From the NCBI GenBank assembly GCA_030040315.1, contig JASHTY010000181.1, forward strand, positions 1-48,556: DNA of 48,556 bases. Direction: 5' to 3'. Each line of letters starts with the position of its first letter. The first letter of the stretch is position 1. The translations under genes and the position numbers were made by a program. The stretch comes from Terriglobia bacterium (GTDB taxonomy: Bacteria; Acidobacteriota; Terriglobia; UBA7540). A model generated the notes under the pieces. That model made no database searches and was not told the origin of the DNA. It saw only the letters and a list, made by a program, of their open reading frames with translations. Positions 1-48,556 of the stretch are shown here, in pieces.

Positions 1-815
1 TGAAACTCATTTTTCGCGGCCATAAACTTCTGCGCGGTGAATCCCTCGCCGCCAGCGGGCGAGGCGGCGAAAAAAAGTCCTTGAAGAACCAGCGCGAAGA
101 TGGTGAGGCCGGTAAAATCGCCTCCCGGCGGCGTGGCTTGAAAAAATGACGCACCGTAGTTGTGCTCGACGTTCGAGTAAATCCGCGCGAGGCCTCCCAA
201 TCGATGAATAATGACCGGAATGAAAACCGCGTTCGAAATCACAAAGAGGACAAACTGGAAAACCTCAGAGTAGACGGCGCCGAGCAGGCCTCCCAGCGCG
301 GTATAGACGAGGGTGAGGGTGGCGGCAAAAAGAATGATGGAACTGCCGCGCCACCCGAGAATAGGTCCAAGGGATTTCGCCAGCCAGCCCGTGACATAGG
401 CCATCAGCACCACGGCCCAGCCAAAGCTGAAATAAATTGCCGAAACGGAGCGAAAAATTGCCGCCGCGCGACCGTCATAGCGCACCTCAACAAACTCGGC
501 AGTGGAGACAATTTTCAGACGCCGCCAGAATTTCGACCAGATCACCGCGACCAACGGCATCCAGATGGCCCAGGGAATCCACCACCACCAGTTTCCCAGA
601 AGCCCGCCCGAAAACACGAGCATGGTAAAGGCAGAAGCCGATCCCGCTGATGTGAACGTGGCGACGGTTGAAAACCCGATCGCCCACCACGGAAGTGAGC
701 GGCCTCCGACAAAATAGCCCTCCACGCCGCGGCTCGCCCGCCGAGTGAAGTACACTCCAATGCCCAGCGCGAGGAGAGAATAGATGAGCATTACAGCCCA
801 ATCGAGCGGCTTCAT
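1..815 (-). CDS. Sodium:solute symporter (SSS family), C-terminus beyond the window
   Basis: Reading the minus strand from the ATG at 813-815 gives 271 codons without a stop up to the left edge, so the gene is partial. An AGGAG box lies about 9 nt upstream of the ATG. The translation begins MKPLDWAVMLIYSLLALG, a first membrane helix, followed by the GYFVGGRSLPWWAIGFS stretch typical of sodium:solute symporters, then at least five more hydrophobic helices with a Trp-rich loop. Members are inner-membrane Na+-driven importers of sugars, carboxylates or amino acids. A second SSS gene lies at 13051-14712; together they bracket the receptor and catabolic genes, so I infer import of the locus substrate or its breakdown product. 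The substrate cannot be read from the sequence. Confidence 0.9.
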   Translation of the reverse strand, partial: MKPLDWAVMLIYSLLALGIGVYFTRRASRGVEGYFVGGRSLPWWAIGFSTVATFTSAGSASAFTMLVFSGGLLGNWWWWIPWAIWMPLVAVIWSKFWRRLKIVSTAEFVEVRYDGRAAAIFRSVSAIYFSFGWAVVLMAYVTGWLAKSLGPILGWRGSSIILFAATLTLVYTALGGLLGAVYSEVFQFVLFVISNAVFIPVIIHRLGGLARIYSNVEHNYGASFFQATPPGGDFTGLTIFALVLQGLFFAASPAGGEGFTAQKFMAAKNEF

Positions 816-991
816 GATTCAACAATTCTCCTCAGTGCGAAGGATGAGGAATAAATAGAATTTTGATCAAGACGGAAAACATCTCACGCAAAGACGCCAA
901 TGCGCAGAGCGTCGCTAAGTATATCTGGTTTGCATGACTCTGCGACTTTGCGAGAGATGGTTCGGTCTTTCCCGCGTGCAGGATTATACGG

Positions 992-1930
992 TCATTTGGC
1001 CGCGGGCTCGGCTGGGGGAGACGTTGCTCCGAGGCCGCACTTGCCGGCAAGATCTGCCGCGCCTCCCGGAGCGAAGGAGTGCGCAGCCTCCAGCCACGGG
1101 TTTTCGAGCGAATCAAGCTTGAGGGGAAGATTCCAGATGATCGCGCCATCGCCGTACCGGCAGCCGATCTCCAGCGCGCCGCGAAGGATCTTGGGCAGCG
1201 GCCTTCCTTCCTTGTGCCACGACGTCTGGTGCGAATAGACGCCGGAGTAAATCGGGAATCGGCCGGCCACCACCACACGGCTGTCTTCCAGCACGGTGCG
1301 CAACCCCGCGTTGTGCTCCAGGTTCACCCACCAGAACCACACTCCGTCCACGCAGCCACCAAGTCGGTCGGCAACGCTCTGGTCTAAGTCGTAGATGGTG
1401 GGTACGAAAAGCAGGTTGGGATTAATCTCCTGCTTGGCCTGATAAATGCTGCAAATATAGGATCGGGTGAAGGTCTGCGTGCTGATCCCACTCATCAGGT
1501 CATCGATGTTAACGCCGCGAAGCGCGGAATACTTTTGGGAGAGCACGGCCAACTCCTTCATCCAGGCGACGTAATCGGTTTTATAAGGGAGGGATGTTCC
1601 CCCTTCGCTGGGCGGGATAATCACCGGCCACACGGAAATTCCCGCCGGCTGTGCCGCTTCCAGCAGACGCTTGAAATCGTCATAGGTATAGGGTGGTTTG
1701 TTCTCGATGACCTGCGCGATGCAATTAAAATGATACCTCTGAAGAATGCTGATGGTGGCAGGAACATCCAGGGAATCGCCGGCGGCGCGAAGCGGCTCGG
1801 CCCAGGCGCATGGAGCATTGCCCATGGCGTGGTCCTTGGGGGTGGGCGAATCCGCGGCAGGCGCCGTCGCGCTAAAACCTAGAAGCATCGCGAAAGTTAG
1901 GAAGACTCCATATCGAGCGGGCAAACTCAT
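992..1930 (-). CDS. Secreted protein of unknown function, possibly a glycosidase-like barrel
   Basis: The 312-residue product starts at an ATG with GGAGG 7 nt upstream. Residues 1-26 form a signal peptide ending near APAAD, so the protein is exported. The rest is soluble, with alternating short hydrophobic strands and helices (for example GISVWPVIIPP, LRGVNIDDLMSG, LLFVPTIYDLD, VDGVWFWWVN). This resembles a TIM-barrel glycoside hydrolase-like fold, and the acidic pair in NIDDLMSG sits where such barrels often carry catalytic acids. I cannot assign it to a numbered family. It lies between the symporter and the TonB receptor on the same strand, about 50 nt after the receptor stop, so it is probably co-transcribed with the receptor and may act on the same glycan. 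Confidence 0.75.
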   Translation of the reverse strand: MSLPARYGVFLTFAMLLGFSATAPAADSPTPKDHAMGNAPCAWAEPLRAAGDSLDVPATISILQRYHFNCIAQVIENKPPYTYDDFKRLLEAAQPAGISVWPVIIPPSEGGTSLPYKTDYVAWMKELAVLSQKYSALRGVNIDDLMSGISTQTFTRSYICSIYQAKQEINPNLLFVPTIYDLDQSVADRLGGCVDGVWFWWVNLEHNAGLRTVLEDSRVVVAGRFPIYSGVYSHQTSWHKEGRPLPKILRGALEIGCRYGDGAIIWNLPLKLDSLENPWLEAAHSFAPGGAADLAGKCGLGATSPPAEPAAK

Positions 1931-1980
1931 TCCAGAACCTCCAATTCATCCACCATTGGGAGCAGGGCTTTCCCGTTGAA

Positions 1981-4900
1981 TCAGAAAACCAGCTTCAGCG
2001 CCAGTTGGATAATTCGCGGGTTAAAGAGATATCCGCTGTTCTCACCCAGCTTGGGAGTGATGATGGACCCAAACCCCGTCGACGCGGCGTCGGCGATGGG
2101 GAAGAGAGGGAAATAAGTTTCGCTCGAAGGCAGATTGAAAAACTCTGCGCGAAGCTGAGTGCTAAACCGCTCATTGATCCTGGTAACTTTGAACAGCGAG
2201 AAATCCACTCCGGTTTGATGCGTTGCGCTCAGGATATTTCTTCCCGCCGTCCCCTGCGTGCCCAGGGTTGGAGTACCAAACGCCGCGGGATTGAACCACT
2301 GATAATCGCTTTGCGTAATTCCTGCAAGCGGCGCGCTGAGCAGATTCTCATGCTCCACGTTAAAGGCGTTGCCAATCTGGGCCTGGTCGCCGCAATAGCA
2401 GCCAACATCAAAGGGCGGGCCATCGGAAAGGGTCATAATCCCGTTTACTTGCCATCCACCCACCAGGCCGTTGACGACTCCACCACGATTCAGGAATCGC
2501 TGGCCGCGGCCCAGGGGTAAGTCATAAAGCGAGCTCCAGACGACTCTCACTCTTTCGTCGTAATTGGCGGATCCCCACAGCAGTTTCAAATTGTGCGCAT
2601 CGGGAGCGATTGAGGAGATCGTGCCGGTTTGAGCCTGGATATCCGAAAACTGGTCTAAGGCGTGGCTGTAGGTGAACGCCACCAGCGTCTGAAGTCCATG
2701 GGACAGGTGTTTATCCATCTTAAAGGTCAGACCGTTATATTTCGACATCAAAATGTTGGCGTTTGCGAACATCGTGTCGCCGAAATTTCCGTAGGGTACT
2801 CGGTCCTCAATGGGGAAACAGGTTGTCCCCAAAGTGCCGGCAGCGCATTGGGAGGGATAGGTGTCACTGTTGTTCGGGTTGCCCGTCGTCGGAGGCGGAG
2901 TCGCCTGATTGAAGATCCACTGAATCGGCTCGCGCAATCCATGCGAACCCTGATAGCCCAACTCCATCATCAGGGTTGGTGAGAACTGATACTGAACGTT
3001 CATCCCCCACTGCTGGATATAGGGGTTCCGGGCATTGGGAATCTGCGAAGAGGATGCGGGGCAGTAATTCAGGACTTCAGTTACTACACCCTGCGCATTG
3101 ACCACCGATGAGGACGGCGCCTGGCAGTAAGGCGCCGGGAACGTGCGGTCGGCAATGGAGTAAGGCGCCGGGAACATCTGGCGAATATCAATGGGCGGTG
3201 TGCTTTCCAGGCCAGTGGGCGTGGTCAGAGTGGGCTCGAGAAGCGGGACGTCCTTATACGTCGATCCCTCCAGGTAATAGTTCTCCTGCACATCGTAAAA
3301 GATACCGTACCCAGCCCGCATCACCAGGCGGTCGTTGTTGGCCAGGGGACGAAAGGCCAGGCCGATGCGCGGAGCCCAGTCCTTCAGATCGGTGTTAATC
3401 AGATTGGGCTGGGCGCAGCAGCCGAACAGAACGCTATTGTTTCCCAACTGCGTGTAGCTTTTATTCGCATACAATAGCTGCCCGCCCGGATAATTGAAAT
3501 TGAAGAGCCGGCCGCCATCGGAAGTGTCGTGGAAGGGCTCCTGAATTTCATAGCGTATGCCCAGATTCGCCGTCAATCGCGGCGTGACGCGGTAATTGTC
3601 CTGGAAATACATCATCCAGTCAGTGCTGCGATCGTTAAAAATGCTGGAGTCGAAGGCGGAAAACGAAGGGACAGCGCCCGCATACCCGAGCAGGAAGTCG
3701 GCCAATCCATTGCCGGTCCCCACCGCCCCCGCAGTTTGGCTGAGCAGAGGGTTCTCAGCCGTGTATTTGCCCGTGAAGCTGAAGCTGCCCTGTCCGTGGC
3801 TTCCCGTGTCGTTGAAATCCTGGTTCCGCCGGATGTCCGCGCCCATCGACATGCTGTGCCGGCCGTGCGTCCAGGTGAACACGTCGTTCCACTGAAAGAT
3901 GTTGTTGAGCTCGTCGATGGGCGCCGTTCCGCTGTAGCCGATGCCGGTATAATTCGTGGAGAGGCCGACGTACGGTAATGCGTAAAAGGCGGAGTTGGGA
4001 TTCAGGTTGGTCAAGCCGACCTGCGCCCAGTAATTCGTTGAGCCAAACGCCGTCTGGTAATCTGAAAGCAGGTTGAACCGGTTGTACCCAAAGCGGGCCT
4101 CGTTCAGCATGTTGGGGCTGAAAATGTGCGCCCACTGCAGACTGCCGAGAGATCCGCTTTGCGCGGTGTTTGTACCGGAGAGCGGCATCAGGGCGGGACT
4201 CAGCAGCGTCTCCTTCTGGTAGAGCCACTCCGCGTAAATCCGGTTCGAATTTCCGAGGTTTTCGTCAACGCGGGTCATGTACTGATTCATGTTGTTTGTA
4301 TCAGTGATCACACCCTGGTAGTTGTTGCAGGGCAGAGTGCAGGTGATGTTGGGGGCGGGAAAGAATTTGGCAATGTTGGCGCTGGTTGCTGCGATCATGC
4401 CGCTGGGAATCTGGTTGCTGGTGAATGCCGTGCGCAGCACCGGAGTGTTGGTTGGCGAAGCCGGCGCCGAGGCGTTATAGGCCGGATTAGAAACGCCGGA
4501 AAGCGGATTGTAAATCGGCTGGGGCCAGTCAGAGAAATTGCCGCTCAGCTCCTGGGTCGTAGGGACCTGCGTCAGGCTGTTGGTGGTGGTTACCTGCCGG
4601 CCTCCCTGATAGTCGCCAAAGAAGAAAGTGTGGTTCTTTCCATTATAGAAATGAGGAAGCACCACGGGCCCGCCCAACGTGAATCCAAACTGGTTTTGTT
4701 TGAGCGGCGTCTTGAGGTGATAAAAGGGGTTGCTGGGCTGGAGGGCGTCGTTGCGAAGGAATTCCCATAAATCGCCGTGCAGGGCGTTGGTGCCGGACTT
4801 GAGTGCCACGGTCACCTGGGCCGAACCCAACCCAAATTGCGATGAATACAAGCCGTTTTGCAGTTGGAATTCCTGAATGGCGTCGGGTGGAGGGATGGTG

Positions 4901-5553
4901 GAAGTCCGCTGGAATTCCGGATCGTTCATGCTGACGCCGTCGATCATGTAACTCATCGAGGAAGGGCGGGCGCCGTTCACGCTTACCTCGTGCCAATTCG
5001 AGTCGTAACCGTGCAGGTCAACGGTGGAGGCGGTTGTGATTCCGCCTTCCAATTCGCCCACTCCGGCGTTCAGACGAATTAGATCGGTAAAGTCGCGCCC
5101 ATTGAGCGGCAACTCATCCACCTGACGCGTGGTCACCACGTTGCCCAGGGTCGCCGTATCGGTTTGCAGCATCGGCGCGCCGGCCGTCACCTGGATGGAC
5201 TGGGTCGTCTGCCCCAATTGCATCACCATGTCCACGCGCAGGGTCTGGTCAACTTCCAGAGTCACCGTGGCGACCACTGCCTTCTTGAAGCCTTCCTTCT
5301 CGGCTTCCACGCGATAAGGTCCCGGGAGCAAGGAGGGGATGTAATAGTCTCCGGCCGATCCCGTCGTGTAACGGGTTGAGACATTGGTCCCCAGTTCGGT
5401 TACAGTTACCTGAGCGGCTGGGACGGCAGCCCCTGAAGGGTCGGATACGTGACCCACGAGGGTCCCATGGGAAGTTTGAGCCAGTCCAGTTCCCACAAAG
5501 GGGAAAAGGAGTAAAAACGCGACAAGCAGGGATTTAACGGTCACCCGCACCAT
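1981..5553 (-). CDS. Oar-like TonB-dependent receptor with carboxypeptidase-regulatory N-terminal domain
   Basis: The 1190-residue outer-membrane protein starts at an ATG preceded by a strong AGGAGGG box. Residues 1-26 are a signal peptide ending in GLAQ. Residues about 30-110 form a carboxypeptidase D regulatory-like beta domain (GTLVGHVSDPSGAAVPAAQV). A plug domain follows at about 120-300 (DELPLNGRDFTDLIRLNAGV, SYMIDGVSMND), then a long barrel ending in the aromatic-terminal strand QLALKLVF. This architecture is the large Oar/TonB receptor class that is highly multiplied in Acidobacteriota. Such receptors import or bind large substrates with energy from TonB-ExbBD. No SusD-like partner is seen. 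It heads the minus-strand group and faces the aminotransferase-heparinase genes across a shared control region. Confidence 0.93.
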   Translation of the reverse strand: MVRVTVKSLLVAFLLLFPFVGTGLAQTSHGTLVGHVSDPSGAAVPAAQVTVTELGTNVSTRYTTGSAGDYYIPSLLPGPYRVEAEKEGFKKAVVATVTLEVDQTLRVDMVMQLGQTTQSIQVTAGAPMLQTDTATLGNVVTTRQVDELPLNGRDFTDLIRLNAGVGELEGGITTASTVDLHGYDSNWHEVSVNGARPSSMSYMIDGVSMNDPEFQRTSTIPPPDAIQEFQLQNGLYSSQFGLGSAQVTVALKSGTNALHGDLWEFLRNDALQPSNPFYHLKTPLKQNQFGFTLGGPVVLPHFYNGKNHTFFFGDYQGGRQVTTTNSLTQVPTTQELSGNFSDWPQPIYNPLSGVSNPAYNASAPASPTNTPVLRTAFTSNQIPSGMIAATSANIAKFFPAPNITCTLPCNNYQGVITDTNNMNQYMTRVDENLGNSNRIYAEWLYQKETLLSPALMPLSGTNTAQSGSLGSLQWAHIFSPNMLNEARFGYNRFNLLSDYQTAFGSTNYWAQVGLTNLNPNSAFYALPYVGLSTNYTGIGYSGTAPIDELNNIFQWNDVFTWTHGRHSMSMGADIRRNQDFNDTGSHGQGSFSFTGKYTAENPLLSQTAGAVGTGNGLADFLLGYAGAVPSFSAFDSSIFNDRSTDWMMYFQDNYRVTPRLTANLGIRYEIQEPFHDTSDGGRLFNFNYPGGQLLYANKSYTQLGNNSVLFGCCAQPNLINTDLKDWAPRIGLAFRPLANNDRLVMRAGYGIFYDVQENYYLEGSTYKDVPLLEPTLTTPTGLESTPPIDIRQMFPAPYSIADRTFPAPYCQAPSSSVVNAQGVVTEVLNYCPASSSQIPNARNPYIQQWGMNVQYQFSPTLMMELGYQGSHGLREPIQWIFNQATPPPTTGNPNNSDTYPSQCAAGTLGTTCFPIEDRVPYGNFGDTMFANANILMSKYNGLTFKMDKHLSHGLQTLVAFTYSHALDQFSDIQAQTGTISSIAPDAHNLKLLWGSANYDERVRVVWSSLYDLPLGRGQRFLNRGGVVNGLVGGWQVNGIMTLSDGPPFDVGCYCGDQAQIGNAFNVEHENLLSAPLAGITQSDYQWFNPAAFGTPTLGTQGTAGRNILSATHQTGVDFSLFKVTRINERFSTQLRAEFFNLPSSETYFPLFPIADAASTGFGSIITPKLGENSGYLFNPRIIQLALKLVF

Positions 5554-5953
5554 CGAGTTGCCCTCCTTTTTAGATCGATGCCGTTCCTGGTTTTTCGGTT
5601 CTTTCCTCCAAAGGTTCCGCGTGTTCTATGGTATAGAACGCATAATTTCAACATGGAACTTATACAGAACCTGGGATTCCAAGTCAACAATATTGGAGCC
5701 GAATGCGCGGCGAAATGGCAGTGCCAGGCAGTTCCATTGTGCAGAACGCGTAGTGAATATCGCTGTACACGGCGGCGACCGTTGGCTATACTGGCCGGAA
5801 GGTGACTTTGACTTATGCCGACGCATCATCACACCTCCGCACCCGGAACAGCCTTTCGATTCGCGGAATCGATTCGTGGAGGCTGCGAACCGAGCCAGGG
5901 ATACTCCACCGCGCGAGGCCGTTTGTTGAATGCCCTTTCAGGAGGCCGGTAAA
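5554..5953. other. 400-bp divergent intergenic control region
   Basis: No credible gene lies between the receptor (minus) and the aminotransferase (plus). The part near the receptor holds its ribosome-binding site and the operator-like palindrome listed separately. A related half-site, GTTCTGTAT read on the minus strand, lies near 5660. The remaining 250 bp up to the aminotransferase has no clear hairpin; I could not place the plus-strand promoter with confidence. Confidence 0.6.
5623..5651 (-). promoter_or_regulatory. Candidate receptor promoter overlapped by a palindromic operator
   Basis: The sequence GTTCTATGGTATAGAAC (5623-5639) is a perfect 7-bp inverted repeat with a 3-bp centre. On the minus strand, TTGAAA (5651-5646) and TAGAAC (5628-5623) are separated by 17 bp and can serve as -35 and -10 boxes, so the palindrome covers the -10 region about 70 bp upstream of the receptor start. 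Binding of a dimeric repressor there would block transcription of the receptor genes. The regulator family is not determined and no regulator gene is found in the adjoining locus. Confidence 0.45.
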
Positions 5954-7207
5954 ATGGAATTGGCGTTGCTGGGTGGCCCGCCGGTTCGAGAGAAGCCCTT
6001 TCCGTTTTGGCCGGACTATGGCAGAGAAGAGGAAGAACATCTGCAGGAAGTTCTGCGCAGCCGCAAGTGGGGCGGATACAGCCCGCAGGTGGAGCAATTT
6101 GAGAAAGCGTTTGCGCGCCTGCACGGAGCGCGGCACGCCGTGAGTTGTTGCAACGGCAGCGTGGCGGTGGAAGTTGCCCTGCGCGCGCTGGACCTGGAAT
6201 GTGGCGATGAGGTGATCGTTCCGCCCATAACCTTTGTGGCGACGGCAACCGCCGTGGTGATCTGCCACGGCGTTCCGGTGTTTGCCGATATTGACGCGAA
6301 GACGCTGAACCTGTCTCCGGCGGCCGTGGAAGCGGCGATCACGCCTCGCACGCGCGCGATTATCGCCGTGCATTTCGGCGGGCACCCTGCGGATGTGGAT
6401 GCGCTTCGCGCCCTGGCGCTTCGTCACGGCCTGGCGCTGATTGAAGACGCCGCACACGCGCACGGAGCCACGTGGCAGGGAATTCCCGTGGGGACGTTCG
6501 GCTCGGCCGGGACGTTCAGTTTTCAGGCCTTCAAGCTGGCCACGGCGGGTGAGGGCGGCGCAGTGGTGACGAATTCTTCCACGCTGGCGGAGAGAGTGTG
6601 GAGCTACTGCAATTGCGGGCGGCGCAAGGGTGCGGGCTGGTTCGAACACTTCACCGTGGGTTCCAATTATCGGCTCACGGGTTTCCAGGCGGCGGTGCTC
6701 TCGGTGCAATTGCAAAGGCTTCCGGAGCAAACCGCGACTCGCCAGCGGAACGTGGAGTACTTTCGGGAGAAACTGCGCGGTCTGGAGGGTGTGGTACTTC
6801 ACGAAAATGACCCGCGCGTGACCAATCATCCCTACTACCTTCTGACGTTGCGCTATCGGCCCGAGGCATTCAGCGGCGTGGACCGTGACCTGTTCCTGCG
6901 CGCATTGCAAGCGGAGGGAATTCCGGCCCAGCCGACCTATCCCTATCCGCTGTATCGCAATCCGCTGTTTCGCAAGGAGTCGCTGCCTCCTTGCGGTTGC
7001 GGAAAATGGAAGAGCGATCAGGATTACGAGACGCTTTCGCTGCCGGAAAGTGAACGCGTGTGCAAGGACGGCATCTGGCTGGATCACTACATTTTCCTGG
7101 GCGACCATCAGGACGTGGACGACGTGCTGACCGCCATTGAGAAAGTCCGCAGGCACGCGGGCACACTCCTTGATCCACACCTGGCTGCGCGGGAATTACG
7201 ATCATGA
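5954..7207 (+). CDS. DegT/DnrJ/EryC1/StrS-family PLP aminotransferase
   Basis: I choose the ATG at 5954 (417 residues) because AGGAGG at 5940-5945 lies 8 nt before it; an in-frame ATG at 5930 lies upstream of that box. The protein starts MELALLGGPPVREKPFPFWP, the usual beginning of this family. It has the cofactor regions EDAAHAHGA and FSFQAFKLATAGEGGA, with K194 as the likely PLP Schiff-base lysine. These enzymes transaminate keto-sugars, keto-cyclitols or related ketones. Its stop overlaps the start of the heparinase gene (ATGA), so they are translationally coupled. With the Gfo/Idh/MocA dehydrogenase downstream, I infer oxidation of a hydroxyl and (de)amination of a sugar or cyclitol. The substrate is unknown. 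Confidence 0.9.
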   Translation: MELALLGGPPVREKPFPFWPDYGREEEEHLQEVLRSRKWGGYSPQVEQFEKAFARLHGARHAVSCCNGSVAVEVALRALDLECGDEVIVPPITFVATATAVVICHGVPVFADIDAKTLNLSPAAVEAAITPRTRAIIAVHFGGHPADVDALRALALRHGLALIEDAAHAHGATWQGIPVGTFGSAGTFSFQAFKLATAGEGGAVVTNSSTLAERVWSYCNCGRRKGAGWFEHFTVGSNYRLTGFQAAVLSVQLQRLPEQTATRQRNVEYFREKLRGLEGVVLHENDPRVTNHPYYLLTLRYRPEAFSGVDRDLFLRALQAEGIPAQPTYPYPLYRNPLFRKESLPPCGCGKWKSDQDYETLSLPESERVCKDGIWLDHYIFLGDHQDVDDVLTAIEKVRRHAGTLLDPHLAARELRS

Positions 7208-10200
7208 CCCGAATCAAGTTGGTGGGTCTGGCAATCACCCTGGGTTGCGTTGCCGCCACCGTTACGCCGCTGCGCGCGGCGCGATTTGGACCCTGGACGT
7301 TCCGGGAAGATTTCTCCAGCGGAATTCCCGGTTGGCTGGCGTTCCCGCTTTCCCAGGACGTTGGGTACGACCCCACGATCTATACCGAATCGCGGCAAGG
7401 TTCGCTGGTATTGGTCCGCGACAAGATTGCCTACGGCGAGCGGCTGCAGCGCGTGGGCATGGTCCGGCCGCTGAGGTTTCATGCGGTTCCGTCCTCATCA
7501 TTCCACCTGCAATACGAATTATCGACGGACGGCAAAATCCAGGGCGGGCGCTTTCTTCTGGGAACAACAGACGGGGCTCGCTTCGGCGACGCAATCCCCT
7601 TTGAAGGCGGCGGGCACAACGTCCGAATGAGCGGGCAGGAGATGAGCCTTCCCTCCGGCGGTGCAGATGTGGGGATCATTATTCTGGAGGCTGAGGTGGC
7701 ACGGCCTTCCTACGGCTCTCACACAGTGCTGACGCTCCGCTCCCTGGAGATTCAGGCGGAGAAGCCTGTCGAGCTTCGGGTGGATGCGCCGGAACTCGAT
7801 CGCTCCCCAATCGATAACGTCGCAGTGGCCCGGCAGGTGGTCGAATGCGGAAAATTATTCCGGACCGACGCCAGTCCGATGGCAGGAGCAAAAGTTGCAA
7901 TCTACGACGATGATGGCCACCTGGTGGCCACTCAGGGTTCCTCCGCTAAGGCCACCGGTTTCGAGATGTTGGCTCCAAAATACTCCGGCCTCTATCGTGC
8001 GGAGATCTCAAGCCCCGCGGGGGAGGCGGAATACGATTTTCTGGCCATCGGCGACATCCCGCCCCATCCTCGCGTGCTGCTCACCGCAGAGCGCCTGAAC
8101 CAGCTTCGTACGCAATCCTACTCCAACGAGCTGCTGGCTATTGTGCACCGGCGCGCCGCGGACCTGCGAAAGTCTCTCGCCTACAACGCCCACGCCGGCG
8201 ACAATATCCTGCAGCTTCCAACCTTTATTATTCATCCCGGCATTCCGCAGTACTTTGCGCTGATGGAAGGCTATAGCAACTCCATTGCCTTTAATGCCCT
8301 CGACTTCCGCATCAGCGGCGACCGCGAGGCTTTTGACGCTGCGCGGCGGGGGCTGCTCACCATATCGCAATGGCCGACCTGGACGCCGCCGTGGTTTATC
8401 GCCAAGGGAATTCATACGTATTATGAAGTTGGAATTTTCACACAGAAGGTGGCTTTCGGGTACGACCTGATTGCGGATGAACTTTCCCCGGATGAAAAAT
8501 CCACCATCGGCGGGGCGCTTTGGAAGCTTTCCGTCTACCCCACCGTGCAGGATTATTTCCTGAACGACCGCCTGCCCATTGACGCCAGCAATCATCAGGC
8601 GCATTCGTTGGGGGGAGCCATTGAGGCCTGCGTGGCCTTGCATGGCGACCTGCCGGATTGGTCAGCGAAATTCGGTCCCGCCCTTGCCGGCCTCACCGTT
8701 GCTTACGAACGGCTGCTGGCCGGCCTGTTTCCAGGTGACGGCAGCGAAGCCGAACCGGCTGGCTATGAAAACTTTGCCATGGAAGGGCTTTCCTGGGGGA
8801 TGGCGTCGCTGCACGCTCTGGACATTCGCCCGCGCGGGTACGAGAACATGATGCAGGCCTTCTGGTGGCTGCGATACGCGCAGGTTCGTCCCGACCTTCT
8901 GCTCGATACCGGCGATTTCGATGGGGAATTGAAAGGCCATTCCGGCTACGCATGGGGAGCGGAATTTTCCGGCGACCCTTCCCTTCAAGCGTTCTACCAG
9001 ACGGCCACTGACCTCAGCCTGATGGGCGTCTTGCAATTGCACGATACCGGCAGAACATTGGAGGAAGCGCCCGGCCTTTTGGATTTGGTTTGCTGCACAC
9101 GGACCGTGCAAGCGCCGCCGGCCCCGCCCTCGCGCATTTTCCCTGGGCGCGGAAGCGCCGTCCTGCGCAGCGGTTGGGGCCCCCAGGACACAGTGATTTC
9201 CATCCGCGTCGGCCCCTGGTTCAATCATGAGCATCACGACCAGGGTAGTTTTCGGGTGGCTTCTCAAGGCGAAGAATTGATTGCCGAGGCGGGATACGCA
9301 AATTACTACCAGGATCCTTATTATCCGAGCTATTTTACCCAGGCCGCGGGGCACAATACGGTGCTGCTGGATGGCGATGCCTTCAGCCAGCAGGACTACG
9401 ATGGCCGCTATTGGCCGGGCTTCACGAGTTACGCGAAGTTTGCGGGCCACGTCTTCTCACCCGGAGCGGATTACCTTTCCGCCGACCTTGCGCCCGCCTA
9501 CAATGATGGAGCGCAGCTAAGCCGTTTGACGCGCAATTACGTTTTCATCAAACCGGGCATCCTGATTGTGCATGACCGTGCGGAAGCCGCTGCGCCACAC
9601 ACCTACTCGTGGTTGTTGCATATCCCGGCGGGAGCGCAGAGGGGAATTGATGGGCAGAATGCGCTGATTCGCTGCCCAAACGCTTTTGCCGAGCTGAGTG
9701 CATCCGGCGACAATGCTCAGTGGAAAATGGAACCGCAGCCAGTTCCCACCATCGACTACAAGGATTTCGATCGCATCCCCGTCTACCCGCGGTTTACCTA
9801 TCGCCTGGATTCGCCTTCCGAGAAAGCCGCCGGATTCCTGGTCGCTGTTCACCTGCAAAAGTCCGGCGAAGAACCCGCACCTCTGCAGCCCCTCACGACT
9901 GCAACAGGCGAGGGTATTCAAGACGTCAAGACCGACACCACCGTGCTGTTTCGCACAAAGCCCGGCCCGTTGGCCACTGGAAATATCTCGTCGGATGGAG
10001 CCGTGCTGGCCACCACGTACTACAAGGTTGCGGAGATACTGAGTGCGGATGTAAGCCAATTGGAGCGCGACCGGCGTCCTCTAATCGAGTCGCATCCCGG
10101 CAGCAATGTGGCGCTTCTCGAATCCCCCGGTCTCGCCGAAATCTATATTTCCTGTTCAGCCGGAACTAATCTAAATTTTTATCCGGAAAAAGCTGTGTCA

Positions 10201-10305
10201 GAAGTTCTCCTGGATGGCAATCGGATGGATACAACGCAAACCAGTGGACCCATTTCATTTAACAAGCTCGCCGAGGGAGACCACCTTGTCACTATCCGCT
10301 ATTGA
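7204..10305 (+). CDS. Secreted heparinase II/III-like polysaccharide lyase
   Basis: The 1033-residue protein overlaps the aminotransferase stop by 4 nt (ATGA). Residues 1-26 form a signal peptide (ITLGCVAATVTPLRA). Residues to about 280 look like beta-rich accessory modules. An alpha/alpha-toroid-like region follows (about 290-640, with DASNHQAHSLGG). The C-terminal heparinase II/III-like beta-sandwich starts near 645 and contains NHEHHDQGSF (H675-D679) and AGHNTVLLDGD (HNT near 717), the diagnostic histidine motifs of that domain. Family members cleave uronic-acid polysaccharides by beta-elimination in the periplasm or outside the cell. At over 1000 residues it is longer than typical family members (about 600-800), because of the N-terminal modules. 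The polymer cleaved cannot be predicted. Confidence 0.85.
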   Translation: MTRIKLVGLAITLGCVAATVTPLRAARFGPWTFREDFSSGIPGWLAFPLSQDVGYDPTIYTESRQGSLVLVRDKIAYGERLQRVGMVRPLRFHAVPSSSFHLQYELSTDGKIQGGRFLLGTTDGARFGDAIPFEGGGHNVRMSGQEMSLPSGGADVGIIILEAEVARPSYGSHTVLTLRSLEIQAEKPVELRVDAPELDRSPIDNVAVARQVVECGKLFRTDASPMAGAKVAIYDDDGHLVATQGSSAKATGFEMLAPKYSGLYRAEISSPAGEAEYDFLAIGDIPPHPRVLLTAERLNQLRTQSYSNELLAIVHRRAADLRKSLAYNAHAGDNILQLPTFIIHPGIPQYFALMEGYSNSIAFNALDFRISGDREAFDAARRGLLTISQWPTWTPPWFIAKGIHTYYEVGIFTQKVAFGYDLIADELSPDEKSTIGGALWKLSVYPTVQDYFLNDRLPIDASNHQAHSLGGAIEACVALHGDLPDWSAKFGPALAGLTVAYERLLAGLFPGDGSEAEPAGYENFAMEGLSWGMASLHALDIRPRGYENMMQAFWWLRYAQVRPDLLLDTGDFDGELKGHSGYAWGAEFSGDPSLQAFYQTATDLSLMGVLQLHDTGRTLEEAPGLLDLVCCTRTVQAPPAPPSRIFPGRGSAVLRSGWGPQDTVISIRVGPWFNHEHHDQGSFRVASQGEELIAEAGYANYYQDPYYPSYFTQAAGHNTVLLDGDAFSQQDYDGRYWPGFTSYAKFAGHVFSPGADYLSADLAPAYNDGAQLSRLTRNYVFIKPGILIVHDRAEAAAPHTYSWLLHIPAGAQRGIDGQNALIRCPNAFAELSASGDNAQWKMEPQPVPTIDYKDFDRIPVYPRFTYRLDSPSEKAAGFLVAVHLQKSGEEPAPLQPLTTATGEGIQDVKTDTTVLFRTKPGPLATGNISSDGAVLATTYYKVAEILSADVSQLERDRRPLIESHPGSNVALLESPGLAEIYISCSAGTNLNFYPEKAVSEVLLDGNRMDTTQTSGPISFNKLAEGDHLVTIRY

Positions 10306-11047
10306 TCCGGCATTCCGCGAAGTGGCTGAGTGGAATGTCTTTGACGCCAATGTGCGCGTCGGGCGCTCGGGGGTGCACGGTGAGCAGGCGCTCGAGCCTG
10401 ATGATTTGCTGCTCGAGATGGATCGCTTCGGCATCCGGAAAGCTCTGGTTTCGCAGTTCGCGGGCGAAGAGTATGACGCCGCGGAAGGCAACCGCCTGCT
10501 TCGTGGCCAAATCGGCGAGCGGCTTGTCCCCGCGTGGGCGGTGTTGCCCGAGAGATCGTTTTTCGAATCGCTCACCCTTGCCCCTCCCGCCGCTGTAAGA
10601 CTTTCATTCGGAGTCCTGAAGCATAACTTCTCACCCGCACCGTGGTGCTCGGGCGAGCTGTGCGAATTTCTTCAGGCCAAATCCAGGCTCGCGGTCATTC
10701 AGCGCGAAGACATTTCATGGGAAGCGCTCGCGCAGTTGCTGAGCGATTTTCCCCGGCTGCCGGTTCTGATTCTCGAAACCGGGTATCGTGCCGATCGGTA
10801 TCTGTTTCCGTTGTTCGAAAAGCATCCGAATCTTTTTATCGACACCTCGATGTATATGGCGCATCGCCAGCTTGAATCCACGGTGGAGAGGTTCGGGCCG
10901 GATCATCTGGTCTTCGGCAGCCGGTTGCCGTTGTACGAGCCGGGAGCCGCCCTGGCTGTCTTGGCGACCGCGCGAATTCCCGCCGAAGCGCGGCAGAGCA
11001 TCGCCGGGGGGAATTTGCGCAGGATTTTGGGGGTTGCCTCCGTCTGA
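10286..11047 (+). CDS. Amidohydrolase-fold protein lacking the metal ligands
   Basis: I place the start at the TTG at 10286 (253 residues) because a GAGGGAG box lies about 6 nt upstream; this overlaps the heparinase end by 20 nt. The fold matches its downstream neighbour (amidohydrolase_2 type), but each metal-binding position is changed. The D-x-H-x-H site reads D20-A-N-V-R, the mid-barrel histidines are replaced (around Q139 and E164), and the final GSD motif reads GSR (R213). It is therefore unlikely to bind the usual zinc and may be a pseudoenzyme, a regulator or the partner subunit of the intact copy. The reading frame is clean, so it does not look like a decaying gene. Confidence 0.75.
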   Translation: MSLSAIDPAFREVAEWNVFDANVRVGRSGVHGEQALEPDDLLLEMDRFGIRKALVSQFAGEEYDAAEGNRLLRGQIGERLVPAWAVLPERSFFESLTLAPPAAVRLSFGVLKHNFSPAPWCSGELCEFLQAKSRLAVIQREDISWEALAQLLSDFPRLPVLILETGYRADRYLFPLFEKHPNLFIDTSMYMAHRQLESTVERFGPDHLVFGSRLPLYEPGAALAVLATARIPAEARQSIAGGNLRRILGVASV

Positions 11048-11112
11048 ATTCGGGTCTGTAGCGCGGCTCAATGAGCGCCGAGTTTGGTAGCACAGGCGTC
11101 CCGCCTGCCAAG

Positions 11113-11160
11113 GTGGCACGGCCATCTTGGGCGTGCGCATGGGCAGGATGCCCATGCCAC
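11113..11160 (+). repeat. 48-bp imperfect palindromic repeat, copy 1
   Basis: This intergenic palindrome runs from GTGGCACGGCCATC to GGATGCCCATGCCAC. A copy with 41 of 48 identical bases lies at 21790-21837. A short hairpin AGGCG-TCC-CGCCT sits immediately before it (about 11095-11107). Such elements create spurious His/Gly/Ala-rich reading frames and here sit between the two amidohydrolase genes, where the RNA hairpin could limit read-through or protect message ends. Confidence 0.8.
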
Positions 11161-11170
11161 ACGACAACGC

Positions 11171-11941
11171 ATGAAATCACCTTTCCCTATCTACGATTGC
11201 CACGGCCACCTGGGCGTACATCCCGATTTTCCCGCTTGCAAATACGCGCCGGAGGAAATGATCCAAGTGATGGACCACCTGAATATCGAGGTTCTGGCCA
11301 TCACCTCGACGCTCGCCTGCTATTCGGACTGCCCGCGCGGGAACGCCGAAGTGGCGGAAGTATTAAAAAATTATCCCAAGCGTTTTCGCGGTTACGTCAC
11401 CGTGAATCCGCGTCCCGCAGGCCAGGCATTGGCGGAGTTACAGATTTGGAGTTATTTCCACACTCCGCCGCTAATCAAGTTCCATCCCGACCTCCACAAG
11501 TATCCGGTCACGGGAAGCCAGTATCAACCTGTCTGGGATTACGCCAACCAAACGCGTGGAATTGTGCTGGTCCACACCTGGGATTCCGATCCCAATTGCG
11601 GGCCCTTGATGCTCGCGGGCATTGGGCGCAGCTTCCCGCAAGCGAGAATCATCGTCGGTCATTCGGGCGTGACCTGGCGCGGATACGAACAGGCCATGGA
11701 AACGGCGGCTTCTGCTCCCAACACTTTTCTCGATATTACCGGCTCACAAAGCCATCGCACCATGCTTGAAAGAATGGTGGCCCGGGTGGGAGCGGAACGC
11801 ATTCTGTTTGGCTCGGACATGCCCTATCTGGAAGCCGCCATGGCGCTGGGGCGAGTTCTGTCCGCAAGAATCCCGGACAGCGACAAGGAAAAGATTTTCA
11901 GAACGAATTTCCGGAGGCTGATCGGGGAAGACGGGTCGTAG
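11171..11941 (+). CDS. Amidohydrolase family protein (metal-dependent hydrolase)
   Basis: The ATG at 11171 gives 256 residues; upstream in-frame codons lie within the palindromic repeat and are not coding. The metal ligands of the amidohydrolase_2 (PF04909-type) family are all present: H11 and H13 in YDCHGHLG, H135 in VLVHTWDSD, H164 in VGHSGVTW and D216 in FGSDMPYLE. These cytoplasmic TIM-barrel enzymes hydrolyse or decarboxylate small cyclic or carboxylated compounds, including lactones and uronate-like sugars. It follows the ligand-less paralogue, so the two may form a heteromer. The substrate is unknown. Confidence 0.85.
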   Translation: MKSPFPIYDCHGHLGVHPDFPACKYAPEEMIQVMDHLNIEVLAITSTLACYSDCPRGNAEVAEVLKNYPKRFRGYVTVNPRPAGQALAELQIWSYFHTPPLIKFHPDLHKYPVTGSQYQPVWDYANQTRGIVLVHTWDSDPNCGPLMLAGIGRSFPQARIIVGHSGVTWRGYEQAMETAASAPNTFLDITGSQSHRTMLERMVARVGAERILFGSDMPYLEAAMALGRVLSARIPDSDKEKIFRTNFRRLIGEDGS

Positions 11942-12005
11942 GTGCGGCCATCGCCGCCTGGATGCCGCGGGTACGAAAACGAAGGGCCGGAAGGGAGTAG
12001 AGATA

Positions 12006-13064
12006 ATGGATCGAGTGCGAATTGGGGTCATCGGGCTTGGAACCATGGGCACGCAGTACACCAAAATCTATTCCGCTCACCCCCTGGCGGAAGTTGTAGC
12101 GGTCAGCGCGCTTAAGCAGGAACAAATCGACAAGATTAAGTCGGAATTCGGCGTCGCCAACGGCTACACCGATTATCGGAAAATGCTCGAGCGGAATGAC
12201 CTGGATGCGGTCGTTGTGGCCACACCTGACCGCTACCACTTTGAGCCCTCGCGCGCGGTCCTGGAATCCGGCAAGCACGCCCTGGTGGAGAAGCCTTTCA
12301 CCACCAAAACCTCTGAGGCAGATGAGTTGATTCGCATCTCGCAGCGCACCGGCAAGTTTATTCAGGTGGCGTTCAATCATCGCTGGCTTTCCGCCTATTA
12401 CCAGGCGAAAGGGACGATTTCACGCGGTGAAATCGGCATGCCGCTTGCCGGATATGCGCGCAAGAACGATACGATCTGGGTCGCGACCGAACACGTCACC
12501 TGGGCCGGTGACACCACTTCTGCGTGGTTTCTTTCCTCTCACGACATCGACTTGATACGCTGGTGGCTTGAGTCCGAACCCGTCGAAGCACGCGCCTGGG
12601 GGCGCAAAGAGGTGCTGGTGAAAAAGGGAATCCCCACTTACGACATTATTCAGGCGCAGGTAAAATTTGCTTCCGGCGCCTTCGTTACCTTTGAGTCTGC
12701 GTGGGTCTACCCCAACACTTTTCCTTCGATCGTGGATTCCTTCATGGAAGTCATCGGCACGGCCGGGCACATCCACCTGGACCGCAAGCGTGAGTCGGTG
12801 GAGGTCAGCACGGAGAAAGCTTTCACCTACCCGAAAGGCTTTCTGAACGCGGAAATATTCGGCCGCATGCGCGGCGCATTTCCGTCATGCCTGGAGGATT
12901 TTCTCTTCGCCGTGCGTGATGACAAGCAACCCTTTGTGACCGCGTTCGATGGCCGGCAGGTGACGGCAACGCTGGAAGCGATTCACAAATCGCTCGAAAC
13001 CGGTGCAAGTGAAAAAGTCCCTGAGCCGCCCCAGGAGAGCAAAACCGCAAATGAGCGGGGCTGA
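12006..13064 (+). CDS. Gfo/Idh/MocA-family NAD(P)-dependent oxidoreductase
   Basis: The 352-residue protein begins with a Rossmann motif (GVIGLGTMG, residues 7-15), then has the family signature EKP at 95-97 and the catalytic-type SSHDIDLI around H179. A GGGAG box precedes the ATG. These enzymes oxidise or reduce hydroxyl groups of sugars, inositols or glycosides. In this locus it could supply the keto group used by the DegT-type aminotransferase. Its last 14 nt overlap the start of the symporter gene, which supports co-transcription. Confidence 0.9.
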   Translation: MDRVRIGVIGLGTMGTQYTKIYSAHPLAEVVAVSALKQEQIDKIKSEFGVANGYTDYRKMLERNDLDAVVVATPDRYHFEPSRAVLESGKHALVEKPFTTKTSEADELIRISQRTGKFIQVAFNHRWLSAYYQAKGTISRGEIGMPLAGYARKNDTIWVATEHVTWAGDTTSAWFLSSHDIDLIRWWLESEPVEARAWGRKEVLVKKGIPTYDIIQAQVKFASGAFVTFESAWVYPNTFPSIVDSFMEVIGTAGHIHLDRKRESVEVSTEKAFTYPKGFLNAEIFGRMRGAFPSCLEDFLFAVRDDKQPFVTAFDGRQVTATLEAIHKSLETGASEKVPEPPQESKTANERG

Positions 13065-14712
13065 CCTGACGGTCCTTATCGCCTTCTTCACCACCATGAT
13101 TGCGGTGGGGTTCGCGTATTCCCGCCAGATGAAATCGCTTGACCTCTACTTCGCCGGGGGAAAGCAGCTTTCCTGGTGGCTGGGCGGAATTTCCTTCATG
13201 ATGGCGTACGTCAGCGCCCTTTCCATTGTGGTTTATGCCGGCCTGGGATACCAATTTGGACTGGTGGCCCTATCGATTTACTGGACCACGGTTCCCGCCA
13301 CGTTGCTCACCACCTGGGTTCTGGCTCGCCGCTGGCGCCGCACGGGCGTGCTGACCCCCATGGAGTTTCTGGAGAAGCGTTTTTCACCTTTCCTCCGGCA
13401 GCTTTTTCTGTGGTCGGGTATTCCCCTGCGCCTGATCGATGAAGGCTTGAAGATTGTGGCCATCGGCATTTTTGTTTCTGCAGGGATGAGAATTTCGCCG
13501 GTCCTCGCCATGACTGCCGTGGGACTGATCACGCTGCTTTATACCGTGGCGGGAGGACTCTGGGCGGTGGTGATTACCGTCCTGGTGCAGTTCGTGCTGG
13601 TCAGCGCGGCTATTATCCTGATGCTGCCGCTTGCCTGGCGATTCATGGGGAGCTGGCAGCATTTCCTGTCCGCCGTGCCTCAGGATTTTCTGAAGCCCGC
13701 GCACCCCCCTTACACCTGGAGTTACGTAGGCGCGTTCATTGTTCTTAGCACGCTGTCACTGGCCGGCAACTGGTCGCTCATTCAAAGGTTTTATTCCGCG
13801 CGCACCGACCAGGAAGCGCGCGGAGTGGGATGGTTTGCGAGCCTTTTGTTCCTGGTTCTGCCGCCCGTTTGGATTCTTACCGGAATGTTCGCGCGCGCGT
13901 TCATCGCGCCCCGGGGTTTTGATCCCCAGACGATTTATGCCCGCTTGAGCGTGGAGCTGCTTCCGCCTGGGATGCTGGGCTTGTTGATCGCAGCCTTGTT
14001 TTCTGCGACCATGTCGGTCATATCCTCGGGGTATAACGTGATCGCGGCGGTGCTGACTGTGGACGTTCATCAGCGGCTGATCCATCCGGGCGCGACACAG
14101 CGCGAACTGGTGATTGTGGGGCGGGTCTTGACCGCGATTGTGGCCCTGTTTCCGTTGGCCATAGCTCTGTCGGTCACGTACTTCCACTGGACGATCTTTG
14201 ACACCATGGTGGCGGCATTTGGGTTCTTCTTGCCCCCGACGGTTCTGCCCGTGCTGGCCGGTCTGGTGAGTCGCAGGCTTTCGGCCGGCGGCGCGCTCGC
14301 GGGATTCATCGCCGGGATCGGTGCCGGCCTGGCGTTTCTCGCCTATAAAGTTGCGGCTAAACCCGCCAGCCTGAGTGAATTTCAGGCAGCCAGCATCGTG
14401 ATCCCCACAGCGATTACTTTATTGGCGCTGGTGATTTCAGCCTGGGCGTTTCCCGTGCGCGGGGAGGCGGCAAAGCGAGCCTCGGACTTCTTTAACCTGC
14501 TTGCCTCGCCTTCCGCTTCCGCACACCAAACCGGCATTAACCCTGCGCCGGTGGCAGGCGTGGTGGTCGGCCTGATGGGATTGGTGCTGCTGGCGGTGGG
14601 TTCCGGAGCCTTCACGCATCATCTTTATGCCTTGACTCTTGAAACCGGTGCGGTGTTCGTTGCCATCGGAGTCTTGATGGCTGGGCCGCGCTACCTCCTG
14701 CGGCGAACGTGA
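13051..14712 (+). CDS. Sodium:solute symporter (SSS family)
   Basis: The ATG at 13051 (553 residues) is preceded by AGGAG at 13033-13037 and overlaps the oxidoreductase end by 14 nt. The protein has about 13-14 hydrophobic helices. The N-terminal LDLYFAGGKQLSWWLGGISF motif and the mid-protein ALFSATMSVISSGYNVIAAV motif are typical of SSS transporters of monosaccharides and related solutes. It would sit in the inner membrane and import the lyase product with Na+. It differs from the symporter at the left edge, so the locus has two. Confidence 0.93.
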   Translation: MSGADLTVLIAFFTTMIAVGFAYSRQMKSLDLYFAGGKQLSWWLGGISFMMAYVSALSIVVYAGLGYQFGLVALSIYWTTVPATLLTTWVLARRWRRTGVLTPMEFLEKRFSPFLRQLFLWSGIPLRLIDEGLKIVAIGIFVSAGMRISPVLAMTAVGLITLLYTVAGGLWAVVITVLVQFVLVSAAIILMLPLAWRFMGSWQHFLSAVPQDFLKPAHPPYTWSYVGAFIVLSTLSLAGNWSLIQRFYSARTDQEARGVGWFASLLFLVLPPVWILTGMFARAFIAPRGFDPQTIYARLSVELLPPGMLGLLIAALFSATMSVISSGYNVIAAVLTVDVHQRLIHPGATQRELVIVGRVLTAIVALFPLAIALSVTYFHWTIFDTMVAAFGFFLPPTVLPVLAGLVSRRLSAGGALAGFIAGIGAGLAFLAYKVAAKPASLSEFQAASIVIPTAITLLALVISAWAFPVRGEAAKRASDFFNLLASPSASAHQTGINPAPVAGVVVGLMGLVLLAVGSGAFTHHLYALTLETGAVFVAIGVLMAGPRYLLRRT

Positions 14713-14770
14713 TTTCAGCGGGCGGGACAAGAAACTGGCTGCCGCATTCTGAGAGGATGGGGGCCATTGC

Positions 14771-16093
14771 GTGAATAATTCTCTCAAAAACCCGGCCCTG
14801 AAGGCCGGAGTTGCCAAAGTCGAAATCACCCCGCCCGCCGGCGAGCGCCTGTGGGGTTACGCGGACCGCACGGGCATTTCCACGGGTGTTCTCGACCCGC
14901 TGTGGGCTAGAGTTCTGGTACTCGAATCCGGTGAGAAGCGCCTGGCCCTGGTGGCTCTTGACCTGGGACGGTGTTTCGGCCCCGCCTCTCTGGCGCAACT
15001 TAAGGGGAGTTTGGAGAGGCTTGGTGGCGTCTCGTGTGCGGTATTGGCCGCCTCCCATACTCATTCCGGGCCGGTCGTGAAGGATGAGTATCCCGACAGC
15101 CATCCACCGGCGTGGGAGGCTGCGGCCCTTGAGAGAATCGCCGATGCTTTGACGACAGCACACGAAAGCGCGGAAGATGTGAGCATCGGTACGGGCTATG
15201 GAACCGTCCGAATCGGCCACAATCGCCGGCAAGTGAACGACGACGGAACGGTGACCTGGGTACCCCGCAATCGTGAAATGCGCGAAACATCACCCGAGGA
15301 TCCGACCATTTCCATTCTTCGCGTTGACACGCGTGATGCTCGCCCGCTGGCGATTGTAATAAATTACGCCTGCCATCCGGTCATTTTCGGCGCGGACAAT
15401 CTTGAGTACTCAGCGGATTTTCCCGGCGTCGTGTCGAACCTGGTGGAGCGCGCCTTTGACGGGCAGGAGGTCTGCCTGTTCTTCCAGGGCGCGGCCGGCG
15501 ACATCAATCCCTTCCACGCCGTCACTCCACGAGCGAACGATGCGATCGCATGGTGCGATTGGACCGGGGAACGCCTGGGAACTGAGGCGGCGCGTGTCGC
15601 GCGGAAAATTACAACCACCCCTGATTCCTCCGCGAGCCTGGATTTTACCGAAGACCTCCTGTCCTTTCGTCTGCGCTGGGACGTGGAGAGTTTCAGGCAG
15701 GGTTTGCGCTGCTACGGCGAGCAGTTCTTTGCCGACTTTGCCCCGGTAATTCGTGAGCGCTGGGATTTGCCGGTGGTCACGGCTTTGATCAACAAGCGAA
15801 TCGCCCTGATGACCGTGCCGGGCGAGGCGTTTGTGAGCTTCCAGATCGACTGGCGCCGCCGCTGCCCTGTGCCCGACGCTTTCTTTGTAGGTTACGCCAA
15901 CGGCTACTGCGGATATTTTCCAACGCTCCAAGCTGCAACCGAGGGGGGCTACGGCGCCGTCGACGCGACCACGTGGGTGGAAGTGGGTGCGGGCGAGAGG
16001 ATGTTAGACCATTCTTTGCTGCGGGTCCATGAAATGCTGGGCCGTTTGCAGAGGGCGCCCCAAAATCCGGAGTTCAGAGGCACAGACGCGTAA
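14771..16093 (+). CDS. Neutral/alkaline ceramidase N-terminal-domain-like hydrolase
   Basis: The gene starts at GTG 14771 and encodes 440 residues without a signal peptide. It opens with AGVAKVEITPPAGERLWGYA and has ASHTHSGP, INYACHPVIFG and FFQGAAGDINP, the zinc-site regions of the neutral ceramidase N-terminal domain. True ceramidases are about 650-750 residues with an extra C-terminal domain and are secreted; this one has only the catalytic-type domain and looks cytoplasmic. Short bacterial homologues often sit in sugar-catabolic clusters, so I infer hydrolysis of an N-acyl or ester bond in a sugar derivative rather than of ceramide. It closes the plus-strand catabolic series. Confidence 0.82.
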   Translation: MNNSLKNPALKAGVAKVEITPPAGERLWGYADRTGISTGVLDPLWARVLVLESGEKRLALVALDLGRCFGPASLAQLKGSLERLGGVSCAVLAASHTHSGPVVKDEYPDSHPPAWEAAALERIADALTTAHESAEDVSIGTGYGTVRIGHNRRQVNDDGTVTWVPRNREMRETSPEDPTISILRVDTRDARPLAIVINYACHPVIFGADNLEYSADFPGVVSNLVERAFDGQEVCLFFQGAAGDINPFHAVTPRANDAIAWCDWTGERLGTEAARVARKITTTPDSSASLDFTEDLLSFRLRWDVESFRQGLRCYGEQFFADFAPVIRERWDLPVVTALINKRIALMTVPGEAFVSFQIDWRRRCPVPDAFFVGYANGYCGYFPTLQAATEGGYGAVDATTWVEVGAGERMLDHSLLRVHEMLGRLQRAPQNPEFRGTDA

Positions 16094-16094
16094 C

Positions 16095-16139
16095 ACCTGA
16101 GTTGGACCGCCCCAACTTGCTCTGCGCTATATCTCAGGT
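16095..16139 (+). other. Nested inverted repeat after the ceramidase-like gene
   Basis: One nucleotide after the TAA stop, ACCTGAG (16095-16101) pairs with CTCAGGT (16133-16139), and inside it GTTGG (16101-16105) pairs with CCAAC (16112-16116). No T-run follows, so it is not a standard terminator. It lies upstream of the metK promoter and so is not in the metK leader made from that promoter. It may stabilise or end the upstream transcript. Confidence 0.4.
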
Positions 16140-16174
16140 TGATTCCCGATGCGAGCAAGGGACACATGAAATCA

Positions 16175-16204
16175 TTGACACTCGCTGTCTACGCTTGCTA
16201 GAAT
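16175..16204 (+). promoter_or_regulatory. Sigma70-type promoter for metK-ahcY
   Basis: TTGACA (16175-16180), an 18-bp spacer and TAGAAT (16199-16204) make a good housekeeping promoter. Transcription would start near 16211, leaving a leader of only about 40 nt before metK, too short for any known SAM riboswitch class. Confidence 0.65.
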
Positions 16205-16251
16205 GGTGGTTTGTATTTGACCATCCAAGCTAAACAATAAGGAGGCTCTGA

Positions 16252-17406
16252 TTGAGCGAGCCGAAGCACCACTATCTATTTTCGTCTGAGTCTGTAACCG
16301 AAGGCCATCCCGATAAAATTTGTGATCAGATTTCCGACGCGGTTCTTGACGCGGCTCTTGCCACCGATCCGCACAGCCGTGTGGCGTGCGAATCCATGGT
16401 GAAGGACCACTCCGTCTACGTGGCGGGAGAAATTACCACCAAGGCCTCGCCCAACATTGAAAAACTGGTTCGAGACACTGTACTGAAAATCGGCTACACG
16501 GATGAGGCTGGGGGATTTACTGCGAAGAGTTGCGATATCCATGTGAACCTGACGCGCCAGAGTCCTGACATCAGCCAGGGCGTAACGCCCGGCGGGGCAG
16601 GTGACCAGGGACTGATGTTCGGTTACGCCTGCAACGAAACTGATGAGCTGATGCCATTCCCCATCATGGCGGCGCACAAGCTCTGCATGCGCCTGGCTGA
16701 AGTGCGGCGCAATGGCACGCTGGACTTTGTTCGCCCCGACGGCAAGGCCCAGGTGACGGTGGAGTACGACGGCGCCCAACCTGTGCGCGTAGACGCCGTG
16801 GTCGTTTCCACGCAGCACGCGGACAGCGTGAGCACTGAGAAGTTGCGCGAAGGTGTGCTGGAATGCGTCATCAAGCCCGTGATACCGGGGCACATGCGCG
16901 ACTCCAACACGAAGTATCACATTAATCCCACGGGCCGATTCGTAACGGGAGGGCCGGTGGGTGATTCCGGTTTGACCGGACGAAAGATCATTGTGGATAC
17001 CTACGGTGGAAGCGCCCACCACGGCGGCGGGGCGTTTTCCGGAAAGGACCCCACGAAAGTGGACCGCTCCGCAGCCTACATGGCGCGGTACATTGCCAAA
17101 AACGTCGTGGCGGCGGGAATTGCCGACCGCGCGGAGGTTCAACTTGCCTACGCCATCGGCGTTGCAGAGCCTGTTTCCATTATGGTTGACACCTTCGGCT
17201 CAGGCAAGATTGATCAGGCCAAACTCGAAAGCCTTATTCGCAAGCACTTCAAGCTGACTCCGCAGGAAATCATTGAGTCGCTGAGTTTGCGGCGCCCCAT
17301 CTACCAAAAGACCGCGGCTTATGGCCACTTTGGCCGTCCTGACCCGGATTTTACCTGGGAGAAGACCGACAAGGCCGCAATCCTCAAGAAGGAGGCGGGC
17401 CTCTAA
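16252..17406 (+). CDS. metK: S-adenosylmethionine synthetase
   Basis: The 384-residue enzyme starts at TTG 16252, with AAGGAGG about 8 nt upstream; the protein begins [18 protein letters not shown], so the start is secure. It contains the family signatures [17 protein letters not shown] near the N-terminus, [12 protein letters not shown] in the middle and [16 protein letters not shown] towards the C-terminus. It makes SAM from ATP and methionine in the cytoplasm. The stop codon directly abuts the ahcY start codon, making a two-gene SAM-cycle operon: synthesis of the methyl donor and removal of the S-adenosylhomocysteine product. Confidence 0.98.
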
Positions 17407-18681
<1,275 letters not shown>

Positions 18682-18695
18682 AAACTAAGCCGACA

Positions 18696-18768
18696 GCTCA
18701 CAGCCAACAGTTTCGCCGAAAATGCGGCTTGAGTGATTGCTCTTATCTGCCGGCTGTAAGCTGTGAGC
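18696..18768 (+). repeat. Inverted repeat between ahcY and tldD
   Basis: GCTCACAGC (18696-18704) is exactly inverted at 18760-18768 (GCTGTGAGC), with further weaker pairing around both arms (left GACAGCTCACAGCC, right GGCTGTAAGCTGTGAGCC). It fills most of the 110-bp gap and resembles the dispersed palindromic repeats elsewhere in the window. It could form a hairpin in read-through mRNA. Confidence 0.55.
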
Positions 18769-18792
18769 CAAAAGTAGTAAGCTTTTTTCCCC

Positions 18793-20250
18793 ATGAAAGA
18801 ATTCGCCACCTGGGCGCTCGACACCGCCGTTGCTCGCGGCGCCACCTACGCCGAAGTCAGGGTGATGGACACCCGGCAGCGCTACCTTTCCACCAAGAAT
18901 GGCCAGCCTTCCCAGGTTCGGGACTCGCAATCGCTCGGCCTGGGCGTTCGCGTGATTGCTGATGGAAGCTGGGGCTTTGCTTCCACGGACGCTCTCACGC
19001 GTCATGATGTTGACCGCACCGCCGCCCTGGCCGTGGAAATCGCCCGCGCCAGTTCGCTCGCCAAAAAGCAGGCCGTCCACCTGGTTCCGGAGGAAAAAAT
19101 TCTGGATAACTGGGTCGCGCCCTGCAAGATCGATCCCTTTTCCATTCCCGTTTCTACGTGTCTTGAACTTCTGCTCAAGATCGATGCGGAATTGCGCGCC
19201 GTCAGCGGCGTGACGGTGGCCGAAGCGGCAATGGATTTCCGCCGCATCGAGCAGCTTTTTGTTTCCAGCCTTGGATCTGAGATTTATCAGCTCAAGACGC
19301 AGACGGGAACCGGTTACGCGGCCACTTCGTTTTTCGAGAGTGAGATCCAGCGGCGATCCTATCCGAATTCGTTTGGCGGACAATATCAAACCAAGGGCTA
19401 CGAGCTGGTGGAGGAATTGAATCTCCTGCAGAGCGCGCGGCGCATTGCGGAGGAATCCGTGGCACTGCACAAAGCGGAACAGTGCCCCGCCGGCGAGAAG
19501 GACATCATTCTCGACAGCTCGCAGCTTGGATTGCAGATTCACGAATCGGTCGGACACCCCATTGAGCTCGATCGCGTGCTCGGTACGGAGGCGAACTTTG
19601 CGGGAATGAGTTTTCTGACGCTCGATAAACTGGGTTCATTGCAATACGCCTCGGATATTGTGAGCATCGTCGCCGACGCCACGCCCGCGCACGGTCCCGG
19701 GCTCGGCACGTTTGCCTACGACGACGAAGGCGTGCCCGCGCAATGCACGCCGATAATCCAGTGCGGCCAGTTCGTGGGTTATCTCAGCTCGCGGGAGACG
19801 GCCGCCGCCATCGGCCGCCAGCGCTCCAGCGGTGCGATGCGCGCCGAAGGCTGGAACCGCATTCCCCTCATTCGCATGACCAACGTCAGCATCCTGCCGG
19901 GAACCTGGAAGCTCGACGATCTTTTTGCAGACACCGATGACGGCATCTACATGGAGACCAACCGGAGTTGGTCGATCGACGACCGGCGCTACAACTTTCA
20001 ATTCGGCACGGAAATCGGTTGGGAGATTAAGGGCGGAAAGAAAACCCGCATGCTGAAGAATCCCAGCTACGGCGGAATTACCACCGACTTTTGGAATTCT
20101 TGCGACGCCATCTGCGGGCCGCAATACTGGACGCTGTGGGGGACTCCCAACTGCGGCAAAGGCCAGCCGATGCAGACGATGGGCACGGGGCACGGCGCGT
20201 CTCCAGCGCGATTCCGCAAAGTGCAGGTGGGAGTGGCGTACCCGGGCTGA
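18793..20250 (+). CDS. tldD: TldD metalloprotease
   Basis: The 485-residue protein carries the zinc-binding HExxxH motif HESVGHP (H250, E251, H255) and the TldD glycine-rich C-terminal pattern near MGTGHGASPARFRKVQVG. TldD is the catalytic half of the TldD/TldE protease, which unwinds and trims peptides such as microcin precursors and antitoxins. The partner gene follows at 20440 on the same strand, separated by a palindromic repeat. There is no signal peptide, so it acts in the cytoplasm. No strong Shine-Dalgarno is seen before the ATG. Confidence 0.93.
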   Translation: MKEFATWALDTAVARGATYAEVRVMDTRQRYLSTKNGQPSQVRDSQSLGLGVRVIADGSWGFASTDALTRHDVDRTAALAVEIARASSLAKKQAVHLVPEEKILDNWVAPCKIDPFSIPVSTCLELLLKIDAELRAVSGVTVAEAAMDFRRIEQLFVSSLGSEIYQLKTQTGTGYAATSFFESEIQRRSYPNSFGGQYQTKGYELVEELNLLQSARRIAEESVALHKAEQCPAGEKDIILDSSQLGLQIHESVGHPIELDRVLGTEANFAGMSFLTLDKLGSLQYASDIVSIVADATPAHGPGLGTFAYDDEGVPAQCTPIIQCGQFVGYLSSRETAAAIGRQRSSGAMRAEGWNRIPLIRMTNVSILPGTWKLDDLFADTDDGIYMETNRSWSIDDRRYNFQFGTEIGWEIKGGKKTRMLKNPSYGGITTDFWNSCDAICGPQYWTLWGTPNCGKGQPMQTMGTGHGASPARFRKVQVGVAYPG

Positions 20251-20280
20251 TCTGCTGGAAACTGTCATGGTCTTGACCAA

Positions 20281-20351
20281 CCCCTCACCTAAATTCCACT
20301 CCCCCTCTTCCCTCCCCAGGGGAGAGGGAAGAGGGGTGATAGGGTGAGGGG
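20281..20351 (+). repeat. 71-bp G/C-rich palindromic repeat
   Basis: The outer arms CCCCTCACC (20281-20289) and GGTGAGGGG (20343-20351) and the inner arms CCCCTCTTCCCTCCCC (20302-20317) and its near-complement ending at 20336 form a long hairpin with almost no loop. It lies in the tldD-pmbA gap. Similar pyrimidine/purine palindromes are known as dispersed intergenic elements in many bacteria. It could attenuate transcription between the two genes. Confidence 0.8.
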
Positions 20352-20439
20352 TTTCTTGGCGGTGGCGATCAGCCCCTTTAACGGCCCAGCCACTGCAAGG
20401 CTTTCGGCCTAGCCGGACAATGATTACTAATTCCTTGAA

Positions 20440-21777
20440 ATGAACCTCACTCGCCAACGCGTGGAAGAAGTTTTCGACAAGGTCCTGAAATATTCCACGG
20501 CCGAGGAGACGGAAGCCACAGTTTCCGCCAACTCCTTCGCGCTGACCCGGTTTGCCAACAACACCATTCACCAAAATGTGGCGGAGGAGGGCGCCTCGCT
20601 TTCCGTGCGCGTGGTAAGCGAAGGCCGCATGGCGCGCGCAAGCACCAACAAGCTTGATGAAGCCTCCATCCGCCAGCTTTGCGAGGATGTTCTGGCGTTG
20701 GCGCGCCTGCAACCGCCCGACCCGCAATTGTTGCCCATGCCGGGGCCGCAAACCTACCGCGCCCTGGGGCGGTACTTCAACGAAACTGCGCAGCTCACGC
20801 CGCAGACTCGCGCAGAAACCGTGGCCAAGGTGTTGGAGCGCGCGGAGAAGGACGGTCTGACGGCGGCCGGGGTCTTTTCCAGCGGCGCGGGCGCCTACGG
20901 TTTGTTCAATTCACGCGGCATGAAGGCGTACCACGAGGAAACGTCGTCAGAATTTTCCGTCACCATGATGAGCGACTCCAGCTCCGGTTGGGCGAAGAAG
21001 ACCGCCCCCTACTGGATGGAGCTCGACCCCACTGAACTCGCCGAGCGCGCGGCGCAGAAGGCACTTGCCAGCCGCCAGCCTCGCGAGGTTCAGCCGGGCC
21101 GCTACACGGTCATTCTGGAACCTTCCGCCATGCTCGACCTGCTGGGTTTCCTGATTCTCGATTTCGGCGGCTTGGCTGTCCATGAGCAGCGCAGTTGCTT
21201 TACCGGCCGCGTGGGGCAGAAGGTGTTCGGCGAGAACATCAATTTCCGCGACGACGTGTTTCATCCCTTGCAGACTGGCGCTCCGTTTGACGGCGAGGGA
21301 ATTCCGCGCCAGCGCGTCTTACTGGTTGAAAAAGGGGAAGTGAAGAACTTGGTCTATTCTCGCCAGTCCGCGCACAAGCTGGGCGCGCAACCCACGGGCC
21401 ATGGATTTCCGCTGCCCAATGAGTATCCTGAAGCCCCGATTAATATCGTGATGGACGGCGATCGCTCAAACGTGGATGAGATGATTCGTTCAACCCAGCG
21501 CGGCCTTCTGGTGACCCGCTTCTGGTACATTCGCGAGGTCGATCCGTACAAAAAGATTCTGACCGGAATGACTCGCGATGGAACGTTCATGATTGAAGAT
21601 GGAAAAATCAGCTACGGAGTGAGAAACCTGCGCTTTAATCAAAGCATCATTGATATGCTTGGCCAGATTGAAATGATGAGCCCACCACAGCGCACCGCCG
21701 GGGAAGAGTCATTTGAAATGGTCGTCCCCGCCGCCAAGATTCGCGAGTTCAATTTTGCGTCGACGACTAAATACTGA
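20440..21777 (+). CDS. pmbA: TldE/PmbA-type subunit of the TldD/E protease
   Basis: The 445-residue protein starts at ATG 20440 and shows the TldE/PmbA pattern: an N-terminal region with FANNTIHQNVAEEGASLSVR, a central region VHEQRSCFTGRVGQKVFG, and no HExxxH zinc motif. In characterised pairs TldE is the non-catalytic half of a heterodimer with TldD. It follows tldD, which fits that role. The ribosome-binding site is weak. Confidence 0.9.
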   Translation: MNLTRQRVEEVFDKVLKYSTAEETEATVSANSFALTRFANNTIHQNVAEEGASLSVRVVSEGRMARASTNKLDEASIRQLCEDVLALARLQPPDPQLLPMPGPQTYRALGRYFNETAQLTPQTRAETVAKVLERAEKDGLTAAGVFSSGAGAYGLFNSRGMKAYHEETSSEFSVTMMSDSSSGWAKKTAPYWMELDPTELAERAAQKALASRQPREVQPGRYTVILEPSAMLDLLGFLILDFGGLAVHEQRSCFTGRVGQKVFGENINFRDDVFHPLQTGAPFDGEGIPRQRVLLVEKGEVKNLVYSRQSAHKLGAQPTGHGFPLPNEYPEAPINIVMDGDRSNVDEMIRSTQRGLLVTRFWYIREVDPYKKILTGMTRDGTFMIEDGKISYGVRNLRFNQSIIDMLGQIEMMSPPQRTAGEESFEMVVPAAKIREFNFASTTKY

Positions 21778-21789
21778 TTGCCCGGCTTT

Positions 21790-21837
21790 GTGGCATGGCC
21801 ATCCTGTCCATGCGCACGGGCAGGATGCCCGTGCCAC
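21790..21837 (+). repeat. 48-bp imperfect palindromic repeat, copy 2
   Basis: It runs from GTGGCATGGCCATCC to GGATGCCCGTGCCAC, with 41 of 48 bases identical to 11113-11160, and sits between pmbA and the tRNA promoter. Two copies 10 kb apart in unrelated contexts mark a dispersed family. Confidence 0.8.
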
Positions 21838-21851
21838 GAAGCATCCCTGCC

Positions 21852-21880
21852 TTGACATGCCCAGCGGCCGGATGTTAGAA
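21852..21880 (+). promoter_or_regulatory. tRNA-Glu promoter
   Basis: TTGACA (21852-21857), a 17-bp spacer and TTAGAA (21875-21880) precede the tRNA by 17 nt, the expected geometry for a strong constitutive promoter. Confidence 0.7.
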
Positions 21881-21897
21881 AAAAGAATCTACTCTTT

Positions 21898-21972
21898 GGC
21901 GCTATCGTCTAGGGGTTAGGACGTCAGATTCTCAATCTGAAAACCCGGGTTCGATTCCCGGTAGCGCTACCA
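21898..21972 (+). tRNA. tRNA-Glu (anticodon CTC)
   Basis: The 75-nt sequence folds as a cloverleaf. The acceptor GGCGCTA pairs with TAGCGCT (G1-T wobble). The anticodon stem TCAGA/TCTGA encloses loop TTCTCAA with anticodon CTC, and the T arm is CCGGG-TTCGATT-CCCGG. The CCA end is encoded (21970-21972). The TCGTCTAGGGG D-arm beginning is typical of tRNA-Glu. Its 3' half is the insertion target for the downstream island and remains intact. Confidence 0.97.
21928..21972 (+). other. Attachment site attL within tRNA-Glu
   Basis: These 45 bases, from the anticodon loop to CCA, recur in the same orientation at 36583-36627 (44/45) and 37631-37675 (40/45). Direct repeats of a tRNA 3' end next to an integrase remnant are the mark of site-specific integration. 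Confidence 0.9.
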
Positions 21973-22007
21973 AGTCTAATCTCTGACAATTCAATCAGTT
22001 ATCTTCA

Positions 22008-22040
22008 CCTGTGATTGTCGATGTTCTGACAGGCTTTTTT
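22008..22040 (+). terminator. Likely terminator after tRNA-Glu
   Basis: CCTGT (22008-22012) pairs with ACAGG (22029-22033), followed by C and six Ts. The stem is short (5 bp), but the T-run and the position 35 nt after the tRNA fit a terminator; it would also end the convergent integrase remnant. Confidence 0.5.
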
Positions 22041-22041
22041 G

Positions 22042-22395
22042 CTAGTGACCACCGTCTGTGACCACCTTTTGGCTTCCCGCCATGACCCTAAATGCTCGAT
22101 CAACCGAATCCTGCTCCGGGTGACAGTAGCGGGCAGTTATCGTGACTGAGCTGTGCCCCGCGATCTTGGCAAGGGTGAAGCCATCGCAGCCGGATTCTGC
22201 CAAGTTAGTCAGGAAACTGTGGCGCAAACAGTAAATCTCAAAAGGTTTCACTTCGGACAGCTTCGAACCTTTCTTCGTGGCTTCCGAGATATCCGTCAGG
22301 GCTTTTGTGTGATACTTCTGCGCCATTCGTTGGACCAAGCGGCCGCACTTCGAGCTATTTTTGAATACGTACCGGCGGTCCCCGCCAGTATCCGA
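22042..22395 (-). pseudogene. Tyrosine recombinase (phage-type integrase), C-terminal remnant
   Basis: The minus strand encodes the catalytic C-terminal part of a tyrosine recombinase. CLRHSFLTNLAESG holds the second catalytic Arg and its His, KIAGHSSVTITARYCHP holds the GHSS motif and the likely nucleophile Tyr, and the product ends KVVTDGGH. An in-frame TGA at 22396-22398 closes the frame upstream, and no start, box I arginine or N-terminal DNA-binding domain follows. Intact enzymes have about 350-400 residues; only about 117 codons remain. The gene lies 70 nt from the tRNA CCA end and points towards it. It is almost certainly inactive. Confidence 0.88.
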
Positions 22396-22467
22396 TCAGG
22401 GATAAGGACTTGCGAGCGTCAGGTACTGGCCAGTATTTGCCGAAAACATTTGAGCTTTTGAGTGATT

Positions 22468-23058
22468 TCAATAATTCACGAGCCATGGCTTACCCCGGCA
22501 GAGGGCGATGCACATAGAATTAATCAGAGTGCATGACAGCAGAATATTACTCTCAGCTCTTTCGCTTGTATGGTATCGATAGCTGTCGGTTGCGGAATGG
22601 TGATGTATGCGGCTTGTCGACTCTGAAACAGACCCTCTCTTAACCGCCGCAGAATTCTCTCCATTATCTGAGACGCACACAACAATAAGTGTCGTAGTCA
22701 AGCGGCTCCGATGCTCGTAAGACAACATGCCCTTGTACCGCCAGCACGTGTTGTACATGTTGTGTAATTTATGGCCGTCAGCAAACAGATGCTTCAACAC
22801 GGAACCAACTGCATGTACCTGAACCGCCGTATGTAGCCCGAATATTGCGCCGCGTGATCCGCGCACGCAGAGCTGACCGTTGGTCTCTATGATAAAGCTG
22901 CGCTCGAACATCTTTGGCTGCACTGCCGATCTCTTCGCCAGGGCGCCGATCAGAATCAATTTAGATATCGAAACATCTCGATTAGCCTCGGACAGTATGG
23001 TTGTTGCGCCTTTCATTTGTGCTGCAGTTGATCGGTGGGCCACAAGGACGCGCAACAA
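22468..23058 (-). CDS. Doubtful hypothetical protein
   Basis: An open frame of 196 codons has no recognisable domain, signal peptide or membrane helix and no convincing ribosome-binding site. The stretch is less G+C-rich (about 48%) than its surroundings and lies between the broken integrase and a MITE-like repeat, so it may be decayed element DNA. The product is rich in Ser, Thr and His and begins MLRVLVAHRSTAAQ, faintly like a response-regulator start, but no receiver-domain aspartates follow. I keep it only as a possible gene. Confidence 0.25.
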   Translation of the reverse strand: MLRVLVAHRSTAAQMKGATTILSEANRDVSISKLILIGALAKRSAVQPKMFERSFIIETNGQLCVRGSRGAIFGLHTAVQVHAVGSVLKHLFADGHKLHNMYNTCWRYKGMLSYEHRSRLTTTLIVVCVSDNGENSAAVKRGSVSESTSRIHHHSATDSYRYHTSERAESNILLSCTLINSMCIALCRGKPWLVNY

Positions 23059-23089
23059 GTCTAACCATTAGGGCGATCGACTAGAAGCC

Positions 23090-23269
23090 ATTGCAAAACC
23101 CCGTGCAACTTCATGAAAATCTTGACCAACCCCGAGCGAAGCCAGAAACCAGGAAAATGCAGCGCACTAAGTCCTTTGTTTTCAATAGACCGATTAAGCC
23201 ACCTGTCTTGGAATCGGGGGTGCGAGCCTAGGGTTCATGTTTTCAATGCCTTATCGGGGGTTTTGCAAT
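23090..23269. mobile_element. 180-bp MITE-like element
   Basis: The ends are inverted repeats: ATTGCAAAACCCCG at 23090-23103 and CGGGGGTTTTGCAAT at 23255-23269. No open frame lies inside, and no clear target-site duplication is visible. It looks like a non-autonomous transposon relic or a deletion derivative of an IS. The 23270-23427 stretch beyond it holds nothing I recognise. Confidence 0.6.
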
Positions 23270-23427
23270 AGCTTGTAGATGTTCCGCTCGATGGTATGTA
23301 AACAGTGGGCTATTAGGCAGGAGTAATCCGCAAATCGGCGGGCCAACTCCCGTGAGGCAGACGACAATCATAGAACCCATGGCACATCAAGGCCCTTGCG
23401 CGGGAACGTGGAAATCGCACGTCTCGA

Positions 23428-24606
23428 TCACATAAAGTTTCTCGTGTGGTGGGCAGAGAGTCTCGTGGCTTGGAAGGAGTCAAACCCCAGACCGTGAAGG
23501 CGATCGCGCCGGGCGGCATCCATCTCGCGATGAAGGAGGAAGACTTGGCGAGCTCCGGCGCGGACTTGTTGAGGTGCAACACCTCCACCCGCAAGTATCA
23601 TCAACGCATCAGAAACATAAGGGCTGAGACCGGACACCGAGGCGAGCATTCGGCTCCGCCGTTCCACGGCCGCGGCCAGAGAGGAGCGCCGCTCGGGCTC
23701 ACGCTCGAGCACATAGCGCAGGTGCTCCATGCCAAAGGCCACGTGCCGCGCCTCATCGCGGTGGGCGAGTCTTGCGAGCGTCGCGGTCACAGGGTCAGGC
23801 GCGAATTGTTCAAGAAAAGTGAGCAGGGTGAGAAACGTTCCCTCGCCCATGACGCAGAGCAGAAACGCTGCGGTGGTAAAGTCCGGCTCCTCCAACAGAG
23901 TTTGGAGTGAGAGTTGCCCACTGTTGGCGGTGGTTCCCAGTCCGATGCCTCCGGCTTCCGCGCGCCAGGTGAACGCCTCCGCGTGGCGAGCTTCGTCGGC
24001 CACTTGAACGGCGAGCACCTCCACCACCTCACGATAGTGCGGGTGAATGCGCGGGATAAAGCGCGCGGGCACGTAAAGCGCGGCAAACTCATTCTCCGTA
24101 AGGAACGTCATGATCTGGGCGAGCGCTGCTTCCAATTCAGCGGGGAGTTTGGGCAAGCTGCTCCAGGGAATGTCTCGCGCGGCAGACCACTGGTTGGCTG
24201 CAGCCTGTTTATAGATGCTTGCCAGCTCCTGGGCCCACACGTCGCGTTTTTGGCAAAGAGTGAAAGCAAACTTCGGCCCACCCCGCTCAATCTTCCCGCC
24301 CCTTGGCGCCAAGCCCCAATTCGGGTCTGCCGATTCCGCCACATGATTGCCGGGCGCGACCACGGGTGCAGTGCCCGCGCCCTTTTCGATCCGATAGCAA
24401 TTGGGTCCGGAGCTTCCAACGTAGCAGTGGCCCTCTTCGCGGCACCACGCCCCCAATGCCTCGAAAAAATCCGATGAGTCCGCGCGCACTTCCAGCAGTT
24501 CGCCCGCGGTTAACCCGGCGAGCGCCCGCCGCAAAAGCACAGGCGTGCCCTCATGGATGGCGAGATCCTCAAGATCGATCTGTGCTTTTGGAGATTGTTC
24601 GGGCAT
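23428..24606 (-). CDS. TusA-like domain fused to a diiron ferritin-like domain
   Basis: I prefer the ATG at 24606 (392 residues) to an in-frame TTG at 24636; either way the start overlaps the PhnD-like gene. Residues about 10-75 resemble a TusA/SirA domain (LLRRALAGLTAGELLEVRAD, AWCREEGHCYV), but the sulfur-carrying CPxP motif is missing (HEGTPV instead). Residues about 155-320 form a helical ferritin-like domain with ligands in two repeats: E171/E173 then DEARH (204-208), and E255 then DEARH (284-288). That set is expected for a non-haem diiron site, as in AurF-like oxygenases and ferritin-like oxidases. I infer an O2-dependent oxidase or oxygenase; the TusA-like part may bind a partner. It is the last gene of a three-gene operon. 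Confidence 0.8.
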   Translation of the reverse strand: MPEQSPKAQIDLEDLAIHEGTPVLLRRALAGLTAGELLEVRADSSDFFEALGAWCREEGHCYVGSSGPNCYRIEKGAGTAPVVAPGNHVAESADPNWGLAPRGGKIERGGPKFAFTLCQKRDVWAQELASIYKQAAANQWSAARDIPWSSLPKLPAELEAALAQIMTFLTENEFAALYVPARFIPRIHPHYREVVEVLAVQVADEARHAEAFTWRAEAGGIGLGTTANSGQLSLQTLLEEPDFTTAAFLLCVMGEGTFLTLLTFLEQFAPDPVTATLARLAHRDEARHVAFGMEHLRYVLEREPERRSSLAAAVERRSRMLASVSGLSPYVSDALMILAGGGVAPQQVRAGARQVFLLHREMDAARRDRLHGLGFDSFQATRLSAHHTRNFM

Positions 24607-25429
24607 AGAACCTGAATCTTTCGACGGCGCGCTCAAGCTGGCCGTAGCCGGTCGTGCGGGCGGGCAGCCACCGTTTCAAGCCCTCGAGTTCCATCAACGC
24701 GCGCACTTCCGGGTCCTCGAAGGACATGCCCAACAGGGTCTCCACAAAAGGCTGCCAGCGCTCCCGCATCAGGTCAGCCCGAACTGTGAAGTTGCAATGA
24801 TCAAAGTGTGCGGTAGACGCCAGTATGCGCGTTGTTCCGGGGTCGAGTGTGCCTTCATTGATGAACACCGTGTAGTTCCCGTCCAGCAGGCAGGCTGCGT
24901 CCACCTTTCCTGCGGCCAACGCCCGCGCCGCATCGCGCTCGCCGCCTACGTGGTCGCCGTGTTTGCCGACCATGACATTATGGTACAGAACGTGGCACTG
25001 CTCTCCCGGGACCACTCCGGCCTCGGCCAGCAGCAAGAGCGGAATCAGAGTCGCTTGCGGGGAATCGGACGCGCCTACAGCAATGGTCTTCCCTTTGAGA
25101 TCACCGAGACTCATAAAGCCAGAATCTCTACGCACTACAATCTTGGACGTCAGGTCGCGGTCCGAGTCGCGCATGGCGATAGCGCGACATCCCTTTCGAC
25201 TGTCAAGCTGGCTCTTGACCCAGGCCAGAGGAGAATTCCACGCCACATCAATTTCCCCGGAAAGACTCGCCGCGACTTGGGCATCGTAATTAGAGAAGAG
25301 GACGTAGTCGATGGCCGCGCCGTGCGCCGCAAAATAGGGCACGAAGCCTTCCCAAATGGTCACAACCTTCGGATCGTAAGCAACGGCCCCCACGCGCAGC
25401 GGGCCGGCAGGGGTTCGAATTGCGGTCAT
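24569..25429 (-). CDS. PhnD/SsuA-like substrate-binding protein without signal peptide
   Basis: The 286-residue protein starts at an ATG with AAGGAGGG upstream. It has the periplasmic-binding-protein type 2 fold of the phosphonate/aliphatic sulfonate binding family: VGAVAYDPKVVTIWEGF, SGEIDVAWNSPLAWV and LKGKTIAVGASDSPQATLI. It has no signal peptide or lipobox, and no ABC permease or ATPase lies nearby. It therefore probably works inside the cell as a ligand sensor, carrier or enzyme, like ThiY/THI5-related members of this fold. It lies between the flavoprotein and diiron genes, overlapping the latter by 38 nt. Confidence 0.82.
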   Translation of the reverse strand: MTAIRTPAGPLRVGAVAYDPKVVTIWEGFVPYFAAHGAAIDYVLFSNYDAQVAASLSGEIDVAWNSPLAWVKSQLDSRKGCRAIAMRDSDRDLTSKIVVRRDSGFMSLGDLKGKTIAVGASDSPQATLIPLLLLAEAGVVPGEQCHVLYHNVMVGKHGDHVGGERDAARALAAGKVDAACLLDGNYTVFINEGTLDPGTTRILASTAHFDHCNFTVRADLMRERWQPFVETLLGMSFEDPEVRALMELEGLKRWLPARTTGYGQLERAVERFRFYARTISKSTDRS

Positions 25430-25451
25430 AAGCCAAATCCCTCCTTCTGGG

Positions 25452-26600
25452 TTAGAACAGCGGAATTCCCAAACATGCTTTGCCCAGGAATTCCTTCAGA
25501 ACGTCGGTTGCCGGCGCCATCACCGCAGCCGCCTGCGCGTCGCGAAATACCCGCTCCAAGCCGCCCCGTTTTCCATACGCCGACCCTCCCCCCAGTGTCA
25601 TGGCGCGGGAAGTGACGGCGAGAGCCGCTTCCGCGGCCTTGGCCTTGATGCCGAGGATATCGAGCATCGCTTCCGGGTCGCCGCTTCCGGCGCGGCGCAA
25701 TGTTTCCGCAAGGTAAGCACGCGCCGACCGCAGCTCCAGTGCCATTTCCGCGGCCAGGAACTGCACGCGCGGAATCGCTGCCAGGGGGGCACTGCCGGCG
25801 TGCTCATACTTTCGTGTGGTAACGTGCGCCGAGGAAAGCTGGAATGCGGCGCCTGCGATCCCCAGTGAAACCGCCGCGGCGCCAATTTGAAAATTCGGGA
25901 GCACCACCCCCATCATGGTTTGAAATCCGCTCCCTTCGGGCCCCAGGCGGTCCTGGTCGCGCAGTTCCACGCTGTCAAGTTTCATGGGCGCGCTGGCATT
26001 CCCGGCCAGACCAAGACCTTCGAAAGATTTTCCGACCTCAAAGCCCCTGGTACCCTTTGCCACAAGATACAGATCTAAATCCGTGGGACCGACGGCGCCC
26101 GCCTTGCGGGTGGAAACCACATAGCTGTCTGCTTCACCCGCGCTGGTTACAAAACTCTTTTGAGCCTCCAGGCGAAGCCCGTCGCCGTTCCGCGTGACCT
26201 CACTGACGGGCATATAGAAGTGACCCCCCGAGCCTGCCTCACTGAATGCCAGCGTCGTCAGGTGTTCGCCGCGCGCGATGGCTGGAAGCAGGCTTCGTTT
26301 GAGCTCGTTGCTGCCCTTGGCCACGATCACTGCCGTTCCACAGCAATGCATCAGAGTAACCATGGCGGTCGAGGCGCATGCTGCGCCGAGCGTCTCAAGC
26401 GCCCGAGCCGCATCGGCCATACTGCCGCCGGCCCCTCCATACTCGACGGGGACGGTAAGCCCCAAAAGGCCGGCTCGGCCTAGTTCCTGAATATTCAATC
26501 GCGGAAAACTGCGCGAGAGGTCAACTTCGTCAGCACGGGGAGCCAAAACTTCCTTAGACAATCTCTCGTTCGCCGCGAGTAACTCTTGAATAGTCGTCAT
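25452..26600 (-). CDS. Acyl-CoA dehydrogenase-like flavoprotein, catalytic Glu not found
   Basis: The 382-residue product starts at an ATG with GGAGG 7 nt upstream and leads the operon. It has the ACAD domains in order: N-terminal helices (to about 110), the beta domain with LAFSEAGSGGHFYMPVSEV and KSFVTSAGEADSYVV for flavin contact, and the C-terminal helices (from about 225). The position of the usual catalytic Glu (EGT in medium-chain enzymes) reads AVMAPATDVLKEF, and the alternative Glu site of isovaleryl-CoA-type enzymes is also not acidic (VLPNFQIGAA). It may therefore be a flavin monooxygenase-like or otherwise altered ACAD rather than a beta-oxidation enzyme. No CoA-ligase, thiolase or ETF gene is near. 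Confidence 0.85.
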   Translation of the reverse strand: MTTIQELLAANERLSKEVLAPRADEVDLSRSFPRLNIQELGRAGLLGLTVPVEYGGAGGSMADAARALETLGAACASTAMVTLMHCCGTAVIVAKGSNELKRSLLPAIARGEHLTTLAFSEAGSGGHFYMPVSEVTRNGDGLRLEAQKSFVTSAGEADSYVVSTRKAGAVGPTDLDLYLVAKGTRGFEVGKSFEGLGLAGNASAPMKLDSVELRDQDRLGPEGSGFQTMMGVVLPNFQIGAAAVSLGIAGAAFQLSSAHVTTRKYEHAGSAPLAAIPRVQFLAAEMALELRSARAYLAETLRRAGSGDPEAMLDILGIKAKAAEAALAVTSRAMTLGGGSAYGKRGGLERVFRDAQAAAVMAPATDVLKEFLGKACLGIPLF

Positions 26601-27035
26601 GAAATAACCTCCGTGGATCTGAATTGATTTGTTGAAGCGCTGGCCTGGGGTAAGCTCGTCAAAACCTCGAACCGACGGCTGCGATCAGCGGCCAAACCTG
26701 ACTCACTGGCGACAACCCACCAAGGGTTCGGTTGGCAGGTGCGCACGCGTGTCGCTACCCGATGTTGCATTGAGAATGTTGAGGAAACGGCCGCCGGACG
26801 TTTATGCTTCAGGCGTTCAAGTGAATCCCTGGGGTTTTATCCGGCAAGGCGAGTGAACGCGGTGGGTCTTGCGCCTTATGACCATTTGATCTGCAACTGC
26901 CAAGGTCTTTGCTCCCCTTCAATCGCTGGGATGGCAGGGCGGAATTATACTTTTCCCTATGACGCTTGCCAAGACCGCGAAAACCCGAGACGTTCCTATT
27001 GCGGATTGAAGTCACACTCATATGACGCTCCGCCA
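26601..27035. other. 435-bp gene-free stretch with one folded element
   Basis: No credible gene is seen. It is the leader side of the ACAD operon (minus) and lies after the RND gene stop. GCGACA (26709-26714) and TGTCGC (26750-26755) form a 6-bp stem around a small hairpin, ACCC (26715-26718) with GGGT (26724-26727). This could be part of a leader RNA of the ACAD operon about 110-150 nt before its start. I do not recognise it as a known riboswitch. Confidence 0.4.
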
Positions 27036-30000
27036 TCAAGCAGGTTGTGCTCCGGCCGACTTATTGCGATAAGCAAGATAATATCCCGCCGGAACTACGA
27101 AGACCGTCAGCAGCAGTGAAGCTGTCATACCACCGATCAAGGCGCGGGCGAGCGGAGCGTAGGCTTCACTGCCTTCACCAAACTTCAGTGCCATGGGAAG
27201 CAATCCAATCATTGTTGATAGCGATGTCATGAGGATGGGTCGCAGGCGCACCCGGCATGCCTGGTTCAAGGCTTCTTTCAGCGCCAGCCCCTCGCCGATC
27301 AGGTGATGAGTAAATTCTACGATCAGGATGCTGTCAGACATGGCGATGCCGGCCAGCATCACGATTCCCATCAACGACATGATATTCAGTGTGGTGCCGG
27401 TCAAAGCAAGCGTGATGATTACTCCGCTGATTCCGGAAGGCAGGGCGAGAAGAATGATGAAGGGATCGGTGAAAGACCGAAATTGCGCAACCAAAATCAA
27501 GTATAGGAGCACGACGGAGAGCGTTAATCCCAGTGCAAAGCTGCGCAAAGAAGCCCGCATTGCTTCCACAATGCCCGCCAGAGTCACATCAACTCCGCGC
27601 GGAATAGTCGTGCGCGAAATGATTCTATCAATGGCCCGGGAGATTCCGCCAAGATCCTCCCCCTCGGGGCGGACATAGATGTCGAGCTTCCGTCTGATTT
27701 GCGAGTGGTCAACTTCCGTGGGGCTGTTGAACCGCGTAAGTGAGCTTACCATGTCCAGGCGCGTCGGCCTTGCGAGATTCGCACCGTGCAAAGGGATGGC
27801 GCGCAGGTCCGCCAGGTCCTGAACTTGTTTTTCCTGGTACTGGACATTCAGAAAGTAATTGTTGCCGCTCCGTGGATCGACCCACACGTTCGGCGCGATC
27901 ATCTGGTTCGAGGTGAGAGCAGTGATGACGTTCGAAACTACTTCCGTCTCCGTCAGACCCAACTCGCTGGCGCGCGTGCGGTCGATATTGATTCGAATTG
28001 AGGGGTAATCGAGGTCCTGGGGAATGTAAACGTCCGCCACGCCGTGGATTGCGCGAAACTGCGCCGCCAGACCTTGCGCCAGAGCAAAGGACGCCTTTAG
28101 GTCGGAGCCCTGAACCTCAACATCAATCGGTGCCGGAGCGCCGGAATTCAAGACACCGTCGATCAGGCTCCCTGAGGCAAAAAAAGCCGACAATTCCGGC
28201 AGTTGGTCTTCCATGCGCCGTTTCACTTCCCGAATATACTCGTAGCTACCCACCTTGTGGCCGGATTTGAGATTAACCTGCACAAAACCCGTGTGCATGG
28301 CGGAGTTGGGGGAGAACAGGGCGGAAAACCCCGGGTCGATGCCGAGGTTGGAAACGACCATATCCAGATCACCGGGGCGAACGGTATTGTGAATAAGCTG
28401 CTCGATCTTGGAAGCTTCTTCCTCCGTCACGCTCAATTTCGTACCTGAGGGAGCCTTGAAGTTGATCACAAACTGCCCGGCGTCTGTGCGTGGGAAAAAG
28501 GCCACACCGATTAACGGCACAAGCAGAAACGAGAGGCCAAATGCCGCGAAAAAAAGACCGAGTGCCAGGCGGGGCCGCGCGAGGACGCGAGTAACGAGCC
28601 GATCGTAGGCTTTCAGAAGCACTTCGAAGCGCCCGGAAAACCAGGAATTGAATCTTTCGCCCAGGTGCTGCGACCCGCCGTACGCTGCCGCGCCGACCGC
28701 AACTGTCGTATCTGAAGCAGCGTGGTGCTCGATGGGCTTTAGAAAATGGGCGCAAAACAAAGGAACAACGCTGAGCGCCACAAAGTAGGAAGCAAACATG
28801 GAAAGGACCAAAGCGAGCGCCAGCGCACTGAACAGGAACCGGCTCACTCCATAGAGCAAGGTAACAGGAAAAAAGACCACCACCGTTGAGAGCGTTGCCG
28901 CCAGCACCGGCATGGCCACCTCTTTCCCGCCGGTTTCCGCTGCGACTTTCACCGGCTGCCCGTGCTCCACATGGCGGTGGATGTTCTCCAGGACGACCAC
29001 GGAATTGTCGATCAGCCGCGAAAGCGCCAGCGCCAACCCGCCGAGCACCATGCTGTTCACGGAGCTTCCGCCGAGTTGCAGGGCAATGAATGCGGCGAGA
29101 ACCGAAAGTGGGATTGAAAAAAAGACTGCCACCGTCGCGCGCAAGCTTCCGAGGAAAACCAGAATCATGATGGCTGTCAACAGCAGCCCGATTCCACCTT
29201 CGTGCAGCAGAGTTTCAATCGCGGCCTTCACAAACCGCGACTGATCGAAAACCACACTGGTGCGCAACGAATCGGGGACGTCGTAAAGGCGCTTGATCTG
29301 CTTGCGAATAGCATTGACGATGGCGATGGTGTTGGAGTCGGCGCCCTGCTTGAGGATCGGCAAATACACAGCGCGCGCGCCGTTCACGTGCACAAGGTTG
29401 TACTGAAGCGCGTAGGAGTCCTTAGCCACACCGATGTCTTTGGCGAGAACGGGAGACTGCCCGATCATTTTGAGCGGAACATCCTCAACGTCCTTTGGGC
29501 CGGAAAGCATGGCGTTGGTATAAATGTTGTAGTCGTATTTTCCCAGTTGCACATCCCCGGCGGGTAACAGCGAGTTAGCCTGGTTCAGGGCCCTCACGAC
29601 GTCCATCAGGCTGAGCTGGTGGGCTTCCAGGTTGTAGGGATCGACATAGAGCATGATCTGCCGCCAGCGCCCGCCAAAGGGCTGGGGGACCGATGCGCCC
29701 GGAACTCCCGCCAGTTGGTTGCGAACGTAATTCTGGCCCAGGTCCTTCAAGCGCGCTTCACTCAATCCCTCGCCGCTCAGCGTCACCAGACACACCGGCA
29801 TGTTGGAAGCGTCCGACTTCAGCACGATTGGCGGATACGTGCCGGGCGGCAAATCCCGCAGGTCCGCCATCGCCAACGTGGAGATCGTGGAGGCATCCGA
29901 ATCGGGATTGGTCCCGGGATGGAAGTAGATTTTGATCAGGCTCACACCCGGCAGGGACCGCGACTCCATGTGGTCGATTCCGCCCGCCAGCATGAACATT

Positions 30001-30200
30001 CGCTCCAGGTGGTAGGTCAGGTCGCTTTCGATTTGCTCAGGGGGCATGCCAGAATAAAATGTCGCGACGGCCACCACGGGGATATCAATCGGCGGGAACA
30101 TATCCACCGGCATGCGCAGAATACTGACCGTCCCAATCACCGCGACCAGCAGGCAGACGACCAGAATAAAGTAGGGCATGCGGATGGCAAAACGCGACAT
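27036..30200 (-). CDS. RND-family efflux permease
   Basis: The 1054-residue inner-membrane protein has the RND layout: an N-terminal helix with RMPVDMFPPIDIPVV, a large periplasmic loop (about 35-330), helices 2-6, a second helix-loop-helix block starting near 545, and final helices 8-12. TM4 carries LALALSRLIDNSVVVLENI, where the first of the two proton-relay aspartates of AcrB is kept and the second is Asn, a pattern of a common acidobacterial subgroup. It exports drugs, metals or metabolites using the proton gradient, with the adaptor and TolC-like protein encoded just upstream. The substrate is not predictable. The gap to the adaptor gene is only 2 nt. Confidence 0.93.
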   Translation of the reverse strand: MSRFAIRMPYFILVVCLLVAVIGTVSILRMPVDMFPPIDIPVVAVATFYSGMPPEQIESDLTYHLERMFMLAGGIDHMESRSLPGVSLIKIYFHPGTNPDSDASTISTLAMADLRDLPPGTYPPIVLKSDASNMPVCLVTLSGEGLSEARLKDLGQNYVRNQLAGVPGASVPQPFGGRWRQIMLYVDPYNLEAHQLSLMDVVRALNQANSLLPAGDVQLGKYDYNIYTNAMLSGPKDVEDVPLKMIGQSPVLAKDIGVAKDSYALQYNLVHVNGARAVYLPILKQGADSNTIAIVNAIRKQIKRLYDVPDSLRTSVVFDQSRFVKAAIETLLHEGGIGLLLTAIMILVFLGSLRATVAVFFSIPLSVLAAFIALQLGGSSVNSMVLGGLALALSRLIDNSVVVLENIHRHVEHGQPVKVAAETGGKEVAMPVLAATLSTVVVFFPVTLLYGVSRFLFSALALALVLSMFASYFVALSVVPLFCAHFLKPIEHHAASDTTVAVGAAAYGGSQHLGERFNSWFSGRFEVLLKAYDRLVTRVLARPRLALGLFFAAFGLSFLLVPLIGVAFFPRTDAGQFVINFKAPSGTKLSVTEEEASKIEQLIHNTVRPGDLDMVVSNLGIDPGFSALFSPNSAMHTGFVQVNLKSGHKVGSYEYIREVKRRMEDQLPELSAFFASGSLIDGVLNSGAPAPIDVEVQGSDLKASFALAQGLAAQFRAIHGVADVYIPQDLDYPSIRINIDRTRASELGLTETEVVSNVITALTSNQMIAPNVWVDPRSGNNYFLNVQYQEKQVQDLADLRAIPLHGANLARPTRLDMVSSLTRFNSPTEVDHSQIRRKLDIYVRPEGEDLGGISRAIDRIISRTTIPRGVDVTLAGIVEAMRASLRSFALGLTLSVVLLYLILVAQFRSFTDPFIILLALPSGISGVIITLALTGTTLNIMSLMGIVMLAGIAMSDSILIVEFTHHLIGEGLALKEALNQACRVRLRPILMTSLSTMIGLLPMALKFGEGSEAYAPLARALIGGMTASLLLTVFVVPAGYYLAYRNKSAGAQPA

Positions 30201-30202
30201 CG

Positions 30203-31456
30203 TCAGTCCTTTCGAGGTCCGTCCGGTTTGTCGGATTCAACAAGCCTGGGGCGAACTCGCTCGCCCTGGCGCAATTCGGCATGGCGGCCAATGACTACCA
30301 TATCGCCGTCCTGCAGGCCGGCAAGAACCTCTACCCGGTCGGAGTTCTCTAGGCCCGTGGTCACGTTCACCACGCGGACCGTGTGGTCGGGCCCGATTAC
30401 GTAGGCGCGCTGTGAATTCGATCCGGCGCCATCGATGGCGTCGAGCGGCACGGTAAGAGCTTTGGGATGATCCTGCATGGTCAGGCGAACTTCCGCATAC
30501 ATTCCCGGAATCAGTACCAGATCAGGGTTGGGAACATCCACTTCCGTATCCATCGTTCGAGTGGAGAGCAGCAGTGTGTCCGCAAACCGCGTCACCTTGC
30601 CGTCGAAAGTCCGGTGGATGGCGCCGACGCTTACCACCACCTGCTGCCCCAAATGAATACTCGCCACAGCGGATTCCGGCACGGGCACGATGAGCCGGAG
30701 CAGGCCGTTTTCCGAAAGGCGCACAACGGGCATGGCCTGGGTCTGTGAGGAGATTCCGGCCTGAATCATCGACCCGACGTTGGCGTATCGTTTGGTAATG
30801 ACACCATCGAATGGCGCGGTAATCAGCGTGTATTGCTGAAGGGTTTTCACTCGTGCCTGCTCGGCTTTGGCCACTCGAATCCGCTCCTCGCTCGAAGCAA
30901 TGCGGGACTTCGCGGACGCCACCTCGGCCTGCGCTCCCAGGTCGCGCGACTCCGCCTCATCCACTTCCTGTTGGGGAATCAGGCCTTTCTCGTGGCGGGC
31001 CACGTCCTGGATGCGCTGAAACGACAGGTGCGCGATGTCTTCAGCGGATTGCGCGCGCTTCAGTTCATCCTGGGCGGTTCCCAGGTCGGCGGTGGCTTCA
31101 TCAATGGACGCGCTGGCCCTCGCCAGGTCGTCCTGCATCTCGGGAATCTCCAGCGTGGCCAGCAGTTCCCCCCTGTGCACCCGGTCGCCGATATCCACCT
31201 TAATGTCGCGCACGTAGCCGGACACCTTCGCCATCACATCCACGTCCTGGTACGGCTCAAACTCCGCGGTCAGGGTTAAATCGTTTGAAAGATCAGTGCG
31301 GTAAGTCTTGGCAGCGGCAACTGTGGGAACTGGCGCATCATTCGCGGAGCCTGCCATCGCCGCGTCGCCCGAGCGCGCGCAGGAGGTTGTAAGCACCAGT
31401 GTCATTAAAGCCGCTGACATCACAGCCAGCCCTGATGTGTACTTTGGACTTTTCAT
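30203..31456 (-). CDS. RND efflux periplasmic adaptor (membrane-fusion lipoprotein)
   Basis: I choose the ATG at 31456 (417 residues), because it starts a lipoprotein-type signal, MKSPKYTSGLAVMSAALMTL, ending at a likely lipidated Cys26 (LTTSC; Thr at -3 is slightly unusual). An in-frame upstream start at 31474 would lengthen the n-region. Then come a biotinyl-lipoyl-like half (DVDVMAKVSGYVRDIKVDIG), a coiled-coil hairpin (about 100-190), the second lipoyl half (ITAPFDGVITKRYANVGSM) and beta-barrel regions. It links the RND pump to the outer-membrane channel in the periplasm. Confidence 0.92.
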   Translation of the reverse strand: MKSPKYTSGLAVMSAALMTLVLTTSCARSGDAAMAGSANDAPVPTVAAAKTYRTDLSNDLTLTAEFEPYQDVDVMAKVSGYVRDIKVDIGDRVHRGELLATLEIPEMQDDLARASASIDEATADLGTAQDELKRAQSAEDIAHLSFQRIQDVARHEKGLIPQQEVDEAESRDLGAQAEVASAKSRIASSEERIRVAKAEQARVKTLQQYTLITAPFDGVITKRYANVGSMIQAGISSQTQAMPVVRLSENGLLRLIVPVPESAVASIHLGQQVVVSVGAIHRTFDGKVTRFADTLLLSTRTMDTEVDVPNPDLVLIPGMYAEVRLTMQDHPKALTVPLDAIDGAGSNSQRAYVIGPDHTVRVVNVTTGLENSDRVEVLAGLQDGDMVVIGRHAELRQGERVRPRLVESDKPDGPRKD

Positions 31457-31479
31457 GCCATTACACCCCTGCACAGCGC

Positions 31480-32769
31480 TTACCGCAATGCGCCCAGTGC
31501 ATAGTCAAGTTCGGACCTTCTTCCGAGGTACTCATATTTTGCTGAGGCCTCGGTGATCTGGGCGGATGTCTGATTAAGCTGCGCCTGATTGAGTTCAACG
31601 ATGCTGCCCAATCCGCTGTCATAACGCGCCTGCGCCAGCCGGAGTGACTCATTCGCCTGCGTCACCAGCCGCGCGGCGACGTCGAGCCTCTGGAATGCTT
31701 CCCTGGCTTCCAGCCACGCCACCTGCACGTCCCGGGCGACCTGCACGGATAAATCCTGCACGTTCTTTTGCGCGGCATTTGCGCGCGCTTCGGCCTCCGC
31801 GTGCCGCGCGGCGAACAAACCGCCGTTCAGGAGAGGAATGTTCACGTTGACGCCCGCTGCGCTGTAGGATTCATGGAGCGGTTGCTCTCTTTCCGGAGCC
31901 ACGCCCGCCACACCGGCCACGGTGATGGTGGGATTCCACAAGCGCTTCTCCGCTTGGGCGTAGCGTTCCAGAGACTGATAATTCAGCCGCAAGGCGGCCA
32001 GATCAGACCGATCACGCATTGCCTGGCTGATCAATCCATTCACATCACCATCAAGGCCGGGCGGCAGCGGTTCGTCGCTCAAGCCAAAGGCCTGATCACG
32101 TTCATAACCCATGGCTGCGGACAGACGCGCGTGGCTGGCCCTTTCGTCGTCCTCCGCCCGCGCAAGCTCCAACTGTGCCTGCGACACATTGACTTCCGCA
32201 AAGCTGACATCCAGCGTGGAGCGAAGCGAACTTTGCGCCAGCGCCTTCACCTGGCGAAGCGTCAAATTCAGTAGATCCAGATTGGCTTTGGCGACTCTCA
32301 GAACCTCCCGAGCGGAAAGAGCTTGGTAATAAGCAGTGTTCACATTCAGCAGTACCTGCGCACGGGTGTTGGCAACGTCCTGGTTCTCCGCCTCGTGACG
32401 TAGCCTTGCACTCCTCACCAAACTGGACGTGCGCCCAAAGTCGGTGAGCAGTTGCGATCCCGTGAGGCCGGATGCCGCACGGCTGTAAAGGCTTGAAGTT
32501 GGAACGGCGCCCGCCATCAGCGTGGCGTCATGCTGGGCCTCCACTCCGGTAAGGTTCGCGGAAAAGGTGGGGAGATAGGCTGAGTGGGCCTCCTTCACCT
32601 GCGCCTCACCCGCCTGCGCCAGGTATGCCGCGGAGGCAAGGCGCGGCTGGTTGCGGATGGCAATGGCCTGAGCGTCCGCCAGTGTTAGGGTTGCGGGTGG
32701 TTGCGCGAATACAAGGCTCCCACTGGCCAGTGCCAAAAGGAGCATCAGGCGCAGGCATCTTGAGTTCAT
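31480..32769 (-). CDS. TolC-family outer-membrane efflux channel
   Basis: The 429-residue protein has a signal peptide (MLLLALASGSLVFAQ, residues 9-23) and two repeats of the outer-membrane efflux protein type. Their features include LTLADAQAIAIRNQPRLASA near the N-terminus, long amphipathic coiled coils, and the C-terminal YDSGLGSIVELNQAQLNQ. Its start overlaps the DUF190 stop by 4 nt (ATGA) and it ends 23 nt before the adaptor start, so DUF190-TolC-adaptor-permease is one operon. Confidence 0.93.
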   Translation of the reverse strand: MNSRCLRLMLLLALASGSLVFAQPPATLTLADAQAIAIRNQPRLASAAYLAQAGEAQVKEAHSAYLPTFSANLTGVEAQHDATLMAGAVPTSSLYSRAASGLTGSQLLTDFGRTSSLVRSARLRHEAENQDVANTRAQVLLNVNTAYYQALSAREVLRVAKANLDLLNLTLRQVKALAQSSLRSTLDVSFAEVNVSQAQLELARAEDDERASHARLSAAMGYERDQAFGLSDEPLPPGLDGDVNGLISQAMRDRSDLAALRLNYQSLERYAQAEKRLWNPTITVAGVAGVAPEREQPLHESYSAAGVNVNIPLLNGGLFAARHAEAEARANAAQKNVQDLSVQVARDVQVAWLEAREAFQRLDVAARLVTQANESLRLAQARYDSGLGSIVELNQAQLNQTSAQITEASAKYEYLGRRSELDYALGALR

Positions 32770-33137
32770 CGCGCCGGCCTGTCCGGCTGAGTTTGAGATT
32801 TTTCAGCGATGACCGCTCTCACAATCGTCGTGTCGTGCATTTCGATCAGACCGTCCACCACCAGCTTTTCCAACAGGGGCAGAATCTCGTTGACCCGCTC
32901 AGGAGTCTCCACAAAGTCAATTCGTACCGGCATGTGTGGGTCCTCATCAATCCCGCTGCCGCGATGATGAAGGTGATGGTGCGACCCGAAGCCCGCCGCC
33001 GGGCGGAGCACGGTTGCGCCGGCAACTCCCCGCTCATAGAGAATGGCCATGATTTCCTTGCTCAAATAATCTTTATTGGCAATGGTGTCTTCATTCAGGT
33101 AGATGCAGACCTTCTTGGCGGGACCTGGCAGGAGCAT
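32766..33137 (-). CDS. DUF190 PII-like small protein
   Basis: The 123-residue protein starts at ATG 33137 with AGGAG about 10 nt upstream. It matches DUF190 (PF02641-type): KKVCIYLNEDTIANKDYLS at the start, GVAGATVLRPAAGFG in the middle and a C-terminal ferredoxin-like strand. A His-rich loop (GSHHHLHHRG) follows the middle motif and could bind a metal. DUF190 proteins resemble trimeric PII signal proteins. As first gene of the efflux operon, it may sense a ligand and tune the pump; this is inference. Confidence 0.88.
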   Translation of the reverse strand: MLLPGPAKKVCIYLNEDTIANKDYLSKEIMAILYERGVAGATVLRPAAGFGSHHHLHHRGSGIDEDPHMPVRIDFVETPERVNEILPLLEKLVVDGLIEMHDTTIVRAVIAEKSQTQPDRPAR

Positions 33138-33437
33138 ACGTCATGTTTCTCCTCTGCGTGCATTTCAATTGTTGCTGAGTAGCGATGATGACCGCCACTG
33201 AATACTTCCTGAAATTTGCATGACTCCCATCGTCAGAAATACGTCAGGGTCCTGTTGTTGTCATGAACTGCAGGTTGGGAATTCTGAAGCTAGCCCAAAC
33301 ACAAGCTTCATAAAAATATCAGGGACACTTAAGGTGCTCGGCCAGGTCCCTCATGCTAGAACCGAGAGGTGAAGCATCTTCGGTTCCAGGTGAAGAAGGA
33401 TCGAGGTATTTCGACAGTTCAAGCAATGAGGTGGAAA
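33138..33437. other. 300-bp divergent intergenic region
   Basis: This stretch separates the efflux operon (minus) from a small secreted protein (plus) and should hold promoters in both directions. It is relatively A+T-rich near 33310-33340 (TTCATAAAAATATCAGGG). I see no certain operator repeats for the nearby response regulator, though such sites would be expected here. Confidence 0.4.
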
Positions 33438-34034
33438 ATGGGTTCATTCAACGCAAGGAAGCGGTTGGGGAGATGGGTTTTGGCGGCGATGATTGCAATC
33501 GCCCCCGTCGCGAGCGCCAAAACCAAAACGCACAAGAGCGATGCGGCTCAGCCGCAGGACAGCATTGAAGTGGTCGGCCACATTCCGCCGGCGAATCATC
33601 CGGTCACGAACTTTGTGTCTACGCAACACTACAGCAGTTACTACCTGTACGCGGAGCACGAGTCGGGCCAGGACATCACGCTGATTGATGTGACCAACAC
33701 CAGCCGGCCACTGGTGCTGGCGGACGTGCCCTACAGCGGGCTGGGTGCTTCCGGGTCACTTGTGGCCGTCGCGGGAACGGCGGCGCTGGTGAGCAGTGAG
33801 ATGAGCGATCCGCCCCAGGCTCCCCCCCAGAGCTTAAAGATCATGGATTTTTCCGATCCGCAGCATCCCAAGGTTGCGCGGGAGTTCACTGGTGTTACGG
33901 CGGTGGGCAGGGACAATCAGCGCGGTCTGGTGTTCGTTGCCAATCCGGAGGGCATCTGGATTCTGCAACGCCATTTCGCCGAAGACCCGGACGTAGAAGC
34001 CGCATACGCGAAGCACGTTCTTTACGACCATTGA
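33438..34034 (+). CDS. Small secreted LVIVD-repeat-like protein
   Basis: I choose ATG 33438 (198 residues), with a GAGGTGG box just upstream; longer in-frame starts would precede the signal peptide with a poor n-region. Residues 1-27 are a signal peptide (RWVLAAMIAIAPVASA). The rest resembles LVIVD repeats that build beta-propellers: DITLIDVTNTSRPLVLADV and LKIMDFSDPQHPKVARE. At most three repeats are present, so it is not a full propeller and may assemble as an oligomer or be a shortened member. It converges with the sensor kinase gene, 22 nt apart. Its role on the island is unknown. Confidence 0.7.
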   Translation: MGSFNARKRLGRWVLAAMIAIAPVASAKTKTHKSDAAQPQDSIEVVGHIPPANHPVTNFVSTQHYSSYYLYAEHESGQDITLIDVTNTSRPLVLADVPYSGLGASGSLVAVAGTAALVSSEMSDPPQAPPQSLKIMDFSDPQHPKVAREFTGVTAVGRDNQRGLVFVANPEGIWILQRHFAEDPDVEAAYAKHVLYDH

Positions 34035-34056
34035 TAGGGGGGATTTTAGTAAGAAT

Positions 34057-35487
34057 TTAAGTGGAGGCCGTTGACAGCTCAACTTTAGCGGGCGGAAATT
34101 CGATGCGGAAGATGCTGCCACCGTCCGCGCCGCTTTCGACTCTCACACTCCCTCCGTGGGCGCGCACGACCCATTGGACGATTGACAGGCCGAGCCCTGC
34201 GCCGCCGGAATCCCGGTTTCGCGCCTGGTCAATTCGATAAAACCGTTCGAACACTTTTTCCCGGTGCTCGGGGGGAATTCCGGGACCGCTGTCCTTCACC
34301 GTCGCAATCACATATCCCTGCGGGTCGATACTCACACAGACGCAGATCGTACCGCCGATGGGCGAATACTTGATGGCGTTGTGAATCAAATTCACAAATG
34401 CCTGGCGAAGGAAGAGGGGATCTCCCGCGACCCGGGCGGTTTCGTCGCCCTGCAGGATAAGGCGCTGCTGTTTGTCCTCCATCAGCGGTTCAAGTAATCC
34501 GGCCGCATCGCGCGATAGCCCCATTACGGGAATTATGTTGGTCTGAAGTGAAATCTGGCCAGCGTCTGCGCGCGAAAGGGTCAAAAGGCTGTCCACCAGG
34601 CGTGTGAGCCGGTTGGCCTCCTCCAGCATGCTACCGATAACATCACGGTATTCGTTCCCTGACCTTCCCTTTTGAAGAGCAATCTCTCCCACGCTGCGGA
34701 GGGAAGCCAATGGTGTGCGAAACTCGTGGGCGGCGTCGGCAGTGAAACGGCGGAGCTGCTCAAAGGATTGCTCCAATCGTGACAGCATCTCGTTAAAGAC
34801 CTGCGCAAGGTGTCCTACTTCATCGTCGTTCTCGATGGGCAATCGCGTGCTCAACCGCTCCAGGCTGATCTTGCCGGCGCGGCGCGCCATGTCCGTGACA
34901 GGAGCGAGCGCGCGACTGGCCAGCAGGTAACCGAAAAGTCCTGTTAGGCCAAGCGCCACCGGTAGCCCGAGCAGCATAGCGATCAAAAGCTTCTTGAAGC
35001 TTTCCCAGATTTCGAGTTCGCTGTAGGCGAGACGGATCAGGAGCGGACGGCCATTCAGCTGGTGATAGCGGCTGACCAGGCGGACGGGAGTTCCATCGCG
35101 AAGACGCGCAAATCTCTCCGAGTAGCCCCCCTGACCTTCACCTGGGAAGGGTTGCCCGCCAAGGGATCGGCCGCCGAGCCGTTCATTCCTGTAGAGCACC
35201 TGCCCGGCCGGCGAGAGAACTTCCAGCAACCGTTCTTCCACCAGGCGTGACTGCGGGTGGTTATGATAGTCCTCGCGAAGATTCACATTTCCATCCGGGC
35301 CGATTTCTAGCAAGCCTTCGACCGTTTCAATGTCTTCGATCGCGTGCCTTCCGAGTTGTCGCTGCAATTGCCACAGCAGGAGCGCGGAAATTCCGATGCT
35401 GTAGATGAGCAGCGTGCCGCCCAGAACGCAAACGTACCAGAGGGTCATGCGCACCCGGATGTGCCTCAGCTTGAACCCTAATTTCAT
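34057..35487 (-). CDS. Sensor histidine kinase (CusS-like)
   Basis: The 476-residue protein has a transmembrane helix near residues 15-40, a periplasmic domain of about 120 residues, a second helix (about 165-190), HAMP (ALAPVTDMARRAGKISLERL), a HisKA dimerisation helix with phospho-acceptor H254 (AAHEFRTPLASLRS) and an HATPase domain (NLIHNAIKYSP, DSGPGIPPEH, GGAGLGLSIV). Its start overlaps the response-regulator stop by one base (TGATG). Kinases of this layout often sense metals or envelope stress. Being on the same island as the RND operon, it plausibly controls it; that link is inferred. Confidence 0.93.
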   Translation of the reverse strand: MKLGFKLRHIRVRMTLWYVCVLGGTLLIYSIGISALLLWQLQRQLGRHAIEDIETVEGLLEIGPDGNVNLREDYHNHPQSRLVEERLLEVLSPAGQVLYRNERLGGRSLGGQPFPGEGQGGYSERFARLRDGTPVRLVSRYHQLNGRPLLIRLAYSELEIWESFKKLLIAMLLGLPVALGLTGLFGYLLASRALAPVTDMARRAGKISLERLSTRLPIENDDEVGHLAQVFNEMLSRLEQSFEQLRRFTADAAHEFRTPLASLRSVGEIALQKGRSGNEYRDVIGSMLEEANRLTRLVDSLLTLSRADAGQISLQTNIIPVMGLSRDAAGLLEPLMEDKQQRLILQGDETARVAGDPLFLRQAFVNLIHNAIKYSPIGGTICVCVSIDPQGYVIATVKDSGPGIPPEHREKVFERFYRIDQARNRDSGGAGLGLSIVQWVVRAHGGSVRVESGADGGSIFRIEFPPAKVELSTAST

Positions 35488-36167
35488 CAGGTCTCCGCGC
35501 GAAGGCTGAATCCCACCCCTCGGACCGTCTGCAGGAGCTTGACTTTGAATTGCTGGTCAATCTTCCGGCGCAGGCGCGCGATGTGAACGTCAATGACGTT
35601 GTCGAGTGGAGTGTGGCGGGAAATTTCCTTCCAAACGTCTCGGCTGAGCATCTCACGAGACACGACCTTGCCTTGGTTTTGAAGCAAATACTTGAGAATG
35701 TCGAATTCCCTGGCTGTGAGGTCTAGAGGCTTTCCGGAGCGCGTGACCACGTGCCGGACCACGTCCATCTCAAGGTCGCTGATCGCCAATCGCGCCCCCA
35801 GGTCAGGTGTGCCACGCCGCAGGAGTGCGCGGATTCGAGCCAGCAGCTCATTGTACGCGAAGGGCTTTACCAGGTAGTCGTCCGCCCCCGTGTCCAGGCC
35901 GCGGACGCGGTCCTCCGTGGTATCCCGCGCGGTCAGCATCAGGACTGGCGTGCGGATTCCGCTCTCGCGCATGGTTTTGAGGATTTCCAGCCCGCTGCGT
36001 CCCGGGAGCATCACATCGAGAATGATAACGTCGAAAGGTTCGGCGTGCACCTGGTAGAAGCCCTCCTCACCGTTGCGGGCCACGCGCACTGCGTAACCTT
36101 CCGCGCTTAGCCCATCACGAAGCGCCCCCGCCAGCTTCTGTTCGTCTTCAATCAAAAGGATTTGCAC
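35487..36167 (-). CDS. OmpR/PhoB-family response regulator
   Basis: I choose the GTG at 36167 (226 residues), since the receiver domain begins directly with QILLIEDEQKLAGAL; an in-frame ATG at 36224 would add 19 unlikely residues. The receiver has D8, phospho-acceptor D51 (VIILDVMLPG) and the DDYLVKPFAY lysine. A winged-helix domain follows from about 125 (FDILKYLLQNQGKVVSREML, DVHIARLRRKID). It binds DNA as a phosphorylated dimer and pairs with the kinase encoded next. Confidence 0.93.
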   Translation of the reverse strand: MQILLIEDEQKLAGALRDGLSAEGYAVRVARNGEEGFYQVHAEPFDVIILDVMLPGRSGLEILKTMRESGIRTPVLMLTARDTTEDRVRGLDTGADDYLVKPFAYNELLARIRALLRRGTPDLGARLAISDLEMDVVRHVVTRSGKPLDLTAREFDILKYLLQNQGKVVSREMLSRDVWKEISRHTPLDNVIDVHIARLRRKIDQQFKVKLLQTVRGVGFSLRAET

Positions 36168-36582
36168 GAGCCCTGCACGCTTGTCAGATGACTTCCGAGT
36201 TCCAGATATAAGCCCAGATGGCATTTTTTCCCACTGAAGAATTCATGAAGCGTTCCTGTCTTTTGCGACAGGCTTCTCAAGCCCCCATTATTTCAGATGC
36301 TTGCTTCCTATGTTTGGTAATAATCCCTATGGTCTGCGATCGTCGCCTGGGAGGCAGTCCCGAGGAGCCAATAGTGTCGCGCAGAAACGCACCCGCACAC
36401 CGCAGCTTCTTCGCAGCTCGTGGATTCAATGAACTGGTTGAATGACTGACGACCCCGTGGCGAGATCAGGTGATACCGATTATGCAGCGACATGCACCGG
36501 ACCCGCGTAAACACTGGCCTAGTAACGCGTTGTCACACTATATAACATTCGGTGAAGGTTATCGATTCTCTGTGAAAGCCGA
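36168..36582. other. 415-bp gene-free stretch at the right end of unit 1
   Basis: No credible gene is seen. A hairpin, CCTGTC (36255-36260) with GACAGG (36267-36272), extended by GAAGC/GCTTC, lies about 90 nt upstream of the response-regulator start; it lacks a T-run. The rest up to the att site is featureless. Confidence 0.4.
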
Positions 36583-36627
36583 ATTCTCAACCTGAAAACC
36601 CGGGTTCGATTCCCGGTAGCGCTACCA
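36583..36627 (+). other. Attachment site copy 2 (tRNA-Glu 3' end repeat)
   Basis: The 45 bp match the tRNA-Glu 3' half with one mismatch (C for T at 36591). The 5' half of a tRNA is absent, so this is not a gene. It marks the right end of unit 1 and the left end of unit 2. Confidence 0.9.
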
Positions 36628-36905
36628 TCCCAAATTCAGATACTTGCTTCAAAAATGCAACTTGTGCCGAATCGCCTCGGATGCTCGATGGTGCTTGTTA
36701 GCGCTCGTCCGTGGCAGGAAGGGGCCACAAAAAGGGCCACACACTTTGTCTATAGACCCAAGCGGGTGTTTACAGAGTGGTGCACAAGGGGAGCGAATTT
36801 GAGGAACCCCAAGGCCTGGCGCATTCCTGGCCGTTGATGGTTTGAGTCACTCAGAACACTGAGAAACGATGTGGGGACAAATGGCGCGTAACCGGGTCTA
36901 AGCTT

Positions 36906-37250
36906 TTACTCAAGGGAAAAATTGCCGGTCTGCACAGGTGAGATACTGGGGACGGAGTCGCGCGCCCAGATTTCCAGCGTGTAGTCGCCCGCCGGCAGTT
37001 TGTCGGCCGGCAGCTTGAAGATTACCGGGACCAGCGGATTACCCTGGTGCATGAATTCGTTTATAGGAAGCGTGTTTGAGGAAAAGACCTTTTGATGGGT
37101 CTGCGCATTCAAAATGTTGAACAGGATTCCCACTTGAGGATTGCTGCTTTCCAAAAGCGGCTCATACACTTCCACGTAGGCCATGGGCTGCGCGCCCTGC
37201 CGGAAATGATTACTGCTTGAAGGCACAAGCTGCGCGCCACCCGCGACCAT
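36906..37250 (-). pseudogene. C-terminal fragment of an acidobacterial VWFA-type secreted protein
   Basis: The 114-codon frame resembles the C-terminal domain of the large VWFA-related proteins typical of Acidobacteriota: QLVPSSSNHFRQGAQPMAYV, then EVYEPLLESSNPQVGILFNI and a final KLPADKLPAGDYTLEIWARD. Those proteins are usually over 500 residues, with a signal peptide and von Willebrand domain. Here an in-frame TGA lies two codons before the ATG, and no N-terminal part is found in the following 500 bp. It seems a displaced relic. Confidence 0.65.
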
Positions 37251-37630
37251 GCCTCACGCTGCTGCCATACTATCACGCATCCACCGAGTGCGTCCGCAAG
37301 GTCACCAGGGCATGCACCGTGCCTGATGCTGATCGACGAACCTAACGACACTTGAGCTCCCCGGCCGGATTACGCCCTACTCGGAAGTTGTCGCGGACCG
37401 CTTACGATCCGGCTGCCACCCATTACCTACGATCAACGGCGAACTGTTTACCTGGCCTCGCCACCCTGATTCTCCGTGCTATATAAAGGCTCGGCGACCA
37501 TCTGGGGCTGATGGCCCAACTTCCGAGCTGAGGATGTGCGCGGAAACCAAGTTGCAAAAAGGGGCAAAGTAGGGGCCACAAGCATTTGAAAAATCCCACT
37601 AACCCCATGAACCTAAAAGCAGGCCATCCA

Positions 37631-37675
37631 ATTCTCAGTCTGAACCCGCGGGTTGGATTCCCGGTAGCGCTACCA
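37631..37675 (+). other. Attachment site copy 3 (degenerate tRNA-Glu 3' end repeat)
   Basis: The 45 bp match the tRNA-Glu 3' half at 40 positions; the T-stem and acceptor part are best kept (GGATTCCCGGTAGCGCTACC). Its greater divergence than copy 2 suggests it is the oldest junction, marking return to the ancestral chromosome. Confidence 0.85.
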
Positions 37676-37775
37676 TTCCCGAACCAATTCCTTCCTTGAA
37701 AACACCAAGGGATGTTCCTAAAATGCCAGCCGAGTTGGCTGATACTCGAAGCCCCATTGTGATTCCGGCAAGGTT

Positions 37776-39401
37776 ATGAACGAGGTTGAAGTCTCCCAGA
37801 TGGCTGAAAGCTCAGCCATTGACCGCCCCTCCGGAGCGCGCCTTGGTCTCAAGGATGCGATTGCGCTGCTGTTTTTGTGCGCGACACTCCTGGTTTACGC
37901 GCGACTTTTTGTAAATTTGGCCAACCCGCCCGACGAGGACGCCGCCATGTTGATGCGTTATGCTCGAAACCTGGCCAGCGGCCATGGGGTAGTATGGAAT
38001 ATTGGTTCCCACCCTGTTGACGGTGCGACGGATTTCTTATTCATGGCCGCCATTTCGGGGCTGATGCAATTTGGCCTTGGGGTTCTTGCCGCTACCCGAG
38101 GGCTTATCCTGATTTGTCACGCCCTGACCGTTCTGCTCACCTACATTGCCGTCCGGAAGCTGCACGAGTCGAGCCTGTGGATGGCGCTGTTTACAGCTGT
38201 CTACTTCGCGCTGGGGCCCGGCTTTCGGTACGTGGAAGCGGATTTCGGAACGCCGTTCTTTGCCCTGGCGGTCGCGGCCACTTTCTGGCTGGCGGAGGAG
38301 TGCCGGCGCGCGCCCCAATCCTGGCGGCACATCGCGGGCTTCGCTTTCACTTCCCTGGTCTTGGGGCTGATCCGGCCAGAGGGAGTATTCCTGGCCGCGC
38401 TCATGTTGCTTGGCCTGGTGTCTGTGGTGGGATTGAGGAATTCCCAGAGGCTCGCCCTGTGCTGGACGGCGGTCTACCTCGTCCTGGGAGGCGCCTACTT
38501 CGCCTGGCACTGGCGTTATTTTGGATACCCATTTCCGAATCCCTACTACATCAAGGGTGGCAACCATCTGCACTTCGACGCCCTGCGCACATCCATTTTT
38601 AACGTGGTGCAGCTTTGTCTTCCTTTCCTTCCGCTTTATTTGCTTGGACTGTTTTCATCACGCGGTACGCGCCGGCTGACCGTGTTCACGCTCATCCCGG
38701 TGGGCGGCTTTACGGCAATCTGGGTGCTGCTTTCACGCGAAATGAATTACTTGATGCGATTCCAATACGCGGTGGTGCCCCTGGTTCTGATTGCGTGGCC
38801 AGGGTTGGCGGCACAAGTTTGGGAGGATTGGCAACTTCCATCATGGCATTCGATTTCGCCGGATATTCGGCGGCGCGCCCGCGCGGTGGGAGCCATCCTG
38901 TCTGTGGCCATTATTTTGTGGCAGATCCGGTTATACCTGAGGAGCGATTCAACGGCCACCTGCAACGCGGAAGTTGCCTTGATGCTGCACGATTATTCGG
39001 CCAAGGGTTATGGCCTGGCGACAACGGAGGCCGGCATAGTTCCGCTCTATTCCGGCTGGCGGGCGCTCGACACCTATGGGTTGAATGACCGCGAGCTTGC
39101 CCACGGAGCGGACCTAATCGAGCGACTCGACTCGTTCCGTCCCCAAGTCATTGAGATCCACATCACGGAGCTGCACGGGGAGCTTGCGCGATTTGAGGTG
39201 ATGGAGCGCCGGGTGAAGGCTTATGCCGAACAGAGGGGTTACCGCCTGGCGGCAGCGTTCGGATTGGCCCCAAGTTATGTCTACCTTTATTACGTACAGC
39301 CGGACTTCCCGCAGAGTGACGAAGTTGCCCGGCGAATACAGACCACCTGGAAATCCAATCCGCGCGGTTACTACGATTTTGCCAACTTCAAGATGCCGTA
39401 G
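37776..39401 (+). CDS. GT-C-type polytopic membrane glycosyltransferase-like protein
   Basis: The 541-residue protein has about 10-11 hydrophobic helices up to residue 400 and a soluble C-terminal part. In its first loop it carries PPDEDAAMLMRYARNLASGH and NIGSHPVDGATDFLF, like the acidic first loop of GT-C enzymes (arabinofuranosyl- or ArnT/PMT-like transferases), where the Asp or Glu acts as catalytic base. Such enzymes transfer sugars from polyprenyl-phosphate donors on the outer face of the inner membrane. No polysaccharide operon surrounds it. An AAGG box precedes the ATG closely. It is the first core gene after the island. Confidence 0.75.
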   Translation: MNEVEVSQMAESSAIDRPSGARLGLKDAIALLFLCATLLVYARLFVNLANPPDEDAAMLMRYARNLASGHGVVWNIGSHPVDGATDFLFMAAISGLMQFGLGVLAATRGLILICHALTVLLTYIAVRKLHESSLWMALFTAVYFALGPGFRYVEADFGTPFFALAVAATFWLAEECRRAPQSWRHIAGFAFTSLVLGLIRPEGVFLAALMLLGLVSVVGLRNSQRLALCWTAVYLVLGGAYFAWHWRYFGYPFPNPYYIKGGNHLHFDALRTSIFNVVQLCLPFLPLYLLGLFSSRGTRRLTVFTLIPVGGFTAIWVLLSREMNYLMRFQYAVVPLVLIAWPGLAAQVWEDWQLPSWHSISPDIRRRARAVGAILSVAIILWQIRLYLRSDSTATCNAEVALMLHDYSAKGYGLATTEAGIVPLYSGWRALDTYGLNDRELAHGADLIERLDSFRPQVIEIHITELHGELARFEVMERRVKAYAEQRGYRLAAAFGLAPSYVYLYYVQPDFPQSDEVARRIQTTWKSNPRGYYDFANFKMP

Positions 39402-39536
39402 CTGAAGGTATTTGCCATCGTCCCATTGAGCGAATTCCGTAGTGTCACTCGGGTGTGATGGGAATAGGTGAGACCTTCCCTCGTCCGGTTCGCCGTATAA
39501 TGTTGGCGGGATCAAACGATTTCCGGGGGTGCAACC

Positions 39537-41321
39537 TTGTGGCGCCGCGTGAAGATGAGTCTGCTGTTTTGCGTTCTGGGAGTCTGTCTGTTCAGCTCGA
39601 TGGTTCCGACCCGTGGCCAAATAATCGATTCGGCGAAGAAAGTAAAAAGCGCCGCGTGCCCCGGCGATAACGCCGGTCTTATTCTGCCCGCGGGTTTCTG
39701 CGCGACCGTCTTTGCCGACCACATCGGTCACGCTCGCCACATGGTGGGGGCGCCGAACGGAGTGCTATATGTGAACACTTGGTCGGGGGGATACTACGGT
39801 AACGATAAGCCCGTGCCCGGCGGTTTCCTTGTGGCACTGCAGGACACGACCGGCGCAGGCAAGGCCGACGTCATCAAGCGCTTCGGCGAAACCACGCAGA
39901 CCGGAGGTAAAGGCGGCACGGGAATCGGCTTCTACCACGGCTCGATCTATGCGGAGATCAACGATAGCATCGTGCGTTACGCGCTGCCGGAGGGCGCCAT
40001 CGTCCCGCCAGGCCCGGCGGAGACCGTAGTCTCCGGCCTGCCCCTGGGCGGTGACCATCCCATGCACCCGTTCATCATCGATGCCGGCGGATCAATGTAC
40101 GTTGACGTCGCCACCGCCACCAACGCCTGCCAGGCCAGGAATCGCCAGCTTCATTCCCCCGGCGCCGACCCTTGCCGAGAACTCAATACGCGCGGCGGCG
40201 TTTGGCGTTACGACGCGAACAAAACGGACCAGGTTTTTTCACCCGCGGAGCGTTACGCCACGGGAATTCGCAATGCGGAAGGCTTCGCGATCGATTCCGG
40301 CGGACGCATTTTCGTAACCCAGCACGGCCGCGACCAGCTTCACGCCAATTGGCCGGAACTTTACCACCCCTCCGAGGAAGCCACGCTGCCGGCGGAGGAG
40401 TTGATGCTCCTGAAGCAGGGGGGCGACTACGGCTGGCCCGAATGCTATTTCGACGGCCCGGCGAATAAGCTGGTACTGGCTCCTGAATACGGTGGTGACG
40501 GCGGCAAAAAGCTGGGTGTTTGCGCCGATAAGCTCGACCCCGTTGCTGCTTTTCCTGCCCACTGGGCGCCCAACGGCATGACGCACTATGACCAAACCCA
40601 GTTTCCGGCCCGCTATCGTGACGGAGTGTTCATCGCCTTCCACGGCTCCTGGGACCGCGCACCCTACCCGCAGGGAGGGTACAACGTGGTCTTTCAACCG
40701 TTGCTTAACGGCCAGGCCTCGGGCGGTTGCGAGGTTTTCGCCGATGGATTCGCTGGACCCGTAAAAACTCCGGCGGGCGCGCTGCACCGGCCATCGGGTG
40801 TGGCACCGAGAGCGGACGGTGCGCTCTACGTCTCCGACGATATTCGCGGACGAATCTATCGGATCGTCTACGCGGGCGGGTCGGCCAACAGCGACGCCCC
40901 GGCGGTTACACCTTGTGAGAGCTTATCGGCTCCGCCGGGTGAAATCGCCACGGCTCAGGCCCAGCCGCCCGAAGGCACACATGCCGATGCCGGCGCGGGC
41001 GCCAGTCGCCTCCCCGTGCCCGAAGGCGCAACCGCAGAAATGGTGGCCCTGGGCAATCGCATCTACCACGGACAAGCCGGTGGAGCTGCCTGCACGGGCT
41101 GCCACGGCGAGCACGGCACAGGTTCGCCGCTGGGGCCCGACCTGACCTCCAAAAAATGGATGTGGAGCGACGGCAGCTATGCCGGCATCACGAAGGTCAT
41201 TCGCGATGGAGTGCCGCAGCCCAAGGAATATCGCAGCCCCATGCCGCCCATGGGCGGAGCGCAGCTAACGCCCGGACAGCTCTCTGCGCTGGCTGCCTAC
41301 GTCTGGGCGCTGAGCCACTAA
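39537..41321 (+). CDS. Sorbosone/PQQ sugar dehydrogenase-like propeller with C-terminal cytochrome c
   Basis: I choose the TTG at 39537 (594 residues), because GGGGG lies 6-8 nt upstream; an ATG at 39555 is possible. A signal peptide ends near PTRGQ (residue 28). Residues about 45-430 form a sorbosone/glucose dehydrogenase-like beta-propeller (AEGFAIDSGGRIFVTQHGRD, HRPSGVAPRADGALYVSDD). Residues about 490-590 are a class I cytochrome c with CTGCH and a distal Met in SPMPPMGG. It would oxidise a sugar or alcohol in the periplasm and pass electrons to its own haem. PQQ use is typical of the family but not provable here. Confidence 0.85.
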   Translation: MWRRVKMSLLFCVLGVCLFSSMVPTRGQIIDSAKKVKSAACPGDNAGLILPAGFCATVFADHIGHARHMVGAPNGVLYVNTWSGGYYGNDKPVPGGFLVALQDTTGAGKADVIKRFGETTQTGGKGGTGIGFYHGSIYAEINDSIVRYALPEGAIVPPGPAETVVSGLPLGGDHPMHPFIIDAGGSMYVDVATATNACQARNRQLHSPGADPCRELNTRGGVWRYDANKTDQVFSPAERYATGIRNAEGFAIDSGGRIFVTQHGRDQLHANWPELYHPSEEATLPAEELMLLKQGGDYGWPECYFDGPANKLVLAPEYGGDGGKKLGVCADKLDPVAAFPAHWAPNGMTHYDQTQFPARYRDGVFIAFHGSWDRAPYPQGGYNVVFQPLLNGQASGGCEVFADGFAGPVKTPAGALHRPSGVAPRADGALYVSDDIRGRIYRIVYAGGSANSDAPAVTPCESLSAPPGEIATAQAQPPEGTHADAGAGASRLPVPEGATAEMVALGNRIYHGQAGGAACTGCHGEHGTGSPLGPDLTSKKWMWSDGSYAGITKVIRDGVPQPKEYRSPMPPMGGAQLTPGQLSALAAYVWALSH

Positions 41322-41376
41322 CGACGGGGTAAGCGCACATGCGTGCTATGATATTCTTGCGCGCCGGAGGACCACG

Positions 41377-41547
41377 ATGGATCTGACTGCGGTTTTCAAG
41401 AAAGTGCCGGAAGGTTATATCGCTTGGGTTGAAGACCTGCCCGGCGCTAACACGCAAGGGGCAACCCTTGAAGAAGCGCGCGAGAATCTTCGGGAAGCCA
41501 TTCGACTGGTCTTTGAGGCCAATCGCGAATTGGCCAAGGCTGGCTGA
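41377..41547 (+). CDS. hicB: HicB-family antitoxin-like protein, short and without HicA
   Basis: The 56-residue product starts at ATG 41377, with GGAGG 6 nt upstream. It is a HicB-type partial RNase-H-like fold: MDLTAVFKKVPEGYIAWVED then GATLEEARENLREAIRLVFE. Relatives of this group usually continue for 12-20 residues past ANRELA; here the frame stops after ELAKAG, so the C-terminal tail is lost. No HicA-like double-stranded-RNA-binding-fold toxin occurs on either side. It may be an orphan regulator or the remnant of a pair cut by insertion of the restriction cassette that follows 200 bp later. Confidence 0.8.
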   Translation: MDLTAVFKKVPEGYIAWVEDLPGANTQGATLEEARENLREAIRLVFEANRELAKAG

Positions 41548-41743
41548 ATTCAGAGTTGCGCCCTCAACTTCTGCCCGATTTTTGTCGAAAACAATGCTGA
41601 GGAAATATAGTAATGGTTTTCCCTAGAGACTTCGCATCTGCCGCGTGGTAACATTTGTGAGATCGAGCATCGCTCCAGATAGCTGTAAATTTTGTTTTGG
41701 TGGTGCGCTGGTGCTCCCCAACTCCAGCCTGTAGGGGGTTACA

Positions 41744-42604
41744 TTGGGAAGGAGCTTATCTCCTATAGCAGTTGCTCCCCAACAGCTCACACTGATTCCC
41801 AAGAGACAGGGAAAGCTCATTGCTTTCGGATGGTACGGTGGAAAATTCAGCCACTTAGATTGGCTGCTGCCTTTGCTGCCCCAGTGCCACCATTACTGCG
41901 AGCCGTTCGCGGGGTCCGCGGCGGTTCTTCTCAATAGGGTACCGGCACCTGTAGAGACCTACAATGACATTGATGGGGAGGTGGTAAATTTCTTTCGCGT
42001 TCTACGTGAGAAAAAAGATGAGCTGGTGCAAGCCATAGCCCTGACTCCTTTTTCTCGTGAGGAATTCTACCGTGCCCTGCCTTCGAGCGGAAAGACGGCG
42101 TCATCGATAGAGCGCGCTCGCCAGTTCTTTGTGCGGGCCCGCCAGACCAGAACAGGGCTGGCACAGACTGCCTCGCTTGGCCGTTGGGCTAATTGCAAGA
42201 ATACTACGCGGGCTGGGATGTCCGGCGTGGTCTCTCGCTGGCTCGGGAGCGTTGAAGCGCTCCCGGATATCGCACTGCGCTTGCTGAGGGTCCAAATCGA
42301 AAATCGGCCGGCGACCGACGTGATCAGGCTCTATGATGATCCCGGGACATTGTTCTATTGCGATCCTCCTTATGTCCACTCATCCCGTGGCGACTCGAAG
42401 GCATACGGGTTTGAGATGAACGATGCTGATCATAGACGCCTTTCGGCCGAATTGGACCGCTGCCGTGGCAAAGCGGCTGTTTCCGGATACCGCTGCGATC
42501 TGATGGACGAACTTTATAAAGGATGGCGACGCGTTGACGCGTCGCCCAAGCAATGCCACTCGATCAAAAAGATTCGAAGGGAGGCACTTTGGTTGAACTA
42601 CTAG
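41744..42604 (+). CDS. D12-class DNA adenine-N6 methyltransferase
   Basis: I place the start at TTG 41744 (286 residues), since AGGGGG lies 6 nt upstream and the first motif begins only at residue 28. Motif I is FGWYGGK (28-34), the cofactor region continues in YCEPFAGSAAVLLNRV, and the catalytic motif is DPPY (207-210). This is the Dam/D12-class architecture methylating adenine N6. The gene is 19 nt before the endonuclease gene on the same strand, so it should protect the host at the endonuclease recognition site. The lower G+C content than neighbours suggests acquisition by transfer. Confidence 0.88.
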   Translation: MGRSLSPIAVAPQQLTLIPKRQGKLIAFGWYGGKFSHLDWLLPLLPQCHHYCEPFAGSAAVLLNRVPAPVETYNDIDGEVVNFFRVLREKKDELVQAIALTPFSREEFYRALPSSGKTASSIERARQFFVRARQTRTGLAQTASLGRWANCKNTTRAGMSGVVSRWLGSVEALPDIALRLLRVQIENRPATDVIRLYDDPGTLFYCDPPYVHSSRGDSKAYGFEMNDADHRRLSAELDRCRGKAAVSGYRCDLMDELYKGWRRVDASPKQCHSIKKIRREALWLNY

Positions 42605-42623
42605 CGGAGGCGACCTGCCCAAA

Positions 42624-43718
42624 ATGCTCAAAGACCAAGTTGCGACCATCTTGCAAGGCGAGTGGGGAAAAGTAAGTTCTCTTGCCAAAGAAGGAAGGAT
42701 CGCGGACTTTGTCAAAGATATAAAGCTACGCCGAGCAATTCAATCGTCTATAAACTCTCGCGCGAAGACCTACCGCTATGTACTTCCCACGCAGATCGCG
42801 GCGAAGCTCGCTGACCCATCGCTTGATAGTCATTGCCTGCAATCCCTAAGGGGAGGAGAAGGCGCATCCGACGCCAGGACGATCGCCCATGACGTTATCG
42901 TGCCCTTTGACCAATCGAATGAGAATGTGCTTGGAGGCTCACAGGAACCGTACGTTAACAATCCACTGCGCGTGCCCGAGGTTTCTTCGAAGTATCGCGG
43001 TGCTCAGAAATACAAGGACGTCTGGGACCAGCTCTGTGTTGTGCTTAACGCTGTGGAAAATAGGTCAGACAAAGAGTTTACACGCACCGTCTTCCGGCAG
43101 GTGCTCGTTGAAATCTACCGACGCCTCTCCACAGTTCGTGTAGTCTATCCTGCGCCTAGGCGGGTCAGCTTGACCAAGTCCCTTGAGGTAATCCGGAGGT
43201 TCCTCGCAGAACATTCGGGAGGCGATCGACTCTTAGCACTTTCTTCGGCGCTGTTCACGATTATCGGTCAGCAGTTCCATTTGTATGCCGAAGTCAGAAG
43301 GGGCAAGATCACTGCAGCAGACCAGGCCAGCGGCATGCTGGCCGACCTGGAATGCGTGAGCAAGGATGGGAAGATTTTATTCGCAGTTGAAGTCAAAGAC
43401 CGGCACATTACAATTAGTCAATTAAAGGCCAAGCTGAGTACGATCCGAGAAAAACAGGTATCCGAGATTTTCTTTGTAGCGACACAGGGAACATTGGAAA
43501 GCGAACGCACGGCAATCGAGTCTCTCATCGATCACCAGTTTGCAAGTGGTCAAAATGTCTACATAACGGACCTTGAGAGACTTAGTCGTACGGCGCTTGC
43601 GCTTGTCGGGGAAGAGGGTCGGCGAGCATTTCTGATCGAAACGTCCAACCAGTTAGAGAGGTATCGATCCGATATCACCCACCGGAGGGCGTGGGCGGGA
43701 ATCCTCGAAAGATTGTAA
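42624..43718 (+). CDS. SacI-family type II restriction endonuclease
   Basis: The 364-residue protein matches the SacI endonuclease family by the conserved stretch ARTIAHDVIVPFDQSNENVL followed by GGSQEPYVNNPLRVPE. A PD-(D/E)xK-type catalytic site is visible: D241, then E256 and K258 in LFAVEVKD. SacI itself cuts GAGCTC, but the recognition site here cannot be inferred, and pairing with an adenine D12 methyltransferase may mean a different target. A GGAGG box lies about 13 nt before the ATG. The catalytic residues look intact and the frame is uninterrupted, so the system may be active. Confidence 0.82.
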   Translation: MLKDQVATILQGEWGKVSSLAKEGRIADFVKDIKLRRAIQSSINSRAKTYRYVLPTQIAAKLADPSLDSHCLQSLRGGEGASDARTIAHDVIVPFDQSNENVLGGSQEPYVNNPLRVPEVSSKYRGAQKYKDVWDQLCVVLNAVENRSDKEFTRTVFRQVLVEIYRRLSTVRVVYPAPRRVSLTKSLEVIRRFLAEHSGGDRLLALSSALFTIIGQQFHLYAEVRRGKITAADQASGMLADLECVSKDGKILFAVEVKDRHITISQLKAKLSTIREKQVSEIFFVATQGTLESERTAIESLIDHQFASGQNVYITDLERLSRTALALVGEEGRRAFLIETSNQLERYRSDITHRRAWAGILERL

Positions 43719-43739
43719 TGAATCCAAAAGGCCGATGTT

Positions 43740-43940
43740 TCATCGATCCGCGCAGCGGCCGTTGCGGAGGTCGTTCAAGGCCTCTTCGGCGAGGGCATCG
43801 AGCTTGCCCGCCGCGATGTCTTCCTCAATCTGGCGGTCCCATGCTTCAGCGTCCAACTCGGCAAACCACGCTCGAAATGCGGCAAGTTCCCTGGGCGAAA
43901 GCTGACGGACAGCATTTTCAATCTGTTCCAGGTTGCTCAT
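43740..43940 (-). CDS. Small antitoxin-like protein without toxin partner
   Basis: The 66-residue product (ATG at 43940) is a short acidic helical protein: MSNLEQIENAVRQLSPREL then WDRQIEEDIAAGKLDALAEE. This type occurs as the antitoxin of RelE/ParE-like pairs, with the toxin gene usually directly downstream. Here the downstream side is the 3' end of the convergent endonuclease gene 21 bp away, so no toxin fits. The open frame extends upstream to 44135, but that part covers the intergenic repeat and is not coding. It is an orphan or the remains of a pair disrupted by the restriction cassette. Confidence 0.7.
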   Translation of the reverse strand: MSNLEQIENAVRQLSPRELAAFRAWFAELDAEAWDRQIEEDIAAGKLDALAEEALNDLRNGRCADR

Positions 43941-43996
43941 AAGGTCAAGCATACTCCAACCGAAATTCAGGCGCAACGTCGCCCGAAACCAAGCAC

Positions 43997-44029
43997 GTAG
44001 CGAGGACCGCCGAATTTGCGGTCCGCGTC
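43997..44029 (+). repeat. 33-bp palindromic repeat, copy A
   Basis: GTAGCGAGGACCGCCGAATT and the following 13 bases form a hairpin (GGACCGC with GCGGTCC). The same element occurs in inverted orientation at 44124-44156 (29 of 33 identical). The two copies, 94 bp apart, could themselves pair. Confidence 0.8.
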
Positions 44030-44123
44030 TTTTCCGTCGCCCCTTGGATTCACTTCGCAGTGGGCTGCAAGGAAGCGATCGTCCAAGTGTGTGTCCAAAA
44101 AAATCCCGTCGCAACACTGAAGT

Positions 44124-44156
44124 GACGCGGACCACAAATGCGGTGGTCCGCGCTAC
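44124..44156 (-). repeat. 33-bp palindromic repeat, copy B (inverted)
   Basis: GACGCGGACCACAAATGCGG and the following 13 bases are the inverse of copy A and also self-complementary (GCGGACCAC with GTGGTCCGC). It ends 7 bp from the transglutaminase gene stop and may act as its 3' hairpin. Confidence 0.8.
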
Positions 44157-44162
44157 TTCCGG

Positions 44163-45026
44163 TCAGGCCTGTTCAAGCGGCTGCACGCGGACTTCCACTT
44201 CCACGGATTGCCCGCTGCCGCCGAGGGTTAGCCCTTTGACGGGTGGCACGTCGCCGTAGTCGCGGCCCCAGGCTAAGGTAATGTGCGCGTCGGAGGCCAT
44301 CAGGTTATTGGTGGGATCGAAGTTCAGCCACCCGTTTTGAGGATCAAATACCGAAACCCAGGCGTGCGAGGCGGCGGCGCCCTGGAAGCGCGGCCCGCTG
44401 CGAATGTATCCACTCACATAGCGCGCCGAGAGCCGCAGCGAGCGCAGCGCGCCGATCATCAGGTGTGCGAAGTCCTGGCACACGCCCTGGCGGTTGCGCA
44501 GAACTTCAGTCAGCGGCGTATCGATGGACGTAGATTTCGGTGTGTACTTAAATTCAGCGTGAATGCGCGCCATTAATTCCTTTACCGCATCGATCAGCGG
44601 CCGGCCGGGCGTGAAAGTCGGGCGGGCGTATTCGCGCAACTCGGGCAGTGAAAAAATGAATGGTGAATCGAAGATGAATTCGGATGCGGCAATGGCAACC
44701 TCGTCCATCGGCTGAGCCAGCAGTTCACGCACCTGGTCCCAGGACGGCGAAGTTGCGATATCTCCCGCTGCCGGCTGCACATCCACCACGCTGGTGGCGA
44801 CCGCGGCAAATTTGTCGTGCTTTTCAAATACTGCGAACGTCACCACGTCATTGCCGAAATAATCCAGGCGATTCCGCAAAAACGCCGGGCGCGGCGTGAC
44901 CTGCAGCGAATGCTCGCGCCGCGTCTGATTGGGCAGCGCGCGGGGCGTCAAGCGTGCTTCATTGAAGCATTGTCCCACAGGCGCGGGGTAGGTGTAGCGC
45001 GTTGTATGCGTAATTCGGTAGAGCAT
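44163..45026 (-). CDS. Transglutaminase-like cysteine protease-fold protein
   Basis: The 287-residue protein has the bacterial transglutaminase N-terminal domain (YRITHTTRYTYPAPVGQCFN) and a transglutaminase core with the triad C183 (GVCQDFAHL), H221 (SHAWVSVF) and D237 (NFDPTNN). There is no signal peptide. Proteins of this group occur with circularly permuted ATP-grasp, alpha-E and DUF2126 genes, as here, in a proposed peptide-ligation or peptide-modification system whose product is unknown. It is the last gene of the minus-strand group, 60 nt after the ATP-grasp gene. Confidence 0.92.
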   Translation of the reverse strand: MLYRITHTTRYTYPAPVGQCFNEARLTPRALPNQTRREHSLQVTPRPAFLRNRLDYFGNDVVTFAVFEKHDKFAAVATSVVDVQPAAGDIATSPSWDQVRELLAQPMDEVAIAASEFIFDSPFIFSLPELREYARPTFTPGRPLIDAVKELMARIHAEFKYTPKSTSIDTPLTEVLRNRQGVCQDFAHLMIGALRSLRLSARYVSGYIRSGPRFQGAAASHAWVSVFDPQNGWLNFDPTNNLMASDAHITLAWGRDYGDVPPVKGLTLGGSGQSVEVEVRVQPLEQA

Positions 45027-45055
45027 AAATGCAGTATTTCCCTGTGAACCCTGTA

Positions 45056-45078
45056 GCGGCGGTCGCGGAGACCGCCGC
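45056..45078 (-). repeat. Palindromic hairpin between ATP-grasp and transglutaminase genes
   Basis: GCGGCGGTC (45056-45064) pairs exactly with GACCGCCGC (45070-45078), with a 5-nt loop. It fills the short gap inside the probable operon and may partly terminate or process the transcript. Confidence 0.75.
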
Positions 45079-45086
45079 CGTAACCG

Positions 45087-47630
45087 TTACCACGATGCCG
45101 TCAGCCGCGCGGGCTTGGCGGGTGTCATGTATTGCGCCGTCAATTCCTCGGAGAAGCCGTAAAGGCTGGCCTTGAGCTGCTGAATCAGCGATTCAAGTGC
45201 GGCGAACCGCCCTTCGCCATCCCGCTGGGCCAATTCTTCCGTAATTGCCACGCCCACTTCGCCGAGCGCTTTCGATGCCAAGCCTTCCAGCCGCCGATGC
45301 TCGGGATCGTCGCGCTCCACCAGCGAATCCACCTGATGGACCAGCGCGTCCAACTGATACGCCACCGAGCGCGGGTTCGATTCATCAGCCAGGAGCAGTT
45401 GCAGCACCAGATCGGTGCGCAGCACGCTCAGGTAGCGCGTGCGATAGGTAATGGAGCTGTCCGCAACCTGAAGCAAGATATTCAAATAGGGTTCTGTCTC
45501 GGCGGGAACTTCCGCAATTCCGGCGCGCAGCAACTCCGTCATCTGCAAAGCCCTTTCGAGCCGGCGCCCCATTTCCAGGAATCGCCACCCCGCACCGCGG
45601 GTGGTGTTCTCCATCAACAGGCCGGAGAAGGCGGAGAGCGTCATTACGGCGCGGTCCAGCACACTGATGTGAGCGATAAAGCGGTGCTCGGGATTGACGG
45701 GGACGGGCCGCGAGAAATCCGCTTCCAGTTGCTGAAGCACTCGCCACGTATCGCTCGAAAGGCGCTCCTTCAGTTGCCATGCCACGCGCCGCATTTCCTT
45801 CAGGTTCCATCCCAGGCTCGAAATCCGCGAGGGATCATAGACCATGTCGGTAAGGAATCGCTGCACGTGCCAGCGCTGATCGGAGAGTGATGCGGTGGCG
45901 TCTTCGGGCGGCAGAAAGTGAAGTCCGACCAGCAGGTAAACCGCCGTGTCGAGCGAGACGGCGCGGCCAAAATCCTCCTCTGCGGAAAGCGCGGGCAGCA
46001 TGGCGCGCAGCAGGCGGACGTTCGCTTCCACGCGCTCCGTGTAGCGGCCCAGCCAGAAGAGATTGTCTGCAACGCGGCTGGGCAGCGTGCCGCGGCCGGA
46101 ATACGGTTCGAGGGTGACGGCCGGTAAACCGGGAGTGGACGTTGGTGACTCTTCAGCACCACCCAGCACCCAGGTATCCTTGCTCGCACCGCCCAGCGGA
46201 ATGGGAAGCCGCTGCGAAGTGGTTTCCGTCGTAACTCGCGTCAGGCCGCCGGGAAGGACGTTGTAGGTCTGGCCGTCCCAGGCTGCAAAGACCCTTAAGA
46301 CGACATGGCGCGACGCCAATCCCGCGTCCGTGCGCACCGGCGCGGTGGAAAGCGCAATGCCCTCCTGGGCTACATAGCGCTCAGGATGGTTCTTGATTCG
46401 GCCGATCATTTTTTCGCGGGCCGCCGCATCCAGCATCGCGGGAAATTCCAGCCAGTTGCCGAAACTTGGAGACGCGGGCTTGATGACCAGTTCGTCGAGA
46501 TGCTCCAACACGTATTGGCGGGGCAGTTCCTGCCCACACCACCAAGTGGCTACTGACGGCATGTGGAGCTCTTCGCCCATAAGCTGGCGGCAGAGGCCGG
46601 GAAGAAACGCCAGGTGTCCGGCCGCTTCCACCAGCCCGCTGCCCAGCGCATTGTCAACCACTACGGCCCCATAACGAACCGCCTGCACCAGGCCGGGCAC
46701 GCCCAGCAGGGAATCGCCACGCAATTCGAGAGGATCGCAATAACTGTCATCGAATCGGCGCATGATCAGGTCAACGTGTTCGAGGCCTGCGAGGGTCTTC
46801 AGATAAACGCGATTGTCGCGCACGGTCAGGTCGTCACCCTCGACCAGGGGGAATCCCCAATATCCGGCAAGGAACGAGTGCTCGAAATAGGTGTCGTTGT
46901 GGGGACCGGGAGTGAGCACCACCACACGCGGGCTCTTGCTCTTGCGCGCGGCCAGGGCAAGCAGCGCGTCGCGGCGCATATCGAAAAAGCGGCCGAGCTG
47001 GCGAATACGATATTGGCTGAACACCGTGGGCAGCGTGCGCGCGCTCACCAGGCGGTTTTCCAGCGTGTAGCCGATTCCCGCGGGCGCTTGCGTGCGATCG
47101 GCAATGACCCACCAGCGGCCATCGGGCGAGCGGGCCAAATCCGCTGCGTAGGTGTGTAGATAAACGCCTTCGGGAGGCGTGATGCCGAAGCACGGCCGCA
47201 GAAATTGCGGGTTGCCGAACACCAGTGCCGGCGGAAGGTGCTGCTCATAAAGCAGCCGCTGCTTCCCGTAGAGGTCCGCCAGCATGGTGTTGAGCAGCGT
47301 GGCGCGCTGGAGGATGGCCTTTTCAATCTGTGCCCATTCGTTCTTCGCCATGACCAGAGGAATGGGATCGAGAGGTAATGGGCGCTCGTGTCCCCACGGA
47401 TCGTTGGAGGCGTTCTTGGAAATTCCCGTCTCGCGCACAAGCTGCGCTCCCGCCTGCCAATATCGATTGAATTGCTTGAAGCCCATCCGGCGAATGGCCA
47501 CGACAAGACGGCGCCAGTGACGGCGGGGAAAGCCGGAGGGCAGCAGCGCTTCATCCCAGAAGCCGCGAACGGGAGAGTAACGCCAGTCCTCCGCCTGCGA
47601 TTGGGATTGGGCTAGTGAGATGTCACTCAT
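45087..47630 (-). CDS. Circularly permuted ATP-grasp protein fused to an alpha-E domain
   Basis: The 847-residue protein joins two families that are often separate genes. Residues about 30-490 are a circularly permuted ATP-grasp type 2 domain (DPIPLVMAKNEWAQIEKAIL, VVVLTPGPHNDTYFEHSFLA, DELVIKPASPSFG). Residues about 512-830 are an alpha-E helical domain (LPSRVADNLFWLGRYTERVE, with the final HQVDSLVE region). ATP-grasp enzymes join a carboxylate to an amine through an acyl-phosphate; the alpha-E domain has no established activity. With the transglutaminase and DUF2126 proteins, it may make or trim a modified peptide. It is cytoplasmic, without signal or membrane segment. Confidence 0.92.
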   Translation of the reverse strand: MSDISLAQSQSQAEDWRYSPVRGFWDEALLPSGFPRRHWRRLVVAIRRMGFKQFNRYWQAGAQLVRETGISKNASNDPWGHERPLPLDPIPLVMAKNEWAQIEKAILQRATLLNTMLADLYGKQRLLYEQHLPPALVFGNPQFLRPCFGITPPEGVYLHTYAADLARSPDGRWWVIADRTQAPAGIGYTLENRLVSARTLPTVFSQYRIRQLGRFFDMRRDALLALAARKSKSPRVVVLTPGPHNDTYFEHSFLAGYWGFPLVEGDDLTVRDNRVYLKTLAGLEHVDLIMRRFDDSYCDPLELRGDSLLGVPGLVQAVRYGAVVVDNALGSGLVEAAGHLAFLPGLCRQLMGEELHMPSVATWWCGQELPRQYVLEHLDELVIKPASPSFGNWLEFPAMLDAAAREKMIGRIKNHPERYVAQEGIALSTAPVRTDAGLASRHVVLRVFAAWDGQTYNVLPGGLTRVTTETTSQRLPIPLGGASKDTWVLGGAEESPTSTPGLPAVTLEPYSGRGTLPSRVADNLFWLGRYTERVEANVRLLRAMLPALSAEEDFGRAVSLDTAVYLLVGLHFLPPEDATASLSDQRWHVQRFLTDMVYDPSRISSLGWNLKEMRRVAWQLKERLSSDTWRVLQQLEADFSRPVPVNPEHRFIAHISVLDRAVMTLSAFSGLLMENTTRGAGWRFLEMGRRLERALQMTELLRAGIAEVPAETEPYLNILLQVADSSITYRTRYLSVLRTDLVLQLLLADESNPRSVAYQLDALVHQVDSLVERDDPEHRRLEGLASKALGEVGVAITEELAQRDGEGRFAALESLIQQLKASLYGFSEELTAQYMTPAKPARLTASW

Positions 47631-47646
47631 CGCGTGAATTCAGCGC

Positions 47647-47689
47647 GGACCTTTCCCCCCTGGCCACGATTCGTGGCCAGCGAAGGTCC
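47647..47689 (-). repeat. 43-bp palindromic repeat upstream of the ATP-grasp gene
   Basis: The outer arms GGACCTT (47647-47653) and AAGGTCC (47683-47689) enclose the perfect inner stem TGGCCACGA (47661-47669) and TCGTGGCCA (47671-47679). It lies in the gap between the DUF2126 and ATP-grasp genes. The rest of the gap (to 47808) shows no further signal. Confidence 0.75.
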
Positions 47690-47808
47690 AGTCTTGGAAT
47701 AACCACAATTGATCAAGAAGGTGCGCCTCCGCGCAGATCGAAATTAGGTACTGCAATATTTCACAGTCTTGCAACCAATGAGGTCTGCGCCAGCCCTGGC
47801 TGCAGATG

Positions 47809-48556
47809 TTAGCACATCCGATTCGTGGAAGGATGCTTGCGGCGCAAATCGAGCGTGCCGGGGAATTCTGGATTCTCTTCACACGGCGGCACACACTGGA
47901 AGTCCGGGGTATGCCCGAATGGATAGAAGCGCGCGCGGCGGCGGGCCTCAGCTTCATTGGAGTTGACAGGAAAGGTTTCGTAGTTGCGACCGCCCGGATG
48001 ACCCACGTGGTAGGTGCATCCTCCCGCGGAGCGTGCGCGCGCGAGATCGATTAATTCGATTACCAGCGGAGTGTGAACCGGAATCGTGGGGTGCAGGCAT
48101 CGCGGCGGCTGCCAGGCGCGATAGCGCACTCCGCATACCATGTCGCCGTGCGTGCCCGTTGGTTGCAGAGGCAGCCGGCGGCCATTGCAGATCACGCCGA
48201 ATTGTTCGCTCACCAGACCTTTGGTGCGCACCTGCAATCGCTCGACCGAGGAATCGACATAACGGGTAGTGCCTGCGCTTCCGGGTTCCTCGCCCAGCAC
48301 GTACCAGGGCTCGATTGCCTGGCGAAGCTCAATGTCCACTCCTTCGTAGCATACCTCGCCGTAAGCAGGAAAGCGAAATTCCCAGTGCGGCGCAAACCAC
48401 GTGAAGTCCAGCGGATAACCGGCGGTGCGCAAGTCGGTGACGACGTGGTTGAAGTCCTTCTGCACGAAGTAGGGAAGCAGAAAGCGATCGTGCAGGCGCG
48501 TGCCCCAATGAACGGGCGGCTCCTCGTAAGGCTGCCGCCAGAACCACGCCACCAGT
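47809..48556 (-). CDS. DUF2126 / transglutaminase-like large protein, C-terminal part
   Basis: About 248 codons remain before the right edge; the frame is open at 48556, so the N-terminus lies outside. The sequence matches the C-terminal DUF2126 region: YPLDFTWFAPHWEFRFPAYG, RYRAWQPPRCLHPTIPVHTP, and GGCTYHVGHPGGRNYETFPV then EAEARRRARFYPFGHTP. Full-length proteins are about 1100 residues with an N-terminal transglutaminase domain. It is the upstream member of the ATP-grasp/alpha-E/transglutaminase group, consistent with a shared pathway. The protein ends shortly after a conserved LDLR stretch. Confidence 0.9.
   Translation of the reverse strand, partial: LVAWFWRQPYEEPPVHWGTRLHDRFLLPYFVQKDFNHVVTDLRTAGYPLDFTWFAPHWEFRFPAYGEVCYEGVDIELRQAIEPWYVLGEEPGSAGTTRYVDSSVERLQVRTKGLVSEQFGVICNGRRLPLQPTGTHGDMVCGVRYRAWQPPRCLHPTIPVHTPLVIELIDLARARSAGGCTYHVGHPGGRNYETFPVNSNEAEARRRARFYPFGHTPDFQCVPPCEENPEFPGTLDLRRKHPSTNRMC

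Follow-up and report, generated by a model that had tools for sequence, protein, structure and literature searches.

What do three adjacent genes encoding an acyl-CoA dehydrogenase (ACAD)-fold flavoprotein, a PhnD-fold binding protein and a diiron protein do together in a Terriglobia bacterium? We analyzed a 48,556-nucleotide stretch of its genome (the window) and followed the three genes through other genomes.

Layout and spread of the module

All three genes lie on the minus strand. Gene 1 (25452..26600) encodes a 382-amino acid ACAD-fold flavoprotein without the catalytic glutamate and gene 2 (24569..25429) a leaderless PhnD-fold binding protein of 286 amino acids, as concluded from open reading frames, Pfam searches and alignments. 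Gene 3 (23428..24606), with its ATG at 24606 and its stop at 23428, encodes a 392-amino acid fusion of a TusA-like domain with a ferritin-like diiron domain. By eye, a ribosome-binding-like GGAGG is found on the same strand ahead of the ATG of gene 1 (26608..26612) and again ahead of that of gene 2 (25440..25444). Genes 2 and 3 overlap by 38 nt (24569..24606, minus strand), as a preliminary description of this DNA had stated, a value that is correct for a gene 3 start at the ATG at 24606. Coordinates from four close relatives (L019, L020, L021 and L022) place an 8-nt overlap at this junction, indicating that the coupling of genes 2 and 3 is conserved and that the 38 nt in the window reflect a local extension of gene 2. 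An Rfam search of the window returned tRNA only.

We collected homologous loci by searching relatives and a large set of named genomes, the latter yielding 542 encoding stretches, and searched each locus among the matches listed for all three proteins. The complete triad, in the order ACAD, binding protein, TusA/diiron protein, was present in 79 of 93 homologous loci (among the matches listed). The genes thus form one operon-like module, as had been proposed, and co-occur across genomes, which was the main test put forward for that proposal. The triad spans at least six phyla (Acidobacteriota, Pseudomonadota, Actinomycetota, Myxococcota, Planctomycetota and Chloroflexota), and many oxygen-using bacteria carry the three genes as neighbors. 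In distant acidobacterial loci, the conserved neighbors are essentially the triad alone. Genes 2 and 3 were found with no ACAD detected by the locus search at L058, L068, L073 and L081, a Latescibacterota genome holds a relative of the diiron part only, and the plasmid search gave no match to the diiron protein. The identity matrices of the three module proteins correlate with r=0.80-0.86. This correlation and the recurrent gene order together establish that the module is not a product of chance.

Features of the three proteins

The gene 2 product matches the Pfam family Phosphonate-bd (E=3e-34), and its predicted structure (pLDDT 93.5) has the fold of PhnD, PtxB, HtxB and the arsenic sensors AioX and ArrX. 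It lacks the export leader and the ABC partner genes that define phosphonate and phosphite binding proteins: in nearly all loci, the nearest start codon is located only ~0-13 residues before the first strand, and no transporter gene was found inside the triad, either among the window's open reading frames or in the homologous loci. Both observations had been made for the window and now extend to the family. Phosphite-binding proteins hold the oxyanion through an STS-H motif and cap the ligand with a tyrosine (PMC5700983). Our assignments for the gene 2 pocket are based on sequence alignment to PhnD/PtxB proteins, in which the STS motif is replaced by S-P-Q, the capping tyrosine by C212 and the preceding residue by H211. 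All 78 homologues share H211 and C212; the counterpart of the STS-H histidine is ambiguous, being either H157 or E164, both of which are invariant. A ligand site that offers a thiol and an imidazole suggests that the ligand is soft or that the chemistry is covalent.

The gene 1 product contains the N, M and C domains of Acyl-CoA_dh, all scoring above the Pfam cut-off, and thus has the complete three-domain ACAD fold. The glutamate of the YEGTSE motif aligns to A362, in a column that contains Ala, Gly or Ser in every one of the 80 homologues; the alternative base position in helix G is F237, a phenylalanine in all 80. The initial report of an ACAD without catalytic glutamate is therefore confirmed, and the suggested check of the alignment for an acidic base revealed none at either known position. 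Given the Ala/Gly/Ser column and the phenylalanine at the second base site, ordinary acyl-CoA dehydrogenation by this protein appears unlikely. Its NCBIfam relatives include SfnB- and DszC-type enzymes. In one Chloroflexota locus, a gene for an NADPH-dependent FMN reductase follows the triad by ~14 nt. This neighbor would fit a reduced-flavin oxygenase, as a single case; we rejected a flavin reductase beside the triad as a general rule, because it is restricted to that locus.

The gene 3 product (predicted structure with pLDDT 95.3) is matched in Pfam by TusA, DUF455, the RNR small chain and AurF, all below threshold (for TusA, 25.1 versus a cut-off of 28.6). Its TusA-like domain (residues 8-74; 24385..24585, minus strand) has no CPxP cysteine, and the absence of this motif, first noted in the window, holds throughout the gene 3 family, which sets it apart from TusA sulfur carriers. 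C55 is dispensable (69 Cys, 12 Ala, 3 Ser and 1 Gly among homologues). Since the domain is degenerate and its active cysteine lost, a persulfide or sulfur relay is unlikely, and the domain more likely serves in docking. The core helices of the diiron domain (residues 156-302; 23701..24141, minus strand) form a four-helix fold with the ligand pattern Glu, ExxH, Glu, ExxH. Both DEARH motifs seen at the outset are present, and the ligands E171/E173, E205, H208, E255, E285 and H288 vary little or not at all among 85 sequences. A fold comparison relates this domain to R2-like oxidases and VlmB.

Association with selenium use

We analyzed the neighbors of the homologous loci with a codon-usage gene caller and clustered them blind to function. 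After the triad itself, the commonest clusters among the matches listed were SelA, SelD, SelB and formate dehydrogenase (L024, wrongly placed in the SelA cluster, was left out of the counts). Of the 80 named loci, 20 (among the matches listed) have selA, selB, selD or tRNA-Sec no farther than 6 kb away, which corresponds to a binomial probability of 2e-22 if a 1% background is assumed, for loci that are not fully independent. The linked loci belong to three phyla, Pseudomonadota, Actinomycetota and Myxococcota, and come from Burkholderiales, Azoarcus, Novimethylophilus, Peristeroidobacter, Streptomyces, Microtetraspora, Actinomadura, Nonomuraea, Mycobacterium, an acidimicrobial genome and a Kofleriaceae genome. 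In a Variovorax locus (L041), the triad is inserted between selA and selB, leaving ~25 and ~17 nt at its two ends. In a Mycobacterium locus (L085), fdhA, fdhB and a putative third fdh gene come first, followed by the triad and then by selD (on the opposite strand), tRNA-Sec, selA and selB. By coordinates, four of six Burkholderiaceae modules are located no more than 15 kb from selD, three of them within ~2.5 kb.

The same link is seen at the genome level. SelD, SelA or SelU is present in 80 of 80 genomes examined (among the matches listed), namely 79 with the module and the Latescibacterota genome G337 with the diiron relative only. Of 50 named genomes with a gene 3 relative, 49 have a SelD that scores above the family cut-off; the exception (G312) has SelU. 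The window's own genome encodes SelD (G000:C239) and SelA (G000:C449), and a closer relative (G052) has SelA with no match to SelD. The module was thus found only in genomes with selenium-utilization genes, an association that has modest power inside single clades. Unbiased draws from Mycobacteriales, Acidobacteriota and Burkholderiaceae never returned the module in a SelD-less genome. SelD is present in 15 of 15 module genomes versus 177 of 250 overall in Mycobacteriales (p=0.005) and in 6 of 6 versus 134 of 199 in Acidobacteriota (p=0.09), a stratum without power as most of its genomes have SelD; the Burkholderiaceae (6 of 6 versus 182 of 201) are likewise powerless, SelD being nearly universal there. 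We regard the association of the module with selenium as strong and very probable. The earlier guess at an S-, P- or N-containing substrate was incomplete, as gene neighborhood and genome co-occurrence point to selenium instead. The module is accessory, since three quarters of the named loci have no adjoining sel genes and most genomes with SelD lack it (15 of 177 in Mycobacteriales carry it).

The distribution of SelA and SelU bears on where the module acts. SelA is found in 71 of the 80 genomes (among the matches listed). Six of the nine others have SelU (four Nitrosomonas-type genomes, a Massilia and G312), and three (G297, G302 and G617) have SelD with neither SelA nor SelU. Because most SelA-less module genomes have SelU, the module appears to track the selenophosphate step rather than selenocysteine alone, and its presence in SelU-only genomes indicates a shared part of the pathway. 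We thus infer that it acts at or before SelD. There is, to our knowledge, no agreement on which donor provides SelD with selenium in the cell. We propose, with a probability of about 0.5, that the three genes encode a cytosolic, O2-dependent selenium-supply module that works upstream of SelD and feeds it. The leaderless binding protein, its pocket rebuilt around the invariant His-Cys pair, would hold a small selenium compound. The ACAD-fold protein would act as a flavin mono-oxygenase or oxidase instead of an acyl-CoA dehydrogenase, and together with the diiron domain it may oxidatively free selenium, for example by cleavage of a C-Se bond. The TusA-like domain may dock the complex to a receiver, and the freed selenium would reach SelD and from there selenocysteine or tRNA selenouridine. 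The data show the operon, the strict linkage of its genes, the residues kept and lost, the proximity to selA, selB, selD and tRNA-Sec and the co-occurrence with selenium-utilization genes; the direction, the substrate, the chemistry with O2 and what each part does are inferred.

It is conceivable, though we consider it unlikely, that the module instead acts downstream of SelD, as another SelD-dependent use that yields a small molecule or cofactor containing selenium. Oxygenase-like enzymes suit biosynthesis, and an orphan SelD, as in the three genomes that have neither SelA nor SelU, was read in 2016 as pointing to an unknown trait (PMC5029168). However, SelA or SelU, needless for a separate trait, is present in 77 of 80 genomes, the triad is found inside selA-selB operons, and a relative of the binding protein (TIGR04553, see below) is transporter-linked. 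A helper role in the aerobic making or protection of selenocysteine-containing formate dehydrogenase would account for fdhA, fdhB, fdhC and fdhE as frequent neighbors of the triad, but the Nitrosomonas-type and Massilia genomes contain the module and SelU and no SelA, so no selenoprotein is required there, and we judge this role improbable. Selenium detoxification or sensing, with the module oxidizing or binding surplus selenium, would agree with the binding-protein fold of AioX and ArrX; yet the neighbor clusters are incorporation genes, not known efflux or resistance genes, which makes this reading improbable as well. A general pathway for sulfur or phosphonates, placed in sel operons by accident or serving several elements, draws on SfnB and DszC among the ACAD relatives and on sister radical SAM loci with no annotated sel gene nearby. 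It is hard to reconcile with a selenium-utilization gene in all 80 genomes (among the matches listed), sel linkage that arose in three phyla and loss of the oxyanion motif from gene 2, and we give it little credence. Chance neighborhood of ordinary acyl-CoA dehydrogenase and phosphonate-binding genes, suggested by nothing but the Pfam family names, is already contradicted by the strict three-gene order conserved across phyla and by loss of catalytic glutamate and oxyanion motif in the whole family, and can be dismissed for practical purposes.

Comparison with known systems

No description of the module was found in the open-licence literature searched, in agreement with the preliminary description, which knew of no matching pathway; it may be described elsewhere. 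Selenium candidates identified in 2015 by sel genomic context are YedE, YedF, LysR_Se and DUF3343 (PMC5322559), and the module is not among them. Its parts were also not found when we searched the 2016 paper (PMC5029168), the 2022 review (PMC9312934) and a 2026 review. According to the 2022 review, a high-affinity transport system for selenium has yet to be identified (PMC9312934). The module is thus a widespread selenium-associated three-component system that matches none of the described systems we found. Conserved within sel operons across phyla, it represents a directly testable candidate for selenium supply and, if our reading is true, corrects the automatic annotations acyl-CoA dehydrogenase and phosphonate-binding protein.

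Individual parts have known counterparts. R2-like ligand-binding oxidases, VlmB and AurF share the ferritin-like diiron fold and ligand pattern of gene 3, but at ~20% identity or less, and gene 3 differs in its N-terminal TusA-like domain and its operon partners. YedF (TusA/SirA-DsrE) likewise places a TusA-like domain in a selenium-linked protein; it retains CPxP and carries a DsrE domain, whereas gene 3 has lost CPxP and has a diiron domain in second position. The gene 2 product has its fold in common with PtxB, HtxB, PhnD and AioX but is cytosolic, with C212 in place of the capping tyrosine, H211 before it and SPQ in place of STS. Its next-best NCBIfam family after Rv1680 is TIGR04553, the putative selenate ABC transporter binding protein, on whose function we found nothing in the open-licence literature. 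TIGR04553 proteins are similar in fold and are encoded with selD and mnmH. They possess a leader, ABC partners, the STS motif and an Asp-Tyr cap, none of which is found in the module protein. In two Variovorax loci (L055 and L059), a TIGR04553-type gene and ABC genes adjoin selD close to the module, and in Sphaerotilus such a gene is part of an mnmH-ABC-permease-SBP-selD cluster. One fold, with periplasmic and cytosolic members, would then serve the same element.

The closest system is formed by the Rv1679 (FadE16), Rv1680 and Rv1681 families (NCBIfam NF049984, NF049985 and NF049973), named after Mycobacterium tuberculosis genes. We found nothing on the function of Rv1679, Rv1680, FadE16 or MoeX in the open-licence literature. 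Rv1679 and Rv1680 resemble the module in their core order of ACAD and binding protein, the leaderless binding protein, the GKHGD and His-Cys motifs and the ACAD without catalytic glutamate. The systems differ in that Rv1679-Rv1681 has a radical SAM protein as third partner and is preceded by an Rv1678-type membrane protein, whereas the window has the TusA/diiron protein. The window proteins are not members of the Rv1679 and Rv1680 families, reaching 364 bits against a curated cut-off of 600 and 241 bits against one of 400. In Mycolicibacterium vanbaalenii, three proteins exceed the cut-offs of Rv1679, Rv1680 and Rv1681, with an Rv1678-type membrane protein encoded ahead of them. Actinobacterial plasmids encode an ACAD and a binding protein of the module superfamily followed by a radical SAM gene, which in Miltoncostaea comes after one intervening gene. 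No sel gene is annotated near the plasmid copies, and these sel-less sister loci are the main caution against equating the chemistry of the ACAD-binding protein core with selenium. Between them, the two systems show this core paired with a diiron partner or with a radical SAM one. Other enzyme pairs exist as O2-dependent and O2-independent counterparts, and the two partners may be analogous. Tentatively, the module may provide an O2-dependent route by which selenium from an environmental, probably organic, compound reaches SelD, with the binding protein as carrier and the radical SAM system as a counterpart built on the same core. The module thereby sheds light on the Rv1679-Rv1681 families.

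Boundary and variation of the module

A tRNA-Glu gene (21898-21972, plus strand) lies just downstream of the module in the window, and is adjoined by a tyrosine-recombinase fragment comprising the C-terminal part of the protein (22042-22338, minus strand). Together these two features possibly represent an island boundary. Our search of relatives revealed a patchy presence of the module among genomes of the same genus.

The flavoprotein seems to have been swapped at two of the homologous loci (L021 and L032), because the ACAD encoded there shares only 40% identity with that of the window, whereas the substrate-binding protein (SBP; 69-74%) and the diiron protein (67-69%) remain close. In Latescibacterota (loci L103, L105, L107, L108 and L093), a relative of the diiron domain is found stand-alone, with neither the TusA part nor an ACAD or SBP. 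At locus L031, a 503-amino-acid ORF (9582-11093) shares with gene 3 a similar TusA-like N terminus, yet nothing in it matches the diiron part; it is adjoined by a second TusA-like ORF.

Selenium genes and a candidate importer

The genome of Actinomadura montaniterrae (G302, locus L051) contains the module and two SelD matches, and searches of this genome for SelA and SelU returned no match to either. It may thus be a place where another use of selenophosphate could be found. A 'putative selenate' ABC transporter with a TIGR04553 SBP is encoded with selD and mnmH at L131 (2334-7784) and in the Variovorax loci L055 and L059 (9.4-13.2 kb). By this grouping, the transporter is a candidate selenium importer.

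A sister arrangement with a radical SAM partner

In Mycolicibacterium (L129), genes for carboxymuconolactone decarboxylase-like, deiodinase-like and glutaredoxin proteins (1327-3297) are located next to a radical SAM variant of the system. This sister arrangement of the Rv1678-Rv1681 families, in which an ACAD and a cytosolic SBP are joined by a radical SAM protein, occupies positions 4931-8805 there and 5874-9874 in Miltoncostaea (L128), where a DUF2515 gene is interposed. In Rhodococcus (L130, 4898-7846), we found its ACAD-SBP pair, at which the record stops.
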